From assembly GCA_030246985.1 (NCBI GenBank), contig CP107246.1, forward strand, positions 870,282-934,281: a stretch of DNA of 64,000 nucleotides, given 5' to 3'. Below, in pieces: positions 1 through 64,000 of this stretch. The position numbers and the translations under genes are program-made. The DNA comes from Candidatus Nitricoxidivorans perseverans. Lineage in GTDB: Bacteria > Pseudomonadota > Gammaproteobacteria > Burkholderiales > Rhodocyclaceae. Position 1 is the stretch's first letter, and the number at the start of each line of letters is the position of its first letter. A model generated the notes under the pieces. That model was not told the DNA's origin. It saw only the letters and a list, made by a program, of their open reading frames with translations, and made no database searches.

Positions 1-912
1 GCAGGCATGGCCCGCAGCTACATGATGTCCGGTTGGCGTCTCGGCCAGCGGATCGTCAACTTCTGGGGGGCCGCCCGCGACATCGGCGCCGGCGGCGTCT
101 TCGACAACACGGCGACGGAGCGCACCCTGCCCGCGCAGCAGCACGACGAGGCGACGCTCGCCGGCTGGGCCGAGACCCTCCGCTCGTACCGGCCCGCGCT
201 GCTCCAGGGCTACGCCTCCATCCTGGCCGAGCTGGCCCGCTTCGTCGCCGACACCCGGCAGCCGATGCCCGACAGCCTGATCGGCGTTTACTCGACCGCC
301 GAGACGCTCGACGACCGGCAGCGGGGACTCATGGAGCGTGCCTTCTCGTGCAAGGTGTTCAACCAGTACGGCAGCCGCGAGATTCCCAACATCGCCTGCG
401 AGTGCCGGCACGGCAACATGCACGTCTTCACCGACATGGTCTGGCTCGAATCGCTGAACATCGACAAGGGCGAGGAGGGAGATCGGCTGATCGTCACTTC
501 GCTGACCAACCGGCTGATGCCCATGATCCGCTACGACATCGGCGACTCCGGCCGACTCAAGGAAGGCGACTGCGCCTGCGGCTCGCCTTTCCCGCTGATG
601 GAGATGGGCCTGTGCCGGAGGAACGATCTCATCCGCACGACCGACGGCCGGCGCATCCATCCCTCGTTCTTCAACCGTCTGCTCTACGGCATGACGCAGA
701 TCCGGCAATACCAGTGGATACAGAGTGCGCCGGACCGGATCGTCCTGAACGTCGTCGCGACGCCCGCGCTAAGCTCGGAGATCACCGATTCGCTGCAGGA
801 GAGCATCCGCCGGGACATCGACGCACGGATGACGCTCGAACTCAACCATATCGAGGAAATCGCCCGCACCATTTCGGGCAAACACCGGTTCGTCATCAAC
901 CGGATCGCCTGA
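1..912 (+). CDS. CapK/PaaK-type AMP-forming ligase, C-terminal part
   Basis: The frame is open from the first base, so the gene starts upstream of the window; 303 codons are visible. The protein resembles the phenylacetate-CoA ligase / CapK (coenzyme F390 synthetase-like) branch of adenylate-forming enzymes. The visible marks are the Tyr-Gly-Ser-Arg-Glu segment near residue 118, the region with RYDIGDSG that follows a TSLTNRLMPMI segment, and a C-terminal lobe containing ISGKHRFV, which would carry the adenylation lysine. Cysteines around CACGSPFP fit the CapK subgroup. Such enzymes activate a carboxylate as its adenylate; the substrate cannot be told from this fragment. It is separated from the reductase gene by 227 bp and is probably not in its operon. 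Confidence 0.75.
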   Translation, partial: AGMARSYMMSGWRLGQRIVNFWGAARDIGAGGVFDNTATERTLPAQQHDEATLAGWAETLRSYRPALLQGYASILAELARFVADTRQPMPDSLIGVYSTAETLDDRQRGLMERAFSCKVFNQYGSREIPNIACECRHGNMHVFTDMVWLESLNIDKGEEGDRLIVTSLTNRLMPMIRYDIGDSGRLKEGDCACGSPFPLMEMGLCRRNDLIRTTDGRRIHPSFFNRLLYGMTQIRQYQWIQSAPDRIVLNVVATPALSSEITDSLQESIRRDIDARMTLELNHIEEIARTISGKHRFVINRIA

Positions 913-990
913 CGGCGACACAAAACCGGCGTCATATTTCGCCCGCGGGCGCCAACGCCCTGAATCGGTAGGCTTTTTCCATTTTCAGAC

Positions 991-1038
991 CCACTATATG
1001 TAGTGGCACGGCGCTTGCTGTGCCACTAGAAAAAAATA
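991..1038. promoter_or_regulatory. Tandem NrdR boxes upstream of nrdJ
   Basis: Box 1 (991-1006) reads CCACTATATGTAGTGG, with perfect 6-bp inverted arms, close to the known NrdR box consensus. Box 2 (1023-1038) has the same left arm, CCACTA, and a degenerate AT-rich right half. The starts are 32 bp apart, about three helical turns, which is the usual paired arrangement for NrdR. The pair lies 102-149 bp before the reductase start, so NrdR-dATP repression of ribonucleotide reductase is the natural reading. The rest of 913-1139 is AT-rich; I see no cobalamin riboswitch there. Confidence 0.75.
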
Positions 1039-1139
1039 CAACCCATTGTTTTTATTAATGTTGAAAAAATATTCTTTGCATCAATAAAAAACTGGGGATA
1101 TGCTTTGGCGCTCAAACTCCATCAACTTCGGATACAACC

Positions 1140-4037
1140 ATGACAATCAATACGCCGACATCTGGAGAAGTCGTTCCCGTTCAACAACTTGGCCTTCCCC
1201 TGCCACAGGATATCTCGGGGGAGGTCCTGCTCGAAAAGTATGCCAAGGGCAATGAGCGCGACGTGCGCGACGTGCGGATGCGCGTCGCCCGCGCTTTGGC
1301 CTCCATCGAGGCGGAGGACAAGCGTTCCCACTGGGAGGCGAAGTTCCTCGAAGCCCAGGAAAACGGTTTCGTGCCGGCCGGCCGCATCAACTCCGCCGCC
1401 GGCACCGACCTGTGCGCGACCCTGATCAACTGCTTCGTGCAGCCGGTGGGCGACTCGATCTCCGAGATCGTCGAAGGTCGCCCCGGCATCTACACGGCGC
1501 TGCTCCAGGCGGCCGAGACCATGCGCCGCGGCGGCGGCGTCGGCTACGACTTCTCCTCGATCCGCCCGGTCGGCGCCCACGTCAAGGGCACGCAGTCGCG
1601 CGCCTCCGGCCCCGTCTCCTATATGCGGGTGTTCGATCGCTCCTGCGAGACCGTCGAGTCCGCCGGCAGCCGGCGCGGCGCGCAGATGGGCGTGCTGCGC
1701 TGCGACCACCCGGACATCGAGGACTTCATCCACGCCAAGGATAAGGGCGACCTCACCAACTTCAACATTTCCATCGGCGTCACCGACGCCTTCATGCGCG
1801 CCGTCGAGAATGATACCGAGGTGGAACTCACCCATCGCGCCGAGTCCTCGGCCGACATCAAGGCCGCCGGCGCCTATCAGCGCGAAGACGGCATCTGGGT
1901 CTACCGCAAGCCGCGCGCCCGCGAGCTGTGGGACCAGATCATGCGCTCGACCTATGACCACGCCGAGCCGGGCATCCTCTTCCTCGATCGCATCAACCGC
2001 GACAACAACCTCCACTACTGCGAGACCATCGAGGCGACCAACCCCTGCGCCGAGCAGCCGCTGCCGCCCTACGGCTGCTGCTGCCTGGGCTCGATCAACC
2101 TGACCCACTTCGTCAGGCGGCCCTTCGAACAGGGCAAGAACGGCGCCGAGTTCGACTACGCCGCCTTCGGCAAGGTCATCGACGTTTCCGTGCGCATGCT
2201 CGACAACGTGCTCGACGTCACCTGCTGGCCGTTGCCGCAGCAGCAGGCCGAGGCCCAGGCCAAGCGCCGCATCGGCCTGGGCTTCACCGGCCTGGGCGAC
2301 GCCCTCATCATGCTCTGCCTGCGCTACGACTCGACCGCGGCGCGCGCCATGGCCACGAAGATCTCCGAGTACATGCGCGACCGCGCCTACCTCGCCTCGA
2401 TGGAGCTGGGACGCGAGCGCGGCGCCTTCCCGCTGTTCAACGCCGACCTCTACCTCTCCGGCGGCAGCTTCGCCTCGCGCCTGCCGGCGGAGATCAAGGA
2501 CCCGATCCGCAAGCACGGCCTGCGCAACTCGCACCTGCTGTCCATCGCGCCCACCGGCACCATTTCGCTGGCCTTCGCCGACAACGCCAGCAACGGCATC
2601 GAGCCGCCCTTCTCCTGGACCTACACGCGCAAGAAGCGCATGGCCGACGGCACACACAAGGAATACGCCGTCGAGGACTACGCCTGGCGCCTCTACAAGC
2701 ACCGCGGCAGCGACGTGTCGAAGCTGCCCGACTACTTCGTCACGGCGCTGGAGATCTCGGCGCAGGCGCACAAGGACATGGTGGCCGCCGTCGCCCCCTA
2801 CATCGACACGGCCATTTCCAAGACGGTGAACGTGCCCGAGGACTACCCCTACACCGAGTTCGAGGACCTCTACCTCGATGCCTGGAAGGCCGGCCTCAAG
2901 GGCCTGGCGACCTACCGGCCGAACAAGGTGCTGGGCTCCGTGCTGTCGGTGGAGACGAAGAAGCAGCAGCCGCAGGACGTCACCCTCGACGGCGGCGCCC
3001 TGCCACCCGGCGCGACGGGGGCCAACAAGCGGCTGTCCATCGGCTCTCTGCCGGCGCCGGTGCTGGCCTCGCTGCGCTGGCCGGGCCGGCCGCGCATGAC
3101 CGACGGCAACGCCGCCTGGACCTACATGATCGAGACGCCGCACGGCGAGTTCGCCCTCTTCGTCGGCCACATCGAGAACGGCAAGCGCGTGCCCTTCGAG
3201 GTCTGGGTCAACGGCACCGAGCAGCCGCGCGGCCTCGGCGCCGTCGCCAAGACGCTGTCCATGGACATGCGCGCCAACGACCCGGCATTCCTCAAGCTCA
3301 AGCTCGACGTGCTCGCCCGCACCGTCGGCGAGGACCCCTTCGAGATGCCCTTCCCGCCCCTGGGCGAGAAGAAGATGGTGCCCGGCACCGTGGCTGCCAT
3401 GGCCCAGGTCATCCGCTACCGCTGCGAGCAGCTCGGCGCGCTGGGCAGCGACGGCCCGACGCCGGTGCTCGACGCCATGTTCCACCGCGACGAGCCCAAG
3501 ACCGGCACCGACGGCACGCTGTCCTGGACGGTGGACATCGCCAACCCGGCCGCCAACGAGGAGTTCGTGCTGGGCCTGAAGGAGATCACCCTGCCCGACG
3601 GCGTGACGCGGCCCTACTCGGTCTGGCTCTCCGGCAACTACCCGCGCGCGCTCGACGGCCTGACCAAGCTGCTCTCGCTCGACATGCGCGTGCTCGACCC
3701 GGCCTGGATCGGCATGAAGCTCAGGAAGCTCACCAACTATGCCGAGCCACTGGGCGACTTCATGGCCCGCGTGCCCGGCGGCCAGAAGCAGCAGAACTGG
3801 CCCTCCACCGTGGCCTACATCGCGCGGCTCATCATCCACCGCTACTCGATGCTCGGCATCCTCGACGAGAACGGCTTCCCGACGCGCGAGATGGGCATCC
3901 TCGAAACGCCGCGCGAACAGGGCGAACTCAAGGTCACGCAGGGGGCGCTATGCGCCGAGTGCGGCAACATGACGGTGATCCGCAAGGACGGCTGCGACTT
4001 CTGCACCGCCTGCGGCGCGGTCGGCGCCTGCGGCTGA
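1140..4037 (+). CDS. nrdJ: Adenosylcobalamin-dependent (class II) ribonucleoside-diphosphate reductase
   Basis: A 965-aa single-subunit reductase that makes deoxyribonucleotides from ribonucleotides with a B12 radical, with or without oxygen. The first redox cysteine sits in ATLINCFVQ (about residue 99). The active-site Asn-Pro-Cys-Ala-Glu motif is near residues 302-306, followed by the GSINL segment. The C-terminal third contains two similar TSCPD-type repeats (about 650-770 and 790-910). The last 25 residues form a cysteine cluster (CAEC, CDFCTAC, ACG), the flexible tail that reduces the active site. The start is the ATG after the NrdR-controlled leader. The gene is monocistronic here, and an insertion sequence begins 46 bp after the stop. 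No nrdAB, nrdD or nrdR gene is in the window. Confidence 0.95.
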
Positions 4038-4082
4038 CCGGCTTCGCCCGCGAATCAGCCGCCGGGCTCGCAATAAAAAACC

Positions 4083-4109
4083 GGCTCTTCCGGCAAATCC
4101 TACGGTAAA
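4083..4109 (+). repeat. Left terminal inverted repeat of ISL3 element
   Basis: A 27-bp repeat starting GGCTCTTCC and ending in the block TCCTACGGTAAA. It pairs with 5463-5489 read on the other strand at 21 of 27 positions, and it lies 69 bp before the transposase start. Confidence 0.8.
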
Positions 4110-4178
4110 TGAGATGACCGACATCCCTGAGATGGTGTATCCACGCGGGTTTTCCAGGACTCGGGTAGGTACAACATT

Positions 4179-5483
4179 ATGGGAGCGGTCATCCCGGCGA
4201 AGATTTTGGGGCTTGAGGGGCAAGTGATCAAGAGCGTTGTATTCGATGAAGAGGGCGGTCGGGTGCGGGTCATCTGCAACCGTGACCGGCGCCGGCGGCC
4301 GGTGGATAGCCGCACGGGGCGGCGTGGGCAGGTCAATCGTCTGCTGCGGCGGACGGTGCGAGACGTACCCATCGGCGGCTGGCCCTGCGAAGTCGAGATC
4401 GAGTACGCCGAGACCTTTCTGTCGCCCGGCCACGTGCGCGTGGAGCAACTGCCGTTTGTCTGCCCCAAGGCGCGGGTGACGAAACGCTTGGCGCGGCTGA
4501 TCGCCGGCTTGGCCCGGCACATGCCGATCTCGGCGGTGGCGCGCCATTTCGGCCTGTCCTGGGATTCGGTGAAAGCCATCGAATGCGCACACCTGGCGGA
4601 GACGATTCCAATTCCGCAGCCGCAAACCCTTGCCGGTATTCGTTACCTCGGCGTCGATGAAGTCGCCCGCGCCAAGGGACAGAGCTACTTCACCCTGGTC
4701 TATGACCTGTCGCCCGGCACCCATTACGGGCGCATCCTGTGGGTCAAGGAAGGGCGCGAGTCCGCCGTGCTGATCGAGTTCCTCGACGCCCTGTCGCAGG
4801 AGTGCGCTGCCGGCATCAAGGCCGTCGCGCTCGACATGGGGCCGGCCTACATCGCCGCCGTGCGCGAATCGCTGCCGCAGGCATCCATCGTCTTCGACCG
4901 CTTCCACGTCATGCAGATGTTCAACAAGGTGATCCGCGATTGCCGCCGCGCCGAGTTCAAGGCGGCCAAGACGCTGGGCGACCTCACCGGCCAGCAGGCG
5001 ATCAAGGGCAGCCTGTGGCTGCTGCTCTCCAATCGCAGCACCCTCAAGGACACTGACCAGGGCCGGCTTGACCTGTTGCTGGCACAGAACCAACCGCTGG
5101 CTTCCCTCTACACGCTCAAGGAGCAGTTGCAGCGCCTGTGGCACCAGCCGGCCACACCGACGGACATGGCCGAGCGCCTTGACGACTGGTGCGGCATGGC
5201 CAAGGCCGCCAAGATCACGGGCCTTGCCAAGTTCGTGAAGACCTTGCAGTCCCATCGTTCCGGCATCTGCGCCTACGCCGCTCATCCGATCACCACTGCG
5301 CGACTGGAGGCCGGCAACGTCTCCATCGCCCTGCTGCGCCGCCGTGCCCGAGGCTTCCGCGATATGGCGTATCTCAAGCTCAAGATCTTCCAGTTGAACA
5401 CAGAGGACACGCCTTCGTTCCTCTATAACTGCATGCCGCCCGCATTACCGTCGGCACGCTTGTTTACCGTAGGAAATCCGTGA
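4179..5483 (+). CDS. ISL3-family transposase
   Basis: A 434-aa DDE transposase. The N-terminal part has a basic region and a helix-turn-helix (HMPISAVARHFGLSWDSVKAIE, about residues 108-130). The DDE domain includes GVDEVARAKGQSYFT (first Asp), ALDMGPAYIAAV with VFDRFHVMQMFNKV (second Asp region), and a C-terminal RRRARGFRDMAYLKLKI block, which is the ISL3 signature after the last acidic residue in TTARLEAGN. The stop codon lies inside the right inverted repeat, as is common for compact IS elements. No frameshift or internal stop is seen, so the enzyme could be active. Confidence 0.92.
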   Translation: MGAVIPAKILGLEGQVIKSVVFDEEGGRVRVICNRDRRRRPVDSRTGRRGQVNRLLRRTVRDVPIGGWPCEVEIEYAETFLSPGHVRVEQLPFVCPKARVTKRLARLIAGLARHMPISAVARHFGLSWDSVKAIECAHLAETIPIPQPQTLAGIRYLGVDEVARAKGQSYFTLVYDLSPGTHYGRILWVKEGRESAVLIEFLDALSQECAAGIKAVALDMGPAYIAAVRESLPQASIVFDRFHVMQMFNKVIRDCRRAEFKAAKTLGDLTGQQAIKGSLWLLLSNRSTLKDTDQGRLDLLLAQNQPLASLYTLKEQLQRLWHQPATPTDMAERLDDWCGMAKAAKITGLAKFVKTLQSHRSGICAYAAHPITTARLEAGNVSIALLRRRARGFRDMAYLKLKIFQLNTEDTPSFLYNCMPPALPSARLFTVGNP

Positions 5484-5489
5484 ACAGCC
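5463..5489 (-). repeat. Right terminal inverted repeat of ISL3 element
   Basis: The mate of 4083-4109. It contains TTTACCGTAGGA and ends GGCT when read inward from the outer end. It overlaps the transposase stop codon. Confidence 0.8.
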
Positions 5490-5617
5490 ATTTCGGAAAG
5501 CGGGACTACATCCTCTCCATGCTCGCGTTCTATGAACTCGGCGATGTCCGGCTGGCACAGGCATGCTTCATCGACGCATACGGCCGTTCGCTCGACAGGC
5601 TTGGCGTCAGGCGGTAG
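5480..5617 (+). pseudogene. 3' remnant of an interrupted gene, possibly Fic-like tail
   Basis: Directly after the insertion sequence a frame is open for about 40 codons and ends at TAG (5615-5617). The peptide runs FGKRDYILSMLAFYELGD, then VRLAQACFIDAYGRSLDRLG, and looks like the helical end of a folded protein, not random sequence. It resembles the end of some Fic-type proteins, but I am not sure. A GTG inside the IS end (5480) could start a 45-aa peptide. No matching N-terminal part exists on the other side of the IS, so this is best read as the tail of a truncated gene. Confidence 0.5.
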
Positions 5618-5659
5618 GCCGCCCGCGCGCCGGCCCTCGCTTGGGTTGCAGACATTCCG

Positions 5660-6301
5660 CTATCCCCGCGGCGGCACCAGCCCCTCGGCGGCGGCGAACA
5701 GGATCAGGTCGGCGTTGCTGTGGATGTCCAGCTTCTGCATGATCCGCATCTTGTGGGTCGACACCGTCTTGGCGGAGAGATGCAGCGTTTCGGCGACCTG
5801 GTTGATGCTGTCGCCGGCGGCGATGCGTTCCAGCACTTCCCGTTCGCGCTGCGACAGCGCCTGTACGCCGGTGTGTGGCGCCAGCGATTCGAACAGGACC
5901 TGTTCCGCCAGCGCCGGATCGACGTGGCGCCCACCCGCCGCCACCTTGCGGATCGCCTCGGCGAGCACGGCGGGCTCGCTGTCCTTGGTGACGTAGCCGT
6001 TGGCGCCGGCGCGCAACGCGCCCAACGCCACCTGGGCGTCCTTGTGCATGCTGAGGACCAGGATCGGCAACGCCGGCCATCTTTCGCGCACCCGACCGAT
6101 CAGGGCCGTGCCGCCCAGGCCCGGCATGGTCATGTCCATCATCAGGAGATCGGCCCCGGCCCGGCCCAACCCGTCCAGCGCTTCCGCGCCGTCGGCCGCC
6201 TCGCCGACCACCTCCAGGTCCGGATAGAGCTGCAGCATCCGCCGCACGCCCTGCCGAACGACGAAATGATCGTCGGCGATCAGGATTCTGATGGTCTTCA
6301 T
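5660..6301 (-). CDS. NarL/FixJ-family response regulator
   Basis: A 213-aa regulator. The receiver domain (about 1-120) has the acidic pair in ILIADDHF, the phospho-acceptor Asp in LLMMDMTMPG (about 56) and Lys in GYVTKDSE. The LuxR-type helix-turn-helix (about 148-210) contains LSQREREVLERIAAGDS and LHLSAKTVSTHKMRIMQKL. Its start overlaps the stop of the upstream histidine kinase gene by 4 bp (ATGA), so the two are translated together and are almost certainly cognate partners. Targets are unknown. Confidence 0.93.
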   Translation of the reverse strand: MKTIRILIADDHFVVRQGVRRMLQLYPDLEVVGEAADGAEALDGLGRAGADLLMMDMTMPGLGGTALIGRVRERWPALPILVLSMHKDAQVALGALRAGANGYVTKDSEPAVLAEAIRKVAAGGRHVDPALAEQVLFESLAPHTGVQALSQREREVLERIAAGDSINQVAETLHLSAKTVSTHKMRIMQKLDIHSNADLILFAAAEGLVPPRG

Positions 6302-8670
6302 GTCTCCCTGTCCTCTCCGATCGGCACAGAAACCGAAACCACGGTTCCCTGGCCGACCTTGCTCTGGATGTTCATCTTACCGCCCATCATCAACGCCCTT
6401 TCGCGGATGCCCATCAGACCGAAACCGCCGGCGCTTTGCGCCGCGGCGACGTCGAAGCCCCGTCCATCATCGCGAATCTCGAGCACCAGATAGTGACCGA
6501 TCTGCCGCAGCATGACCCACACATGGTTCGCCCCGGCGTGGCGCATCACGTTTGTCAGCGATTCCTGGACGATCCGGAACAAGTCCGTCGCCATCCCGTC
6601 GTCCATATCCGGCGGCACGACGCCCGCATCGACGCGGCACGGAACGCCGCTGCACGCCTGGAACTCGGCGCCGAGACTGGCCAGCGCCGCGGCCAGCCCC
6701 ATGTCCAGCGCCGAAGGCCGCAGCGAGGAGGCGACGCTGCGCACCACGCCGATGGATTTGTCCACCAGCGCCTTCAGGCGCACCGCCTCGCCGGCCACGT
6801 CCGGCGCATCTTCCCGCGTGGCCAGAACGGCCAGCCCCATGCGAAGCGCGGTCAGGTTCTGGCCGAGCTCGTCGTGGATTTCCCGGGCGATATGCTTACG
6901 CTCCGTTTCCCGCACCGTCTCCCGGTGGTCGCCCAGTTCCCTCAGGGCCTGGTGCGACTCGGCGATCTCCAGTTCCCGCGCCTTCAGCTCCGTGATGTCC
7001 AGCATGACGCCGTCCCAGAACACTTCGCCGACGGCCACCCGCGGCACCGCCCGAAGCCTGACCCAGACTTCGCCGCGGCCTTCCCGGCCGACGCGGCCGC
7101 TCCAGTTCCATTCCGGCATCGCCGAGATGCTGCGCCGCAGGCTTTCGGCAAAGGACGGCCGGTCCTCCTGGCACACGCAGAAAACGAACTCCCGCTCGCC
7201 GGAAAGCAGGTCTTCCGCGCGCACGCCGCACAGCGACGCCACCCCCTGGCTGACATAGGTCATCCGGATGCGGTCGCCATCGACCACAAACTCGAAGACG
7301 ATCCCCGGTACGCTGCCGGCGATGCCCTGGAGGCGGGCCTCCCGCTCCAGCGCGGCTCGTTCCGCCCGGCGATAATCCGTCACGTCGTGACCTTCCGCGA
7401 TCAGCAGGGCCGCACCCCCTTCGCAGTCCTCGACGACCGGCCTGACGGCCAGGTCGATGGTCGCCGGGCGGCCGTCCGACCCGCGCAAGACCATCTCCGC
7501 CCGCGCCGGCTGGCCGCGGGCGGCGCGGGCCACCGCCTTTTGCATCTGCTCACGGCAGTCCGCCCGGCCCTTGCACCAGGGCGCCTCCCAAAGCGGCAAT
7601 CCGATCGCATCGTCGACGCGCATGCCGATAAAGGCCTGGGCGGCACGGTTCAGCTCCAGCACCGTGCCGTCGGCTTTCAGCAGACAGGTGATCTGCGACT
7701 GCGTGTTGAAGATGGCGCGGAACTTCCGCTCGCTCTCGGCCAGCGCCTCTTCCGCGGCCTTGCGCGCCGTGATGTCATGGCCGACGCTCTGGAAGCCCGT
7801 CAGCCGGCCGTCCTGGCTCAGCAGGGGGATGAAGGTCCACTGGATCCAGCACCGCTCGCCCGCCGCCGAGGTAAACGCATGCTCGTAGTCCGTCCGGCGC
7901 GGACGGGTCGCCAGGCCCGCGATCAGCGCGGCAGCCGGCCCGCTTCCGGCATCGGGCAGCAGGCACAGCCAGCGCTTGCCGACCAGTTCGTGGGGTTGCA
8001 GACCGAACAGGTCGGCGTAGGAGCGGTTCACGAATTCCAGCGTGGTGTCGGGCCGCCAGCGGCTGATCAGCTCGCGCTGGGCCTCCAGCACCATGCGCTG
8101 CATCCGCTCGCTGTCGCGCAGGGCCTGTTCCATGGCCTTGCGCTCGGTGATGTCCTGCAAGCCGACGATGCGCCGCCGAACCGTGCCGGCCGCGTCGGCC
8201 ATCACCGTGACATCCACCAGTGACGGAAATTCCGAGCCGTCCTTGCGTATCTGCACCGACTCGAAGCTGTGGTGGCTTCGGCTCCGGGCCAGGACGATAT
8301 GGGCCGAAAGCTCGTCCCGCGCCGACGGCGCGAACACCGAGAAAAGCGGCCGCCCCTCGAGTTCCTCGCGGTCATAGCCAAGCATGCGCGCAAAGACCGG
8401 ATTCATCTGCTCCAGGATCGAGGCATCGGCGCTGCCCACGGCGATGCCCCATTCGACGGAATGGAATACCTGTTCCCATTTCTCCGAAGCCCGGGCGCGA
8501 TAGACGTATTCGCCGGCATTCCGGGCAGCCGGCCGCGCCTCATCCGAAATGCGTTCCCGTACGCGCGCTTGGGCAGGAGGGCAAACGATTTGGAAAATCA
8601 CCCACGCCAGGGCGAGGACGGCGACGATCGCCAGCGCCAGCAGCGACATCCCGCCCGTCGTCATGGTCAT
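6298..8670 (-). CDS. Multi-PAS sensor histidine kinase (HisKA_3 type)
   Basis: A 790-aa kinase. One N-terminal membrane helix (about 7-28) is followed by four PAS modules (about 65-185, 190-310, 315-440, 445-565), each ending in a DIT-type motif (LQDITERK, GHDITARK, GHDVTDYR, LDITELK). The transmitter is of the NarX/HPK7 class, with phospho-acceptor His in AREIHDELGQNLTALRMGL (about 593). The ATPase domain has IVQESLTNVMRHA (N box), DDGRGFD (G1) and GGFGLMGIRERA (G2). The gene lies 4 bp after the GGDEF-EAL gene and overlaps the response regulator. The many PAS domains suggest a cytoplasmic redox or ligand signal, which is not identifiable from sequence. Confidence 0.93.
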   Translation of the reverse strand: MTMTTGGMSLLALAIVAVLALAWVIFQIVCPPAQARVRERISDEARPAARNAGEYVYRARASEKWEQVFHSVEWGIAVGSADASILEQMNPVFARMLGYDREELEGRPLFSVFAPSARDELSAHIVLARSRSHHSFESVQIRKDGSEFPSLVDVTVMADAAGTVRRRIVGLQDITERKAMEQALRDSERMQRMVLEAQRELISRWRPDTTLEFVNRSYADLFGLQPHELVGKRWLCLLPDAGSGPAAALIAGLATRPRRTDYEHAFTSAAGERCWIQWTFIPLLSQDGRLTGFQSVGHDITARKAAEEALAESERKFRAIFNTQSQITCLLKADGTVLELNRAAQAFIGMRVDDAIGLPLWEAPWCKGRADCREQMQKAVARAARGQPARAEMVLRGSDGRPATIDLAVRPVVEDCEGGAALLIAEGHDVTDYRRAERAALEREARLQGIAGSVPGIVFEFVVDGDRIRMTYVSQGVASLCGVRAEDLLSGEREFVFCVCQEDRPSFAESLRRSISAMPEWNWSGRVGREGRGEVWVRLRAVPRVAVGEVFWDGVMLDITELKARELEIAESHQALRELGDHRETVRETERKHIAREIHDELGQNLTALRMGLAVLATREDAPDVAGEAVRLKALVDKSIGVVRSVASSLRPSALDMGLAAALASLGAEFQACSGVPCRVDAGVVPPDMDDGMATDLFRIVQESLTNVMRHAGANHVWVMLRQIGHYLVLEIRDDGRGFDVAAAQSAGGFGLMGIRERALMMGGKMNIQSKVGQGTVVSVSVPIGEDRET

Positions 8671-8674
8671 TGCG

Positions 8675-11600
8675 TCACGCCTCGACGTCTGCGGCCGGCT
8701 GGCGGGCGGGCGCCAGGAAGGATCGGGCCGCTTCCGCGTCGACCGGCCTTCCCGTCAGGTAACCTTGGGCCAGATCGCAATGGCAATCGCGCAGATAGTC
8801 CTGCTGCTCCGGGGTCTCGATGCCCTCGGCGACGACATGGATGCCGAGGACGTGCGCCATGGAGACGATGGCATGCACGATGGCGGCGGCGTCGGCGTCG
8901 GCGCCGATCTCGGCGACGAAGGAACGGTCGATCTTCAGCACGTCGACAGGGAACCGCCGCAGATAGCTGAGCGAGGAATAGCCGGTGCCGAAATCGTCCA
9001 CCGCGATGCTGACGCCCATCGACTTGAGACTTTCGAGAATCCGGCTGGCGGCGGCGGGGTCGTGCATCAGCACGCTCTCGGTGACCTCCAGTTCCAGGCG
9101 CTCCGCCGGCAAGCCGGTTTCCGCCAGCACCGCCTGTACCGTGGCGACGAGGTCGCCGTGCTCGAACTGGAGGGCGGACACGTTGACGGCCATGCGCCCC
9201 GTCTCGAAGCCTTGCCGCCGCCAGGCCGCCATCTGAAGGCAGGCCGTCCGCAGCGCCCATTCGCCCAGATCGACGATCAGGTTGCTGCGCTCGGCGATGG
9301 GGATGAAGCGGCCCGGCGGGATCATGCCCTGCTCCGGATGCTGCCAGCGCATCAAGGCCTCGAAACCGCCCAACCGGCCGTCGGCGAGATGGAACTTGGG
9401 CTGGTAATAAAGCAATAGCTCGTTCCGCTCGATGGCGCGACGCAGGGCCGCCTCCACGTCGAGGTCTTCCCGGTAGCGATGGTCCATGTCGGCGGTGTAG
9501 AACCGGCAGCCGCCGCGCTCGACCTCCTTGGCGCGATACATGGCCACCTCGGCCTTGCGCAGCAGCTCGTCGATATCGTCGTGGTCGAACGGGAAAACGC
9601 TGGCGCCGATGCTGGCGGTGAGGAAGACCTCCCGGTCCCGGATGCGGACCGGCGCGGCCAGCGCGTCATTGATCCGGTCGGCGACGGCGACGATGTCCTG
9701 CACCAGTTCGGCATCGGGCAGCAGGATGACGAACTCATCGCCGCCTCGGCGGGTCAGGGTATCGCCTTCCTGGAGGGTATGTTGCAGGCGCAGCGCGGTT
9801 TCAAGCAGGATCGCATCGCCGGCGGCGTGGCCGAGGGTGTCGTTGATGCGCCGGAAATCATCCAGGTCGACGAGCAGGACGGCCACCAGCCGGTTTCGGC
9901 GCCGGGCGGCGACCAGCGCCTGCTGGAAGCGGTCGCGCACCAGAGCCTGGTTGGGCAGGGCGGTCAGGGCGTCGTGGGTATCCTGGTATTGCAGGCGCGC
10001 CTCGAACTGCTGGCGCTCGCGCTGGTCGCGGGCGACGACGGACCAGTAGTCCACCTCGCCGGCCTCGTCCTTGTGCGCCATGACCGTCTGCCATACGGGG
10101 ACATCCTCGCCCGAGCGCGCGCGCCAGAGGATCTCGCCCCGCCAGACGCCCGCCCGATCCGCCTGCGGCAGCATCCAGTTGAAGATCAGGTCCGTCATTT
10201 CCGGCGGATGGCAATCGGAGAGGATCAATCCTCCCGCGTCCTCGTCCTCGCGCAGGCCCAGCAGGCGCCGGGCGCAGGGGTTCAGGTAGGTGATGCCGGT
10301 GTCCCGGCCGATGAAAACGATGCACTCGTCCGAGCCATCGATCAGCGCCAGCATCCGTTCCGCGCGCAGCCGGTTTTCCCGCTCCGCCGAAATGTCGCGG
10401 ATCTGGGCCAGCAGGTGGTCGGGCTGCCCTTTGCCGTTCCGGCCCAGGGTAACCGTCGCTTGCGTCCAGAGGTAGCGGCCATCCCGACAGCGGTAGCGGA
10501 GATCGGCGGAAAAGCCGGGCGCGCGGCCCTCCAGCATGGCCTCTCGCCGCGGCTGGCTGGCGCGGTAATCCTCCGGATGGGCAATTTCCTGCACGGTGAG
10601 GGCGCGCAGTTCCTCCTCCGTGTAGCCGAACATGGCCGACAGCGTGTCGTTCACATAGAGGATGCGGCCTTCCAGGTCCGCGATGCCCATGCCGATCGGC
10701 GAATGCTCGAAGAGGATGCGGAAGCGCTGCTCGCTTTCCGCCAGCGCGCGCCGGTTTTCCCGGCTGAGGGTGACGTCGCGGCTGGTGCCGCGATAGCCGA
10801 GGAAGCGTCCGCCGCCGTCGAAGAACGGGCTGGCGCTCGTTTCCAGCGTCAGCGCGCGGCCGGTGCCGTGGCGGTAATTGCACTCCACTCGTATCATCGG
10901 TTCCTGGCGCATGAACTGTTCGCGCCAGATCGGCCCGAAGCGGCCGGCTTCCGCTTCCGACATGAAATTCAGCGGCGAGCGACCGATCACCTCCGCCGGC
11001 GCCAGGCCGAACAGGGTCTGCACGCTGTTGCTGGAATAGGTGAACAGGCCGGTGGCATCCACCTCCCAGACCCAGTCCACGGAATTGTCGAGGAAGCTGC
11101 GCGTCCGCGCCTCGCTGGCCTCCAGCGAACGCTCCACCTGCTCATGGACGGTGATGTCGCGCACGGTGGCGATGACGTGCCGCCGGCCGCCGAGGATCAC
11201 GGGGCTCAGGGCCACTTCCGCCGGGAATTCCCTGCCGTCCCGGCGCTGGGCATGGAAGCGGCGGCTGCCGCCCATCAGGCGCGCCGCCGGCTCCGCAAAG
11301 TAATCCGCCGCCAGCCGGGCATGCTCGCCGCGCATCCGTTCCGGCAACAGCCGGTGGTGGCTCATGCCCTTCATTTCTCCGGCGTCGTAGCCGAACATGT
11401 CGGCGGCGGCCGGATTGACCAGGACGATGCGGCTTAACGCATCCACCACCATGACGCCGTCCGGCGCAGCCTCGAAGAGGGCGGACAGGCCGGCCTCGCT
11501 GTGCCTCAGGGCCTTCTCGGCTTCCTCCATGCGCCGGAAGGGTTCGCATACCATGCCGACAAACAACGCTTGGTAGAGCTGGTAATAGGCGATGACCTTG

Positions 11601-12388
11601 CAGGCATGGCCCGCGAAATTGAAAAGATCGGCCGGCTCGCCATTAAGGGAGAGCAAGGACTCCGAGGCGATCATGGAAAGCAGGGCGAGCACCAGGGGAC
11701 GAAGCGCCAAGGGCGCCAGCGGCGGCGGACGAAGCGCTACGATCAGCAGAGCCGCGACGAACAAGGCGATGAGGACATATTCGGCCGCGATATTCAGCGG
11801 CGTCAGCCCCTGGCCGGCGACGAAGAACAGGCCGGAGGCGCCCTCGATGCCATGGGCGATGGCCGGCACGAGGGGAATGCAAACGGCCAGGGTAAGTCCC
11901 AGCGCCAGCGGGCGCAGGCCCGGCCGGCCGCCGACCCGCCAGGCCGAACTCACCGCCAGCAGCAGCACTAGCGCACTGGTGTAGCGGGCCGCCAGCCAGA
12001 AGGCGATTCCCTTCTCGACCGAGCCGGGCGTAAGCCAGAACGGCATGCCGGCATGGGACAGAAGGTGGGCGAGATCGAAGATCGCCACCGCCAGGAAGCC
12101 GCAGCCGACCAGCAGCGAGGTGGTGCCGCGGGTGCGGGGATACAGGCTCCAGCCGATGACGAATACCAGGCTGGCCACCGCCACGGCCATCGCTTCCATG
12201 ATCGAATGCAGCGCAAGGTAGCCCGAGTCGGGGACGGAAAGCGGCGGCATGACGGGAATGAGCAACAGCAGAGGCAGGCCGAGCCAGAGCAGCCACTGGC
12301 GCAGAGGCGGCAGCAGTACCGCCCGCCACTCTGCGCCGATGGCCGTCGTCGGTGCGATCCGCGTACCCAACGGATTTCGAAACTCCAT
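8675..12388 (-). CDS. MASE3-PAS-GGDEF-EAL cyclic-di-GMP enzyme
   Basis: 1237 aa from the preferred start. Membrane segments fill about residues 20-250 and fit a MASE3-type sensor. PAS domains follow at about 290-790. The GGDEF domain has an intact RRGGDEF (about 880) and the EAL domain an intact EALMRW (about 1010) with metal-site segments such as VDDFGTGYSS and LKIDRSF. Both synthesis and hydrolysis of cyclic-di-GMP are therefore possible. The ATG at 12388 is chosen because GAGGGGGG stands about 11 bases before it; a frame-compatible ATG 21 codons upstream lacks such a site. It is the first gene of a three-gene operon with the kinase and regulator, and divergent from another diguanylate cyclase. 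Confidence 0.92.
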   Translation of the reverse strand: MEFRNPLGTRIAPTTAIGAEWRAVLLPPLRQWLLWLGLPLLLLIPVMPPLSVPDSGYLALHSIMEAMAVAVASLVFVIGWSLYPRTRGTTSLLVGCGFLAVAIFDLAHLLSHAGMPFWLTPGSVEKGIAFWLAARYTSALVLLLAVSSAWRVGGRPGLRPLALGLTLAVCIPLVPAIAHGIEGASGLFFVAGQGLTPLNIAAEYVLIALFVAALLIVALRPPPLAPLALRPLVLALLSMIASESLLSLNGEPADLFNFAGHACKVIAYYQLYQALFVGMVCEPFRRMEEAEKALRHSEAGLSALFEAAPDGVMVVDALSRIVLVNPAAADMFGYDAGEMKGMSHHRLLPERMRGEHARLAADYFAEPAARLMGGSRRFHAQRRDGREFPAEVALSPVILGGRRHVIATVRDITVHEQVERSLEASEARTRSFLDNSVDWVWEVDATGLFTYSSNSVQTLFGLAPAEVIGRSPLNFMSEAEAGRFGPIWREQFMRQEPMIRVECNYRHGTGRALTLETSASPFFDGGGRFLGYRGTSRDVTLSRENRRALAESEQRFRILFEHSPIGMGIADLEGRILYVNDTLSAMFGYTEEELRALTVQEIAHPEDYRASQPRREAMLEGRAPGFSADLRYRCRDGRYLWTQATVTLGRNGKGQPDHLLAQIRDISAERENRLRAERMLALIDGSDECIVFIGRDTGITYLNPCARRLLGLREDEDAGGLILSDCHPPEMTDLIFNWMLPQADRAGVWRGEILWRARSGEDVPVWQTVMAHKDEAGEVDYWSVVARDQRERQQFEARLQYQDTHDALTALPNQALVRDRFQQALVAARRRNRLVAVLLVDLDDFRRINDTLGHAAGDAILLETALRLQHTLQEGDTLTRRGGDEFVILLPDAELVQDIVAVADRINDALAAPVRIRDREVFLTASIGASVFPFDHDDIDELLRKAEVAMYRAKEVERGGCRFYTADMDHRYREDLDVEAALRRAIERNELLLYYQPKFHLADGRLGGFEALMRWQHPEQGMIPPGRFIPIAERSNLIVDLGEWALRTACLQMAAWRRQGFETGRMAVNVSALQFEHGDLVATVQAVLAETGLPAERLELEVTESVLMHDPAAASRILESLKSMGVSIAVDDFGTGYSSLSYLRRFPVDVLKIDRSFVAEIGADADAAAIVHAIVSMAHVLGIHVVAEGIETPEQQDYLRDCHCDLAQGYLTGRPVDAEAARSFLAPARQPAADVEA

Positions 12389-12579
12389 CGTCCGGCGATC
12401 CCCCCTCAGATCCAGCTTTTCATACTGATCCGGGACACTCCATTTGCGCAATCGGGGGCCGCCTCTTCATGCGGAAGGCAATCCTTACGGAAAGGTCGGA
12501 TTTGCCTGAATCAAAAACCGGCGATGGTAGGATGTTGCTTGTATTAGGATGGCAAATTTTCAGCGGCGGCTGCAAGGAC

Positions 12580-13740
12580 GTGCGAACAACAAACCTGAAA
12601 AACCTGTGGCACAACGCCCTGGCGACGATCCTGGTCGAGATGAATCCTCAGGAGATCGGCTGGCTGCTGCGTTCGCGCGACCACATCTCCCTGCTCGCCA
12701 GCCGGCGGACGACCATGATCGTCTCGCGCGTGCGGCTCATCGCCGCCCTGTTCGCCGTGCTGACGCCGCTATGGATCGTCGTCGATATCGTCGCCTTCCC
12801 GCGGGAGGTCTGGCTGGGGCTTGTCACGGCCCGGCTGGCCGCCACCGCCGCCTTCGCCGCCATACTGCTGCTGGCGCAGCGCATGGACACCATGGACGAC
12901 GCCTATCGCGCCCTCGGCATGCTGCTGGCCGTGCCCACCTTCTTTTTCCTGTTCTCCTACCACCACATGGTCCAGTTCGACCTGACCGGCGTGCAGGCGG
13001 CCTTCGCGGCAGGCTACGCCTTCCTGCCCTTCGTCATGCTCGCCGGGCTGTCGATGTTCCCGCTGACCCTGTTCGAGAGCCTGGCCTTCGCCACGCCGAT
13101 GCTGATCATGCAGATCGTGGCGGCGGTCACCGAGCTGCCGGTGCTCAACTGGCCGACTTTCGTGGCCTCCTTCTGGCTGCTGTTGCTGATCACCGCCGTC
13201 GCATCCCTGTCCGGCATCTCGCAGCTGGCTTTCATGATCGTGCTGGTGCGCGAGGCGATCCGCGACAATCTGACCGGCTGTTTTTCCCGCAACAGCGGCG
13301 AGGAGTTGCTCGACTTGCAGTTCGTCATCGCCGACCGCGGCGACGCGCCGATGTCGCTGGCCTTCATCGATCTCGACCATTTCAAGCAGATCAACGACCG
13401 CTTCGGCCACGATGCCGGCGACCGGGCCCTGATCGCGGCTTCCGCCGCCATTCGCGGCAACTTGCGCACGGGCGACATGCTGGTGCGTTGGGGCGGCGAG
13501 GAATTCCTCCTGATCATGCCCAATACCGATACGCCCCAGGCCTGCGTCGCCCTGGCGCGGCTGCGCGCCGCCGGGTTCGGCCGGCGGCCGGACGGCGCCC
13601 CGCTCACCGCCAGCATCGGCCTCGCAGAACGCCGGGGCGACTGCGCCGAAAGCTGGCAGCAACTGGTGGAAATGGCGGACACGCGCATGTATGCCGCCAA
13701 GGAAGGCGGCCGCGACCGCATCGCAGGCTGCCACACCTGA
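12580..13740 (+). CDS. Membrane diguanylate cyclase (GGDEF)
   Basis: About 386 aa from a GTG start preceded closely by AAGGA. An in-frame ATG at 12532 and one at 12640 (MNPQEIGW) are alternatives, and the start is uncertain. Around six hydrophobic segments occupy about residues 45-215 (an unclassified membrane sensor). The cyclase domain begins at DNLTGCFSRNSGEELL and has LAFIDLDHFKQINDRFGHDAGD and the active-site RWGGEEF (about 305). No obvious inhibitory-site RxxD precedes it. It is divergent from the GGDEF-EAL operon, so the two may share a promoter region and act on the same second-messenger pool. Confidence 0.88.
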   Translation: MRTTNLKNLWHNALATILVEMNPQEIGWLLRSRDHISLLASRRTTMIVSRVRLIAALFAVLTPLWIVVDIVAFPREVWLGLVTARLAATAAFAAILLLAQRMDTMDDAYRALGMLLAVPTFFFLFSYHHMVQFDLTGVQAAFAAGYAFLPFVMLAGLSMFPLTLFESLAFATPMLIMQIVAAVTELPVLNWPTFVASFWLLLLITAVASLSGISQLAFMIVLVREAIRDNLTGCFSRNSGEELLDLQFVIADRGDAPMSLAFIDLDHFKQINDRFGHDAGDRALIAASAAIRGNLRTGDMLVRWGGEEFLLIMPNTDTPQACVALARLRAAGFGRRPDGAPLTASIGLAERRGDCAESWQQLVEMADTRMYAAKEGGRDRIAGCHT

Positions 13741-13783
13741 ACACGCCGGACTGTCGGCGCGGACGGCATCGTCGATGCTGGAA

Positions 13784-14386
13784 TTATCCGACCACGGTGA
13801 CGTGCTGCTCGTGGCGAAGGGCGGACTCCGGATGGAACAGCCCGGCCAGAGTACTGCTCAGGGTCTTGATCGCTTCCGGCGACTCGATGTCCATGGTCTG
13901 GTCAATCACCCAGAGACGATCCTTTTCAGGCAGGATTTCCCGCAGACAGGCGGCGAAGTAGCGTCGAAAGCCGAAATCGGGACCGTCGGCGCCGTAGTCG
14001 AATTCGGCATACTCGCCGCTTCTGCGGTTGAAGAGATCGACGAAGCCCCGGCGGCAGGCGCCCGGTTCGACGCTGGACAGCAGCATCCCGTTGTTCTCCT
14101 CGACGATCTCGGAGAGCCTTTTGGCCAGCGCGGCGGTGAACTCGGCGCGCCGGCCCGGATCGAGTTCCCGGTGGGCGATACGATCCGCCGCCAGAGCCAT
14201 GAAGACGAGAAACTCGCAGACGAAGTCGAAATAGGGCCGGCCGATGTCGATATCGTAGTCGGCCCTGCGCATGCGCTTGATCGACTCGATGGCCAGCTTC
14301 CAGGCCAGCACGGCCACCACCGAGGCCAGCGTCGCGGGGGAACGCCGGCCCTTGGCGTGGAAGCGGTTGCGGACGCGGATAGCCAA
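13784..14386 (-). CDS. Conserved hypothetical protein in the rspA cluster
   Basis: 200 aa, starting at a TTG that immediately follows the rspA stop (TGATTG). An AAGG about 10 bases upstream suggests coupled translation. The sequence is mainly helical and soluble. Recognisable segments are ESIKRMRRADYDIDIGRPY, a middle part rich in acidic residues, and a C-terminal DRLWVIDQTMDIESPEAIK. I do not recognise a family. Its place as the last gene of a four-gene leftward cluster divergent from dsrA suggests a role tied to sulfur metabolism, but nothing in the sequence gives an activity. The GGDEF gene on the other strand ends 43 bp away. Confidence 0.7.
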   Translation of the reverse strand: MAIRVRNRFHAKGRRSPATLASVVAVLAWKLAIESIKRMRRADYDIDIGRPYFDFVCEFLVFMALAADRIAHRELDPGRRAEFTAALAKRLSEIVEENNGMLLSSVEPGACRRGFVDLFNRRSGEYAEFDYGADGPDFGFRRYFAACLREILPEKDRLWVIDQTMDIESPEAIKTLSSTLAGLFHPESALRHEQHVTVVG

Positions 14387-14719
14387 TCAGTAGCCAGCCT
14401 TGCCGTAGGGCTTCGGCAGTCCCGCGATCTTTACCGCTTGTTTGGCCGGGCCGTCGTGCGGGAACAGGTCGTACATCTTCTTGGAATCCGCGCCAGGCAT
14501 GACCGTCTCCATGTCCTTCATGAAATTGCGGAAATTCGGCGTCTTGCCGTCTTCCTGAAACTTTTCGCGGAAGTAGTTGATGACCGTCCAATGATCGTCG
14601 GTCAGCGCGATGCCTTCCGCCTCGGCGATCACCGCCACAGCCTCCTCTGAAAAGTCCGGCTCCAGCAGGAAGCCGTAGTCGTCGACCTCTTTTTCTTCAC
14701 CATTGATGACGTAGCCCAT
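14387..14719 (-). CDS. DsrC-family protein without redox cysteines (RspA type)
   Basis: 110 aa from the ATG at 14719, which has AAAGGAGAG 8 bases upstream. The whole DsrC/TusE fold is recognisable: INGEEKEVDDYGFLLEP at the N-terminus, TDDHWTVINYFREKFQ in the middle and KQAVKIAGLPKP at the end. In true DsrC the last block carries two cysteines (ACKIAGLPKP and a penultimate Cys). Here the first is Val and the tail is YGKAGY, so both are missing. Published classification of the family separates DsrC (two Cys), TusE (one) and RspA (none); this fits RspA. A sulfur-carrier role is excluded; a binding or regulatory role is an inference. Confidence 0.88.
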   Translation of the reverse strand: MGYVINGEEKEVDDYGFLLEPDFSEEAVAVIAEAEGIALTDDHWTVINYFREKFQEDGKTPNFRNFMKDMETVMPGADSKKMYDLFPHDGPAKQAVKIAGLPKPYGKAGY

Positions 14720-14755
14720 AAGGTTCTCTCCTTTCACTTAGTGATCACGAAAAAA

Positions 14756-15364
14756 TCATTTCCCGACGGCGACGACCGACCGGTGCGGCACGAATATCCC
14801 GCAGCCGCGCTTGCGCTCGCCGCCCAACCCTTCGCGCTGCACCCGCAGCGATTCCTCCTCGCCGATCCCGTGCAGCATCAGGCTGAAACCGCTCCAGACC
14901 GTCCCGCTGCCCGATCCTTTCCGGGACTTGCCGCAAAGCATGGGAACGGAGACGCCCATCGCCGCGAGAAGCCACTTGCATGTCTCCACGAAGAGGACTT
15001 CGTCCTCCTCCTCCACGGTGACGAAGGAAGAATACAACACACTGGCCGGCGCCAGCTCGCGAGCCCTGGCCGCCCCAACCGTCACCTCGCCGCCCAGGTC
15101 GAGGCGCGCGCCGGAGAGTCGCGAGGCCTTCGCCAGCCGTCCGCGCGACAGGCGCAGGATCAGGTGGGAGTGCCGCGACAGGGTAATCTCGCCCGTGCCC
15201 GTATCGGAGCCGACGCGATGCAGGGGATGAATGCCGGCCGCCGGCTCGTCGGCCAGCCAAGGCAGACAGCCGCAAACCTGACGAAAGAGGGGATCGGCAT
15301 AGTCCGCCGTCACACTCCGCCCGGAAAGGGCGAAGGAGAGGTCCAGGATGTCGTCGTCGCTCAT
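14756..15364 (-). CDS. Orphan Cas6/Cmx6-like RAMP protein
   Basis: 202 aa. The ATG at 15364 overlaps the stop of the preceding gene (ATGA). The order of segments matches the Cas6/Cmx6 family: LDLSFALSGRSV, CLPWLADEPAAGIHPLH, a central LFVETCKWLLAAMGV with LCGKS, SGFSLMLHGIGEEESLRVQ, and the glycine-rich loop GLGGERKRGCGIFVPH near the C-terminus. In CRISPR Cas6 enzymes the first motif usually carries a His (recalled as DH-x-Y); here the same place reads ADYAD, so the catalytic His may be absent. No CRISPR array or other cas gene is visible. The assignment rests on motif memory, not a search. Confidence 0.72.
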   Translation of the reverse strand: MSDDDILDLSFALSGRSVTADYADPLFRQVCGCLPWLADEPAAGIHPLHRVGSDTGTGEITLSRHSHLILRLSRGRLAKASRLSGARLDLGGEVTVGAARARELAPASVLYSSFVTVEEEDEVLFVETCKWLLAAMGVSVPMLCGKSRKGSGSGTVWSGFSLMLHGIGEEESLRVQREGLGGERKRGCGIFVPHRSVVAVGK

Positions 15365-15576
15365 TCGATAGGCTGCCGCTGCGCCCATTCGGCCATGGCC
15401 GCGGCGAAGCGCCGCGCCGTCAGCGGATCGATGTCGAAAATGGTGAATCGGCTTCCTTCCCGGATGCGCAGGCGCAGCATGGGCATGCCGCCCGCCTCGA
15501 ACTCGATCTGCTGGAGCTCGATTTCCTGGTTGCCGATGGGAACCCTGAACTTGTCCAGGCGGGTAATCTTGTCCAC
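15361..15576 (-). CDS. Small conserved hypothetical protein, first gene of rspA cluster
   Basis: 71 aa with a GTG start. It is soluble and mixed alpha/beta, with VPIGNQEIELQQIEF, RFTIFDIDPLTARRFAAAM and EWAQR. I do not recognise the family. The stop overlaps the start of the Cas6-like gene by 4 bp, so the two are translationally coupled. It is the promoter-proximal gene of the cluster, divergent from dsrA across 276 bp. Confidence 0.65.
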   Translation of the reverse strand: MDKITRLDKFRVPIGNQEIELQQIEFEAGGMPMLRLRIREGSRFTIFDIDPLTARRFAAAMAEWAQRQPIE

Positions 15577-15674
15577 GGAAGGTCTTGTGCGCCGATATAT
15601 GGGTGGGGCACTATCGCACCGTCGATGGACATGCGACCATTACCGCGTTGGCGTGCCGGGGCATACTTCTTTCG

Positions 15675-15690
15675 GGTAGGTTACCCTACC
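15675..15690. promoter_or_regulatory. Inverted repeat between the divergent rspA cluster and dsrA
   Basis: GGTAGG-TTAC-CCTACC, a perfect 6-bp inverted repeat in the middle of the 276-bp divergent region (15577-15852). A CTACC element recurs at 15710-15714. This is the best candidate for a regulator site controlling dsr and the divergent cluster. Nothing else distinct is seen in this region apart from the dsrA ribosome binding site (GAGGAG, about 10 bases before the ATG). Confidence 0.35.
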
Positions 15691-15852
15691 CCCTCCGAAG
15701 CATTCAATCTACCTGCCGGGGGTATGGTGCCCGACGCCAGCCCTCCTTAACATCGCTTCGACTCGGAACTCAAGGTTGCCCGTACGATCCGCCACGATAT
15801 GCGTGGGGCGTGACGGGTTTCCCCCCAACAGCCCAGAAAGAGGAGACGTCTC

Positions 15853-17148
15853 ATGGCCAAGCCGATGCATCCCACCCCCCTGCTGGACGAGCTCGAAAAA
15901 GGCCCCTGGCCGAGCTTCGTCACCGGCCTCAAGCGCCTGGCGAAAGACAACGACATGGCGGTCGACCTGCTCGGCCAGCTGGAGCATTCCTACGAGACCC
16001 GCATGGGTCACTGGAAGGGCGGCACGCTCGGCGTCGTCGGCTACGGCGGCGGCATCATCCCGCGCTTCTCCGAGATCAAGAATCCGGACGGCAGCTACAA
16101 GTTTCCCGATGCCGGCGAATTCCACACGCTGCGCATCATGCCGGCCGCCGGCATGCATTACGACACGGGCACGCTTCGCCAGATGTGCGACATCTGGCAG
16201 GAGCACGGCTCCGGCCTGATCGCGCTGCACGGCCAGTCCGGCGACATCATGTTCCAGGGCGCGTCCAACGAGAATGTCCAGAAGGCTTTCGACGCGTTCA
16301 ACGAGATGGGCTTCGATCTCGGCGGCGCCGGCCCGGCCCTGCGCACCTCCGCTTCCTGCATCGGCGCCGCGCGCTGCGAGCAGTCCTGCTTCGACGAAGC
16401 CAAGGCGCACCACCTCGTCATCAACAAGTTCCTGGACGACCTGCACCGCCCGGCGCTGCCCTACAAGTTCAAGTTCAAGTTCTCCGGCTGCCCGAACGAC
16501 TGCACGAACTCCATCCAGCGCTCCGACTTCGCCACCATCGGCACCTGGCGCGACAACATCCAGACCGATGACGCGCTGGGCAAGAAGTGGTTCGCCAAGC
16601 ACGGCATGAACGAGCTGGTCAACGATGTCATCGGCATGTGCCCGACCCGCGCCCTCCAGATCAAGGCGACCAAGGACGTCAGGAAGTCCGCCGAGATTTC
16701 CAGCGTCGCGCTGGACGAAGCGCAGTCCCTGGAAGTCGACAACAAGAGCTGCGTGCGCTGCATGCACTGCATCAACGTCATGACCGGCGCCCTGGCGCCC
16801 GGCAAGGACAGGGGCGTGTGCATCCTGATCGGCGGCAAGAGCGTTCTGAAGATCGGCGCCACCATGGGCTCCCTCATCGTCCCCTTCATGCGACTCAAGA
16901 CGGACGAGGATTGGGAGAATTATCTCGACCTGGGTCAGCGCGTGATCGACTTCTTTGCGGAAAACGCCCTCGAGCACGAGCGCACCGGCGAGATGATCGA
17001 GCGCATCGGCCTGGCCAACTTCCTGGAAGGCATCGAAGTCGAAATCGACCCCAACATGATCAACCGGCCGCGCATGAATCCCTACGCCAACATGGCGGGC
17101 TGGGACGAGGAAGTGGCGAAAGCCGAGGCCCGCAAGGCGGCTGCCTGA
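15853..17148 (+). CDS. dsrA: Dissimilatory sulfite reductase alpha subunit (oxidative type)
   Basis: 431 aa. Together with DsrB it holds siroheme and [4Fe-4S] centres and, in sulfur oxidisers, releases sulfite from DsrC-bound sulfur in the cytoplasm. The siroheme/cluster motif is split over SCIGAARCEQSC (about residues 174-185) and SGCPNDC (about 213-219). An inserted ferredoxin domain follows, with SCVRCMHC (about 299-306). ATG start with a strong GAGGAG site. First gene of a compact 15-gene locus on the plus strand; the gap to dsrB is 31 bp. Confidence 0.97.
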   Translation: MAKPMHPTPLLDELEKGPWPSFVTGLKRLAKDNDMAVDLLGQLEHSYETRMGHWKGGTLGVVGYGGGIIPRFSEIKNPDGSYKFPDAGEFHTLRIMPAAGMHYDTGTLRQMCDIWQEHGSGLIALHGQSGDIMFQGASNENVQKAFDAFNEMGFDLGGAGPALRTSASCIGAARCEQSCFDEAKAHHLVINKFLDDLHRPALPYKFKFKFSGCPNDCTNSIQRSDFATIGTWRDNIQTDDALGKKWFAKHGMNELVNDVIGMCPTRALQIKATKDVRKSAEISSVALDEAQSLEVDNKSCVRCMHCINVMTGALAPGKDRGVCILIGGKSVLKIGATMGSLIVPFMRLKTDEDWENYLDLGQRVIDFFAENALEHERTGEMIERIGLANFLEGIEVEIDPNMINRPRMNPYANMAGWDEEVAKAEARKAAA

Positions 17149-17179
17149 TCCAAACGAATACTGACGGAGACAGACGAAA

Positions 17180-18253
17180 ATGGCTCAACCTCAAGTCCGC
17201 AAGCCGATCGAAGGCTTCCTCGACAACAAGAAGTTCCTGCACCCGAAGTTCGCCGCCAACTACGGTAACTGGAAGACCCACGACCGCCCGCGCCCCGGCG
17301 TTCTGCACCACGTCTCCAACTCCGGGGACGAGGTCTGGTCGGTGCGTGCCGGCACGCAGCGCCAGATGGACCACTACACGGTTCGCGCACTCTGCGACAT
17401 CGCCGATAACTTCGGCGAAGGCTTCATGCGCTTCACCATCCGTTCCAACGTCGAAATCCCCGTTTCGAGCGAAGCCAAGGTCGCTCCGCTGATCGCCGAG
17501 CTCGAGAAGAACGGATTCCCGGTCGGTGGCACGGGCAACTCCGTGTCCATGGTCGCCCACACCCAGGGCTGGCTGCACTGCGACATCCCCGGCACCGACG
17601 CCTCCGGCGTGGTCAAGTCGATGATGGACGAGCTGATCGAGGAGTTCAAGCACGAGCAGATGCCCAACCGCGTGAAACTGTCCACCTCTTGCTGCGAGAT
17701 CAACTGCGGCGGCCAGGCCGACATCGCGGTCGTCGTGCAATACACGAAGCCGCCGAAGATCAACCACGACCTCGTCTCCGCGATCTGCGAACGCCCGACC
17801 GTCGTCGCGCGCTGCCCGGTGGCCGCCATCCGCCCGACGATCGTCAACGGAAAGCCCTCGCTCGAGGTCGACGAGAAGAAGTGCGTCTGCTGCGGCGCCT
17901 GCTATCCCCCCTGCCCGCCCATGCAGATCAACGATCCCGAGTCCAACAAGGTCGCGATCTGGGTCGGCGGCAAGAACGCCAACGCGCGCGGCAAACCGAC
18001 CTTCCACAAGCTGGTCGCCGCCGGCCTGCCCAACAACGCGCCGCGCTGGCCCGAGGTCAACGCCGCCGTCAAGAAGATCCTCATGACCTACAAGGAAGAC
18101 GGCCGTCCGTGGGAGCGCATGATCGACTGGATCGATCGCATCGGCTGGCCCGCCTTCTTCGAGAAGACCGGCCTGCCCTTCACCAAGTACATGATCGACG
18201 ACTGGCGCGGCGGCCGTGTCAACCTGAACGCCTCCACCCACCTCCATTTCTGA
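17180..18253 (+). CDS. dsrB: Dissimilatory sulfite reductase beta subunit
   Basis: 357 aa. The siroheme-site region contains STSCCEINCGGQADIAVV (about residues 171-188). The ferredoxin domain has CVCCGACYPPCPPM (about 235-248), which binds the second [4Fe-4S] cluster. The start is an ATG with GGAGA 11 bases upstream. Partner of DsrA in the alpha2beta2 enzyme and interaction site for the tail of DsrC. Length and motif order are normal. Confidence 0.97.
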   Translation: MAQPQVRKPIEGFLDNKKFLHPKFAANYGNWKTHDRPRPGVLHHVSNSGDEVWSVRAGTQRQMDHYTVRALCDIADNFGEGFMRFTIRSNVEIPVSSEAKVAPLIAELEKNGFPVGGTGNSVSMVAHTQGWLHCDIPGTDASGVVKSMMDELIEEFKHEQMPNRVKLSTSCCEINCGGQADIAVVVQYTKPPKINHDLVSAICERPTVVARCPVAAIRPTIVNGKPSLEVDEKKCVCCGACYPPCPPMQINDPESNKVAIWVGGKNANARGKPTFHKLVAAGLPNNAPRWPEVNAAVKKILMTYKEDGRPWERMIDWIDRIGWPAFFEKTGLPFTKYMIDDWRGGRVNLNASTHLHF

Positions 18254-18263
18254 AGAGTCATCC

Positions 18264-18656
18264 ATGATCTTCTCGATACTTGTCAACGAAGGCCCCTACA
18301 CGCACCAGGCTTCGGACACCGCCTTCAACTTCACGATGGCGGCGCTGGCCAAGGGGCACAGGATATTCCGCGTGTTCTTCTACCACGACGGCGTCAACAA
18401 CGGCACACGCCTCACCACGCCGCCCCAGGATGACCGCAACATCGTCGCCCGCTGGTCGAAGCTCGCCCAGGAAAGCGAACTGGACCTCGTGGTATGCGTC
18501 GCCGCAGCCCAGCGCCGCGGTATCGTGGACGATGGCGAGGCCAAGCGCAACGGCAAGGACGCCACCAACCTGGCGCCCGGCTTCCGCATCTCCGGCCTTG
18601 GCCAGCTGATCGAGGCCGGCATCCAGTCCGACCGCATCGTCACGTTCGGCGACTGA
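18264..18656 (+). CDS. dsrE: Sulfur-relay protein DsrE
   Basis: 130 aa, TusD/DsrE fold. The catalytic cysteine stands in LDLVVCVAAAQRRGI (about residue 78), the position known to accept persulfide sulfur in DsrE. With DsrF and DsrH it forms the alpha2beta2gamma2 relay that passes sulfur to DsrC. The start ATG lies 11 bp after dsrB. Confidence 0.95.
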   Translation: MIFSILVNEGPYTHQASDTAFNFTMAALAKGHRIFRVFFYHDGVNNGTRLTTPPQDDRNIVARWSKLAQESELDLVVCVAAAQRRGIVDDGEAKRNGKDATNLAPGFRISGLGQLIEAGIQSDRIVTFGD

Positions 18657-18666
18657 GGAGAACGAC

Positions 18667-19032
18667 GTGAGCACAATCAAGAAATTTTTGTTCGTCAATC
18701 GCAAGGCGCCTTACGGCACCGTCTATGCCCTGGAGTCCCTCGAAGTAGTGCTGATCGGCGCCGCCTTCGAACAGGACGTGTCGCTGGCCTTCATGGACGA
18801 CGGCGTCTACCAGCTCAAGAAGGGCCACCAGACCAAAGGCATCGGCATGAAGGGCTTCGAGAAGACTTACGGCGCCCTCGAGGACTACGACGTCACCAAG
18901 CTCTACGTGGACCAGGAGTCGATGGCCGCCCGCGGCCTTACCCCCGACGATCTGTGCGTGCCGGTTGAAATGATGCCGCGCGCCGATATGGGCAAGCTGA
19001 TGGAAGAGCAGGACGTGGTCCTGTCGTTCTAA
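18667..19032 (+). CDS. dsrF: Sulfur-relay protein DsrF
   Basis: 121 aa, TusC-like subunit of the DsrEFH complex; GTG start after GAGGAGAA. The conserved beginning KKFLFVNRKAPYGTVYALE is typical. It has no active-site cysteine equivalent to DsrE; the only Cys is in DDLCVPVEMMPR. Structural role inferred from the family. Confidence 0.94.
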   Translation: MSTIKKFLFVNRKAPYGTVYALESLEVVLIGAAFEQDVSLAFMDDGVYQLKKGHQTKGIGMKGFEKTYGALEDYDVTKLYVDQESMAARGLTPDDLCVPVEMMPRADMGKLMEEQDVVLSF

Positions 19033-19046
19033 GGGAGACACTCGCA

Positions 19047-19343
19047 ATGCTGCACATCATCAATAAATCGCCCCTGGATCGGCCGTCCCTGGACACCGTC
19101 CTGCAAACCGCCGCATCGGGCGCCATCCTGCTGATCGAGGACGGCGTCTATGCTGCAACCTGCGGCAATGCCGTCGAAGCCAGGCTCAAGAACGCAATGG
19201 GCACGCTCAAGGTCTATGCACTCGGCCCGGACCTCGATGCCCGCGGCGTTGCCGATCGCGTGACGGAGGGCGTGACCGTCGTCGGTTATGACGGTTTCGT
19301 CGACCTCGTCGCCGAGCATAAAACCAGCCAGTCGTGGCTTTGA
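19047..19343 (+). CDS. dsrH: Sulfur-relay protein DsrH
   Basis: 98 aa, TusB-like third subunit of DsrEFH. The hallmark ILLIEDGVYAAT stands at about residues 27-38, followed by KVYALGPDLDARG. The cysteine reported near position 20 in the Allochromatium protein is not present; the corresponding segment reads LDTVLQTA. The only cysteine follows the LIEDGVYA motif. Sulfur transfer would then rely on DsrE, as in TusBCD. Confidence 0.93.
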   Translation: MLHIINKSPLDRPSLDTVLQTAASGAILLIEDGVYAATCGNAVEARLKNAMGTLKVYALGPDLDARGVADRVTEGVTVVGYDGFVDLVAEHKTSQSWL

Positions 19344-19401
19344 CGATCGGCTACCCGACCCATCCCCATTTATCAGGAATCCCCTGCAAGGAGAAACAAA
19401 C

Positions 19402-19737
19402 ATGGCTGCTATCGAACTGAACGGTAAATCCTACGAAGTGGACGAAGAAGGCTATCTGGTCAACCTGGCCGACTGGGACGAAGCCGTCGCCGGCGTGCTG
19501 GCGCAGCAGGAAAACGTCGCCATGACCGACCAGCACTGGGAAGTCGTCAACTTCCTGCGCGACTATTACAACGAGTTCCAGATCGCCCCGGCCGTGCGCG
19601 TGCTGACCAAGGCCATCGGCAAGAAGCTCGGTCCGGACAAGGGCAACAGCCAGTACCTGTACGAGCTGTTCCCCTACGGCCCGGCCAAGCAGGCGTGCAA
19701 GATCGCCGGCCTGCCGAAGCCCACGGGTTGCATCTAA
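19402..19737 (+). CDS. dsrC: Sulfur carrier DsrC
   Basis: 111 aa from the ATG preceded by AAGGAGA. Both functional cysteines are present at the end: KQACKIAGLPKPTGCI (Cys at about 99 and penultimate 110). DsrC receives sulfur from DsrEFH, is the DsrAB substrate, and its trisulfide is reduced or oxidised by DsrMKJOP. It sits in the standard place between dsrH and dsrM. Compare the cysteine-free paralogue at 14387-14719. Confidence 0.97.
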   Translation: MAAIELNGKSYEVDEEGYLVNLADWDEAVAGVLAQQENVAMTDQHWEVVNFLRDYYNEFQIAPAVRVLTKAIGKKLGPDKGNSQYLYELFPYGPAKQACKIAGLPKPTGCI

Positions 19738-19827
19738 TCCGGACTTCGAATCGCGACGGGGCCTTGCCCCGCCCGATTTTCCTCCGAAGCGGTTTCCCCG
19801 CGCCACGAGACTGAGTTACCGCCGCCC

Positions 19828-20550
19828 ATGAGCCTATTCTTCGCGATCCTGTTCTACGCCGCCAGCGCGATCCTGGTCGCCGGGCTGGCGGCAAAGATCG
19901 TCGGCTTCGCGCGCACGCCCGCGCCGCTGAACATCCCGACCACGCCGGCGCCGACCACGCCGGCCGGCGTCGTCTTCCGCATGTTCCGCGAGGTCGTCTT
20001 TTTCGAGAGCCTGTTCAAGGGCAACCTCTGGATCTGGGCGATGGGCGCGATGTTCCATTTCGGCCTGGCCCTGGTGCTGGTCCGCCACCTGCGATACTTC
20101 ACCGAGCCGGTGTGGACCTGGGTCGCTATCGCCCAGCCCTTCGGCATGTACGCCGGCTTCCTGATGGCGGCGGGTCTCGCCGGCCTATGGGCGCGGCGCT
20201 TCCTGGTCGAGCGCATCCGCTACATCTCGACCGCCTCCGATCACCTGATGCTCGCCCTGCTGCTCGTCATCGCGCTCACGGGGCTGGGCATGAAGTTTCT
20301 GATGCACACCGACATCGTCGCGGTGAAGGCCTTCTTCCTCGGCCTGATGCGCTTCGACATCCAGTCGCTGCCCGTCCATGTCGGCCTGTACATCCACCTG
20401 TTCTGCGTCGCCGCGCTGATGATCGTCTTCCCGTTCAGCAAGTTGCTGCACGCGCCCGGCGTCTTCTTCAGCCCGACCCGCAACCAGGCCGACAATCCGC
20501 GCGAAGTGCGCCACCTGGCGCCTTGGGCAGCCCAGTTGGAGAAAAACTGA
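19828..20550 (+). CDS. dsrM: DsrM membrane cytochrome b
   Basis: 240 aa, NarI-like with about five transmembrane helices and His residues placed for heme b (for example GAMFHFGLALVLVRHLRYF, and HVGLYIHLFCVAALM). It exchanges electrons between the quinone pool and DsrK within DsrMKJOP. The gap to dsrK is one base, so translation is tightly coupled. Confidence 0.94.
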   Translation: MSLFFAILFYAASAILVAGLAAKIVGFARTPAPLNIPTTPAPTTPAGVVFRMFREVVFFESLFKGNLWIWAMGAMFHFGLALVLVRHLRYFTEPVWTWVAIAQPFGMYAGFLMAAGLAGLWARRFLVERIRYISTASDHLMLALLLVIALTGLGMKFLMHTDIVAVKAFFLGLMRFDIQSLPVHVGLYIHLFCVAALMIVFPFSKLLHAPGVFFSPTRNQADNPREVRHLAPWAAQLEKN

Positions 20551-20551
20551 C

Positions 20552-22093
20552 ATGGCCGGACCCGAGATCAAGGCGCCCGCCTTCCGCGAGTTCCCCACCG
20601 TGCCGAAGATCCAGCCGGATTCGATGGCGCATCTGAAGTGTTACGTCGCCAGCGAGAAGATCCAGGGGGAGCTGGGCTTCCCCGGCAAGCTGGCGGACAA
20701 CTGGCAGGAAACCCACGACGCCGTCATCAAGCGGATGGGCGAGCTGCTGGAGAAATACCGGTCGCTGCGGGTGTTCATGGACGCCTGCGTACATTGCGGC
20801 TCCTGCACCGACAAGTGCCACTTCTTCATCGGCACGGGCGACCCGAAGAACATGCCGGTCGCGCGCCAGGAGTTGCTGCGCTCGGTCTATCGCCGCTACT
20901 TCACGCCGGCCGGCAAGATGTTCCCCGCCCTCGTCGGCGCGCGCGACCTGACGCGCGAAGTGCTCGACGAGTGGTACAACTACTTCTGGCAATGCACGGA
21001 GTGCCGTCGCTGCTCGGTGTTCTGCCCCTACGGCATCGATACCGCCGAGGTCACGATGGCCGCGCGCGAACTGCTCGACATCGCAGGCTACGGCCAGAAA
21101 TACTCCAACGAGATCATCGGCAAGGTTCACCGCGTCGGCAACAACCTCGGCCTGCCCGGCCCGGCGCTGATCGACACGCTGACCGGCCTCGAAGAGGACG
21201 TCAAGGACGACACCGGCTGCGACGTCCGCTATCCGGTGGATGAAAAAGGCGCCGAAGTCCTGCTGGTCACGCCCTCGGCCGACTTCTTCGCCGAGCCGCA
21301 CATCGACAGCACCATCGGCTACGGCAAGGTCTTCCACGCCGCCGGCATCTCCTGGACCTTCTCGTCCAAGGCGTCCGAGGCCGGCAACTTCGGATTGTTC
21401 ATCGGCAACTACGAGCAGATGCGCAAGATCGCGCTGCGCGTGCGCGAAGCCGCGCTGGAACTCGGCGTCAAACGCATCGTGGTCGGCGAGTGCGGCCACG
21501 CATGGCGCGCCGCCTACGCCTTCTGGAACACGCTCACCGGCATCGGCGCCGGCGCCAACGACCCCTTCGCGGTCGAACTCCAGAAGCAGCTCGACCCCCG
21601 CTACAAGCAGCCCTCGCACATCTGCGAGGTCACCTGGGATCTGATCCAGCAAGGCCGGCTCAAGTTCGACAAGGAAGCGAACGACCACCGCATCATCACC
21701 TTCCACGATTCCTGCAACGTCGCGCGCGGCTCCCGCATGGGGGACTACCCCGGCGGCCAGTTCGACATCCCGCGCAACATCATCCGCGCCGTGGCCAACA
21801 AGTTCGTCGACATGGCGCCCGAGACCATCGGCGAGAAGACCTTCTGTTGCGGCGGCGGCGGTGGCGTGCTGAACGATGAACTGATCGAGCTTCGCGTCAA
21901 GGGCGCGCTCCCCCGCATGGAGGCCCTGAAGCGCGTGGTGGACGACCACGGCGTCAACTTCATGGCACTGATCTGCGCGATCTGCAAGGCGCAGTTCACA
22001 AAGGTGGTGCCCTATTACGGATTCAAGAGCGGCATGATCGGCGGCGTGCACCAGCTCGTCAGCACGGCGATCAAGCTCGGCAACGAACAGTAA
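20552..22093 (+). CDS. dsrK: DsrK, HdrD-like iron-sulfur subunit
   Basis: 513 aa. Two ferredoxin-type motifs (CVHCGSCTDKC at about 77-87, CTECRRCSVFCPYG at about 149-162) and a CCG domain with FHDSCNVARGS and FCCGGGGG (about 431). It is the catalytic subunit of DsrMKJOP expected to act on DsrC cysteines, using the noncubane cluster known for HdrB/D-type CCG proteins. Cytoplasmic side of the complex. Confidence 0.95.
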   Translation: MAGPEIKAPAFREFPTVPKIQPDSMAHLKCYVASEKIQGELGFPGKLADNWQETHDAVIKRMGELLEKYRSLRVFMDACVHCGSCTDKCHFFIGTGDPKNMPVARQELLRSVYRRYFTPAGKMFPALVGARDLTREVLDEWYNYFWQCTECRRCSVFCPYGIDTAEVTMAARELLDIAGYGQKYSNEIIGKVHRVGNNLGLPGPALIDTLTGLEEDVKDDTGCDVRYPVDEKGAEVLLVTPSADFFAEPHIDSTIGYGKVFHAAGISWTFSSKASEAGNFGLFIGNYEQMRKIALRVREAALELGVKRIVVGECGHAWRAAYAFWNTLTGIGAGANDPFAVELQKQLDPRYKQPSHICEVTWDLIQQGRLKFDKEANDHRIITFHDSCNVARGSRMGDYPGGQFDIPRNIIRAVANKFVDMAPETIGEKTFCCGGGGGVLNDELIELRVKGALPRMEALKRVVDDHGVNFMALICAICKAQFTKVVPYYGFKSGMIGGVHQLVSTAIKLGNEQ

Positions 22094-22115
22094 AAGCAAA
22101 CACGGAGACCACACG

Positions 22116-24023
22116 ATGTCCGCGACCCAAGAGACCCAGCAGAACACCAAGCTTACCTATCGCCGCTTCAAGGATGGCGACAACCAGTGGAAGCGCTCGC
22201 AGGAAAACCTGTTCAAGTCCAGCTGGACCTACAAGTGCCCGACCTACATCCAGTCGACGCCGCCCTGCCAGGGCAAGTGCCCCGCCGGCGAGGACGTCCG
22301 CGGCTGGCTCAACATCGTGCGCGGCATCGAGAAGGCGCCGCTCGGCGCGGACGGCAAGCCCTCCATGCCGTGGCAGGAATACGCCTGGCGCCGCCTCACC
22401 GAATGCAACCCCTTCCCGGCCATCATGGGCCGCGTGTGCCCGGCGCCCTGCCAGACCGGCTGCAACCGCGCCCAGGTGGATGACGTCGTCGGCATCAATT
22501 CCGTCGAGCAGTTCCTCGGCAACTACGCGATCGAGAATGGCCTTTCCTTCCCGAAACCCGAGAAGGAGAGCGGCAAGAAGGTCGCCATCGTCGGCGGCGG
22601 CGTCGCCGGCCTGTCGGCCGCGTACCAGTTGCGCCGCAAGGGCCATGCCTGCACGATTTTCGAGACCTACGGCAAGCTGGGCGGCATGCTGGCCTTCGGT
22701 TTGCCCGACTACCGCACCACGCAGGACGTGGTGCAGGCCGAGATCAAGCGCATCACCGACATGGGCGGGATCGATGTTCGCTTCAACACCCGCGTCGGCA
22801 AGGACGTCTCGATGGACGATCTGCGCAAGCAGTTCGACGCCGTGTTCGTCGCCATCGGCGCCCAGGGCGGCATGAAGCTGGACATCCCCGGCTCCGACGC
22901 GTCCAACTGCATCGATGCGCTTCATATGCTGCGCGCCTATAACGAGAAGAAGCTGACGGATGTCGGCGCCAACGTCGTGATCATCGGCGGCGGCAACACG
23001 GCCATGGACGCCGCGGCCGTGGCCCGCCGCGTCGGCAGCAACGGCAAGACCCCCGCGAACGTCGTGATCGCCTATCGCCGCACGGTCGCCGAGATGCCGG
23101 CCGACCAGCACGAGAAGGACGCCGTCGTCGCGGCGGGCGTCGTGATGACCCCCTGCGTCATCCCCGTTTCCGTCGTCAAGGGCGCGGACGGCAAGGCGAC
23201 GGCGCTGCGCGTCGCCAAGGTCGAATGGGTCAACAAAAAGATGCAGGTCATCGAGGGTTCGGAATACGACATCCCCGCCAACCTGATCGTCTCCGCCGTC
23301 GGCCAGTTCATCCAGTGGGAAGGCATGGAGAACCTCAAGAACGCCAAGGACAAGGCGAACGTCGACAAGACGCTCCAGGCCATGGGCCAGGCGGGCGTGT
23401 TCGTCGGCGGCGACGCGATCACCCCGGATCTGCTGACGACCGCCATCGGCCATGCCCGCATCGCGGCCGGCGGCATCGACGACTACCTGACGACGGGCGC
23501 GCCAGGAAAGCGTCCCGCGGTCGACAAGAGCCTGTTCAATCTGCAGAACGACCTCGCCAAACGCGGCGCGAAGTTCGAGACGCTGCCGGAAGGCTACACG
23601 CGCGCAACCTGCGACAACAAGAACGCCGTCCACAACTTCGACGACCGCGCCGACCGCCAGATCATCAAGCACGACGAACTCTTCCTGGGACACTTCACCT
23701 ACACGGCGCGCAGCCAGCGGGCCTTCCGTCCGGTGGATGCCGACCATGTGCTGGGCGACCACGCCGAGCACGCCTGGGAGCCCCTGACCGAAGCCCAGGC
23801 GGTCACGGAAGCCAAGCGCTGCATGAGCTGCGGCCTGTGCTTCGAATGCGACAACTGCGTGATCTACTGCCCGCAGGGCGCGGTCAAGCGCGTGCCGAAG
23901 AAAGAAGCGAGCATCGGCCGCTATGTCACGACCGACTATTTCAAGTGCATCGGCTGCCACATCTGCAAGGACGTCTGCCCGACCGGCTATATCCAGATGG
24001 GTCTGGGCGGCGAAGGAAACTGA
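22116..24023 (+). CDS. dsrL: DsrL, NAD(P)H:acceptor iron-sulfur flavoprotein
   Basis: 635 aa. Related to the small subunit of glutamate synthase. It has an N-terminal cluster domain (CQGKCPAGED, CPAPCQTGC), an FAD-binding AIVGGGVAGLSAAYQL (about 152), a nucleotide-binding VIIGGGNTAMDAA (about 288) and a C-terminal ferredoxin domain (CMSCGLCFECDNC, CIGCHICKDVCPTG). In sulfur oxidisers DsrL takes electrons from DsrAB and reduces NAD+. It is placed between dsrK and dsrJ as in other oxidisers. ATG with GGAGA 9 bases upstream. Confidence 0.95.
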   Translation: MSATQETQQNTKLTYRRFKDGDNQWKRSQENLFKSSWTYKCPTYIQSTPPCQGKCPAGEDVRGWLNIVRGIEKAPLGADGKPSMPWQEYAWRRLTECNPFPAIMGRVCPAPCQTGCNRAQVDDVVGINSVEQFLGNYAIENGLSFPKPEKESGKKVAIVGGGVAGLSAAYQLRRKGHACTIFETYGKLGGMLAFGLPDYRTTQDVVQAEIKRITDMGGIDVRFNTRVGKDVSMDDLRKQFDAVFVAIGAQGGMKLDIPGSDASNCIDALHMLRAYNEKKLTDVGANVVIIGGGNTAMDAAAVARRVGSNGKTPANVVIAYRRTVAEMPADQHEKDAVVAAGVVMTPCVIPVSVVKGADGKATALRVAKVEWVNKKMQVIEGSEYDIPANLIVSAVGQFIQWEGMENLKNAKDKANVDKTLQAMGQAGVFVGGDAITPDLLTTAIGHARIAAGGIDDYLTTGAPGKRPAVDKSLFNLQNDLAKRGAKFETLPEGYTRATCDNKNAVHNFDDRADRQIIKHDELFLGHFTYTARSQRAFRPVDADHVLGDHAEHAWEPLTEAQAVTEAKRCMSCGLCFECDNCVIYCPQGAVKRVPKKEASIGRYVTTDYFKCIGCHICKDVCPTGYIQMGLGGEGN

Positions 24024-24027
24024 TTCC

Positions 24028-24411
24028 ATGTTGCGCGCCCTCCTTCTCGTCGCACTCGCCCTCGCGTTGCCGGCATTGAACCCGGCCCATGCGGGCGAGG
24101 TGCCCAAGCCGGTCATCAAGATCGAGAACCCCGGCAGTTGCATCGCGCCGGCGGCCGAGATGCGGCGCAACCATATGGAAATGCTCAAGCACCAGCGCAA
24201 CCTGACGCTGCGCGAGGGCGTGCGGGGCGGCGCGAAGTCGGCCAGCCTCAACGCCTGCATCGAGTGCCACGCCAGCAAGGCGACCGGCTCGGTGAGAGGC
24301 TCCGATGAGGCCTTCTGCCAGGGATGCCACGAATATGCGGCGGTGAAGACCGACTGCTGGGACTGCCACCAGCCCAAGGCAGGTTACAAGGCGACGGGGG
24401 CGAAGCCATGA
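24028..24411 (+). CDS. dsrJ: DsrJ triheme cytochrome c
   Basis: 127 aa, exported. Signal peptide MLRALLLVALALALPALNPA ends near AHA-G. Three CxxCH heme sites are visible (CIECH, CQGCH, CWDCH). The unusual Cys in PGSCIAPAAEMRRNHM corresponds to the cysteine axial ligand described for DsrJ. It is the periplasmic electron-transfer subunit of DsrMKJOP. Its stop overlaps the dsrO start (ATGA). Confidence 0.95.
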   Translation: MLRALLLVALALALPALNPAHAGEVPKPVIKIENPGSCIAPAAEMRRNHMEMLKHQRNLTLREGVRGGAKSASLNACIECHASKATGSVRGSDEAFCQGCHEYAAVKTDCWDCHQPKAGYKATGAKP

Positions 24412-25139
24412 GCGATCGTCGTACATTCCTGACTGCCGCGGCCGGTCTCGGCGCCATGGGTGCAATGGCCGTTGCGCCAGGCGTCCACCTGATCGAGGTT
24501 TCCCAGGCAAGGCCGGCCGGCGAACCCGCCAGCGGCAAAGTGCGCTGGGGCATGCTGATCGACACCAACGCATGCTCCTCCTCCTGCACGGACTGCGTTT
24601 CGGCCTGCGCCGCCGAGAACGGCATCAACGAGAAGATGGCGAATCCGCGCCAGGGCTCGCAGTGGATCCGCAAGATCGAACTGAAGGACCCGAGGAGCGG
24701 CCGCGGCCACTCGCTGCCCATGATGTGCCAGCACTGCGAGAACCCGCCCTGCGTGGATGTCTGTCCGACCGGCGCCTCCATGAAGCGCGCCGACGGCATC
24801 GTCCTGGTCGACCGCCACATCTGCATCGGCTGCCGCTACTGCATGATGGCCTGCCCCTACAAGGCGCGCTCCTTCGTGCATCAGCCGCTCACGGAGCAGA
24901 ATCCGGAAGTGCCGCGCGGGCTGGGCTGCGTCGAGGCCTGCACCTTCTGCGTGCATCGCGTTGACAAGGGGCAAATGCCCGCCTGCGTCGAAGCCTGCGC
25001 CAAGGCCGGCGGCGCCATGATCTTCGGCGACCTCAACGATCCGAACAGCGAAATCTCCCGCCGTATCGCCCAGGTGGCCACGACCCAGGTGCGTGCCGAC
25101 CTGAAGCTCAACCCCGGCGTGCGTTACCAGGGAATCTAG
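24408..25139 (+). CDS. dsrO: DsrO periplasmic iron-sulfur protein
   Basis: 243 aa. A Tat signal is visible (DRRTFLTAAAGLGAMGAMA), so the protein is exported folded. Four ferredoxin-like cysteine groups follow (CSSSCTDCVSAC, CQHCENPPCVDVC, CIGCRYCMMAC, CTFCVHRV with CVEAC), typical of the NrfC/HybA family. It links DsrJ to the membrane subunit DsrP. The next gene starts 2 bp after the stop. Confidence 0.95.
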   Translation: MSDRRTFLTAAAGLGAMGAMAVAPGVHLIEVSQARPAGEPASGKVRWGMLIDTNACSSSCTDCVSACAAENGINEKMANPRQGSQWIRKIELKDPRSGRGHSLPMMCQHCENPPCVDVCPTGASMKRADGIVLVDRHICIGCRYCMMACPYKARSFVHQPLTEQNPEVPRGLGCVEACTFCVHRVDKGQMPACVEACAKAGGAMIFGDLNDPNSEISRRIAQVATTQVRADLKLNPGVRYQGI

Positions 25140-25141
25140 TC

Positions 25142-26323
25142 ATGAAAGCCCAAACCGAAGAACGCAACTTCTACCTCGTCGCCGCTCTCGGCGCCCTGGT
25201 GAGCGCCGTCGGCATGGCCGCCGCCCTCTACATGGAGCACAGCGGCCACGTCGTCACCGGCATGACCAACCAGATCGTCTGGGGCATGCCGCACGTCTTC
25301 GCCATCTTCCTGATCGTCGCCGCCTCCGGCGTGCTCAACGTCGCCTCGATCGGCTCCGTGTTCGGCAAGAAGGTCTACAAGAAGCGTGCGACCCTGGCCG
25401 GCCTGCTCTGCATCGCCATGCTGGCCGGCGGACTGGCCGTCATCATGCTCGACCTCGGCCGCGCCGACCGCATCCCGGTCGCCATGACGCACTTCAACCC
25501 GACCTCGGTGTTCGGCTGGAACGTCATCCTCTACCCCGGCATGTTCGGGCTGGCCGCCGTCTACATCTGGACGATGATGGAACGGCGCATGAATCCGTAC
25601 TCCCATGCCGTCGGCTTCGCCACCTTCGTCTGGCGCCTGCTGCTCACCACCGGCACCGGCTCGATCTTCGGCTTCCTGGTCGCGCGCCAGGCCTACCAGT
25701 CCGCCATCCTGGCGCCCATGTTCATCATCATGTCCTTCGCGTGGGGGCTCGCGGCGTTCCTTGTCGTCCAGGCGACGATGTACCGCTGGAACGGCATGAC
25801 GCTGCATCCGGCCGTGCTCAAGCGCATGAAGAACCTGCTCGGCACCTTCATCGGCGCTGTGCTCTACTTCGTCGCCGTCTATCACCTGACCAACCTCTAC
25901 TTCGCCAAGCAGGTCGCGTTCGAAAAGTTCCTGCTGGTCGGCAGCGAGTTCGCGCCCCTGTTCTGGATCGGCCAGATTCTCCTCGGCAGCCTGCTGCCCC
26001 TGGCCCTGATCTTCCATCCGGCCACCGGCAAGCGCGTGGGAGCAATCATGGCCGCCTCCCTGCTGGTGATCGCGGGCGGCATCGTCCAGCTCTATGTCTT
26101 CATCATCGGCGGTCAGGCCTTCCCGCTGGAGATATTCCCCGGCATGGAAGTCGCCAGCAGTTTCTTCGACGGACAGGTCGAACACTACACTCCCAGCCTG
26201 CCGGAAATCCTGCTCGGCGTGGGCGGCATCGGCATCGCTTTCACCATGACGGTCATCGGTGTGCGCGTGCTGGATTTCATGCCGAAGGACGACCTCGCCA
26301 AGCTCGAAGCCGCGGCGGACTAG
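25142..26323 (+). CDS. dsrP: DsrP, NrfD-like integral membrane subunit
   Basis: 393 aa with about ten predicted transmembrane helices spread over the whole length. It belongs to the NrfD/PsrC family of quinone-interacting membrane proteins, and pairs with DsrO in the DsrMKJOP complex. Recognisable pieces are MTHFNPTSVFGWNVILYPGM and the final GVRVLDFMPKD. No unusual feature. Confidence 0.94.
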   Translation: MKAQTEERNFYLVAALGALVSAVGMAAALYMEHSGHVVTGMTNQIVWGMPHVFAIFLIVAASGVLNVASIGSVFGKKVYKKRATLAGLLCIAMLAGGLAVIMLDLGRADRIPVAMTHFNPTSVFGWNVILYPGMFGLAAVYIWTMMERRMNPYSHAVGFATFVWRLLLTTGTGSIFGFLVARQAYQSAILAPMFIIMSFAWGLAAFLVVQATMYRWNGMTLHPAVLKRMKNLLGTFIGAVLYFVAVYHLTNLYFAKQVAFEKFLLVGSEFAPLFWIGQILLGSLLPLALIFHPATGKRVGAIMAASLLVIAGGIVQLYVFIIGGQAFPLEIFPGMEVASSFFDGQVEHYTPSLPEILLGVGGIGIAFTMTVIGVRVLDFMPKDDLAKLEAAAD

Positions 26324-26348
26324 TCCATTCTCCGCACGCGGCGCGACC

Positions 26349-27746
26349 ATGCACCGCTTTCTCATCTCCGCCGCCCACAAGTCATCGGGCAAGACCACCG
26401 TCAGCATCGGTCTTGCCGCGGCGCTGAAGACACGCGGCCTCGCGGTGCAGCCCTTCAAGAAGGGGCCGGACTACATCGATCCCCTCTGGCTTTCGCTGGC
26501 CACCGGCCGGCGCTGCCGCAACCTCGATTTCTTCCTCTCGCCGCACGAGGAGATCGAAAGTCAGTTCTCCCGCCACGGCTTCGATGCCGACGTCTGCCTC
26601 GTCGAGGGCAACAAGGGGCTCTACGACGGCCTCGACCTGACCGGTTCCAACAGCAACGCCGCCCTGGCCAAGCTGCTCGACCTGCCGGTCATCCTGGTGC
26701 TCGACGCGCGCGGCATGACCCGCGGCATCGCGCCGCTGATCCTCGGCTACCAGGCCTTCGACCGCGACATCCGCATCGCCGGCGTCGTCCTCAACCGCCT
26801 CGGCGGCAGCCGCCACGAGTCCAAGCTGCGCGCGGTGATCGAGCACTACACCGACGTGCCGGTGATCGGCGCCGTGCACGAGGATGCCCGCATGGCTCTG
26901 GTCGAGCGTCACCTGGGCCTCATGCCGGCCAACGAGACGCATGCGGCGCAGCGGCATGTGACCGAGATCGCCGGCCGGGTCGCCGCTCAGGTGGACCTGG
27001 ACAGCCTGCTGGCGAAGACCCGGACCGACCAGGCCCTGCCTCGTCCGCAACCCTACATGATTTCCGGCGAGACGCCGATCCGGATCGCCATCGCCCAGGA
27101 CGCCGCCTTCGGCTTCTACTACGCCGACGATCTCGATGCCTTCCGGATCGCCGGCGCCGAACTGGTGCCCTTCGACGCCCTGCGCGATCCCCGCCTGCCC
27201 GCTTGCGACGCCCTGTTCATCGGCGGCGGCTTCCCGGAATGCTTCTTGGACGCGCTGGAGGCCAACGCGCGGCTCCGCGCCGACATTCTCGACGCCATCG
27301 AATCCGGCCTGCCCGCCTACGCCGAGTGCGGCGGCCTCATGTACCTGGCCCGCTCGATCACATGGAAGGGCCAGACCCGGCGCATGGTCGGCGCCATCGC
27401 CGGCGACGTCATCATGCACGACAAGCCGGTCGGACGCGGCTACGTCGTCCTCTCGCCCGCCGCCGGGCACCCGTGGCACGCATCCGGCGAGGAAACGCAG
27501 TCCATCCAGGCCCACGAGTTCCATTACTCCAGCATCGACCACCTGCCCCCGGACACCCGCTTCGCCTATGCCGTCGAGCGCGGCCACGGCGTGGATGGCC
27601 GTCGCGACGGCATCATCTACAAGAACCTGCTCGCCTCATACACCCACCTGCGCGCGACGGCCGGCTGCGACTGGCCGGCCCGTTTCGTACGGTTTGCAAG
27701 ACATTGCATAAGAACACGACAAACCAGGAGCCAACAATGTTCGTAG
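26349..27746 (+). CDS. dsrN: DsrN, siroheme amidase of the CbiA family
   Basis: 465 aa, similar to cobyrinate a,c-diamide synthase. N-terminal ATP-binding part with ISAAHKSSGKTTVSIG (P-loop at about 7-19) and FKKGPDYIDP. C-terminal class I glutamine amidotransferase-like part with the catalytic cysteine in YAECGGLMYL (about 330) and HEFHYSS. Known role in purple sulfur bacteria: glutamine-dependent amidation of siroheme for DsrAB. The end overlaps dsrR by 10 bp. Confidence 0.93.
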   Translation: MHRFLISAAHKSSGKTTVSIGLAAALKTRGLAVQPFKKGPDYIDPLWLSLATGRRCRNLDFFLSPHEEIESQFSRHGFDADVCLVEGNKGLYDGLDLTGSNSNAALAKLLDLPVILVLDARGMTRGIAPLILGYQAFDRDIRIAGVVLNRLGGSRHESKLRAVIEHYTDVPVIGAVHEDARMALVERHLGLMPANETHAAQRHVTEIAGRVAAQVDLDSLLAKTRTDQALPRPQPYMISGETPIRIAIAQDAAFGFYYADDLDAFRIAGAELVPFDALRDPRLPACDALFIGGGFPECFLDALEANARLRADILDAIESGLPAYAECGGLMYLARSITWKGQTRRMVGAIAGDVIMHDKPVGRGYVVLSPAAGHPWHASGEETQSIQAHEFHYSSIDHLPPDTRFAYAVERGHGVDGRRDGIIYKNLLASYTHLRATAGCDWPARFVRFARHCIRTRQTRSQQCS

Positions 27747-28108
27747 TGACCCCCACCGCGGCCGAACAGATCCTGCGCGCCGCCGAAGCCATGGACGAGG
27801 GAGGCGATGCGCCCGTCATGCTACGCGTGGCCGCGAAGATCGAGGACGGCGGAATCGTCTATGGCATGGGCTTCGACGAGGAGCGCGAGAACGACCACGT
27901 CATTCAGAGCGAGGGCGTCATCCTCCTGATCGCGCCGCGCAGCCTAGAACTGCTGACGGGTAGCACGCTCGATTTCGTCGAGCTTCGGCCCGGCGAATTC
28001 CAGTTCGTCTTCGTCAATCCCAACGAAGTCGGTGGCGGCAGCTGCGGCGGAGGCGGCAACGACGGCTATGGTGGCGGCTGTGGCGGTTGCGGGCGCTCCT
28101 GTGGCTGA
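27737..28108 (+). CDS. dsrR: DsrR, A-type iron-sulfur-carrier-like protein
   Basis: 123 aa, IscA/A-type fold: [12 protein letters not shown] at the start and [21 protein letters not shown] near the end. The first conserved cysteine of A-type carriers is replaced (DGGIVYG where GGC is usual). The C-terminus is an odd glycine- and cysteine-rich tail of about 24 residues with four cysteines instead of the short CGCG ending. In Allochromatium DsrR lacks cluster ligands and acts on dsr expression after transcription. ATG with AGGAG 7 bases upstream. Confidence 0.9.
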
Positions 28109-28880
28109 ACGCATCGAAGAGAGAGGCCCGGCGCAACCGGGCACGGTCTATCTCGTCGGCGCCGGCCCCGGCGATCCGGAGCTCTTGACCCTGCGGGCCG
28201 CCCGGCTGATCGGCGAGGCCGACGTCATCGTCTACGATCATCTGGTCTCCGACGCCATCCTCGGAATGGCCAATCCCGCCGCGGAACACATCTATGCCGG
28301 CAAGGAACGCGGCCACCACGCCGTGCCGCAGGGCGACCTCAACCTGCTGCTCGTGCGGCTCGCGCAGCAAGGCAAGCGTGTCTTGCGCCTGAAGGGCGGC
28401 GACCCCTATACCTTCGGCCGCGGCGGCGAGGAAGTCGAGACACTGTCCGAACACGGCGTGCCCTTCGAGGTCGTGCCGGGCATCACAGCCGCCGCCGGGG
28501 TAGCGGCCTACGCCGGCATCCCGCTGACACACCGCGATTATGCCCAGGCCTGCGTCTTCGTCACCGGCCATCTGAAGGACGGCACAATGAACCTCGACTG
28601 GGTGGGGCTCGCCCGGCCTCGCCAGACGGTCATCATCTACATGGGATTGCACGGCCTGCCCTACCTGTGCGAACAGCTCGTCAAGCACGGCCTGCCGCCC
28701 GACTGGCCCGCCGCCATCGTGCAGCAGGGCACCACGCGCAATCATCGCGCCGTCACCGGCACGCTCGCCACCCTGCCTCGGCTCGCCGTCGAGGCGCGGC
28801 TCAAAGCGCCGACGCTGATCATCGTCGGCAAGGTCGTCAGCCTGCACCCCAAGCTCAAATGGTTCGAGCCGCAAGGCTGA
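28101..28880 (+). CDS. cobA: Uroporphyrinogen-III C-methyltransferase for siroheme
   Basis: About 259 aa from a GTG that overlaps the end of dsrR; an in-frame ATG at 28068 with GGAGG upstream is an alternative start. SUMT signatures: [41 protein letters not shown], and [22 protein letters not shown]. It methylates uroporphyrinogen III to precorrin-2, the first step to siroheme, and is the single-domain form lacking the CysG dehydrogenase/chelatase part. Its place behind dsrN and dsrR fits supply of siroheme to DsrAB. Confidence 0.92.
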
Positions 28881-28881
28881 C

Positions 28882-28897
28882 GGCCCGAAAGCGGGCC
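28882..28897. terminator. Hairpin between convergent cobA and lipoprotein genes
   Basis: GGCCCG-AAAG-CGGGCC, a perfect 6-bp GC-rich stem in the 16 bp between two convergent stop codons. There is no long T run, so it may only be a weak or shared terminator for the dsr transcript. Confidence 0.4.
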
Positions 28898-29118
28898 TAG
28901 AAGCGGTATTTCTCGACCTTCTTCTCGTAGCCCTTGCCGGCCATGCACTTGTCGAACGCCTCTTTGGCGTCGTCACCGCTCGCATAAGGCGCCATGGCGG
29001 ACTTGCAGGCCTCGATGTCGGACTGGGCGGCGACGGAATCCGTCCCCGGCTTGACGTAGGTGTGAAGATTGGAACAGGCGCCCAGAAGCAGGCATGCGGC
29101 AATCACAGCGTTTTTCAT
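28897..29118 (-). CDS. Small predicted lipoprotein
   Basis: 73 aa from the ATG at 29118. The start MKNAVIAACLLLGACSNLHTY is a lipoprotein signal with lipobox LGAC, so cleavage would leave a mature protein of about 58 residues anchored by its first cysteine. Two further cysteines (EACKSAM and DKCMAGKGY) could form a disulfide. Family not recognised. It is downstream of the response regulator with a 46-bp gap and convergent with the dsr locus. Confidence 0.7.
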   Translation of the reverse strand: MKNAVIAACLLLGACSNLHTYVKPGTDSVAAQSDIEACKSAMAPYASGDDAKEAFDKCMAGKGYEKKVEKYRF

Positions 29119-29164
29119 GTTCTTCGCCTCCGTATCGTGAAAGGAATGCGGCCCGAATTCCGGG

Positions 29165-29836
29165 CTATCGCGGCCGCCCCTGCGCCGTCTTGTGCTCGAC
29201 GGCGAACACCGCCGCTTCGACACGCGAGGTCAGGTTCAGCTTGGACAGGATATGGCGGACGTGCAGCTTGACGGTGTCGTGGCTGATGTCCAGCGCCCGT
29301 GCGATGGCCTTGTTGGACAGACCCTGCGCCAGGTAATCGAGTATCTCCCGCTCGCGCGCCGTCAGCTGCTTGAGGGCGTCGGCCTTTTCCGCCGGCGGCG
29401 CGCCGCCCTGGAGAAGATTCACGAGCTTCATCATCATCGTCGGCGCCACAACGGTCTCGCCGCGCACCGCCCGCTGCACGGCGTCGACCACATCGTCCGG
29501 CTCCATGTCCTTGAGCAGGTAGCCCTGGGCGCCGGCTCGCATGGCGTTGGCGAGATCGTCCTCGGCGTCGGAGACTGTCAGGATCAGCACCGGGCCGGAC
29601 CACTCGCTGGCGCGGATGCGGCGCAGCAGCGCCAGGCCGCCGTGGGGCGGCATGTTGAGATCGGTGATGACCGCGTCGGGCTGCGTCTGTGCCAGCAATT
29701 CGAGCGCCTCGTCCGGATTGCCGGTGATGCCCGCGACAGTGATGCCGCCGCGCTGCTCCAGCAGTTCTGCCAGCCCCTTGCGGAACAGGGTGTGGTCGTC
29801 GACCAGCAGTACCCGGACGGGAGGGTCTTCGTTCAT
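29165..29836 (-). CDS. NarL-type response regulator next to dsr locus
   Basis: 223 aa. Receiver domain with VLLVDDHTLFRKGLAELL, phospho-acceptor in AVITDLNMPPHGG (about 60) and LLKDMEPDD. LuxR-type DNA-binding domain with LTAREREILDYLAQGLSNKAIARAL and DTVKLHVRHILSKLNL. The start ATG overlaps the kinase stop by one base (TGATG), so it is the cognate partner of the gene upstream. Very similar in layout to NarL. Its position beside the dsr cluster makes dsr or anaerobic-respiration genes possible targets. Confidence 0.93.
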   Translation of the reverse strand: MNEDPPVRVLLVDDHTLFRKGLAELLEQRGGITVAGITGNPDEALELLAQTQPDAVITDLNMPPHGGLALLRRIRASEWSGPVLILTVSDAEDDLANAMRAGAQGYLLKDMEPDDVVDAVQRAVRGETVVAPTMMMKLVNLLQGGAPPAEKADALKQLTAREREILDYLAQGLSNKAIARALDISHDTVKLHVRHILSKLNLTSRVEAAVFAVEHKTAQGRPR

Positions 29837-31065
29837 CAGTTCATCCTCGCCGCCAGCACCGGGAATGTCAGCCGCACGCGGAAGCCGCCCTCGGGCAGAT
29901 TGGCCACCTCCACTCGGCCGCCGATCTTGCGCGCCCGTTCGCGCATGATGGACAGGCCGAAGTGGTCGCGCAGGCGCGGATGCTCCTCGAAGCCGCCGAT
30001 GCGGTTGGCGATGGCGAAGAAGCCCTGCCCGCCCCGGCCATTGTCCTCGACGGTGGCCACGTAATAGTCGCCGGCGCCCTCGATCGTGAGAAGCGCATGC
30101 GTGGCGCCGGAATGACGCGCGACATTGGCCAGCGCCTCCTGGATGATGAAGAAGACCTGCGCCTCCTGGTCGACCGACATGCGCAGATCGAGCGCGCGGT
30201 TCCGGTATTCGAGGGCGATGCCGGTGCGGTCGAAGAAACCGTCGGCCAGATCCTGGAGCGCGTTCAGCAGACCCATTGGGTCCATGCGGTTGCGGAACTG
30301 GGTCAGGAGCTCGCGCAGCTGACCATAGGCCACGTCGAGCGCCTGCATGACGTCGCCGGCGTACTTGCCGGCACGCTCCGTTTCGCTGTCTGTCAGGGCA
30401 TCCTGCAGGAGCGCCACGCGCATCTTCAGGTAGGCCAGCGTCTGGGCCAGCGAATCGTGGATCTCGGCGGCCATCATCTGCCGCTCGTTCATGAGGGCGA
30501 TGCGCATGTTCTCGCGCTTGAGCCGCGCGTTCTCCAGCGCCATGCCCAGGTGCTCCCCGATGGAACGGAACAGCACCGCCACCTCCTCCGGCAGGTCGAA
30601 GCGCTCGGGCAGGAACAGGTTGTAGGTGCCGAGGAGGTTGCCGGCGTGCTGGAGCGGCACGACTACCATGGCCTGACAATCTTTGACGAAATAGGAATGA
30701 CCGGTGCGCATCGCGCAGTCGCATAGATCGATTTCATAGTGGGCGCGGTTGTCGCGCACCGCCAGCCCGCACTGGCCGCAGTCGATGGGCACGACGCGCT
30801 CGCGCTCCACCACCTCCGCCGGCAGGCCCCGGGCGCCGACCAGCCGCAGGTGGCGGCCATCGCCCGTCACCACGCGCACCGCGCCCGCGCTGGCATGGGC
30901 CAGGCGGAGCATGGTGCCGAGGAAGCGGCCGAGCATCTCCTCGACATCGTCCTCGTCGGCCAGGCTCGCCGACACTTCGGAAATGATGCTAAGGGCCTGC
31001 AGCTTGGTGTTGTCGTCGACCTCGTATTCGAGGCCACCGACGCGCGGTGACGCCGTGGCGTCCAT
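29836..31065 (-). CDS. GAF-containing NarX-type histidine kinase
   Basis: 409 aa from the ATG at 31065 (GAGGGAA 5 bases upstream; an ATG five codons earlier is possible). No membrane segment, so it is cytoplasmic. A GAF domain (about 50-185) holds a cysteine group (PIDCGQCGLAV, DLCDCAMRTG, KDCQAM). The HisKA_3 region has AAEIHDSLAQTLAYLKMRV (His about 204). The ATPase domain has IIQEALANVARHS, VEDNGRGGQGF and HFGLSIMRERA. The cysteines could bind a metal or sense redox, as the Fe-S kinase NreB does, but this is inference. Confidence 0.9.
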   Translation of the reverse strand: MDATASPRVGGLEYEVDDNTKLQALSIISEVSASLADEDDVEEMLGRFLGTMLRLAHASAGAVRVVTGDGRHLRLVGARGLPAEVVERERVVPIDCGQCGLAVRDNRAHYEIDLCDCAMRTGHSYFVKDCQAMVVVPLQHAGNLLGTYNLFLPERFDLPEEVAVLFRSIGEHLGMALENARLKRENMRIALMNERQMMAAEIHDSLAQTLAYLKMRVALLQDALTDSETERAGKYAGDVMQALDVAYGQLRELLTQFRNRMDPMGLLNALQDLADGFFDRTGIALEYRNRALDLRMSVDQEAQVFFIIQEALANVARHSGATHALLTIEGAGDYYVATVEDNGRGGQGFFAIANRIGGFEEHPRLRDHFGLSIMRERARKIGGRVEVANLPEGGFRVRLTFPVLAARMN

Positions 31066-31097
31066 TGGATGTTCCCTCATTGTCGTCTTGACGGATT

Positions 31098-31661
31098 TTA
31101 CGATGGAACCGGCCAGGCGCCGGAGAGGATTTTCTCGGCCCAGAAAAGGGCGGCGATCGTCTTGCCGTCGGTGATTTCGCCGTCGCGCACCGCCAGCACG
31201 GCGTCGTTGAGGGAGACCTCGGCCACTTCGAGTATCTCGCCCTGGTCGAGGGCATGGCCGACGAAGCTCAAGCCGTGCGCGAGGAATATCTCGATGCGCT
31301 CGTCCGAATAGCCGATGCAGGGATGCGTGGTGGCGAGATGGCGCCATGCCTTCGCCTTGTAGCCGGTCTCCTCGCGCAGCTCGCGCCGCGCCGTGTCGAG
31401 GATATGCTCGCCCGGATCGATCTTGCCCGCGGGCAGTTCCAGGAAGACGCGCCGCAGCGGGTAGCGGAACTGGCGCTCGAACAGCAGCTTGCCGTTGTCG
31501 AGGGCGGCGATCACCACCACCGCGCCCGGATGGGCGATCCACTCGCGCACGCTCTCGTGCCCATCCGGCAGGCGCACATGATCGCGATGCACATGCAGGA
31601 GGCGACCGGAGAAGACCTCCTCGGTCGCCAGGGTTTCCTCGTGGAACTGCGGATCATCCAC
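31098..31661 (-). CDS. NUDIX hydrolase, ADP-ribose pyrophosphatase type
   Basis: About 187 aa if the GTG at 31661 is used; a TTG three codons upstream is equally possible, and the next upstream ATG would lie inside a tRNA gene and is rejected. The Nudix box is complete: G-KIDPG-E-HILDTAR-REL-REE-T-GY (starting near residue 80). RQFRYPL and FLELPAGKIDPGE fit the NudF/ADP-ribose pyrophosphatase branch. It is 32 bp upstream of the kinase gene on the same strand. Confidence 0.87.
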   Translation of the reverse strand: MDDPQFHEETLATEEVFSGRLLHVHRDHVRLPDGHESVREWIAHPGAVVVIAALDNGKLLFERQFRYPLRRVFLELPAGKIDPGEHILDTARRELREETGYKAKAWRHLATTHPCIGYSDERIEIFLAHGLSFVGHALDQGEILEVAEVSLNDAVLAVRDGEITDGKTIAALFWAEKILSGAWPVPS

Positions 31662-31682
31662 CGATGCCAAACCCGGATTCGT

Positions 31683-31759
31683 TGGTAGGCGCGATTGGAC
31701 TCGAACCAACGACCCCCACCATGTCAAGGTGGTGCTCTAACCAGCTGAGCTACGCGCCT
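31683..31759 (-). tRNA. tRNA-Val(GAC)
   Basis: A 77-nt cloverleaf on the minus strand including encoded CCA. Acceptor AGGCGCG/CGCGCCT, D arm GCTC/GAGC, anticodon stem CCACC/GGTGG with loop TTGACAT (anticodon GAC), T loop TTCGAGT. The body from the D arm to the T arm is almost the same as E. coli tRNA-Val(GAC). Confidence 0.97.
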
Positions 31760-31797
31760 ACAAAGAGGCGCGAATTCTACCCGAATCGCGGCGCCGG

Positions 31798-32928
31798 TCA
31801 AACAGTTTTAGCGTGCCTGGACAACCGCTTTTCCAGGTCGGCGAGCGGCAGGCCGAAATGGAATTCGTCGTCGATCAGGCGCAGCAGGGGCAGCAGGCGC
31901 AATCCCAGGCGGGCGAGATGCGGCCGCAGCATGGCGCCCTCGCCGAGCGCGACACGGGCCAGCGCCTGGTCGATGCCCTCGCCAGCGAAGGCGGCCGCGC
32001 CGCGATCCCCGCCGCCGGCGACGCGGTCGCCGCCCTCGCCGCGGGCCTTCACCATGCGGGCTTCGGCCACGGTCATCAGCGCCTCGGCGCCGGCGGCCGT
32101 GTCCGCCGGGCTGCTGGCGACGCCGATGCTGAGGGTGGCCGTCAGCGGCCTGCCCTGATGTCGGATGTCGGCGCGCGCCACGGCAAGCCGCAACCGCTCG
32201 GCAAAGGCACGCGCCTGGACTTCGGTGATGCCGGGCGATGCGATCGCCAGCTCCCGCTCCGTCCAGCGGCCCAGGAGGTCCTCCCGCCGCACCGTGCCGG
32301 CCAGCAGCCGGGAGAACTGCGCCACCAGCATCTCCGCCACCGGGCCGCCCTCGGCGGCGGCCAACTCGTCGATCCGGTCGAAGCCGATCAGGACGGCGCT
32401 CACCTCGCCGCCATGGCGCTGGGCAAAGGAGAGGGCCTGCTCCGTCTGGCGCAGCAGGGCGATGCGGGTCAGCACGCCGGTGGCCGGATCAATGGCCACC
32501 TGGGCGCGGGTTTCCTCAAGGGCCTCATGCGTCCGCACAAGGGCGACCAGCGTGCCCAGCCGCGCCAGCAGTTCCGCCGTGCCGATGCCCTTGGCGATGA
32601 AGTCGCTGGCGCCCAGGTCCTTGGCCCGCTGGCGCGATTCCTCGTCCTCGTCGCCGGAAATCATGATGACCGGTGTTTCGCGGATGCGGGCGATCCCCGA
32701 ATTGCGGACCCGCTCCAGAAGGCCGTAGCCGTCCAGGCGGGGCATCGACATGTCGGAGATGACCAGCTGGATCGTGGGATCCACCAGCAGCGCCTCCCAT
32801 CCGGCCTCGCCGTCAGCTTCCTCGCGCACGTCGAAGCGGTCGCGGATATGCTTGATGATCGTCGCCCGCACGATGCGGGAATCGTCGACGATCAGGATGC
32901 GCGGCAGGAGGGAAGTCGGCTCGGTCAT
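31798..32928 (-). CDS. Response regulator with degenerate GGDEF domain
   Basis: 376 aa from the ATG at 32928. Receiver domain with ILIVDDSRIVRATI, phospho-acceptor in LVISDMSMPRLDG (about 62), MISGDEDE and FIAKGIG. The second domain follows the GGDEF fold (DPATGVLTRIALLRQTEQAL, AVLIGFDRIDELAAAEGG), but the signature site reads GRWTERELAIA, so the catalytic GG(D/E)EF is lost and diguanylate cyclase activity is not expected. It could bind nucleotide or protein instead. It stands alone, divergent from the iron transporter gene. Confidence 0.88.
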   Translation of the reverse strand: MTEPTSLLPRILIVDDSRIVRATIIKHIRDRFDVREEADGEAGWEALLVDPTIQLVISDMSMPRLDGYGLLERVRNSGIARIRETPVIMISGDEDEESRQRAKDLGASDFIAKGIGTAELLARLGTLVALVRTHEALEETRAQVAIDPATGVLTRIALLRQTEQALSFAQRHGGEVSAVLIGFDRIDELAAAEGGPVAEMLVAQFSRLLAGTVRREDLLGRWTERELAIASPGITEVQARAFAERLRLAVARADIRHQGRPLTATLSIGVASSPADTAAGAEALMTVAEARMVKARGEGGDRVAGGGDRGAAAFAGEGIDQALARVALGEGAMLRPHLARLGLRLLPLLRLIDDEFHFGLPLADLEKRLSRHAKTV

Positions 32929-33008
32929 GGTCGGAACGCAATCCTCGCAAGATATGGCGGAGATCCATGGAGTGATGAATGCTATCACGCCCATCAAATG
33001 GGAATGGC

Positions 33009-33036
33009 TTGCATTTGAGAATTGTTCCCATATAAT
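33009..33036 (+). promoter_or_regulatory. Promoter with Fur-like box before iron-binding protein gene
   Basis: TTGCAT (33009-33014), a 16-bp spacer, then TATAAT (33031-33036). Inside the spacer TGAGAAT-T-GTTCCCA (33016-33030) follows the 7-1-7 Fur pattern with a good left and weaker right half. Iron repression of the transporter is the likely consequence. Confidence 0.55.
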
Positions 33037-33068
33037 GAGGGCGTGATCCATTTCTCCGGAGCCCTGCC

Positions 33069-34079
33069 ATGAAAACAAACCTTCTCCCCTTCCTCGCCCT
33101 GCTGACTGTCCTTCCCGTCCACGCGGAGGAAAGCGTCCTCAACCTCTACTCCGCCCGCCACTACCAGACCGACGAGGCGCTCTACGCCAATTTCACGAAG
33201 CAGACCGGCATCAAGATCAACCGCATCGAGGCCAAGGAGGACGAACTCCTGGAGCGCCTGCGCAACGAGGGCGCTGCGAGTCCGGCCGACGTGTTCATCA
33301 CCGTCGATGCCGCGCGGCTGGCGAAGGCCGACGAGTTGGGCCTGTTCGCGCCGGTGAAGTCGAGGCTGCTGGAAGAGCGCATCCCCGTCCATCTGCGCTC
33401 GCCCGACTGGTTCGCCTTCTCGACGCGCGCCCGCGTCATCCTCCACAACAAGGAAATGGTGGCCGCCGCCGACGTGCAGAACTACGAGGACCTCGCCTCA
33501 CCGAAGCTCAAGGGCAAGGTCTGCTCGCGCTCGGGCTCGCATCCCTACAACCTCTCGCTGATGTCCTCGATGATCGCCCACCAGGGCGAGGCGAAGGCCG
33601 AGGAATGGGCTCGCGGCGTGGTCGCCAACTTCGCCCGCGCACCCAAGGGCGGCGACACCGACCAGATCAAGGCCGTGGCCGCCGGCGAATGCGGCGTGGC
33701 CATCTCGAATTCCTACTACCTCGTGCGCCTGCTGCGGTCCGACAAGCCCGAAGTCAGGCAGGCCATGGAGAAGATCGCCATCGTCTGGCCGAACCAAAAA
33801 GGCGCCGGCGCCCATATCAACATCTCCGGCGGCGGCATGCTGAAGACCGCGCCCCACAAGGAGGCGGCCGTCAAATTCCTCGAATACCTGGCTTCCGACG
33901 ACGCGCAGCGCTATTTCGCCGACGGCAACAACGAATGGCCCGTGGTGCCGACGGTGAAGGTCGCCAATCCGGCGCTGGAATCGCTGGGCCGGTTCAAGGC
34001 CGACACCCTGCCGGTGACCGCCCTGTCGAAGAACGCCGCCGCCGCGCAGAAGGTCTACGACAGGGCTGGGTGGCGCTGA
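33069..34079 (+). CDS. fbpA: Iron(III) ABC transporter substrate-binding protein
   Basis: 336 aa with signal peptide MKTNLLPFLALLTVLPVHAEE. The mature start SVLNLYSARHYQTDEALYANF and the YY-containing hinge (SNSYYLVRL, about residues 217-225) are typical of the FbpA/FutA family, whose tyrosines bind Fe3+. It delivers periplasmic ferric iron to the FbpB permease, encoded convergently 4 bp away, and FbpC, encoded further on. Confidence 0.93.
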   Translation: MKTNLLPFLALLTVLPVHAEESVLNLYSARHYQTDEALYANFTKQTGIKINRIEAKEDELLERLRNEGAASPADVFITVDAARLAKADELGLFAPVKSRLLEERIPVHLRSPDWFAFSTRARVILHNKEMVAAADVQNYEDLASPKLKGKVCSRSGSHPYNLSLMSSMIAHQGEAKAEEWARGVVANFARAPKGGDTDQIKAVAAGECGVAISNSYYLVRLLRSDKPEVRQAMEKIAIVWPNQKGAGAHINISGGGMLKTAPHKEAAVKFLEYLASDDAQRYFADGNNEWPVVPTVKVANPALESLGRFKADTLPVTALSKNAAAAQKVYDRAGWR

Positions 34080-34083
34080 AGCC

Positions 34084-35718
34084 TCAGCAGGCGGTCGTTC
34101 GCCGTCCTGCCGAGATTTGCCGCGCCAGCACGGCGATCGGCACCAGCCCGACGGCGACGATGGCCAGCGCCGCCGTCGAGGCTTCCGCCAGCCGCTCGTC
34201 GGCGGCCAGCGTAAAGGTCTGCGTCGCCAGCGTATCGAAGTTGAAGGGACGCATCACCAGCGTCGCCGGCAGTTCCTTCATCACATCCACGAACACCAGC
34301 AGCGCCGCCGTCAGCACGCTGCCCGACAGCAGGGGGAGATGCACGCGGCGCAGCGTCTCGCCCTCCCCGCAGCCCAGGCTGCGCGCGGCGTCGTCCATGC
34401 TGGACGTGATCCGGGCGAGACCCACCTCCACGGTTTGCAGCGCGATGGCGAGGAAGCGCGCAAGGTAGGCATAGACCAGCGCCGCGATCCCGCCGGTGAG
34501 GATCAGCCCCGGAGAGCTGCCGGTGGCCTGCCGCATCCATTCCGCCAGCCAGTGGTCGAGCCTCGTCACCGGGATCAGCACGCCGACGGCGATCACGGAT
34601 CCGGGCACGGCGTAGCCCAGGCCCACGAGCCGGTTGGCCAGTTTGGGTAGCGGATTGCCGCCGCGTGCGGCATAGGCGAGCAGCACGGCCAGCAGCGCCG
34701 CCAGCAGCGCGGAGAGCGCCGCCAGCGTGAAGCTGTTGCGCGCCAGTATCCAGTAGCGCGCGCCGAATTCCGCGTCGCCTTCGCCCAAAGCCATCCTCAT
34801 CAACAGGCCGGCCGGCAGCAGGAAGCCGACGAACAGCGGCAGCCCGCAGCCCGCCGCCGCCAGGACGCCCCACCCGCCGGTCAATGGACGGCGCGGATCC
34901 CTGCGCCGCGTTCCCGCGTCGTGATAGCGGGCGCGCCCCCGGCTGGCGCGCTCCACGACGAGCAGCAGCAGCACGAAGCCGAGCAGGCAGGCGGCGAGCT
35001 GCGCGGCGGCGATGCGGTCGCCCAGCGAAAACCAGGCCCGGTAGATGCCGGTGGTGAAGGTGGGCACCGCGAAGTAGGCCACGGTGCCGTAGTCGGCCAG
35101 GGTTTCCATCAGGGCCAGCGCCGTGCCGGCGGCGATCGCCGGCCGGGCCAGCGGCAGCGAGACGCGCCGGAAGGCCTGGAACGGGGAGAGCCCCAGCGAG
35201 CGCGCCGCCTCCTGCATGCCGGCGCCCCGCTCCATGAAGGCCGTGCGCGCCAGCAGATAGACGTAGGGGTAGAGCGCGCAGATGAACAGGGCGACGGCGC
35301 CGGGCAGGCTGCGGATGTCCGGAAACCAGTAGTCGGCCTTCGTCCAGCCGAACATCTCGCGCAGCGCGGTCTGCACGGGGCCGACGAACTGGAGCAGGTC
35401 GGTATAGGTGTAGGCCATGACGTAGGCCGGCATGGCCATCGGCAGCAGCAGCGCCCACTCGAACGCGCGCCGGCCCGGAAAGTCATGCATGGCGACGAGC
35501 CAGGCCGCGCCTGTGCCCACGGCGGCCACGCCCAGTCCGACGCCGAGGATGAGCCAGGCGGAATTCAGCGCGTAGTCCGCGAGCACCGTGTCCGCCAGGT
35601 GCGCCCAGGTGCCGCCCGTGCCGTCGGCGAACAGGTTGGCGCCGACCGACAGCACCGGCAAGGCGACCAGCAGGGCCGCGAGCAGGGCGAGGAAGGAAAG
35701 CGGCGATCGTCGGAACAT
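34084..35718 (-). CDS. fbpB: Iron(III) ABC transporter permease
   Basis: 544 aa from the ATG at 35718 (an upstream TTG would run through the operator and is rejected). A fused permease with about twelve transmembrane helices and two EAA-loop copies: EAARSLGLSPFQAFRRVSLPLARP (first half) and DAARSLGCGEGETLRRVHLPLL (second half). It faces the ATPase gene fbpC across a Fur-like palindrome, so permease and ATPase are expressed divergently from one controlled region. Confidence 0.93.
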   Translation of the reverse strand: MFRRSPLSFLALLAALLVALPVLSVGANLFADGTGGTWAHLADTVLADYALNSAWLILGVGLGVAAVGTGAAWLVAMHDFPGRRAFEWALLLPMAMPAYVMAYTYTDLLQFVGPVQTALREMFGWTKADYWFPDIRSLPGAVALFICALYPYVYLLARTAFMERGAGMQEAARSLGLSPFQAFRRVSLPLARPAIAAGTALALMETLADYGTVAYFAVPTFTTGIYRAWFSLGDRIAAAQLAACLLGFVLLLLVVERASRGRARYHDAGTRRRDPRRPLTGGWGVLAAAGCGLPLFVGFLLPAGLLMRMALGEGDAEFGARYWILARNSFTLAALSALLAALLAVLLAYAARGGNPLPKLANRLVGLGYAVPGSVIAVGVLIPVTRLDHWLAEWMRQATGSSPGLILTGGIAALVYAYLARFLAIALQTVEVGLARITSSMDDAARSLGCGEGETLRRVHLPLLSGSVLTAALLVFVDVMKELPATLVMRPFNFDTLATQTFTLAADERLAEASTAALAIVAVGLVPIAVLARQISAGRRTTAC

Positions 35719-35726
35719 GAACCGAT

Positions 35727-35750
35727 TATAATTGAGAGCGACTCTCAATT
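35727..35750. promoter_or_regulatory. Fur-like palindrome and promoter between fbpB and fbpC
   Basis: AATTGAGAG-CGA-CTCTCAATT (35730-35750) is a perfect 9-bp inverted repeat in the 45-bp divergent region. It overlaps TATAAT (35727-35732). The shape and the iron transporter genes on both sides fit a Fur operator controlling both directions. Confidence 0.65.
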
Positions 35751-35763
35751 AGGCGCCTGCCTC

Positions 35764-36843
35764 ATGCCCCTGCTCGAACTCGACCGCGTTTCCCATACCT
35801 ACGGCGACCATGTCGTGGTGGATGGCCTCTCCCTCGCGCTGGAGGAAGGCGAGATCGGCTGCCTGCTCGGTGCCTCCGGCTGCGGCAAGACAACGGCGCT
35901 GCGCCTGATCGCCGGCTTCGAACAGCCCGGCGCGGGCGAGATCCGCATCGACGGCGAGGTCGTGGGGGCGCCCGGCCGCAGCCTGCCGCCGGAGCGCCGG
36001 CGCATCGGCATGGTGTTCCAGGACTACGCGCTGTTCCCCCACCTTTCCGTCGCCGACAACATCGCATTCGGCCTGCGCGGAAAGTCAGCCCCCGAAAGAC
36101 GGCGGCGCATCGACGAGATGCTCGAACTGATCGGCCTTTCCGGCCGGGGAACGCGCTTCCCGCACGAACTTTCCGGCGGCCAGCAGCAGCGCGTGGCGCT
36201 GGCCCGCGCCCTGGCCCCGAAGCCCCGCCTGCTGCTGCTCGACGAACCCTTCTCGAACCTCGACGTGGACCTGCGCGAGCGCCTCTCGCTCGAAGTGCGC
36301 GATATCCTCAAGCGGACCGGCACCACCGCCGTTCTGGTCACGCACGACCAGAACGAGGCCTTCGCCGTCGCCGACGCCGTCGGCGTCATGCGCGGCGGCC
36401 GCATCGAGCAGTGGGCCGCGCCCTACGATCTCTACCACCGGCCGGCGACGCGCTTCGTCGCCGACTTCATCGGCCAGGGCATCTTCGTGCCCGGCACGGT
36501 CGTCGCCCCCGGCACGGTGGAAGTCGAGCTGGGCGACCTCGAAAGCCGCGTGCCGCTCGCCTGCGGATCGAGCTGCGAGCGGTGCGGCAAGGGCTGCCGG
36601 CTCGACGTGCTGCTGCGGCCCGACGACATCGTGCACGACGACGCCTCGCCGATCCGCGCCGAAGTGACGGCCAAGGCATTCCGCGGCGCCGAGTTCATGT
36701 ACACGCTCAGGCTGCCCTCGGGCCAGCAGGTGATCTCGCTGGTGCCCTCCCACCACGACCACGCCGTCGGCGAGAGGATCGGCATCCGGCTCGACGTGGA
36801 CCATGTGATAGCGTTCCGAAATGATCCCGTGGCTGCCGCATGA
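35764..36843 (+). CDS. fbpC: Iron(III) ABC transporter ATPase with cysteine cluster
   Basis: 359 aa. Walker [14 protein letters not shown] (about 36-48), Q loop [10 protein letters not shown], signature [15 protein letters not shown], Walker [13 protein letters not shown], and the His switch LVTHDQNEA. After about residue 245 comes a regulatory beta domain. In it, [20 protein letters not shown] (about 262) has four cysteines with spacing Cx3Cx2Cx3C, which may bind a metal and sense iron; this is an inference. The end overlaps aat by 23 bp. Confidence 0.93.
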
Positions 36844-37504
36844 GCCTGTCTTCCCGCCCGTCGAGCGGGCGCTGCCCGACCCGAACGGCCTGCTCGCCGC
36901 CGGGGGCGACCTCTCCCCGGCGCGGCTGCTGGCCGCCTACCGGCGCGGCATCTTCCCCTGGTACTCGGCAGGCGAACCCATCCTGTGGTGGAGCCCCGAC
37001 CCGCGCATGGCGCTCTTTCCGGACGAACTCAAGATCTCGCGCTCGCTCGCCAAGACCCTGCGCAACGCGGACTACGAAGTCCGCTTCGACACCGCCTTCG
37101 ACGAGGTGACGGCCGCCTGCGCCGCCGCGCCGCGCCGCGGACAGCCCGGCACCTGGATCACGCCGGAAATGCGGGCCGCCTACCGGCGGCTGTTCGATCT
37201 CGGCCACGCCCACAGCGTCGAGACCTGGATCGGCGGGCAGCTCGCCGGCGGACTCTACGGCATCGCCGTCGGCCGCGCATTCTTCGGCGAATCGATGTTC
37301 GCGCGGGGCCGCGACGCCTCGAAGATCGCGCTCGCTCATCTCTGTTCGCGCCTCTCCGCGCACGGATTCGGCATAATCGACTGCCAGATGGAAACCGCCC
37401 ACCTCGCCTCCCTCGGCGCCCGGCCGATCCCCCGCCGCGAATTCGTCGCACGGCTGGAGTCTCTCACGCACGAAGGCGACCCGCCCGGGCGGTGGCAATC
37501 ATGA
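36821..37504 (+). CDS. aat: Leucyl/phenylalanyl-tRNA-protein transferase
   Basis: 227 aa. Typical beginning ([37 protein letters not shown]) and the [12 protein letters not shown] and [11 protein letters not shown] motifs. It adds Leu or Phe to N-terminal Arg/Lys of proteins, marking them for ClpAP. The start lies inside the end of fbpC, and the stop overlaps the next transferase gene (ATGA), giving an N-end-rule pair. Confidence 0.95.
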
Positions 37505-38229
37505 CGCACCTGCGCGACCTGCCGCCCTTCCCGCTGCTCCAGTTCTACTCGACGGCGCCCTACGGCTGCGCCTACCTGCCCGGCCGCGTCGCCCGATCGC
37601 AGGTCGCCGCGCCCGCGCACCTGATCGACGCCGCCACCTACGGCGAGCTGGTGCGCGCCGGCTTCCGCCGTAGCGGCGCATTCACCTACCGTCCGCACTG
37701 CGAGGCCTGCCGGGAATGCCGGCCCGTGCGCCTCGACGTCGGCGGATTCGTCCCCGGCCGCAGCCAGCGCCGCGCGCTGGCCCGCCATGTCGGGCTCGTC
37801 GCCGTCGAGCGGCCGCTGACCTTCCGAGAGGAACACTACGCCCTCTACCAGCGCTACCAGGCCGCGCGCCACGAAGGCGGCGGCATGGACGAGGACAGCC
37901 GCGAGCAGTACGCCCACTTCCTGCTGCAAAGCCACGTGGACAGCCGCCTGATCGAGTTCCGCGAGGAGGGCGCGCTGCGGATGGTCAGCATCATCGACCT
38001 GCTCTCCGACGGGCTGTCCTCGGTCTACACGTTCTACGATCCCGACGTCGCCGGCGCGAGCTACGGCACCTACGCCATCCTCTGGCAGATCGCCCAGTGC
38101 CGACACCTCGGCCGCCCCTGGCTCTACCTCGGCTACTGGATCAAGGACAGCCGAAAGATGGCCTACAAGTCGAGGTTCCGGCCTCTGGAGGCGCTGCGCG
38201 ACGGCGCCTGGACGCCGGTCGGGGACTGA
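37501..38229 (+). CDS. bpt: Aspartate/glutamate leucyltransferase (Ate-like)
   Basis: 242 aa. The N-terminal motif [18 protein letters not shown] and the cysteine pair [12 protein letters not shown] (about 64-75) are typical of bacterial Bpt proteins related to eukaryotic arginyltransferase. Later motifs are [10 protein letters not shown] and [22 protein letters not shown]. It adds Leu to proteins with N-terminal Asp or Glu. Coupled to aat by a 4-bp overlap, the usual proteobacterial arrangement. Confidence 0.95.
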
Positions 38230-38266
38230 AGGCAAGCCCGGCTGCTTGTCAACGCATTCTGGTTTG

Positions 38267-38277
38267 ACTAGACTAGT
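38267..38277. promoter_or_regulatory. Palindrome before toxin-antitoxin pair
   Basis: ACTAG-A-CTAGT, a perfect 11-bp palindrome 24 bp before the antitoxin start. A TTGTCA element (38246-38251) stands upstream. Type II antitoxins of this kind usually bind such sites to repress their own operon. Confidence 0.4.
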
Positions 38278-38301
38278 TTTAATGAAACTCCGGAGCCCGC
38301 C

Positions 38302-38541
38302 ATGCAAACCGTCAGCCTGTTCGATGCCAAGACCCATCTTTCGCGCCTGGTCGACCAGATCGCCACGGGCGCGGAAACCGAGATCGTGATCTCCCGCAAC
38401 GGCAAGCCGGTGGCGCGCGTCGTGCCGATCGGGACGGATGCGTCCAGGCGCATCGGTCTGGCCAGGGGCGAATTCGAGGTGCCGGACGACATCGACGCGC
38501 ACAACGCCGAGGTGGCCGCGCTGTTCCTCGGCGGTCGCTGA
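38302..38541 (+). CDS. Phd/YefM-type antitoxin
   Basis: 79 aa. The N-terminal half MQTVSLFDAKTHLSRLVDQI followed by VISRNGKPVARVVPI is the classic Phd/YefM DNA-binding fold. The acidic C-terminal part would wrap and inhibit the toxin. The toxin gene starts 2 bp after the stop. Confidence 0.9.
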   Translation: MQTVSLFDAKTHLSRLVDQIATGAETEIVISRNGKPVARVVPIGTDASRRIGLARGEFEVPDDIDAHNAEVAALFLGGR

Positions 38542-38543
38542 CC

Positions 38544-38930
38544 GTGCGCCTGCTGCTGGACACCCAGATCGTGCTGTGGGCGCTGACGGGTTCCGCTCGC
38601 CTGGGCGCCGCCGCGCACGACCTGATCGCCGATCCGGCGAACGAGATCTACGTCAGCGCCGCCTCGATCTGGGAAATCGCCATCAAGCACGCCCTCGGGC
38701 GCGGCGACATGCCGGTGAGCGGCACGCGCGCCGCCGAACTGTGCGCCGAGGCCGGTTTCCGGGAACTGCCGGTCGCCTGGCGGCATACCGCCCTCGTCGA
38801 TACCCTGCCGCCGATCCACGCCGATCCCTTCGACCGCATCCTCGTCGCACAGGCCAGCGCGGAACCGATGCGCCTGCTCTCCCGCGACGCCACGGTGGTA
38901 TCCTACGGCGCGATGGCGATGGCGGTCTGA
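38544..38930 (+). CDS. PIN-domain toxin (VapC-like ribonuclease)
   Basis: 128 aa with a GTG start. PIN acidic residues are visible in LLLDTQIVLWAL (Asp about 6), SAASIWEIAIK (Glu about 44) and HADPFDRILVAQA (Asp about 92), which coordinate Mg2+ for RNA cleavage. It matches the PIN subfamily usually paired with Phd antitoxins. Expressed with the preceding antitoxin; convergent with lolD. Confidence 0.9.
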   Translation: MRLLLDTQIVLWALTGSARLGAAAHDLIADPANEIYVSAASIWEIAIKHALGRGDMPVSGTRAAELCAEAGFRELPVAWRHTALVDTLPPIHADPFDRILVAQASAEPMRLLSRDATVVSYGAMAMAV

Positions 38931-38949
38931 CCCGCAACGGAAGAAGCGA

Positions 38950-39619
<670 letters not shown>

Positions 39620-39627
<8 letters not shown>

Positions 39628-40870
39628 AGCGCAGCGCCTCCGCCGGATTGACGCGCGAGGCCCGCCAGCTCGGATACAGCGTGGCGAGCAAGGTCAGCAG
39701 GAACGAGACGCCGGTGATGATGCCGACGTCGCGCCATTGCAGGTCGGAGGGCAGGTCGGAGATGTAATAGACGTCCTTGGCGAGGAACTGGATGCCGAAT
39801 ACGCGCTCGATGGCCGGCACCACCACGTCGACGTTGAGCGCCAGCGCCACGCCGCCGGCCACGCCCAGCGCCAGGCCGATCACGCCGATCAGCGCGCCCT
39901 GCACGATGAACACCTGCATGATGCCGCCGGGGCTCGCCCCCAGCGTGCGCAGGATGGCGATGTCGGCCTGCTTGTCCTGCACGGCCATCACCAGCGTCGA
40001 CACGATGTTGAATGCCGCCACGGCGACGATCAGCAGCAGGATCAGGAACATCATGTTCTTTTCGATCTGCACGGCGCGGAAGAAGTTGGCGTGGCTCTTC
40101 GTCCAGTCGGAAACGAACGTGTCCTCGTCGAGGAAGCGCAGCAGCCCACGGGCGATCTCCGGCGCCGCGAAGAGATCGTCCACATTGAGGCGCACCCCCG
40201 TGACGCGGTCGTCCATGCGGTATAGCTTCTGGGCGTCGTTCATGTGGATCAGGGCCAGCCCGGAGTCGTATTCGAACATGCCGACCTCGAAGACGCCGAC
40301 GACCGTGAACTGCTTGAGGCGTGGCAGCACGGCGGCCGGCGTCACCAGGCCCTGCGGCGCGATCAGCGTCACCTTGTCGCCCATGACGACGCGCAAGGCG
40401 CGGGCCAGCTCGCCGCCCAGCACGATGCCGAACCCGCCGGGCGCAAGGTCGTCCAGCCTGCCCGCCCTCATGTGGCGCGCGAAGTCGGCCACCTTTTCCT
40501 CGGCTTCCGGAAGGACGCCGCGCACCACCGTGCCCCGCACCTGCTGGTCCCACGAGAGCATGCCCTGTGCCTGCACATAGGGCGCCGCGGCCTGCACGCG
40601 CGGATGCCGCGCCACCGCCTGCACCGTCTTCGCCCAGTCGGCCAGATCATCGCCGGCGCCCGTGACCTGAACGTGCGATGCGACGCCGAGGATGCGCGTG
40701 CGAAGCTCCTTCTGGAATCCGTTCATCACCGACAGCACGACGATCAGCGCCGCCACGCCCAGCGCGATGCCGAACATGGAGATCATGGAAATGAAGGAGA
40801 TGAAATGGTTGCGGCCGGGGCGTCGCTTCGCGCGGGTGTAGCGCAGGCCGATCCAGGTTTCGTAGCGCAT
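39620..40870 (-). CDS. lolC: Lipoprotein-releasing permease LolC/LolE
   Basis: 416 aa from the ATG at 40870. One N-terminal transmembrane helix after [16 protein letters not shown], a large periplasmic domain, then three C-terminal helices and the ending [18 protein letters not shown] of FtsX/MacB-type permeases. Only one such permease gene is present here, so it may act as a single LolF-type homodimer or a partner gene may lie elsewhere. Confidence 0.93.
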
Positions 40871-40894
40871 GGGCCGGGATGTTAACATGCGGAC

Positions 40895-41911
40895 ATGCAG
40901 ATCACCCTTCTCGTCCCCGGCCTTTCCTGGCCGCGCGAGATCCTACGCGACACCGTTTCCGGCCTCGACCTGCCCGCGCTCTCGACGATGCTGGGGCGCG
41001 CGTCCGTGCGCCGCCTGCCGGAACCGCCCGATGCATGGCTTGCCCGTGCGTTCGGGCTCGGCGAGAAGGGCGCGCCGCTGCCGGCCGCGCCGCTGCGGCT
41101 GCTCAACGAGGGCGGCGCGCCGGGGAACGATGAATGGCTCTGCCTCGATCCCGTGCATCTTCGGCTGGAGGCGCGCACCGCGCACGCCGTCATGCTCGAC
41201 GATCCGGCGCTGCTCACGCTGGCGGAGGAGGAGGACGCCGCGCTACGGCAGGCGGTCGCCCCGATTTTTTCCGGGTTTGGCGAACTGAGCGACGAGACCG
41301 CCGCCGCCTCGCCCGGCCGCTGGCACCTGCGCCTGTCGCGGCCCGCCGGCATCGAAAGCCAGCCGCTCGCGGACGGCGTCGGCCGCGCCGTCACCCCCGA
41401 CCTGCCCGCCGGGCCGCAGGGGGCGCAATGGCGCCGCCTGCTAGCCGAGGCGCAGACGCTGCTCTTCGACCATCCGGTCAACCGGGCACGCCGGGAAGCC
41501 GGCCGCCCCGTCGTCAATAGCCTCTGGCCCTGGGGCGAGGGCCGCCTGCCCGCCCATGTCGCGACGCCCTTCGACGCGGTGCTGTGCGACGACCCGGTGA
41601 TCAAAGGACTGGCGCGCGCCGCGAACATTTCTTCCGCCGGCGTGCCACCGGCCTTCGATCGCCGGCCGGGACGCGTCCTCGTCAAGCTGGAACACCTCGT
41701 CGAGCCCACCCGCACCTTCGACGCAACGGCCTGGCGCGATGCGCTCGCGCGGCTCGAACGCGACTGGTTCGCGCCCGCGCTTGCCAGCCGCTGCCGGCTT
41801 CGCCTGTGGGCCGGTGCGGAAGAAGGCGGTTTCGAGGCCGATTTCTTCCCGTTCGACCGCTGGAAGTTCTGGCGTCGACCGCAACCGCTCACCGTACTGA
41901 CCCAACCATGA
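40895..41911 (+). CDS. Conserved protein upstream of recJ (COG4255-like)
   Basis: 338 aa. I recognise this as the uncharacterised betaproteobacterial family often found before recJ and sometimes labelled phosphoglycerate mutase-like; the enzyme name is not supported by clear active-site residues here. Visible blocks are ITLLVPGLSWPREILRDT at the start, VNSLWPWGEGRLP in the centre, FDAVLCDDPVIKGLA, and FFPFDRWKFWRRP at the end. It is 24 bp from the divergent lolC gene and overlaps recJ (ATGA). Confidence 0.75.
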   Translation: MQITLLVPGLSWPREILRDTVSGLDLPALSTMLGRASVRRLPEPPDAWLARAFGLGEKGAPLPAAPLRLLNEGGAPGNDEWLCLDPVHLRLEARTAHAVMLDDPALLTLAEEEDAALRQAVAPIFSGFGELSDETAAASPGRWHLRLSRPAGIESQPLADGVGRAVTPDLPAGPQGAQWRRLLAEAQTLLFDHPVNRARREAGRPVVNSLWPWGEGRLPAHVATPFDAVLCDDPVIKGLARAANISSAGVPPAFDRRPGRVLVKLEHLVEPTRTFDATAWRDALARLERDWFAPALASRCRLRLWAGAEEGGFEADFFPFDRWKFWRRPQPLTVLTQP

Positions 41912-43644
41912 CGACGATCACCGTCCGCCCGGTGCCGGCCCGCGCCAGCCTGATGCTGGAGCAGTCCGGCGTCCACCCGCTGCTGGCGCGCCTTTACGCC
42001 GCGCGGGGCGTCACGCGGCCGGAGGAGGTCGACACGCGGCTTTCCGCCCTGCTGCCGCCGGACGGGCTCCTGGGCGCCGGGGAGGCCGCCCGGCTGCTGG
42101 CCGATGCGATTCACCAAGGAAAGAGGCTGCTGATCGTCGCCGACTACGACTGCGACGGCGCCACCGCCTGCGCCGTCGGCCTGCGCGCGCTCCGGGCCTT
42201 CGGCGCGCATTTTGGTGCAAGTGTCGATTACCTGGTGCCCGACCGATTCACGCTCGGCTACGGCCTCTCGCCGGAGGTGGTGCGGATCGCGGCCAACCAT
42301 GAAAGGCTCGGGAAGCCCGACGTGATCGTCACGGTGGACAACGGCATCGCGAGCGTCGAAGGCGTGCTTGAAGCGAAGCGGCTGGGCATCGCCACCGTGA
42401 TCACCGACCACCACCTGCCCGGTCCGGAACTGCCGGACGCCGACGTGATCGTCGACCCCAGCCAGCCCGACTGCGGATTCGAGAGCAAGGCGCTGGCCGG
42501 CGTCGGGGTGATGTTCTACGTAATGCTCGCGCTGCGGGCGGAACTGCGCCGGCGCGGCACCTTCGCCGACAGGCCGGAGCCCAACCTCGGCGCGCTGCTC
42601 GACCTCGTCGCGCTGGGCACCGTCGCCGACGTGGTGCCGCTCGACCGCAACAACCGCGTGCTCGTCGCGCAGGGCCTCGCACGCATCCGCGAAGGCCGCA
42701 TGCGGCCGGGCATCCGGGCGCTGTTCCGCATCGCCGGGCGCGATCCGGCGCGCGCCACCACCTTCGACCTCGGCTTCGCGCTGGGCCCGCGCATCAACGC
42801 CGCCGGGCGGCTGGCCGACATGGGCCTCGGCATCGAGGCGCTCGTCACCGACGACGAGGCCCGCGCGCTCAACATCGCGCAGCAGCTCGACGCCATCAAC
42901 CGCGAGCGGCGCGTCATCGAGGCCGGCATGCAGGAGGACGCCCAGGCCCTGCTGGCCGACCTGGATGCCGGCAGCCGCGCCAGCCTCGTGCTGTTCGATC
43001 CGGGCTGGCATCAGGGCGTCATCGGCATCCTTGCCGGCCGCGTCAAGGAGCGTCACCACCGGCCCGTCTTCGCCTTCGCGCGGGGCGGCGGCGAGGGCGA
43101 GGGGAAATCCGGGGAATTGAGGGGTTCTGGGCGTTCGATCCCCGGCCTGCATTTGCGCGACGCCCTCGACCTCGTCGCCAAGCGCCGCCATGGCCTCTTG
43201 CTGCGCTTCGGCGGCCACGCCGCCGCGGCGGGACTGACTTTGCTGGAGCGCGACCTGGCCGAGTTCGAGGCCGTATTCGAGGAGGTGTGCGCATCGCTGC
43301 TGAGTCCGGCGGCACGCACGCGCAGCCTGGAAACCGATGGCCCGCTGGAATCGGGCTACTACTCGCTGGAATCCGCCCGCCTGCTGGGCGAGGCGATCTG
43401 GGGCCAGGGCTTCCCCGCGCCGGTGTTCTCGGACACCTTCGACGTCGTGCAACAGCGCATCCTGAAGGACAAGCACCTCAAGCTCACCCTGAAGAAGGGC
43501 GACGCCCGGTTCGACGCCATCCGCTTCAACTTCGCCGACGCCCCGGCTGATCGCATCCGCGCGGCCTTCCGGCTCGACATCAACGAGTGGAACGGGGTCA
43601 GCAACGTGCAGCTGATGCTGGAGCACTTCGAGCCCGGCGTATAA
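41908..43644 (+). CDS. recJ: Single-strand 5'-3' exonuclease RecJ
   Basis: 578 aa. DHH-family motifs: [14 protein letters not shown] (about 72-85), [22 protein letters not shown] and [10 protein letters not shown], then the DHHA1 region with [13 protein letters not shown] and the glycine motif [10 protein letters not shown]. It takes part in recombination and repair. The start overlaps the preceding gene by 4 bp. Confidence 0.96.
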
Positions 43645-43672
43645 TCGCGCCCTTTTTAGCTCCCGTCCCGTC

Positions 43673-45247
<1,575 letters not shown>

Positions 45248-45364
45248 GCTTGCATCGCATCTCTGACTTTAGAGATATTGACTTGTCATTTGAATATATG
45301 GATAGTTCCCCCCCACATTCCAGTCCAATTTCCATTGGGACGCCAATGGGGGAGGTTAGGGAAG

Positions 45365-45682
45365 ATGGGCCACCGGGAGGAGATGAGTCACTGGGCGCGC
45401 AAGCACATGGGGGACATCGCCTCGATCGCCAATCGTTTCGCCGAGGACATGGCGCTACCGCCTGCCCAGCGGGAGGCTTTCGATCACGCCAACACGCTGG
45501 CTCGCTCCATAGCAACCTGCCGCATGGAATGCAATCGGCATAGCGTCGGACTGGTTGTCGCCACGCTCTGCGCAGCCTGCCTCCCCGGCCGACAAGACGG
45601 CCATGGTCAATGCCATGGGCGGCGCGACTGGCGGGACCATTGCGACCTGATAACGTCGCAATTGTCGTCGCAAGGAATATGA
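45365..45682 (+). CDS. Uncertain small protein between prfC and prfB
   Basis: A possible 105-aa gene starting at ATG 45365 with GGAGGTTAGGGAA just upstream. The first part (MGHREEMSHWARKHMGDIAS, then FAEDMALPPAQREAFDHANTLA) looks protein-like. The last 40 residues do not, and the true coding part may be shorter or broken. Family not recognised. A hairpin TTGCGAC-N8-GTCGCAA (45640-45661) lies at its end. Without this gene, 45248-45781 would be a 534-bp gap. Confidence 0.35.
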   Translation: MGHREEMSHWARKHMGDIASIANRFAEDMALPPAQREAFDHANTLARSIATCRMECNRHSVGLVVATLCAACLPGRQDGHGQCHGRRDWRDHCDLITSQLSSQGI

Positions 45683-45781
45683 CCGCATCCCATCGGGCCA
45701 CGCTGCCGAAGTTGGGGTCCGTGGCGAGAGATGGGATGGGCGGCTATAATCGCGCCCTGACCGATTCCGGAAAAAATCGCC

Positions 45782-46886
45782 ATGGAAGCAGAACGCCTCA
45801 ACGCCGTCGCCAACCGTATCGCCGACCTCTCGTCACGCGGGCAGGAACTTCGGAGGTATCTTTGACTACGATGCCAAGGCATCGCGTCTCGAAGAAGTAG
45901 CCAGGCTGCTCGAAGACCCCGGCATCTGGAACGAGGCCGAGCGCGCCCAGGCGCTCGGCAAGGAAAGGAAAACCCTCGAAGCGGTCGTGCTCACGCTGGA
46001 CGGCGTGGGCAAGCAGCTTGCCGACGCCGGCGAGCTGTTCGAGATGGCCCGGGAAGAGGACGACGAGGACACGCTGGCCGCCGTCGAGGCCGACCTGGCG
46101 GACGTCGGGAAACGGGTCGCCGACCTCGAGTTCCGCCGCATGTTCTCCAATCCGGCCGACCCCAACAACTGCTTCATCGACATCCAGGCCGGCGCCGGCG
46201 GCACCGAGGCCTGCGACTGGGCGTCGATGCTGCTGCGCCAGTACCTCAAATACTGCGAGCGCAAGGGCTTCAAGGCCGAGGTGCTGGAGCAGACGGAAGG
46301 CGACGTTGCCGGCATACGAAGCGCTTCGCTGAAGGTCGAGGGCGACTACGCCTACGGCATGCTGCGCACCGAAACCGGCGTGCATCGCCTCGTCCGCAAG
46401 TCGCCCTTCGATTCCTCCGGCGGGCGCCACACCTCGTTCGCCAGCCTCTACGTCTATCCGGAGATCGACGACTCCATCGAGGTCGAGATCAATCCGGCGG
46501 ATCTGCGCATCGACACCTTCCGCGCCTCCGGCGCCGGCGGCCAGCACATCAACAAGACGGATTCCGCGATCCGCATCACGCACGCGCCCACCGGCATCGT
46601 CGTGCAGTGCCAGAACGACCGCTCGCAGCACCGCAACAAGGCCGAGGCGATGGCCATGCTCAAGTCGCGCCTGTACGAGCTTGAACTGCGGAAGCGCCAG
46701 GCCGAGGCCGACAAGCTGGAGGCCGGCAAGACCGACGTGGGCTGGGGCCACCAGATCCGAAGCTACGTGCTCGACCAGAGCCGCATCAAGGACCTGCGCA
46801 CCAACGTCGAAATCTCCAACACCCAGAAGGTGCTCGACGGCGACCTCGATCCCTTCATCGAGGCCAGCCTGAAGCAGGGGGTGTGA
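45782..46886 (+). CDS. prfB: Peptide chain release factor 2 (programmed +1 frameshift)
   Basis: 367 aa when translated with a +1 shift at codon 26. The first 26 codons start at ATG 45782 and meet an in-frame TGA at 45863-45865; the rest is read in the next frame to 46886. SPF ([10 protein letters not shown]) and GGQ ([18 protein letters not shown]) motifs show RF2, which reads UGA and UAA. The frameshift makes RF2 regulate its own level. Do not treat it as a pseudogene. Confidence 0.97.
45851..45866 (+). promoter_or_regulatory. RF2 programmed frameshift site
   Basis: CGGAGGT (Shine-Dalgarno-like) followed by ATC, the slippery CTT and the TGA stop with C after it: CGGAGGTATCTTTGAC. The E. coli site differs only in the first part (AGGGGGT). 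Slow termination at UGA lets the ribosome slip forward from CUU. Confidence 0.96.
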
Positions 46887-46915
46887 GAACGTCGGCGCTG
46901 GCGCAACGGCACCGC

Positions 46916-46946
46916 TTGTGACACAATTAAAAATGTTGTGACACAA
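46916..46946. promoter_or_regulatory. Tandem palindromic operators of second toxin-antitoxin pair
   Basis: Two identical 11-bp palindromes TTGTGACACAA (46916-46926 and 46936-46946), starting exactly 20 bp apart, end 11 bp before the antitoxin ATG. An AT-rich spacer (TTAAAAATG) could hold the -10 region. The arrangement puts two repressor dimers on one face of the DNA. Confidence 0.65.
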
Positions 46947-46957
46947 AGGAGTGCCCG

Positions 46958-47191
46958 ATGAGAACCGTCACCATCCGCGAGGCCCGCGAAGGCCTCTCCC
47001 ATCCGGAACAGCTGTTCGCGGACAACGATGAAGTCGTCGTGATGCGGCGCGGGGAACCGATCGCGCGCATTCTGCCCATCGCGCCCGCGAAGCCGAGGTT
47101 TCGCTCGCTGGCGGCGTTTCGCGCCAGCCAGAAACCGCTCGATCCGGCGCTCTCGCAAACCGTCGTCGAAGACCGGGAAGACCGTTGTTGA
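46958..47191 (+). CDS. Phd-type antitoxin in prfB-lysS interval
   Basis: 77 aa. MRTVTIREAREGLSHPEQLF and EVVVMRRGEPIARILPI follow the Phd/YefM pattern; the tail is longer and less acidic than usual. RBS AAAGGAG 7-8 bases upstream. Its stop overlaps the toxin start by one base. Confidence 0.85.
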   Translation: MRTVTIREAREGLSHPEQLFADNDEVVVMRRGEPIARILPIAPAKPRFRSLAAFRASQKPLDPALSQTVVEDREDRC

Positions 47192-47616
47192 TGATCTATG
47201 CGGACACCAGCGCGCTGATCAAGCGATATCTGATCGAGCCGTTCAGCACGGAATTCGAATCCTTGCTGTCGCAGGGAACGATGGCGATCAGCCGTCTGAC
47301 CATCGTCGAAGTACGCTGCGCGCTCGCGCGCCGGCGCCGCAATCTTGAAATCGATGCCTTGCGCGAAAACCGCGTGAATTCTGAACTCGCCGCCGATATC
47401 CAGGACGGCGCGCTGCAAGTCGGCAACTTCGACGACGCCTGCTTCACCGCCGCCTATCATCTGATCGGCCGGTTCCCCCACATCCCGTTGCGCACCCTCG
47501 ATGCGCTGCATCTGGCCGTCGCCGAACAGATATCCGCCGCCGCCTTCGCCACTGCCGACAAAACCCAGGCCGACGCCGCCGAGGCGATCGGATTCACTGT
47601 TCACCGTTTCTACTGA
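47191..47616 (+). CDS. PIN-domain toxin (VapC-like)
   Basis: 141 aa from the ATG at 47191 (TGATG junction with the antitoxin). PIN residues: MIYADTSALIKRYL (Asp about 5), LTIVEVRCALARRR (Glu about 38) and LRTLDALHLAVA (Asp about 103), ending with ATADKTQADAA. Predicted Mg2+-dependent RNase. The pair sits between prfB and lysS, which are neighbours in many proteobacteria; lysS begins 9 bp after it and may depend on its transcript. Confidence 0.9.
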   Translation: MIYADTSALIKRYLIEPFSTEFESLLSQGTMAISRLTIVEVRCALARRRRNLEIDALRENRVNSELAADIQDGALQVGNFDDACFTAAYHLIGRFPHIPLRTLDALHLAVAEQISAAAFATADKTQADAAEAIGFTVHRFY

Positions 47617-47625
47617 AGCCCCATC

Positions 47626-49128
47626 ATGACTGAACATATCCAAACTCCGCCGACAGACGAAAATCACATCATCGCCGAACGCCGCGAGAAGCTGAGGCAA
47701 TGGCGCGAGTCCGGCCGCGCCTGGCCGAACGACTTCCGGCGCGAGAACACCGCCGGCAAGCTCGACGAGATCCACGGCGCCAGGACGCGCGAGGAGCTCG
47801 AAGGGCTGCCGATCGAGGTCAAGGTCGCCGGCCGCGTGATGCTCAAGCGCGTCATGGGCAAGGCGAGCTTCGTCACCATCCAGGACCTCTCCGGCCGCAT
47901 CCAGCTCTATGTGACCCGCGACGGCGTCGGCGAGGCGGTCTACGAGGACTTCAAGCGCTGGGACCTCGGCGACATCGTCGGCTGCGCCGGCACGCTCATG
48001 AAGACCAAGACCGGCGAGCTGACCGTCAATTGCGCCGAAATCCGCCTGCTCGCCAAGGCGCTGCGGCCGCTGCCGGAGAAGTTCCACGGGCTGGCCGACG
48101 TCGAAAGCAAATACCGCCAGCGCTATCTCGACCTCATCACCAACGACCAGTCGCGCTTCACCTTCGTCGCCCGCAGCCGCATGATCGCCTCGATCCGCCA
48201 CTACATGACGGACCACAGCTTCCTGGAAGTCGAGACGCCGATGATGCACCCCATTCCCGGCGGCGCCTCGGCCAAGCCTTTCGTCACGCACCATAACGCG
48301 CTCGACATGCAGCTCTTCCTGCGCATCGCGCCGGAGCTGTACCTGAAGCGCCTGGTCGTCGGCGGCTTCGAGAAGGTGTTCGAGATCAACCGCAACTTCA
48401 GGAACGAAGGCATCTCGACCCGGCACAACCCCGAATTCACCATGATGGAGTTCTACGAGGCCTATGCCGACTACAAGAGCCTCATGGACTACACCGAGGG
48501 CCTGATCCGCCACGCCGCGCGCGAGGCGCTCGGCACCGAGGTGTTCGACTACCAGGGCCGCACGCTCGACCTCTCCAAGCCCTTCCGCCGCATGACGATG
48601 ATCGAGGCGATCCACGCCCATCATCCCGGCTACAGCCTCGGCAACCTGAACGATGCCGGCTGGCTGCGCCAGAAGCTCCGCGAGCTCAAGGTCGAGACGA
48701 ATCCGGACGCCGGCACCGGCACCCTCCAGATGCAGCTTTTCGAGGAGACCACCGAAGCCGAGATATGGGAGCCGACCTACATCATCGACTACCCGACCGA
48801 AGTGTCGCCGCTGGCGCGCCGTTCCGATGCCAATCCCGATGTCACCGAACGCTTCGAGCTCTACATCGTCGGCCGCGAGATCGCCAACGGTTTTTCAGAA
48901 CTCAACGATCCCGAAGACCAGGCCGCGCGCTTCCTCGACCAGGCCAAGGCCAAGGAAGCCGGCGACGAGGAGGCGATGTACTACGACGCCGACTACATCC
49001 GCGCCCTGGAATACGGCCTGCCGCCCACCGGCGGCTGCGGCATCGGCATCGACCGGTTGGTGATGCTGCTCACCGATTCTCCGGCCATCCGCGACGTCAT
49101 CCTCTTCCCCCAGATGCGGGCGGAGTGA
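47626..49128 (+). CDS. lysS: Lysyl-tRNA synthetase, class II
   Basis: 500 aa. OB-fold anticodon domain (about 55-150), then class II motifs: [21 protein letters not shown] (motif 1 region), [23 protein letters not shown] (motif 2) and [13 protein letters not shown] (motif 3). Length is normal. The stop overlaps the GTG of the next gene. Confidence 0.97.
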
Positions 49129-50255
49129 GCCGCATCGCCGACCGGCGGGTCGTTGTGATCGGCGCCGGCGCCGCCGGCGCCTCGGCGGCGAACCGCCTCG
49201 CGGCGCGCGGCTTCGATGTAACGGTGGTCGAGCGCCATGCCGAACCCGGCCAGGGCGCCTCCGGCAATATCGCGGGCGTATTCCGTCCCCTGCCCTCGCT
49301 CGGCGACAACTCCCTCTCGCGGCTTCTGCGCGCCGGCTTCCTCCACGGCCGGCGGCACATCGCGGCCCTGCCCGGCGTGCGCCATGGGCTGACGGGCGTG
49401 CTGCACATCGCCCGCGACGCGAAGCACGAGGACACTCAGCGCCGCATCGTCGCGGAACAGGCGCCGCCGACGGAATTCGTGCGCTTCGTCGAGCGCGACG
49501 AGGCCGCGCGCCTGGCCGGCTGGCCGGTCGAGGCGGGCGGCTGGTGGTTCCCCGGCGGCGGCTGGATCAATCCGCCCTCGCTGTGCCGCGCCAACCTCGC
49601 CGGCATCGAGGTGCGCCACGGCCGCGCCGTGGCGCAGATCGAGCGCACCGGCGGGCGCTGGCGGCTGCTGGACGCCGGCGGCGCCCTGATCGCCGAGGCG
49701 CCCATCCTCGTGCTGGCCAACGGCACCGAAGCGACGAAATTCGTCCCGAGACTCGCGCCGCACTGCCCGTTTCCCATCCGCGTCGGCCGCGGCCTGGTGT
49801 CCCACCTGCCGGAGGATGCGGCGCCACCGTTCAACATCGTCGCCACCCGCGTCGGCTACGTCACCCCGGCGGTCGACGGCATCCACTGCTTCGGCGCCAC
49901 GCTGGCCACCGGGGACGAAGACCTCTCGCCGCGGCTGGCCGACCACCTGGAGAACCTCGTCCGGCTGGACAGGATCCTGCCGGGCTACGGCCGCGACCTC
50001 GATCCGGCGCGACTCGGCGGCCGCGTCGGCCTGCGGCCCCTGTCGCCCGACCGCATGCCCGTCGTCGGTCCGCTCTCCGCCTCCGACGGCCTCTGGGTCA
50101 TCAACGGCTTCGGCGCCCGCGGCCTGGTCTTCGCGTCGCTGTGCGCCGAGTTGCTGGCCGCGCGGATCGCCGGCGAGCCCCTGCCGCTGGAGGCCGACCT
50201 CGTCGCGGCGCTCGACCCCGCTCGGTTCGCCCGCAGGCAGCCGCGGAAAGTGTAA
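49125..50255 (+). CDS. FAD-dependent oxidoreductase, MnmC C-domain type
   Basis: 376 aa with GTG start overlapping the lysS stop. The N-terminal FAD fold is [52 protein letters not shown] and [18 protein letters not shown] follow the oxidase half of MnmC, which acts on carboxymethylaminomethyl groups of tRNA wobble uridine. The methyltransferase half is absent, so it is a stand-alone form; a different amino-acid-oxidase-like role is possible. Coupling with lysS supports a tRNA link. Confidence 0.8.
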
Positions 50256-50331
50256 GAATTCGTTGCCGCCGTCGGCCTCCGGGCCGTTCCCGCGTTATGG
50301 GAGACAGGTTCAACCACTACGCGAGGAAAAC

Positions 50332-51021
50332 ATGGAACAAACCCCCAGCCCCCGTTTGCACCCGGCTCTGATGATCGCCGCCGTCTCCGTCACGGCCCTT
50401 TCCCTGGTCGGCATCGGCGTCCTGACCGGTTTCATCACCGGCAAGCCTGCCGAAACGGCGAACGCGCCGGCAAACGTCGCGGCTCCTGCGGCGCAGGCTG
50501 TGGCCCCCATACCTGCCATGCCCGCCGTGACCGTCAACGTAACCCCGGCTCCCGCACCTGCCACGAAGAAGCCGGCGCCGAAGGTCGTCACGCGGATCGT
50601 CGAACGGCCCTCGCAGCCCATCGAGATCATCCGCAGCGAACCGATCCGCGAAGTCCGCGATTACCGGCCCGCGCCAGCCGTCTGCCGCGACTGCGGCTTC
50701 ATCGAGGCGGTATATGAGGTCGCGCAGCAGGGCGGCGAAGGCTCGGGCCTGGGCGCCGTCGCCGGCGGCGTGATCGGCGGCGTGCTCGGTAATCAGGTCG
50801 GCAAGGGCAGCGGCCGGGACCTGGCCACGGTCGTCGGCATCGTCGGCGGCGCCGTCGCCGGCAACGAGATCGAGAAGACCCAGAAGAAGAGCGTGCGCTA
50901 CGACATTGTCGTGCGCATGGACGACGGCGGCATCCGCACGGTGAGTTCCCACGTCCAGCCCACCTGGCGCGCCGGCGAGCGGGTAAGGGTAGTCAATGGC
51001 GTCGTCACGCCCGCAACCTGA
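50332..51021 (+). CDS. Membrane-anchored glycine-zipper 2TM protein
   Basis: 229 aa. One N-terminal membrane helix (ALMIAAVSVTALSLVGIGVL), an Ala/Pro-rich linker (about 38-85), two cysteines (AVCRDCGFIE) and a glycine zipper (GLGAVAGGVIGGVLGNQVGKG, then GIVGGAVAGNEIEK) typical of the 17-kDa-antigen/SlyB-like family. The C-terminal part (VRYDIVVRMDDGGIRTV) is a small beta domain. Envelope role inferred. RBS GAGGAAAA 6 bases upstream. Confidence 0.8.
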   Translation: MEQTPSPRLHPALMIAAVSVTALSLVGIGVLTGFITGKPAETANAPANVAAPAAQAVAPIPAMPAVTVNVTPAPAPATKKPAPKVVTRIVERPSQPIEIIRSEPIREVRDYRPAPAVCRDCGFIEAVYEVAQQGGEGSGLGAVAGGVIGGVLGNQVGKGSGRDLATVVGIVGGAVAGNEIEKTQKKSVRYDIVVRMDDGGIRTVSSHVQPTWRAGERVRVVNGVVTPAT

Positions 51022-51140
51022 ACGGCCAGCGGGAGAGGAAAATTCGGCATGCTGCTAGAATGGGAAACAAGGAGCTTCATCTTCTCTGATCGGGGCCTTC
51101 CCGGTTCTTTGAATAGTTCGGCTTAGGAAGGAATAGGCAC

Positions 51141-51629
51141 ATGAACACGCGATTCAGATTGCTTGCCGCGCTACTGATCTTCGGCGCCAATGCGGCGATC
51201 GCCGCCACCACGACGGCCAATCTCAGCGTTACGGCGACGATCAGCGCGACCTGCTCGGTGACGACGGGCACGGTGGCCTTCGGCACCTACGACCCCACGT
51301 CCGGCTCGCCAGACGATGCCACCGGTACGGTGACGGTCACCTGCACCAACGGCACCGGCTACTCCATCACTCTCGGCGACGGTCTTTATTATTCGTCCGG
51401 CAGGCGGATGCGGAGCAGCGCGGTCACATACGAATATCTGACCTACGAGTTGTATCAGGAAGCGGGGCGGACGACGCTCTGGGGCGACGGTACCCATGGA
51501 ACCGTCATGGGCAGCTTGACCGGCAACGGCAGCGCCCAAGCCTATACCGTCTATGGCCGCATGCCTATCAACCAGTACTCCAAGCCTGACAGCTATGCGG
51601 ACACAGTGCTGGTCACCGTGACCTACTGA
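51141..51629 (+). CDS. Csu-type pilin (spore coat U domain), first subunit
   Basis: 162 aa. Signal peptide MNTRFRLLAALLIFGANAAIAA. SCPU domain with TATISATCSVTTGTVAFGTYDP, CTNGTGYSITL (disulfide cysteines) and the C-terminal strand YADTVLVTVTY that donates to the chaperone. Probable main pilin of an archaic chaperone-usher pilus. First gene of a four-gene operon; RBS GGAAGGA. Confidence 0.92.
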   Translation: MNTRFRLLAALLIFGANAAIAATTTANLSVTATISATCSVTTGTVAFGTYDPTSGSPDDATGTVTVTCTNGTGYSITLGDGLYYSSGRRMRSSAVTYEYLTYELYQEAGRTTLWGDGTHGTVMGSLTGNGSAQAYTVYGRMPINQYSKPDSYADTVLVTVTY

Positions 51630-51631
51630 CC

Positions 51632-52375
51632 GTGCCACCCAAGCTTTTCGCCGGTCTGACGGCCGGCTTGCTGTTCGCCTCGTCCGCCTATGCGGTCGAG
51701 ATCGCAGTGTTGCCGGTGGGCCTGAGTCTGGGCGCCGGTCACGGCCGGGGGGCCATCACCGTCACCAACCGTGGGGCGGAGGCCGTGGCGATGCAGGTGG
51801 AGGCGGTTTCCTGGACCCAGACCGATGGCCGGGACCATTACGCGCCGACCCGCGACCTGCTGGTGAACCCACCGCTGTTTACGCTCGGGCCGGGGCGGGC
51901 ACAGGTGTTGCGCGTCGGCCTGCGCCAGCCGCCGAGCGGCGAACGGGAACTGGCTTATCGCCTGTTCCTGCGCGAAGTTCCGCCTCCCGCCGCGCCGCCG
52001 CCCGACCAGGCTTCCGGAGGCAGCCGCGTGCGCGTGCTGCTGGAGTTGCGCCTGCCGGTCTATGTCGAGCCCGCCCGAATCGTGCGGGAATCGCACTGGC
52101 AGGGCCAGCGGAGCACCGATGGCGCGATCGAGGTGACGGTGGCCAACAATGGCAACGTGCACATGACGGTGGGAGAGCTCACGCTGCGCGCCGCCGATGC
52201 GGCGGCCGACTCGCCGCCCCTCGCCGCCGTCAAGAACAACGCCGCCGTCTTCCCCGGACAACAACGGAGCTGGGCGTTGCGTCCGCAAGCAGCCGCGCCG
52301 GGGCGGCGCTTCATGCTCAATGTGGCGACCGATCAGGGCCCGCGGGATGTGGCGCTCGATCTGGGCCGCCCTTAG
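51632..52375 (+). CDS. Periplasmic pilus chaperone (CsuC-like)
   Basis: 247 aa with GTG start 2 bp after the pilin stop. Signal peptide ending near SSAYAVE. The PapD-type fold is visible in NRGAEAVAMQVEAVSW, LLVNPPLFTLGPGRAQVLRVGLR (G1 strand motif) and LAYRLFLREVPP. It holds pilin subunits and passes them to the usher encoded next. Confidence 0.9.
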   Translation: MPPKLFAGLTAGLLFASSAYAVEIAVLPVGLSLGAGHGRGAITVTNRGAEAVAMQVEAVSWTQTDGRDHYAPTRDLLVNPPLFTLGPGRAQVLRVGLRQPPSGERELAYRLFLREVPPPAAPPPDQASGGSRVRVLLELRLPVYVEPARIVRESHWQGQRSTDGAIEVTVANNGNVHMTVGELTLRAADAAADSPPLAAVKNNAAVFPGQQRSWALRPQAAAPGRRFMLNVATDQGPRDVALDLGRP

Positions 52376-54689
52376 CCCGTCGGGACGCCGTTTCTCGGCC
52401 CATGGGCCCGCGCTGGCCCTGGCGCTGCTATGCACCGCCGCTTCGGCCGCCAACGCCGACATCCCCGGGGAGCCGCTGCTCCTCGCCGTGAGCATCAACG
52501 GCGTCGACAGCGGCGCTGTCGTTGCCGCATTGCCCCTCGCCGATGGCGGGCTGGCCGTCGCCGAGCGGGACCTGCGCGCGTGGCGCCTGAATCCGCCGGC
52601 CGGCGCGGCGCTGCGGGCGGGTGGCGAACCGTATGTCCGCCTCGCCGATCTGCCGGGAATCGAGTATCGCATCGACACCGGAAGCCAGACCCTGCTGTTG
52701 CGGGTGCCGGCCACCGCTTTCGCCGCCACCGCCTTCACCCATGGCGGCAAGGGGATCGATCTGACGCCTTCCCGGCCGGGCGGCTTCTTCAACTATGACC
52801 TGAACTGGCAGCGCGACGGCGGACGCGACAATGGCGGCGGCCTCTTCGAAATCGGCGCCTTCAACGCCTTGGGCAGCGGCACGGCCACGGGCTTGTGGAA
52901 CAGTGCGACGCCTCGGCGTCGCTGGGTGCGCCTGGACACCACGTGGAATGTTGACATGCCGGAGCGGATGGAGAGCCTGCGCTTCGGCGACGCCATCGGC
53001 CGCGCCGACGGCTGGGGCCGGGCGGTGCGTTTCGGCGGAATCCAGTGGGCAAGCAATTTCGCCACCCAGCCAGGTTTCATCGCCTTTCCCCTGCCAACCC
53101 TGCGCGGCGAGGCGGCGTTGCCGTCCACCCTCGACGTCTATCTGGACAACGCCCGCCTCCTGCACGGCGACATACCGCCGGGCCCCTTCGATCTCGCCAA
53201 CGTGCCGACGATCACGGGCCAGGGCGAACTGCGGCTGGTGGTCCGCGACCTGCTCGGCCGCCAGCAGGTCATCAGTCAGCCCTATTACGCCAGCCCGCAT
53301 CTGCTCAAGCCCGGCCTGCGTGACTTCTCCTATGAGTTTGGCGCGGTGCGCGAGGACTATGGCGTCGCCAGCGCCCGCTATGGCCGTCTCATGCTGGCCG
53401 CCACCGACCGGCTCGGCATCAGCCCCGGCTTCACCCGCGAGTTGCGGGCCGAGCTTCTGGCCGATCAGCAAACCTTGGGGGCCGGTGGCGTCTGGTTGCT
53501 GCCGCAGTTCGGCGCCTTCCACCTGGGCGTGCTCAACTTCGGCGCCGCCGTCAGCCACAGTTCCGACGGCCTCGGCCGGCTGTTCGCCCTGGGTGTCGAG
53601 CGCCAGGCACGGGATGTCAGCGTTAACTTCCAGGCCCAGCACGTCGACCGGGAGTTTGTCCAACTCGGCCGACTGCCGGGTTCCTCGCCGCGCAACACTC
53701 TCGCCGCCAGCCTCGGCCTGCCCCTGGGCGGTAACGGCCTCGGCCTGGGCTACATGCGCCGGTCCACTTGGGAGGGCGAAGGCCATCGCCTCCTCTCCGC
53801 CAGCTACAGCCTGCGCCTCGGCGCCGCCGGGCAGCTCGGCTTGCATGCCCTGCGCGATCTGTCCGGGGATTCGTGGCTCAGCCTGGGCCTGATCTGGACC
53901 ATGGCGCTCGACCAGCGCACCAGCCTGAGCGCCGACCTGAGCCGACAGGACGGCCGGAGCAGGACGACGCTGCAAGCGCAGCGCAATCCGCCGGCCGGCA
54001 ACGGCTTCGGTTACCGGCTGCTGGCCGGCGACGACGAACACTATCAGGCCGGGGCCACGCTGCAGACCGACCGCGCCACCTTTACCGCCGAGACGGCGCG
54101 TTTCGCCAGCCGGAACGGCTATCGCGCCGGGGTGAGCGGCGGCATCGCCGTCGCCGGCGGCAGGATATTCCCGAGCCTGCGCATCGACGACAGCTTCGCC
54201 GTCGTCAAGGTCGGCGACTATGCCGGCGTGCGCGTCTATCGCGACAACCAGGAAGTGACACGCACCGACGCGCAGGGGCTGGCGTTGATCACCCGCTTGC
54301 GGGCCTATCAGGAGAACCCGGTGGGCATCGAGCAGGCCGACCTGCCCATCGATGCCGAGGTGGAGGCGCTCCAGCTCAAGCTGACGCCGGCCCTGCGCAG
54401 CGGCGTGGTGGTCGATTTCCCGGTGCGGCGCAGCCGCAACGCCTCCTTCCGCTTGGTCGGCGATGATGGACTGGCGGTGCCGCCCGGCGCAGTGGTGCGA
54501 ATCAAGGGGGATACGCGCGAATTCCCGGTCGGATTCGATGGCCGCGCCTTCGTCACCGGTCTGGATACCAAAAACCGTGTGGAGGCGGAGTGGGACGGCC
54601 GCCGATGCATCGCCGATCTGGCGCTGGACGACCCGGACGAACCGCTGCCCGACCTGGGTATCCTGACCTGCAAAGGAACGACGCCATGA
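52347..54689 (+). CDS. Outer-membrane fimbrial usher (CsuD-like)
   Basis: About 780 aa; the ATG at 52347 lies inside the chaperone gene end and gives a signal peptide (SPSGRRFSAHGPALALALLC). Other starts are possible. N-terminal domain, a 24-strand barrel region with a plug (VPTITGQGELRLVVRDLLGR), and C-terminal domains ending with cysteines (RRCIADLAL, GILTCKG). It forms the secretion pore for the pilus. The stop overlaps the last gene (ATGA). Confidence 0.92.
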   Translation: MWRSIWAALSPSGRRFSAHGPALALALLCTAASAANADIPGEPLLLAVSINGVDSGAVVAALPLADGGLAVAERDLRAWRLNPPAGAALRAGGEPYVRLADLPGIEYRIDTGSQTLLLRVPATAFAATAFTHGGKGIDLTPSRPGGFFNYDLNWQRDGGRDNGGGLFEIGAFNALGSGTATGLWNSATPRRRWVRLDTTWNVDMPERMESLRFGDAIGRADGWGRAVRFGGIQWASNFATQPGFIAFPLPTLRGEAALPSTLDVYLDNARLLHGDIPPGPFDLANVPTITGQGELRLVVRDLLGRQQVISQPYYASPHLLKPGLRDFSYEFGAVREDYGVASARYGRLMLAATDRLGISPGFTRELRAELLADQQTLGAGGVWLLPQFGAFHLGVLNFGAAVSHSSDGLGRLFALGVERQARDVSVNFQAQHVDREFVQLGRLPGSSPRNTLAASLGLPLGGNGLGLGYMRRSTWEGEGHRLLSASYSLRLGAAGQLGLHALRDLSGDSWLSLGLIWTMALDQRTSLSADLSRQDGRSRTTLQAQRNPPAGNGFGYRLLAGDDEHYQAGATLQTDRATFTAETARFASRNGYRAGVSGGIAVAGGRIFPSLRIDDSFAVVKVGDYAGVRVYRDNQEVTRTDAQGLALITRLRAYQENPVGIEQADLPIDAEVEALQLKLTPALRSGVVVDFPVRRSRNASFRLVGDDGLAVPPGAVVRIKGDTREFPVGFDGRAFVTGLDTKNRVEAEWDGRRCIADLALDDPDEPLPDLGILTCKGTTP

Positions 54690-55177
54690 AAAAACTGCTT
54701 TCCGCCGGCGCGGCCCTGTTGTTGCTGGCGCTGCCTCAAACCGCTTCGGCGGTGTGTTTGCTCTGTTCGTGCACGGTCAGCACCACCGCCGTCGCTTTCG
54801 GCACGTACGACCCGCTGTCTGCCTCGCCGCACGACTCGGCCGGGAATGTGCATGTGAGCTGCACCACCACGCTTGGCTTGCTGGTAACCCTGACGATAAG
54901 CCTGGATAAGGGGGGCTACAGCAGCAGTTTCAGCCCGCGCAAAATGGCCAGTGGCGCCAACCGGCTCAATTACGATCTCTACACGGACGCGGCGCACACC
55001 ATCGTCTGGGGCGACGGCAGCGGCGGCACCCAGACTGTCACAGACAGCCTGACACTCAGCCTCCTGGGCGCGGTTACCTGGGATCACGCGGTCTATGGCC
55101 GCATCCCCGCCAGCCAGACGACGGTACCGCCGGGCAGTTATGCCGATACCGTCATAGTCACGCTCACCTACAACTGA
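54686..55177 (+). CDS. Csu-type pilin (spore coat U domain), second subunit
   Basis: 163 aa. Signal peptide MKKLLSAGAALLLLALPQTA ends before the mature AVCLLCSCTVST, which has three cysteines in six residues. The SCPU pattern continues with VAFGTYDPLSASPHDSAG, CTTTLGLLVTLTISL and the final YADTVIVTLTYN. Csu operons usually end with a two-domain tip adhesin of more than 300 residues; here the last gene is a single-domain subunit, similar in size to the first. Confidence 0.9.
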   Translation: MKKLLSAGAALLLLALPQTASAVCLLCSCTVSTTAVAFGTYDPLSASPHDSAGNVHVSCTTTLGLLVTLTISLDKGGYSSSFSPRKMASGANRLNYDLYTDAAHTIVWGDGSGGTQTVTDSLTLSLLGAVTWDHAVYGRIPASQTTVPPGSYADTVIVTLTYN

Positions 55178-55199
55178 TCGATCTCGCTCCTGTTCCGGC

Positions 55200-56594
55200 T
55201 CAGACGAGATAGCGATCGAGCCGGCCGAGCACCGCGGCGCGGCCCAGCACTTCCAGCACCGCGTCGATGGCCGGGCTTTGCGGCTGGCCGAGCAGCGCGA
55301 CGCGCAGGGGGATCGCCACCTGCGGCATCTTGAGGTTCGTCGCCTGGCAGGTGGCCTTGATGGCTTGGGAGAGCGCCGCCTTCTCCCACGCGCAGGCCAC
55401 CAGTCGGCCGCGCAAGTCCGCCAGCGCCGCACGGGCGGGCTGCGTGAGGTGGCTCTCGACCGATTCCGTCGAGGGATGCACCACCACGTAGAAGGGCTCG
55501 CAGGCGTCCGCCAGCTCGTTGAGGCTGCCGACGCGGTCCTTGTAGAGCGCGACGACTCTCTCCAGCGGCGCGCCCGCCTCCGGATCGACGCCGCGGCGCG
55601 CCAGTCGGCTCGCCGCCTCGCCCGCCAGGCGCACGTCGTCGGCCTGCCTGATATAGTGGGCGTTGAGCCAGTTGAGCTTTTCGGTGTTGAATTGGGCCGC
55701 CGAGGCCGTGACATGCGCGAGATCGAACCAACGCACGAACTGGTCCATGGTGAATATCTCATCGTCGCCATGCGACCAGCCGAGCCGCGCAAGGTAGTTC
55801 AGCACGGCCTCGGGCAGGTATCCGTCCTCCTCGTACTGCATCACCGACACGGCGCCGTGGCGCTTGGAAAGCTTGGTGCCGTCGTCGCCGAGGATCATCG
55901 AGAGATGGCCGTACTGGGGCACCGCCGCGCCCAGGGCTTCGAGCACGTTGATCTGGCGCGGCGTGTTGTTCACGTGGTCGTCGCCGCGCAGCACGTGAGT
56001 GATGCCCATGTCCCAGTCGTCGACGACGACGCAGAAGTTGTAGGTGGGCGTGCCGTCGGCGCGGGCGATGACGAAGTCGTCCAGCTCGGCATTGGCGATC
56101 TCGATGCGGCCCTTGACGAGGTCGTCCCAGGCGACGACGCCGTCCAATGGATTTCTGAAGCGCACCGCCGGCGCAACGCCCGCGGGCGGTTCCGGCGCCG
56201 TCCTGCCCTCTCCGGGCCGCCATCGACCGTCATAGCGCGGCTTTTCGCGCCGAGCCATCTGCGCCTCGCGCATCCGGTCAAGTTCCTCGGGCGATGCGTA
56301 GCAATGGTAGGCCGTGCCGGCGGCAAGCATCTGCCGGATCACCTCCTTGTAGCGGTCCATGCGCCGCATCTGGTAGAAGGGCCCCTCGTCGGGCGCGAGG
56401 CCCAGCCAGGCCATGCCGTCGAGGATGGCCTGTACCGCCTCCGGCGTCGAGCGAGCCACATCGGTGTCCTCGATGCGCAGGATGAACGTGCCGTGGTGCC
56501 GGCGGGCATAGGCCCAAGCGAACAGGGCGGTGCGTGCGCCGCCGATGTGGAGATAGCCGGTCGGGCTGGGGGCGAAGCGTGTGCGGACGGTCAT
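55200..56594 (-). CDS. gltX: Glutamyl-tRNA synthetase
   Basis: 464 aa class I synthetase. HIGH-type motif in [19 protein letters not shown] (about 8-18), the middle catalytic part with [34 protein letters not shown], and the KMSKS-type KLSKRHGA (about 242). It charges tRNA-Glu and supplies glutamyl-tRNA for heme and siroheme synthesis. The cysteines of a zinc site are not obvious. The element-split tRNA gene begins 108 bp upstream on the other strand. Confidence 0.96.
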
Positions 56595-56656
56595 GGGGAA
56601 TACGTCATGTTGGAGAGGGGGAATTCTACGCCCATGCGTTGTCCTGCCGCCCCAAA

Positions 56657-56686
56657 TTGACCGCCGAACGCCGTTTGTGGTCTAAT
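56657..56686 (+). promoter_or_regulatory. Promoter of split tRNA-Val gene
   Basis: TTGACC (56657-56662), 18-bp spacer, TCTAAT (56681-56686), ending 17 bp before the tRNA start. A GC-rich discriminator (CGCGTCCCGC) follows, typical of stable RNA promoters. It still drives transcription into the inserted element. Confidence 0.6.
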
Positions 56687-56702
56687 TCGCGTCCCGCTCG
56701 GC

Positions 56703-56743
56703 GGGCGGTTAGCTCAGTGGTAGAGCACTGCCTTCACACGGCG
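56703..56743 (+). pseudogene. 5' half of tRNA-Val(CAC), cut by integration
   Basis: The acceptor strand GGGCGGT, D arm GCTC/GAGC and anticodon arm CTGCC with loop TTCACAC and GGC are present. After GGCG the sequence changes to TGGCGATAG and no T arm or acceptor partner follows. The anticodon would be CAC. The missing half should lie at the far end of the integrated element, outside the window. The last 14 bases (GCCTTCACACGGCG, 56730-56743) are also present in the complete tRNA at 56820. Confidence 0.85.
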
Positions 56744-56790
56744 TGGCGATAGTGGTAAAGCGTTAGTCAGTTTGGATATATGTAGTTTCC

Positions 56791-56818
56791 ATATCAAGTG
56801 CATGTAACCACTTGATAT
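56791..56818. repeat. Inverted repeat at left end of element
   Basis: ATATCAAGTG-CATGTAAC-CACTTGATAT, a perfect 10-bp inverted repeat directly before the element-borne tRNA. The right arm with its flank (GTAACCACTTGATAT) recurs with two changes at 62918-62932 near the integrase, so it may be an integrase or excisionase binding site. It might also form a hairpin in the run-through transcript. Confidence 0.5.
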
Positions 56819-56819
56819 T

Positions 56820-56894
56820 GCGTCGGTAGCTCAGTGGTAGAGCATCGCCTTCACACGGCGGGGGTCGGGGGTTCGAAACCCTCCCGACGCACCA
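56820..56894 (+). tRNA. Element-borne tRNA-Val(CAC)
   Basis: A complete 75-nt cloverleaf: acceptor GCGTCGG/CCGACGC, D arm GCTC/GAGC, anticodon stem TCGCC/GGCGG with loop TTCACAC (anticodon CAC), T stem GGGGG/CCCTC with loop TTCGAAA, discriminator A and encoded CCA. Acceptor and T stem differ from the host half-gene at 56703, so it is not a simple duplication. It can replace the tRNA destroyed by integration. Confidence 0.92.
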
Positions 56895-56949
56895 AGACCC
56901 CATTCCATGAAGCCATCCATGAAACATAAGCGCCCGCTTATGTAGTTTC

Positions 56950-57294
56950 TCAAGGCTTCGTGTCGTCTTTCTTGCACTCATCCAACAAGCCAGAAAGCGC
57001 ATTCTTGTACTCTGTCGTAAGCGCCTCTGCTTCCCCTTTAGGCACCTCGAAGTCGTTGCAGGTTAGTGGCCCGCATGTGTTGCACCAAGCGTTCCCCACT
57101 CCACCATCAACATCAATAATCTTTAGGTTGCCGGGGTGCTTGTGTGGAGTGATATAAAAGCACATGGGGCAGGGCCACGGCCCCCGATCTTTATCCGCCG
57201 CGTTCCACATTGTCTTGTAGCGACCTATCTTATCCGCGCGGACTCCTCCGGCTTTAAGAACTTCGACCATCTCATCTAGCATGGTGCGCGCCAT
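56950..57294 (-). CDS. Hypothetical protein with CxxC pairs
   Basis: 114 aa. Two cysteine pairs (WPCPMCFYITPHKHPG and NAWCNTCGPLTC, about residues 42 and 71) suggest a zinc ribbon. The rest is helical and charged. Family not recognised. It is the leftmost protein gene of the element and reads toward the tRNA. A hairpin ACATAAGCG-CC-CGCTTATGT (56922-56941) just after its stop may end its transcript. Confidence 0.65.
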   Translation of the reverse strand: MARTMLDEMVEVLKAGGVRADKIGRYKTMWNAADKDRGPWPCPMCFYITPHKHPGNLKIIDVDGGVGNAWCNTCGPLTCNDFEVPKGEAEALTTEYKNALSGLLDECKKDDTKP

Positions 57295-57400
57295 GTTCTA
57301 TGACTCCTCGTTAAGTTGATGGTGTTCGCTAGGCTACTCCGCGACCACTAAACCACGAAAATAATTTTGATCTGAGCACCCTAAAGCGTGTTCGCTTGGC

Positions 57401-57437
57401 TATACTGACTACATACATGGAACCATGTGCGTAGTCA
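57401..57437. promoter_or_regulatory. Dyad at resolvase promoter
   Basis: TATACT (57401-57406, possible -10) runs into a 32-bp dyad (57406-57437): TGACTAC at the left, CATGG-AA-CCATG in the centre, GTAGTCA at the right, 14 of 16 base pairs symmetric. It ends 19 bp before the recombinase start. Candidate operator or crossover site of the recombinase. Confidence 0.5.
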
Positions 57438-57455
57438 CCGAAGGGGAAGAACATC

Positions 57456-58121
57456 ATGGCAAACGGGAAATTCGTCGCTTACTATCGAGTCAGCACACAG
57501 AAACAAGGCGCCTCTGGTCTGGGTCTGGAAGCACAGAAAGCCGCTGTCGAGAGCTACCTAAACGGCGGTCACTGGGAACTGATAGGCGAGTACACCGAAG
57601 TCGAGACTGGTGGCGGTGCCAATGCCCTCGATAAGCGCCCGCAGCTAAAGGCCGCTCTGGCTGCCGCGAAGAAAGCTAAGGCCACGCTGGTTATTGCGAA
57701 GCTGGATAGGCTTGCGCGTAATGTTCACTTCGTCACTGGCCTGCTAGAGACTGGCGTCGAGTTCGTTGCCGCTGATATGCCCCACGCCAACAAGATGATG
57801 ATCCAGATACATGCCGTAATGAGTGAGTACGAACGCGACCAGATCAAGGCCAGAACTAAAGCCGCATACGATGCGAAGAAAGCTCGTCTGGCTGCTGAAG
57901 GTAAAGCGTTCATTAACAATCTAGTCAGATGCAATACGAAGCGTCAACAGGATGCTGACCAGTTCGTTGATAGCATCCGTCCGACTATCGAGACTCTGAA
58001 AGCCTCCGGCCTGTCTCAGCGTGGCATGGTTGCAGCATTGAACCAACAGGGAACACCAGCACCTAAAGGCGGTTCGTGGTCACTGTTACAACTACAACGG
58101 TGCCTTAGCCGTCTGTCATAG
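57456..58121 (+). CDS. Serine recombinase (resolvase family)
   Basis: 221 aa. The catalytic serine is in VAYYRVSTQKQ (about residue 13). Conserved arginines follow in KLDRLARNVHFV (about 82-92) and SEYERDQIKARTKAAY. The C-terminal part is shorter than in large integrases and carries a helix-turn-helix (SQRGMVAALNQQG). It may act as a resolvase or invertase for the element, which already has a tyrosine integrase. Confidence 0.9.
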   Translation: MANGKFVAYYRVSTQKQGASGLGLEAQKAAVESYLNGGHWELIGEYTEVETGGGANALDKRPQLKAALAAAKKAKATLVIAKLDRLARNVHFVTGLLETGVEFVAADMPHANKMMIQIHAVMSEYERDQIKARTKAAYDAKKARLAAEGKAFINNLVRCNTKRQQDADQFVDSIRPTIETLKASGLSQRGMVAALNQQGTPAPKGGSWSLLQLQRCLSRLS

Positions 58122-58267
58122 GCTTGCAGGTGCTTATGGTCTGGGGGGTGTCTGGTGTAAAGAAGGCCGCCCACACCCCAAGCCACACCATGCGCCTGAG
58201 CTACCACCTGAAGCACGTCGAACGTATAAAACCGGGTGCGGATTCTGCGGATTGAAACTTGACTTTA

Positions 58268-58313
58268 TGACGTTATTGTGATAAGAGCGATTATCATTAT
58301 CAATAAGGCGTCA
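58268..58313. promoter_or_regulatory. Large interrupted dyad before HTH gene
   Basis: Nested inverted arms TGACG/CGTCA, TTATTG/CAATAA and TGATAA/TTATCA around GAGCGA end 2 bp before the ATG at 58316. It could be an autoregulatory operator or a hairpin that covers the ribosome binding site. The stretch 58122-58267 holds no gene I can support, only a repeated TGCGGATT around 58236-58254. Confidence 0.45.
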
Positions 58314-58315
58314 TC

Positions 58316-58669
58316 ATGGTGCGAGTGTTCAAAATTGATCTGGACAAGGTAGCCGAGTTATCGAGCGTCGGCCTGTCCATCCGTGAGATAGCTCATTATA
58401 TTGGCATATCTGAAGATACGTTCAAAAGGCGTAGAAATGAAGACCCTGCTATTGATGAAGCCATCCAACAAGGCCGCTCGAAAGGCGTTAGCGAGGTTGC
58501 TCAGGCGCTCAAAAAACGTGCTGTAGAAGACTGCGACCCTCAGGCCATGAAGCTGTTTCTCCAATCGCTTGGCGAATCATTCGGTAAAAAATCCACGTTG
58601 GCTGTTGAGGCTGTTCCGAGCATCTGCATCAAACTGACCACGGCGGACGGCACCACGACAACCGTATAA
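58316..58669 (+). CDS. HTH protein, terminase-small-subunit-like
   Basis: 117 aa. N-terminal helix-turn-helix (VGLSIREIAHYIGISEDTFKRRR, about 18-40) followed by GRSKGVSEVAQALKKRAVED and MKLFLQSLGESFG. This order is often seen in small phage packaging (terminase small subunit-like) proteins, but a plain regulator is also possible. No large terminase is in the window. Confidence 0.65.
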   Translation: MVRVFKIDLDKVAELSSVGLSIREIAHYIGISEDTFKRRRNEDPAIDEAIQQGRSKGVSEVAQALKKRAVEDCDPQAMKLFLQSLGESFGKKSTLAVEAVPSICIKLTTADGTTTTV

Positions 58670-58703
58670 CGATCATCGCCGTCAGCACAGCCATGCTGAC
58701 CTT

Positions 58704-58735
58704 CGACCCCGGTCTGGCCTAACCTTCCGGGGTCG
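58704..58735 (+). terminator. Terminator after HTH gene
   Basis: CGACCCCGG, 14-nt loop, CCGGGGTCG (9-bp perfect stem), then TCGTATCTTT. It lies 35 bp after the stop. A second small inverted repeat, GTCAGCA-N6-TGCTGAC, stands just before it (58681-58700). Confidence 0.6.
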
Positions 58736-58743
58736 TCGTATCT

Positions 58744-59064
58744 TTAGCGCATGGTCATGAAATACGCGCCAGAATCCCAATCATCCTCAGCGTCCCTAAA
58801 CTCAACCGGGGAACCGATAACAAAGTCCTCCGGCTCCATCATGTTGATTCGCTCGACCTCGGCACGATAGGCAGCTTCTCCGGCTTCGGTCGGTTCGCAA
58901 CCATCGAGACGGGTAAAGCTACCGCCAGCGAATACCCAAGGGGTGATATTGTCATTCTCAACTTGCCAGTACAAAACCTGAAAAGCTCGTCCGGCATCGT
59001 ATGAGTAAACAAAGCATTCAGACTGACATGGGGTGAACTTGCGTTCGTCGTTACTGTGGAACAT
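58744..59064 (-). CDS. Hypothetical protein of the element
   Basis: 106 aa, soluble and acidic toward the C-terminus (EFRDAEDDWDSGAYFM). The N-terminal part has two cysteines (CQSECFVYSYD) and aromatic strands (QVLYWQVENDNITPWVFAGG). Family not recognised. Convergent with the HTH gene. Confidence 0.6.
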   Translation of the reverse strand: MFHSNDERKFTPCQSECFVYSYDAGRAFQVLYWQVENDNITPWVFAGGSFTRLDGCEPTEAGEAAYRAEVERINMMEPEDFVIGSPVEFRDAEDDWDSGAYFMTMR

Positions 59065-59096
59065 AATTTAATCTCCAATTTGCTGTTGAAACACCC

Positions 59097-59130
59097 GAAG
59101 CCCATAGAGACGGCAATCTCTATGGGCTTC
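59097..59130 (-). terminator. Strong hairpin after 76-aa gene
   Basis: GAAGCCCATAGAGA, 6-nt loop, TCTCTATGGGCTTC: a perfect 14-bp stem 4 bp beyond the stop of the minus-strand gene at 59135. Short A/T runs occur on both sides; it could act in either direction. Confidence 0.7.
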
Positions 59131-59134
59131 TTCA

Positions 59135-59365
59135 TTACTGTGCAGCACGTTCAGCACGACGCGCCGCCGCGCGGTTTGCGAACACTTGAGCCAGATCATT
59201 CATACGCTTCGCCTCCTCCGCTTTGCGATGGCGATCAAGGCCAGCGAAAAACTCGCGGTCGGCTTCCTGACGCGCCAGTGTTTCGGCGCTTGGCTGCTTC
59301 GGCTTGTTTCGGTTTGCGAAATATTCGCGGAGGTTGTCCATCGTGTTGTCAGGGCTGTATTGCAT
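59135..59365 (-). CDS. Small charged hypothetical protein
   Basis: 76 aa, almost all helical, rich in Arg, Lys, Glu and Ala (LARQEADREFFAGLDRHRK, ANRAAARRAERAAQ), so probably a coiled-coil or DNA/RNA-binding peptide. Family not recognised. Confidence 0.55.
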   Translation of the reverse strand: MQYSPDNTMDNLREYFANRNKPKQPSAETLARQEADREFFAGLDRHRKAEEAKRMNDLAQVFANRAAARRAERAAQ

Positions 59366-59434
59366 AAGTGATACTCCTTAAATTGGTGCTCTAAAAGTAC
59401 CTTCGACACTGCGCACCAAAGCGCCGAAAGTTGG

Positions 59435-59557
59435 TTAAACGTGTTGTCGAATCTGGACTCGCAATTCAACAATTTGCGCCAAAATCGAAAGTGCCTGCTG
59501 AATTGTTAGCTTGCCTCGTGCTTCTTGTACCAATTTTGTTAATCTCGCCGTGTTCAT
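59435..59557 (-). CDS. Possible 40-aa protein
   Basis: ATG at 59557 with AAAGGGA 8 bases upstream; 40 codons to TAA. Peptide starts MNTARLTKLVQEARGKLTI and continues with hydrophobic heptad-like residues (ILAQIVELRVQIRQHV), suggesting a small coiled coil. It lies between the iteron cluster and the 76-aa gene, on the same strand. Confidence 0.45.
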   Translation of the reverse strand: MNTARLTKLVQEARGKLTIQQALSILAQIVELRVQIRQHV

Positions 59558-59591
59558 CGCCGTCCCTTTCGCCGTTCAAAATCTCGCTTTA

Positions 59592-59895
59592 GGTGCCCCA
59601 GGGCACCATATGGGGCACCAGTGGTGCCCCACCTACACCTAGTCGTGGTGCGGGTTTCAGGCAAATGGGGCACCGGGGCACCAAATTTGCACATAAGACA
59701 TAGAAACCAATAATCGAACAAATAAACAAAACAAAAAGTTTCTCTCCCCTAAAATCTCCCGCGTATTTATATGTATTAGTTAGGTGCCCCAGTGCCCCAT
59801 TACCATATAAATAGAGTAAGAAGCCCATAAATACAGGGTTTGTCATGGGGCACTTATGCAAATGACAAGGTGCCCCACTGGTGCCCCGGTGCCCC
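59592..59895. repeat. Cluster of GGTGCCCC octamers, candidate replication origin
   Basis: Twelve octamers GGTGCCCC or GGGGCACC (three of them with one mismatch) lie within 304 bp of otherwise AT-rich DNA. Forward copies start at 59592, 59623, 59783, 59791 (one mismatch), 59869, 59880 and 59888; reverse copies at 59600 (one mismatch), 59612, 59667, 59675 and 59847 (one mismatch). Some are head-to-tail 8 bp apart and others form inverted pairs. They lie just after the primase/helicase gene. In phage P4 the replication protein alpha binds comparable repeats at ori and crr, so an iteron origin is likely. No convincing gene exists in 59558-59901. Confidence 0.7.
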
Positions 59896-59901
59896 ACTCG
59901 T

Positions 59902-62595
59902 TTAATCATCATTCGGCACCGTCAAGTCATATAAACGCGGTTGGTCGCCACCGATCCGAACCTTATGCAGCTTGCCGTTATCATCACGCGCACGCATGAT
60001 CTTGGCCTCGATTAGTGCTAACTCAGCGGCTTGGATATTCAGTCCCACCACCACCTCGGTCTTAAATATCTCCGGGGTGATGTAGTAGTGGGTGCCGCCG
60101 TCGTCCTCGTCGCGTCGCCATCCCACGCGGTTGTAAATGGTGTCCTGACTGACCAAGTCGACATCCGCGTCAGCAGTTTTATTGCGGTGAATCCGTTGGA
60201 ATCGGCTCATGCCGTGAGCGTGCAAGAAGGCTTTAACCTGCTCAACCGCCGACTTATGCTCATGGGCACCACTACCACCACGGGCCTTTAACCACGCCTT
60301 AAAACACGTCGTTAGCGCCTTGGTAACGTCCTCGTTACTCCATCCGGTTAGCTTGAATTCAACCGAAGCCAACATGCCAGCGGCCCAGAAAATTCCAAAC
60401 GTCTGCGCTACACGTTTAACCTGTCCGTCTGAATCCTTTATGCCTTCGGTTAGCTTGTTGGCGAACTTGTCGGCACGATCTCTAACCAGCTTGCCAATCT
60501 TGAGAACGTCACCGCCACCAAGGCTGACCAGATTCTCGATAAACATCCGACCTAGAACGCCGTGGAATCGCGCTGTATTGCGTTTGAGGATGTTGGATAA
60601 GGCTGCACCACTACCAGCATCGTGCAAGCTCTCAAAAATGCCATAGCCGCCGTCTGGAAGTGCAGGCACGTCGATTAGTCGAACCTCGATACCTGCCGTA
60701 ACTTTCTCGCCGTGGCCTGCCAGCATCTCCGCCACTGACTTCTCGCTAGACGATAACAATGGCACCCGCCACCGTTGCCCAATTCTGGCCGCGCCCGTTT
60801 GTGTTGCTCGATCCTTCGGGACGCCGTTTAGCATCATGTAGATTGACTGGCCCAAAATCTTCGGGTTAGCCTGTCCTAGCTCATCTGCCGGATAGCCCAA
60901 GTCGTTACGCAATGCTGCATTGGCTTCCATGCCGTTGTCAGTAGATCGCCACGACTTAATGAAACCATCACCACCATAAACGGACGCGCCGACCAGTAAC
61001 GCCGTGGTCTTACCCGACGATGATTGACCGCGTAGGTTTGCGCCGACGTTATCAGCACCAAGCGGGTAGAGAGTCGGCCCGGACAACATCACACAGACTG
61101 ACAGAATCAAGCGGCTGTTATCCTTACAGTAGCGCCCGATGCCTTCCTGCCACTCCTCAATCGTGCCGGCATCCTCAACACCAAGACCACGCACTAGACG
61201 ATTCTGAATCACCACTTCCTCGTCGCCTTGGTTGCCTATGGTGCGATCCGGCATAACGAAACAGTCACCCGCCTGTGTACGCTGCCACCCAAGCCGCTCA
61301 ACACACAGAACGTGCTTATCTGGCTTGGTGTTAGTCAGTGTGTGCAGTAGATAATTCTCGGCACCCTTACCGTAGCGAAGCCCGATACCACCGGACGCTA
61401 GGTCTTTAACTACCTCGCCGCTCAGAATGTCAGCATCCGCGAACGCCTTACGGTGCCGCTTATCTAGTGGGTCATGCCAAACCAACAACTTCCCAAAATT
61501 CTCGTTATGTTCGTCTCGGGTGATGGCTTCCACGGTGATTGCGTTGCAGACAATGTTGTTATTGTCGTCGCGTAGGAACTTGTCGACCTTGACTGTGCCA
61601 TCGGCCCCGGTAACGGGTGCCTGTCCTGCTTTCTTGGCTTCCTTCGCGTTGTGAAAAATCGTCGCCACGGTAATGGAACCATTAGGCTCTAGGTCGTTGT
61701 CCCATTTATCTCGTGCTGCATCCTCGTTGAACTTGTCCGAAGTCCGAGACCACTCTAACCAGATCGGATAGCCCTCGTCGCCCAGGTCGGACTTGATAGC
61801 TAGACCGTAGTCAACCCACTTTCCATATTCATCGGGAGACAGAAACGATAGCGCCACCCGTAGTTGGTCAACGTCGACCACTGGCTTTACGTTGTTCCCC
61901 ATGCCCTTAATCAAGGCCATAACGCCCTCGTTGGCTTCGCTGGCTACCTTACCCTTAGTCCGCTTGCGTTTGGCGCTTATATCGAGTCCTAGCGCGTCAA
62001 TAATCTGTTGGTGGCTGTAGATTGCCTCGGTCTGGCTAATGATCCGCACCATAACCGGCTCCGCTTTGGTATGCCAGAATCCGGGCACCCTGAGCACTCG
62101 TGCAATATCTTTGGCGTTATCGTCTGCACCGTATTGGTTGACAATGGCCTGTTGTATCGGCTTCGCTATATCCACCGGACAGTCAGTCACGCGGTAGTAC
62201 ACATGCACCTTATGCGCGGCTGAACTTTGCACCACCATCGTGGGCGTCAGTCCGTTAATGACATCCTGCGGCCTTGGGTCTGGCTTACCCTCCTCGGGAT
62301 CATCGAAGTCCGCGAAAATAGCTCGGATATGGTTAATCTCGGATGCCTTGGTGCCGCCCGCGTTGATCGTAACGAATATGCCGAAGCCCTGACGGTTGAG
62401 TTGTTCTAGCTTGGCCTGTAGTTCGCGGAAAGTGCCTGTCAGGTTCCGGGTGTTTAGTGCTGGCTCCCGTTCCTTCGGCCAAATTGCCCGGAAATTCATA
62501 ACCGTGTCTGCATCCGCACCTAGAGCGTTTAGATACCGCTCGGCTTCCTGAAAATCTGCTGTGGCCTGCCGGGCCTCGTTCATCGCCTGTGTCAT
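59902..62595 (-). CDS. RepB-type primase / DUF927 helicase replication protein
   Basis: 897 aa. N-terminal primase-like domain (about 60-200) with GFGIFVTINAGG, IRAIFADFDDPEEG (acidic metal-site residues) and VHVYYRVTD. A PriCT-type helical domain follows (LRVALSFLSPDEYGKWVDYG, about 250-320). The DUF927 helicase domain has Walker A in LRGQSSSGKTTALLVG (about 525) and Walker-B-like YPADELGQ (about 568). It should prime and unwind at the element's own origin, like P4 alpha. Its start is 3 bp after the stop of the AlpA-like gene. Confidence 0.88.
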   Translation of the reverse strand: MTQAMNEARQATADFQEAERYLNALGADADTVMNFRAIWPKEREPALNTRNLTGTFRELQAKLEQLNRQGFGIFVTINAGGTKASEINHIRAIFADFDDPEEGKPDPRPQDVINGLTPTMVVQSSAAHKVHVYYRVTDCPVDIAKPIQQAIVNQYGADDNAKDIARVLRVPGFWHTKAEPVMVRIISQTEAIYSHQQIIDALGLDISAKRKRTKGKVASEANEGVMALIKGMGNNVKPVVDVDQLRVALSFLSPDEYGKWVDYGLAIKSDLGDEGYPIWLEWSRTSDKFNEDAARDKWDNDLEPNGSITVATIFHNAKEAKKAGQAPVTGADGTVKVDKFLRDDNNNIVCNAITVEAITRDEHNENFGKLLVWHDPLDKRHRKAFADADILSGEVVKDLASGGIGLRYGKGAENYLLHTLTNTKPDKHVLCVERLGWQRTQAGDCFVMPDRTIGNQGDEEVVIQNRLVRGLGVEDAGTIEEWQEGIGRYCKDNSRLILSVCVMLSGPTLYPLGADNVGANLRGQSSSGKTTALLVGASVYGGDGFIKSWRSTDNGMEANAALRNDLGYPADELGQANPKILGQSIYMMLNGVPKDRATQTGAARIGQRWRVPLLSSSEKSVAEMLAGHGEKVTAGIEVRLIDVPALPDGGYGIFESLHDAGSGAALSNILKRNTARFHGVLGRMFIENLVSLGGGDVLKIGKLVRDRADKFANKLTEGIKDSDGQVKRVAQTFGIFWAAGMLASVEFKLTGWSNEDVTKALTTCFKAWLKARGGSGAHEHKSAVEQVKAFLHAHGMSRFQRIHRNKTADADVDLVSQDTIYNRVGWRRDEDDGGTHYYITPEIFKTEVVVGLNIQAAELALIEAKIMRARDDNGKLHKVRIGGDQPRLYDLTVPNDD

Positions 62596-62598
62596 TGC

Positions 62599-62787
62599 TT
62601 AACCTTTCTTCTTTGCCATATCTGCTACAAACTGCTCCAATGCCTCGCGGGAGTATCGGATAACACCACGACCTTTACCAATTCTCAAGTATGCCGGGCC
62701 ATCACCACGAGACCGCGCCATAGCAAGCCAACTAGGTGAAACCGCCAGCGCCGCCGCCGCTTCTTTATGCTTAAGTAATGTTTCCAT
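62599..62787 (-). CDS. AlpA-like HTH regulator / excisionase
   Basis: 62 aa. LLKHKEAAAALAVSPSWLAMARSRGDGPAYLRIG and the final IRYSREALEQFVADM form the winged-helix pattern of AlpA/MerR-type excisionases. RBS GGAG 9 bases before the ATG. Such proteins control integrase direction or activate replication genes in P4-like elements. First gene of the primase transcript. Confidence 0.85.
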   Translation of the reverse strand: METLLKHKEAAAALAVSPSWLAMARSRGDGPAYLRIGKGRGVIRYSREALEQFVADMAKKKG

Positions 62788-62807
62788 TCGTCATGCTCCA
62801 AAAGTTA

Positions 62808-62837
62808 TTGACAAATACTCTAAAATCCGCGTACAAT
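62808..62837 (+). promoter_or_regulatory. Rightward promoter between alpA-like gene and integrase
   Basis: TTGACA (62808-62813), 18-bp spacer, TACAAT (62832-62837). It reads against the integrase. A 12-codon frame follows (GTG 62854 after AAAGGA, stop TGA at 62890-62892). The product could be an antisense or leader RNA. Confidence 0.45.
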
Positions 62838-62860
62838 TACAAAAGGATTTATTGTGTCCA

Positions 62861-62889
62861 TCTGTAACATAAAAGAACAAGATTGTCAA
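62861..62889 (-). promoter_or_regulatory. Leftward promoter for alpA-like gene and primase
   Basis: On the minus strand TTGACA (62884-62889), 17-bp spacer, TACAGA (62861-62866). It is about 75-100 bp before the AlpA-like ATG and overlaps the rightward transcript region, so the two promoters face each other. Confidence 0.5.
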
Positions 62890-62940
62890 TGATGGCAACT
62901 TTGTTTAAGTATATGTCGTAACTAGTTGATATATAACGGC

Positions 62941-62965
62941 AAACAAAAAGCCCACCGAAGTGGGC
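62941..62965 (-). terminator. Integrase terminator
   Basis: On the minus strand GCCCAC-TTCG-GTGGGC followed by TTTTTGTTT: a 6-bp GC stem with stable TTCG loop and a T run, beginning right after the integrase stop codon. Confidence 0.85.
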
Positions 62966-64000
62966 CTATAACAGCGCCTCGATACGATCAAGCGCACCGT
63001 CCTGCAAGTGCGCGTAAAACTTCTCGATCATCCGAATGCTGGTTCCGATCCGATAGGCCACTACCGCTATAGGCACTCCGGGCTTTCCGGCTTTACCCAA
63101 TAGTAAATCGGTCACTGCGGCATGCCTGAATGAATACGCTGTGCAGTTCTCGATTCCGGCCCTACCTGCCGCCCGCTCGATTGCTGCTGTCCACGAATCC
63201 TTATCCCAAGGCTTCAGCGTGTCGGGGTGCTTGCTGTTCCTGCTCAGTTTCGCCGGACGAAGGAACATAAATTCGCCTCCCGGCCTGTTGGCTGACGCGA
63301 TCTTGAGCACCTGCCGCAACCTACCAACCGCAACAAATTTGCGCCCCGCATTGGCTTTGTCGTGCGTAATAGTCACCTCGCCTGTTACTGGATCAAAGTC
63401 CCTGACGCGCATGTGTGCGATAGCACCCGGACGGCACCCGGAGAACATCAACGCCATGCAGAAAGCCCTAAGTGCCTTCCGGCTCTCTGGGTACTTGTCG
63501 AACTCGCTGCCGTCGTCGTTGCGGTATCGCGTGGCGCATCCAATGCGCAAAAAGGCTTTACGCTCATCGACCGTAAGCGCCCGGACGAAACGCGATCTAG
63601 TTACCGTGGGGTAGGCCTTGACCACTCGCCACGCTGAATCGTCATTGATCCACCTGGCCGTCGTGGAGCGTTTGAACACGGCATTGAGTGCGGCCTTCAG
63701 GAACACCAGATTGCGATTAGCTGAATGGTTCGCACCGATCTCGTCGTCGTCGTTCGCTTTCAGGGCTTCGCGCTTTAGCTTCCGCTTCCAATCTTCGATC
63801 TGGTCGCTGCCCAATTCGCGCAACTTGATCGTGGCGAGCTTGCTCCCCTTGATGGTGCGTCGATAGCGGCCCTCGGCGTCTGTGTGTGCGTCCGTCCTGC
63901 CGTCAGCCTTCAGCGTCGCAAGGTATTCGAGAACAGCATCATCGACCGTGGCATTCTTGCGATCCGCTTTAGCACCCGCGATGCTGTTAAAGAAGTTGTT
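62966..64000 (-). CDS. int: Tyrosine recombinase (integrase), N-terminus outside window
   Basis: The frame is open to the right edge, so at least 344 codons are present and the start lies beyond 64000. Catalytic features: first Arg in FSGCRPGAIAHMRVRDF, Lys in ITHDKANAGRKFVAVG, second Arg and His in YSFRHAAVTDLL (the usual first His of the HxxR box is Tyr), and the nucleophile in MIEKFYAHLQDGA. The core-binding domain is helical. It should catalyse integration at tRNA-Val(CAC). It is convergent in direction with neither neighbour and ends at its own terminator. Confidence 0.92.
   Translation of the reverse strand, partial: NNFFNSIAGAKADRKNATVDDAVLEYLATLKADGRTDAHTDAEGRYRRTIKGSKLATIKLRELGSDQIEDWKRKLKREALKANDDDEIGANHSANRNLVFLKAALNAVFKRSTTARWINDDSAWRVVKAYPTVTRSRFVRALTVDERKAFLRIGCATRYRNDDGSEFDKYPESRKALRAFCMALMFSGCRPGAIAHMRVRDFDPVTGEVTITHDKANAGRKFVAVGRLRQVLKIASANRPGGEFMFLRPAKLSRNSKHPDTLKPWDKDSWTAAIERAAGRAGIENCTAYSFRHAAVTDLLLGKAGKPGVPIAVVAYRIGTSIRMIEKFYAHLQDGALDRIEALL

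Follow-up and report, generated by a model that had tools for sequence, protein, structure and literature searches.

The window, the whole 64,000-nucleotide stretch of Candidatus Nitricoxidivorans perseverans DNA analysed here, carries a gene of the Cas6 family of RAMP proteins (TIGR02807/PF09559) on the minus strand at 14756..15388. It forms part of a module that adjoins a dsr gene cluster. The first gene of the module, at 15361..15576 (−), encodes a 71-amino-acid DUF6967 protein (PF22295, by family scan) and overlaps the Cas6-like gene. A DsrC/TusE-family paralogue that has no cysteine and ends in VKIAGLPKPYGKAGY is encoded at 14387..14737 (−), and the next gene, at 13784..14386 (−), encodes a conserved helical protein. 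Divergent from the module are dsrA at 15853..17148 (+) and dsrB at 17180..18253 (+), both identified by family scan. These are followed by 18264..19343 (+), which we take from gene order to be dsrEFH and whose genes served as tblastn queries, and by a canonical dsrC at 19402..19737 (+), named by eye, whose product has both C-terminal cysteines and ends in ACKIAGLPKPTGCI. Module and dsrA are divergent, and the intergenic region that separates them spans 15577..15852 and contains the palindrome GGGTAGG-TTAC-CCTACCC at 15674-15691.

The Cas6-like open reading frame is 210 amino acids long from an ATG at 15388 and 202 amino acids long from a start at 15364, whose ATG shares an ATGA with the DUF6967 stop codon (15361-15363). 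Translation probably begins at 15364, with 15388 as the alternative. The protein matches TIGR02807 at 128.5 bits (E 3.1e-37; cut-off 98.85) and PF09559 at 158.7 bits (E 2.2e-46; cut-off 26.7), and six PADLOC models match it as well, three for Cas6 and one each for Cas6a, Cas6b and Cas6b2. An AlphaFold2 model, built from an alignment with 56 relatives from named contigs, has a mean pLDDT of 90.8. The top Foldseek match is 8fcu_B, the Cas6 chain of a type I-B CAST Cascade (E 7.8e-18, TM 0.84), and the entries at ranks 3 to 35 are likewise Cas6, Cse3 or Cascade. VIA-align superposes 8fcj_B on the model with Z 25.4 and an rmsd of 1.8 over 192 residues at 23% identity; the same chain is found by a profile of the dsr-linked Cas6-like family at E 7.9e-33. 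The C-terminal Gly-rich loop, GLGGERKRGCGIFVPH, is present in the protein and conserved across the family alignment, and it goes together with a predicted RAMP fold. The Cas6/Cmx6 RAMP fold that an earlier note had proposed from the letters alone thus holds in both the profile search and the structure prediction for which that note had called. The open reading frame is a real Cas6 homologue.

The gene is not encoded beside cas genes or a CRISPR array but sits in the dsr locus. A search of the 64-kb window for CRISPR-like spaced repeats (seed 14, length at least 23, spacing up to 120) gives none, and nothing in it matches the 3′ end of the host CRISPR repeat at up to one mismatch. At 56710-56863 the window does carry two tRNA-like repeats that are nearly identical and lie 117 bases from each other, probably tandem tRNA genes. 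The host genome, a single contig of 2,704,353 bases, has one TIGR02807 match and one Cas1 match, the latter approximately 560 kb from the Cas6-like gene. Around this cas1 are cas3, cas5c, cas8c, cas7, cas4 and cas2 and a long array with 37-nt repeats (L032:7059-19001 and L033:1-1432; about 313,000-326,400 of contig C1 of the host genome, G000); a cas6 gene is absent from the locus. Two small open reading frames between cas7 and cas4 look, as judged by eye, like a toxin-antitoxin pair of the RelE/HigA type. The absence of CRISPR that had been noted earlier therefore stands for the window but not for the genome.

Host Cas5c, Cas8c, Cas7 and Cas1c exceed the type I-C cut-offs of the NCBI models, and Cas5c does so at 233.9 bits against a TIGR01876 cut-off of 85. 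In type I-C systems the repeats are cut by Cas5c. Because the locus is of type I-C and has its own Cas5c, the host genome should not need the window protein for CRISPR. The earlier note had held that a CRISPR-Cas locus elsewhere in the genome without its own Cas6 would speak against a repurposed protein. Such a locus is literally present, yet it does not overturn that proposal, because Cas5c scores over its cut-off and, at E 0.001, Cas1 goes unmatched in 40 of the 58 genomes of the order sample that carry the Cas6-like gene. The assignment of a locus to type I-C by cas8c together with a missing cas6 is also made in a passage of PMC5944118.

The linkage to dsr extends well beyond the window. 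The order sample of 300 genomes contains 58 with a Cas6-like match, one per genome and all above the cut-off, and no internal stop occurs within the match in any of them. The same sample has 64 dsrA-positive genomes, consisting of 61 above the cut-off and three with strong partial matches (G014, G161, G261). dsrA is present in 58/58 carriers vs 6/242 non-carriers (Fisher 1.4e-55, uncorrected for kinship), so that 58 of the 64 dsrA-positive genomes have the Cas6-like gene and six do not. Cas1, on the other hand, is matched in 18/58 carriers vs 96/242 others (p 0.23), and the Cas6-like gene is not associated with it. In the neighbourhoods of all 58 carriers dsrA lies in the same locus and is divergent from the Cas6-like gene; the gap between the two start points reaches approximately 4.7 kb in L054 and 2 kb in L051 and L058. 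The Cas6-like gene belongs to the dsr locus and is no stray, and the earlier observation of a gene beside dsr without a tie to CRISPR is borne out.

GTDB genomes searched for the peptide CG[IV]F[IV]PHK yield 345 relatives. The 80 best were retained, so the set is biased towards kin of the query and proteins bearing the scan motif. Names among these best 80 include Sulfuricella, Sulfurimicrobium, Sulfuriferula, Thiobacillus, Tepidiphilus, Hydrogenophilales and similar, or unclassified proteobacteria; Thiobacillus thioparus DSM 505 (L134) has the module. In 77 of these 80 loci dsrA lies within 2.3 kb of the Cas6-like gene (low end to low end), and in the other three the Cas6-like gene starts less than 600 bases from the end of the locus sequence. 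The class sample has Cas6-like matches in 118 of 369 genomes (112 above the cut-off). Forty of these matches were inspected, picked non-randomly for a good match and a complete genome. All 40 genomes are dsrA-positive; the dsr operon is in the Cas6-like locus in 33, and in the other seven dsrA is elsewhere in the genome. Cas1 is found in four of these seven, on other contigs or 280 kb from the Cas6-like gene. The phylum-level sample has the gene in only 5 of 398 genomes, all in the order of the window, but it under-reports the class, as the 118/369 of the class-level sample indicates. Viral contigs searched by patterns of the window protein contain no relative.

A first tree was made from 145 Cas6 sequences, reduced to 121 by dropping near-copies at 97% identity; its 114 dsr-linked rows fall on one side of one branch (SH-aLRT 99). 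A second tree adds 40 class rows, giving 154 dsr-linked rows (114 beta and 40 gamma), with an outgroup of six CRISPR-linked cyanobacterial rows and one row from a Gloeobacter plasmid. The 154 rows again lie on one side of one branch, with SH-aLRT 99 and a length of 1.57. Both trees are quick ones made without bootstrap, long branches are flagged and the outgroup is small. From this topology we infer the direction of change, and a single recruitment of the Cas6-like gene from CRISPR into dsr is the simplest reading, although both the "once" and the "CRISPR into dsr" stand on a thin outgroup, the CRISPR-linked relatives being drawn from cyanobacterial plasmids only. Distances between Cas6-like proteins correlate with those between DsrA proteins over 139 loci (rho 0.72; 0/999 permutations as high). 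The correlation is 0.57 within beta and a weak 0.24 within gamma.

The catalytic His of Cas6, which we take to lie in the first helix region, aligns with Tyr30 of the window protein (210-amino-acid numbering), in the motif ADYAD. The window protein thus does not have the catalytic residue, which is itself not a strict feature of Cas6, the CAST Cas6 8fcj_B having Asn; all six CRISPR-linked rows have His. The alignment of this site, also suggested earlier, confirms the Tyr for His that had been read in the window but limits its meaning. His is retained in 118 of the 154 dsr-linked rows, 79/114 beta and 39/40 gamma, and loss of His as a general property is not borne out. The non-His beta rows have Tyr (16), Asn (16), Ser (2) or Asp (1), and the tree requires a minimum of 11 switches between His and another residue. 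Within the window's own family Tyr is found in the window and in L049, and His in L022, L027 and L036. As judged from the alignment, the Tyr of the window is real but represents one lineage state among several.

Further positions are fixed or near-fixed in the 154 dsr-linked rows, namely R79 (154), E130 (153), G153 (153), R73 (152), K203 (151) and H202 (141). None of the six CRISPR-linked rows has E130, G153, H202 or K203, an Arg at the position of R73 is found in one of them (L073), and R79 and the Gly-rich loop are common to both sets. The pattern looks like that of a Cas6-like protein placed under constraint for a new task with the old Gly-rich loop retained. The dsr-linked proteins are mostly not basic, with a median pI of 6.5 in beta and 5.9 in gamma and 7.0 for the window protein. 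All six CRISPR-linked proteins are basic (median 9.4), the Gloeobacter protein has a pI of 9.3 and the 8fcj_B stretch one of 9.2. Charge is a weak test of RNA binding, however, because host Cas5c is also near neutral (pI 6.8).

Of the partner genes, DUF6967 is found in 54 of the 300 order genomes, all 54 dsrA-positive, and in 50 of the 58 carriers of the Cas6-like gene. Four of the six dsrA-positive order genomes without the Cas6-like gene retain DUF6967 and the helical protein. In two genomes of one genus (L022, L036) DUF6967 and the Cas6-like protein form one open reading frame, and this fusion suggests that the two act together. Of the 40 class loci, 32 have a 62-amino-acid gene close to the Cas6-like gene and on its strand, and homology of the gamma 62-amino-acid protein to DUF6967 is not established by hhalign (probability 18.9). 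The helical protein has an all-helical model with pLDDT 88. It gives no Pfam match and no Foldseek match at E up to 0.001 against the PDB, and three of its relatives give sub-threshold matches or nothing against Pfam.

The DsrC paralogue matches PF04358 at 104.2 bits (cut-off 24.9) and TIGR03342 at 85 bits. DsrC proper has two redox cysteines in its C-terminal arm; the paralogue of the window has no cysteine at all. In two sets of relatives the whole protein has no cysteine in 41/58 and 48/78, one in 14/58 and 23/78, and two or three in 3/58 and 7/78, counts into which some canonical DsrC picked in error and some over-long reads have entered. The tails of the relatives end in GKGGY or RKGGY. 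A set of 20 beta tails comprises 19 with the GKGGY ending and a single canonical DsrC (L116); three of the 20 still carry the inner-site cysteine. In the class loci a DsrC-like gene is directly downstream of the Cas6-like gene in 33 of 40. No cysteine occurs in the last 22 residues of 32 of these 33 reads, an upper bound, with at least two reads (L187, L190) two residues long and half of the tails viewed. RspA is a name given to Cys-less DsrC proteins.

Two further types of gene recur near the module in other genomes, and neither is found in the window. A TauD-like sequence is present within 4 kb and on the same strand as the Cas6-like gene in 56/80 beta and 30/40 class loci; at L168:6796-7689 a TauD-family dioxygenase gene (PF02668) lies between dsrA and the Cas6-like gene. 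A rhodanese-like sequence is similarly placed (within 4 kb, same strand) in 69/80 beta and 3/40 class loci, and at L076:9012-9887 a rhodanese-like sulfurtransferase gene, named by eye, directly follows the DsrC paralogue.

The intergenic region upstream of dsrA was searched for a possible RNA target. Of 95 non-redundant leaders, 52 contain GGGTAGG on either strand (mononucleotide-shuffle mean 4.2) and 31 contain GAATGATGG (mean 0.2). One of four leader motifs tested is also found in three of the six dsrA leaders from genomes without the Cas6-like gene, and because of this recurrence the motifs are read as DNA sites. The palindrome at 15674-15691 looks like a transcription-factor site. For the dsrA/DUF6967 intergenic region, RNAalifold in sliding windows over nine clade alignments gives no recognisable structure common to the clades; several large z-scores stem from near-zero energies and are meaningless. 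Folding z-scores of leader windows have means from −0.23 to −0.95 with no clear peak. The leader of the window folds at −21.0 kcal/mol between −75 and −15 of dsrA, with a hairpin that is not common to the relatives viewed. Rfam gives no match over 14300-20600 at E up to 1. With no general leader hairpin or terminator, no conserved leader structure and no Rfam match, no RNA target was found. Terminator-like hairpins of −12 kcal/mol or lower are present before dsrA in 11 of the 95 leaders (shuffled mean 2.1), that of the window not among them. Five of the 11 (L004, L012, L016, L078, L082) belong to one Sulfuricella-type clade and have the hairpin and a T-run directly before dsrA, which suggests attenuation in that clade.

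It is proposed, with slightly less than even confidence, that the protein is a Cas6-derived factor of the dsr system, probably recruited once in beta- and gamma-proteobacterial sulfur oxidisers, which no longer serves CRISPR and has an accessory or regulatory role with its partners. Family and fold, the presence of dsrA in every carrier of the order sample, the shared locus, the lack of association with Cas1, the single branch and the near-fixed residues absent from the CRISPR-linked rows support such a recruited factor, as do the DUF6967 fusion, the cysteine-poor DsrC paralogue adjoining the Cas6-like gene in both beta and gamma loci, and the DNA binding upstream of the dsr cluster stated for A. 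vinosum DsrC. From these features we infer a complex of the Cas6-like protein, the Cys-less DsrC and DUF6967, which most likely would be an accessory or regulatory dsr factor. The Cas6-like subunit would bind a particular RNA, which probably is transcribed from the sulfur regulon, and the His-bearing lineages may cut the RNA that is bound. The Cys-less DsrC, which has none of the usual cysteines on which to carry sulfur, may couple the activity of the Cas6-like protein to the state of the DsrC/DsrEFH relay. The failure to find an RNA target, the weak tracking of DsrA distances within gamma and, as a weak argument, the mostly non-basic charge speak against the proposal. The module is not strictly needed, because 6/64 dsrA-positive order genomes do without the Cas6-like gene. 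In its fullest form, the proposal has Cas6 domesticated as a metabolic regulator in both beta and gamma, with a dedicated ribonucleoprotein of the three proteins sensing the sulfur relay and controlling dsr post-transcriptionally and with catalysis optional; this form is rather unlikely.

A protein-only adaptor, in which the RAMP fold is a scaffold, RNA binding has been lost and the protein is an accessory subunit in assembly or the sulfur relay, is almost as likely as the factor proposed above. It agrees with the acidic to neutral charge, with the repeated replacement of His, with the near-fixed E130 and H202-K203 that are missing from CRISPR relatives, and with partners such as the DsrC paralogue and the rhodanese-like sulfurtransferase gene of the beta loci. 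The almost invariant Gly-rich loop and R79, common with CRISPR relatives, are against it, and the His of 118/154 rows is hard to explain unless the old active site has a role. Maturation of an RNA other than dsr mRNA has also been considered, for example a tRNA-related partnership with the TusE-like paralogue in sulfur-dependent tRNA modification or in cleavage under sulfur stress. Membership of the paralogue in the TusE/DsrC family and solved structures of Cas6 and Cse3 relatives with RNA, as judged by entry titles, would fit, but confinement to dsrA-positive genomes is not expected of a general tRNA factor. TusE relies on a cysteine that the paralogue does not have, and a role of this type is improbable.

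Two explanations keep the protein tied to CRISPR. One has it serve the host CRISPR in trans as the missing Cas6, which the host locus without a cas6 gene might seem to invite. The type I-C nature of that locus with Cas5c over the cut-off, the many carriers with no Cas1 match, the absence of Cas1 enrichment and the invariable dsr linkage in the order sample make this very improbable. The other, a decaying and functionless remnant of a CRISPR locus lost beside dsr, could account for the loss of His in several lineages, and is the least credible of all: the matches in all 58 order genomes are free of stops, several positions are fixed or nearly fixed in 154 sequences, and synteny is retained across two large groups.

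Reverse-Dsr oxidation of sulfur is among the main routes of the sulfur cycle. The occurrence in dsr clusters of a Cas6-family protein with no link to CRISPR points to a role, so far unexplored, in the running or control of this process, and the dsr cluster of most dsrA-positive order genomes (58/64) holds an extra module with a Cas6-like core. If the recruited factor is real, it would represent exaptation of Cas6 into primary metabolism and would offer a handle on control of dsr expression or the sulfur relay. The automatic label "CRISPR-associated protein Cas6" on the core of the module is, at the least, misleading for many genomes and makes CRISPR components seem more numerous in sulfur oxidisers than they are.

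No report of an association between a Cas6-like gene and dsr was found in the open-access full-text literature, a scope outside which most subscription papers fall. Where Cas6 is mentioned in passages of PMC7540712, PMC10952691, PMC5944118, PMC5728499, PMC8889020, PMC10504309 and PMC3368242, the mentions concern CRISPR. Passages of PMC5944118 state that the DsrC of A. vinosum binds DNA upstream of the dsr cluster and describe three extra DsrC-like genes, one of which (THSYN_22565) is numbered near the dsr cluster. Four extra DsrC-family genes of A. vinosum are listed in PMC3368242, where their role is left open. The window paralogue resembles the DsrC/TusE family in its PF04358 and TIGR03342 matches, but its C-terminal cysteines are replaced.

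The closest structural relative, the type I-B CAST Cas6 (8fcj and 8fcu, chain B), shares the full-length fold, the Gly-rich loop and a position without His (Asn). Its source we take to be a cyanobiont of Peltigera membranacea. By entry title it is part of a Cascade-DNA complex, whereas the window gene, 23% identical in its product, belongs to a dsr locus; the dsr-linked family has E130 and H202-K203, which the CRISPR-linked rows do not show. The type I-MYXAN Cas6/Cmx6 proteins of cyanobacterial plasmids belong to the same NCBI family (TIGR02807) and share R79 and the Gly-rich loop. They differ in that six of seven adjoin cas genes, and in being basic, in having His (6/6) and in forming a separate branch. 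The seventh gene, at L074:5974-6762 on plasmid pGMOR1 of Gloeobacter morelensis, has no annotated cas neighbours. It is found near a gene of the PAPS-reductase family, and in the first tree it falls on the dsr-linked side with SH-aLRT 92.
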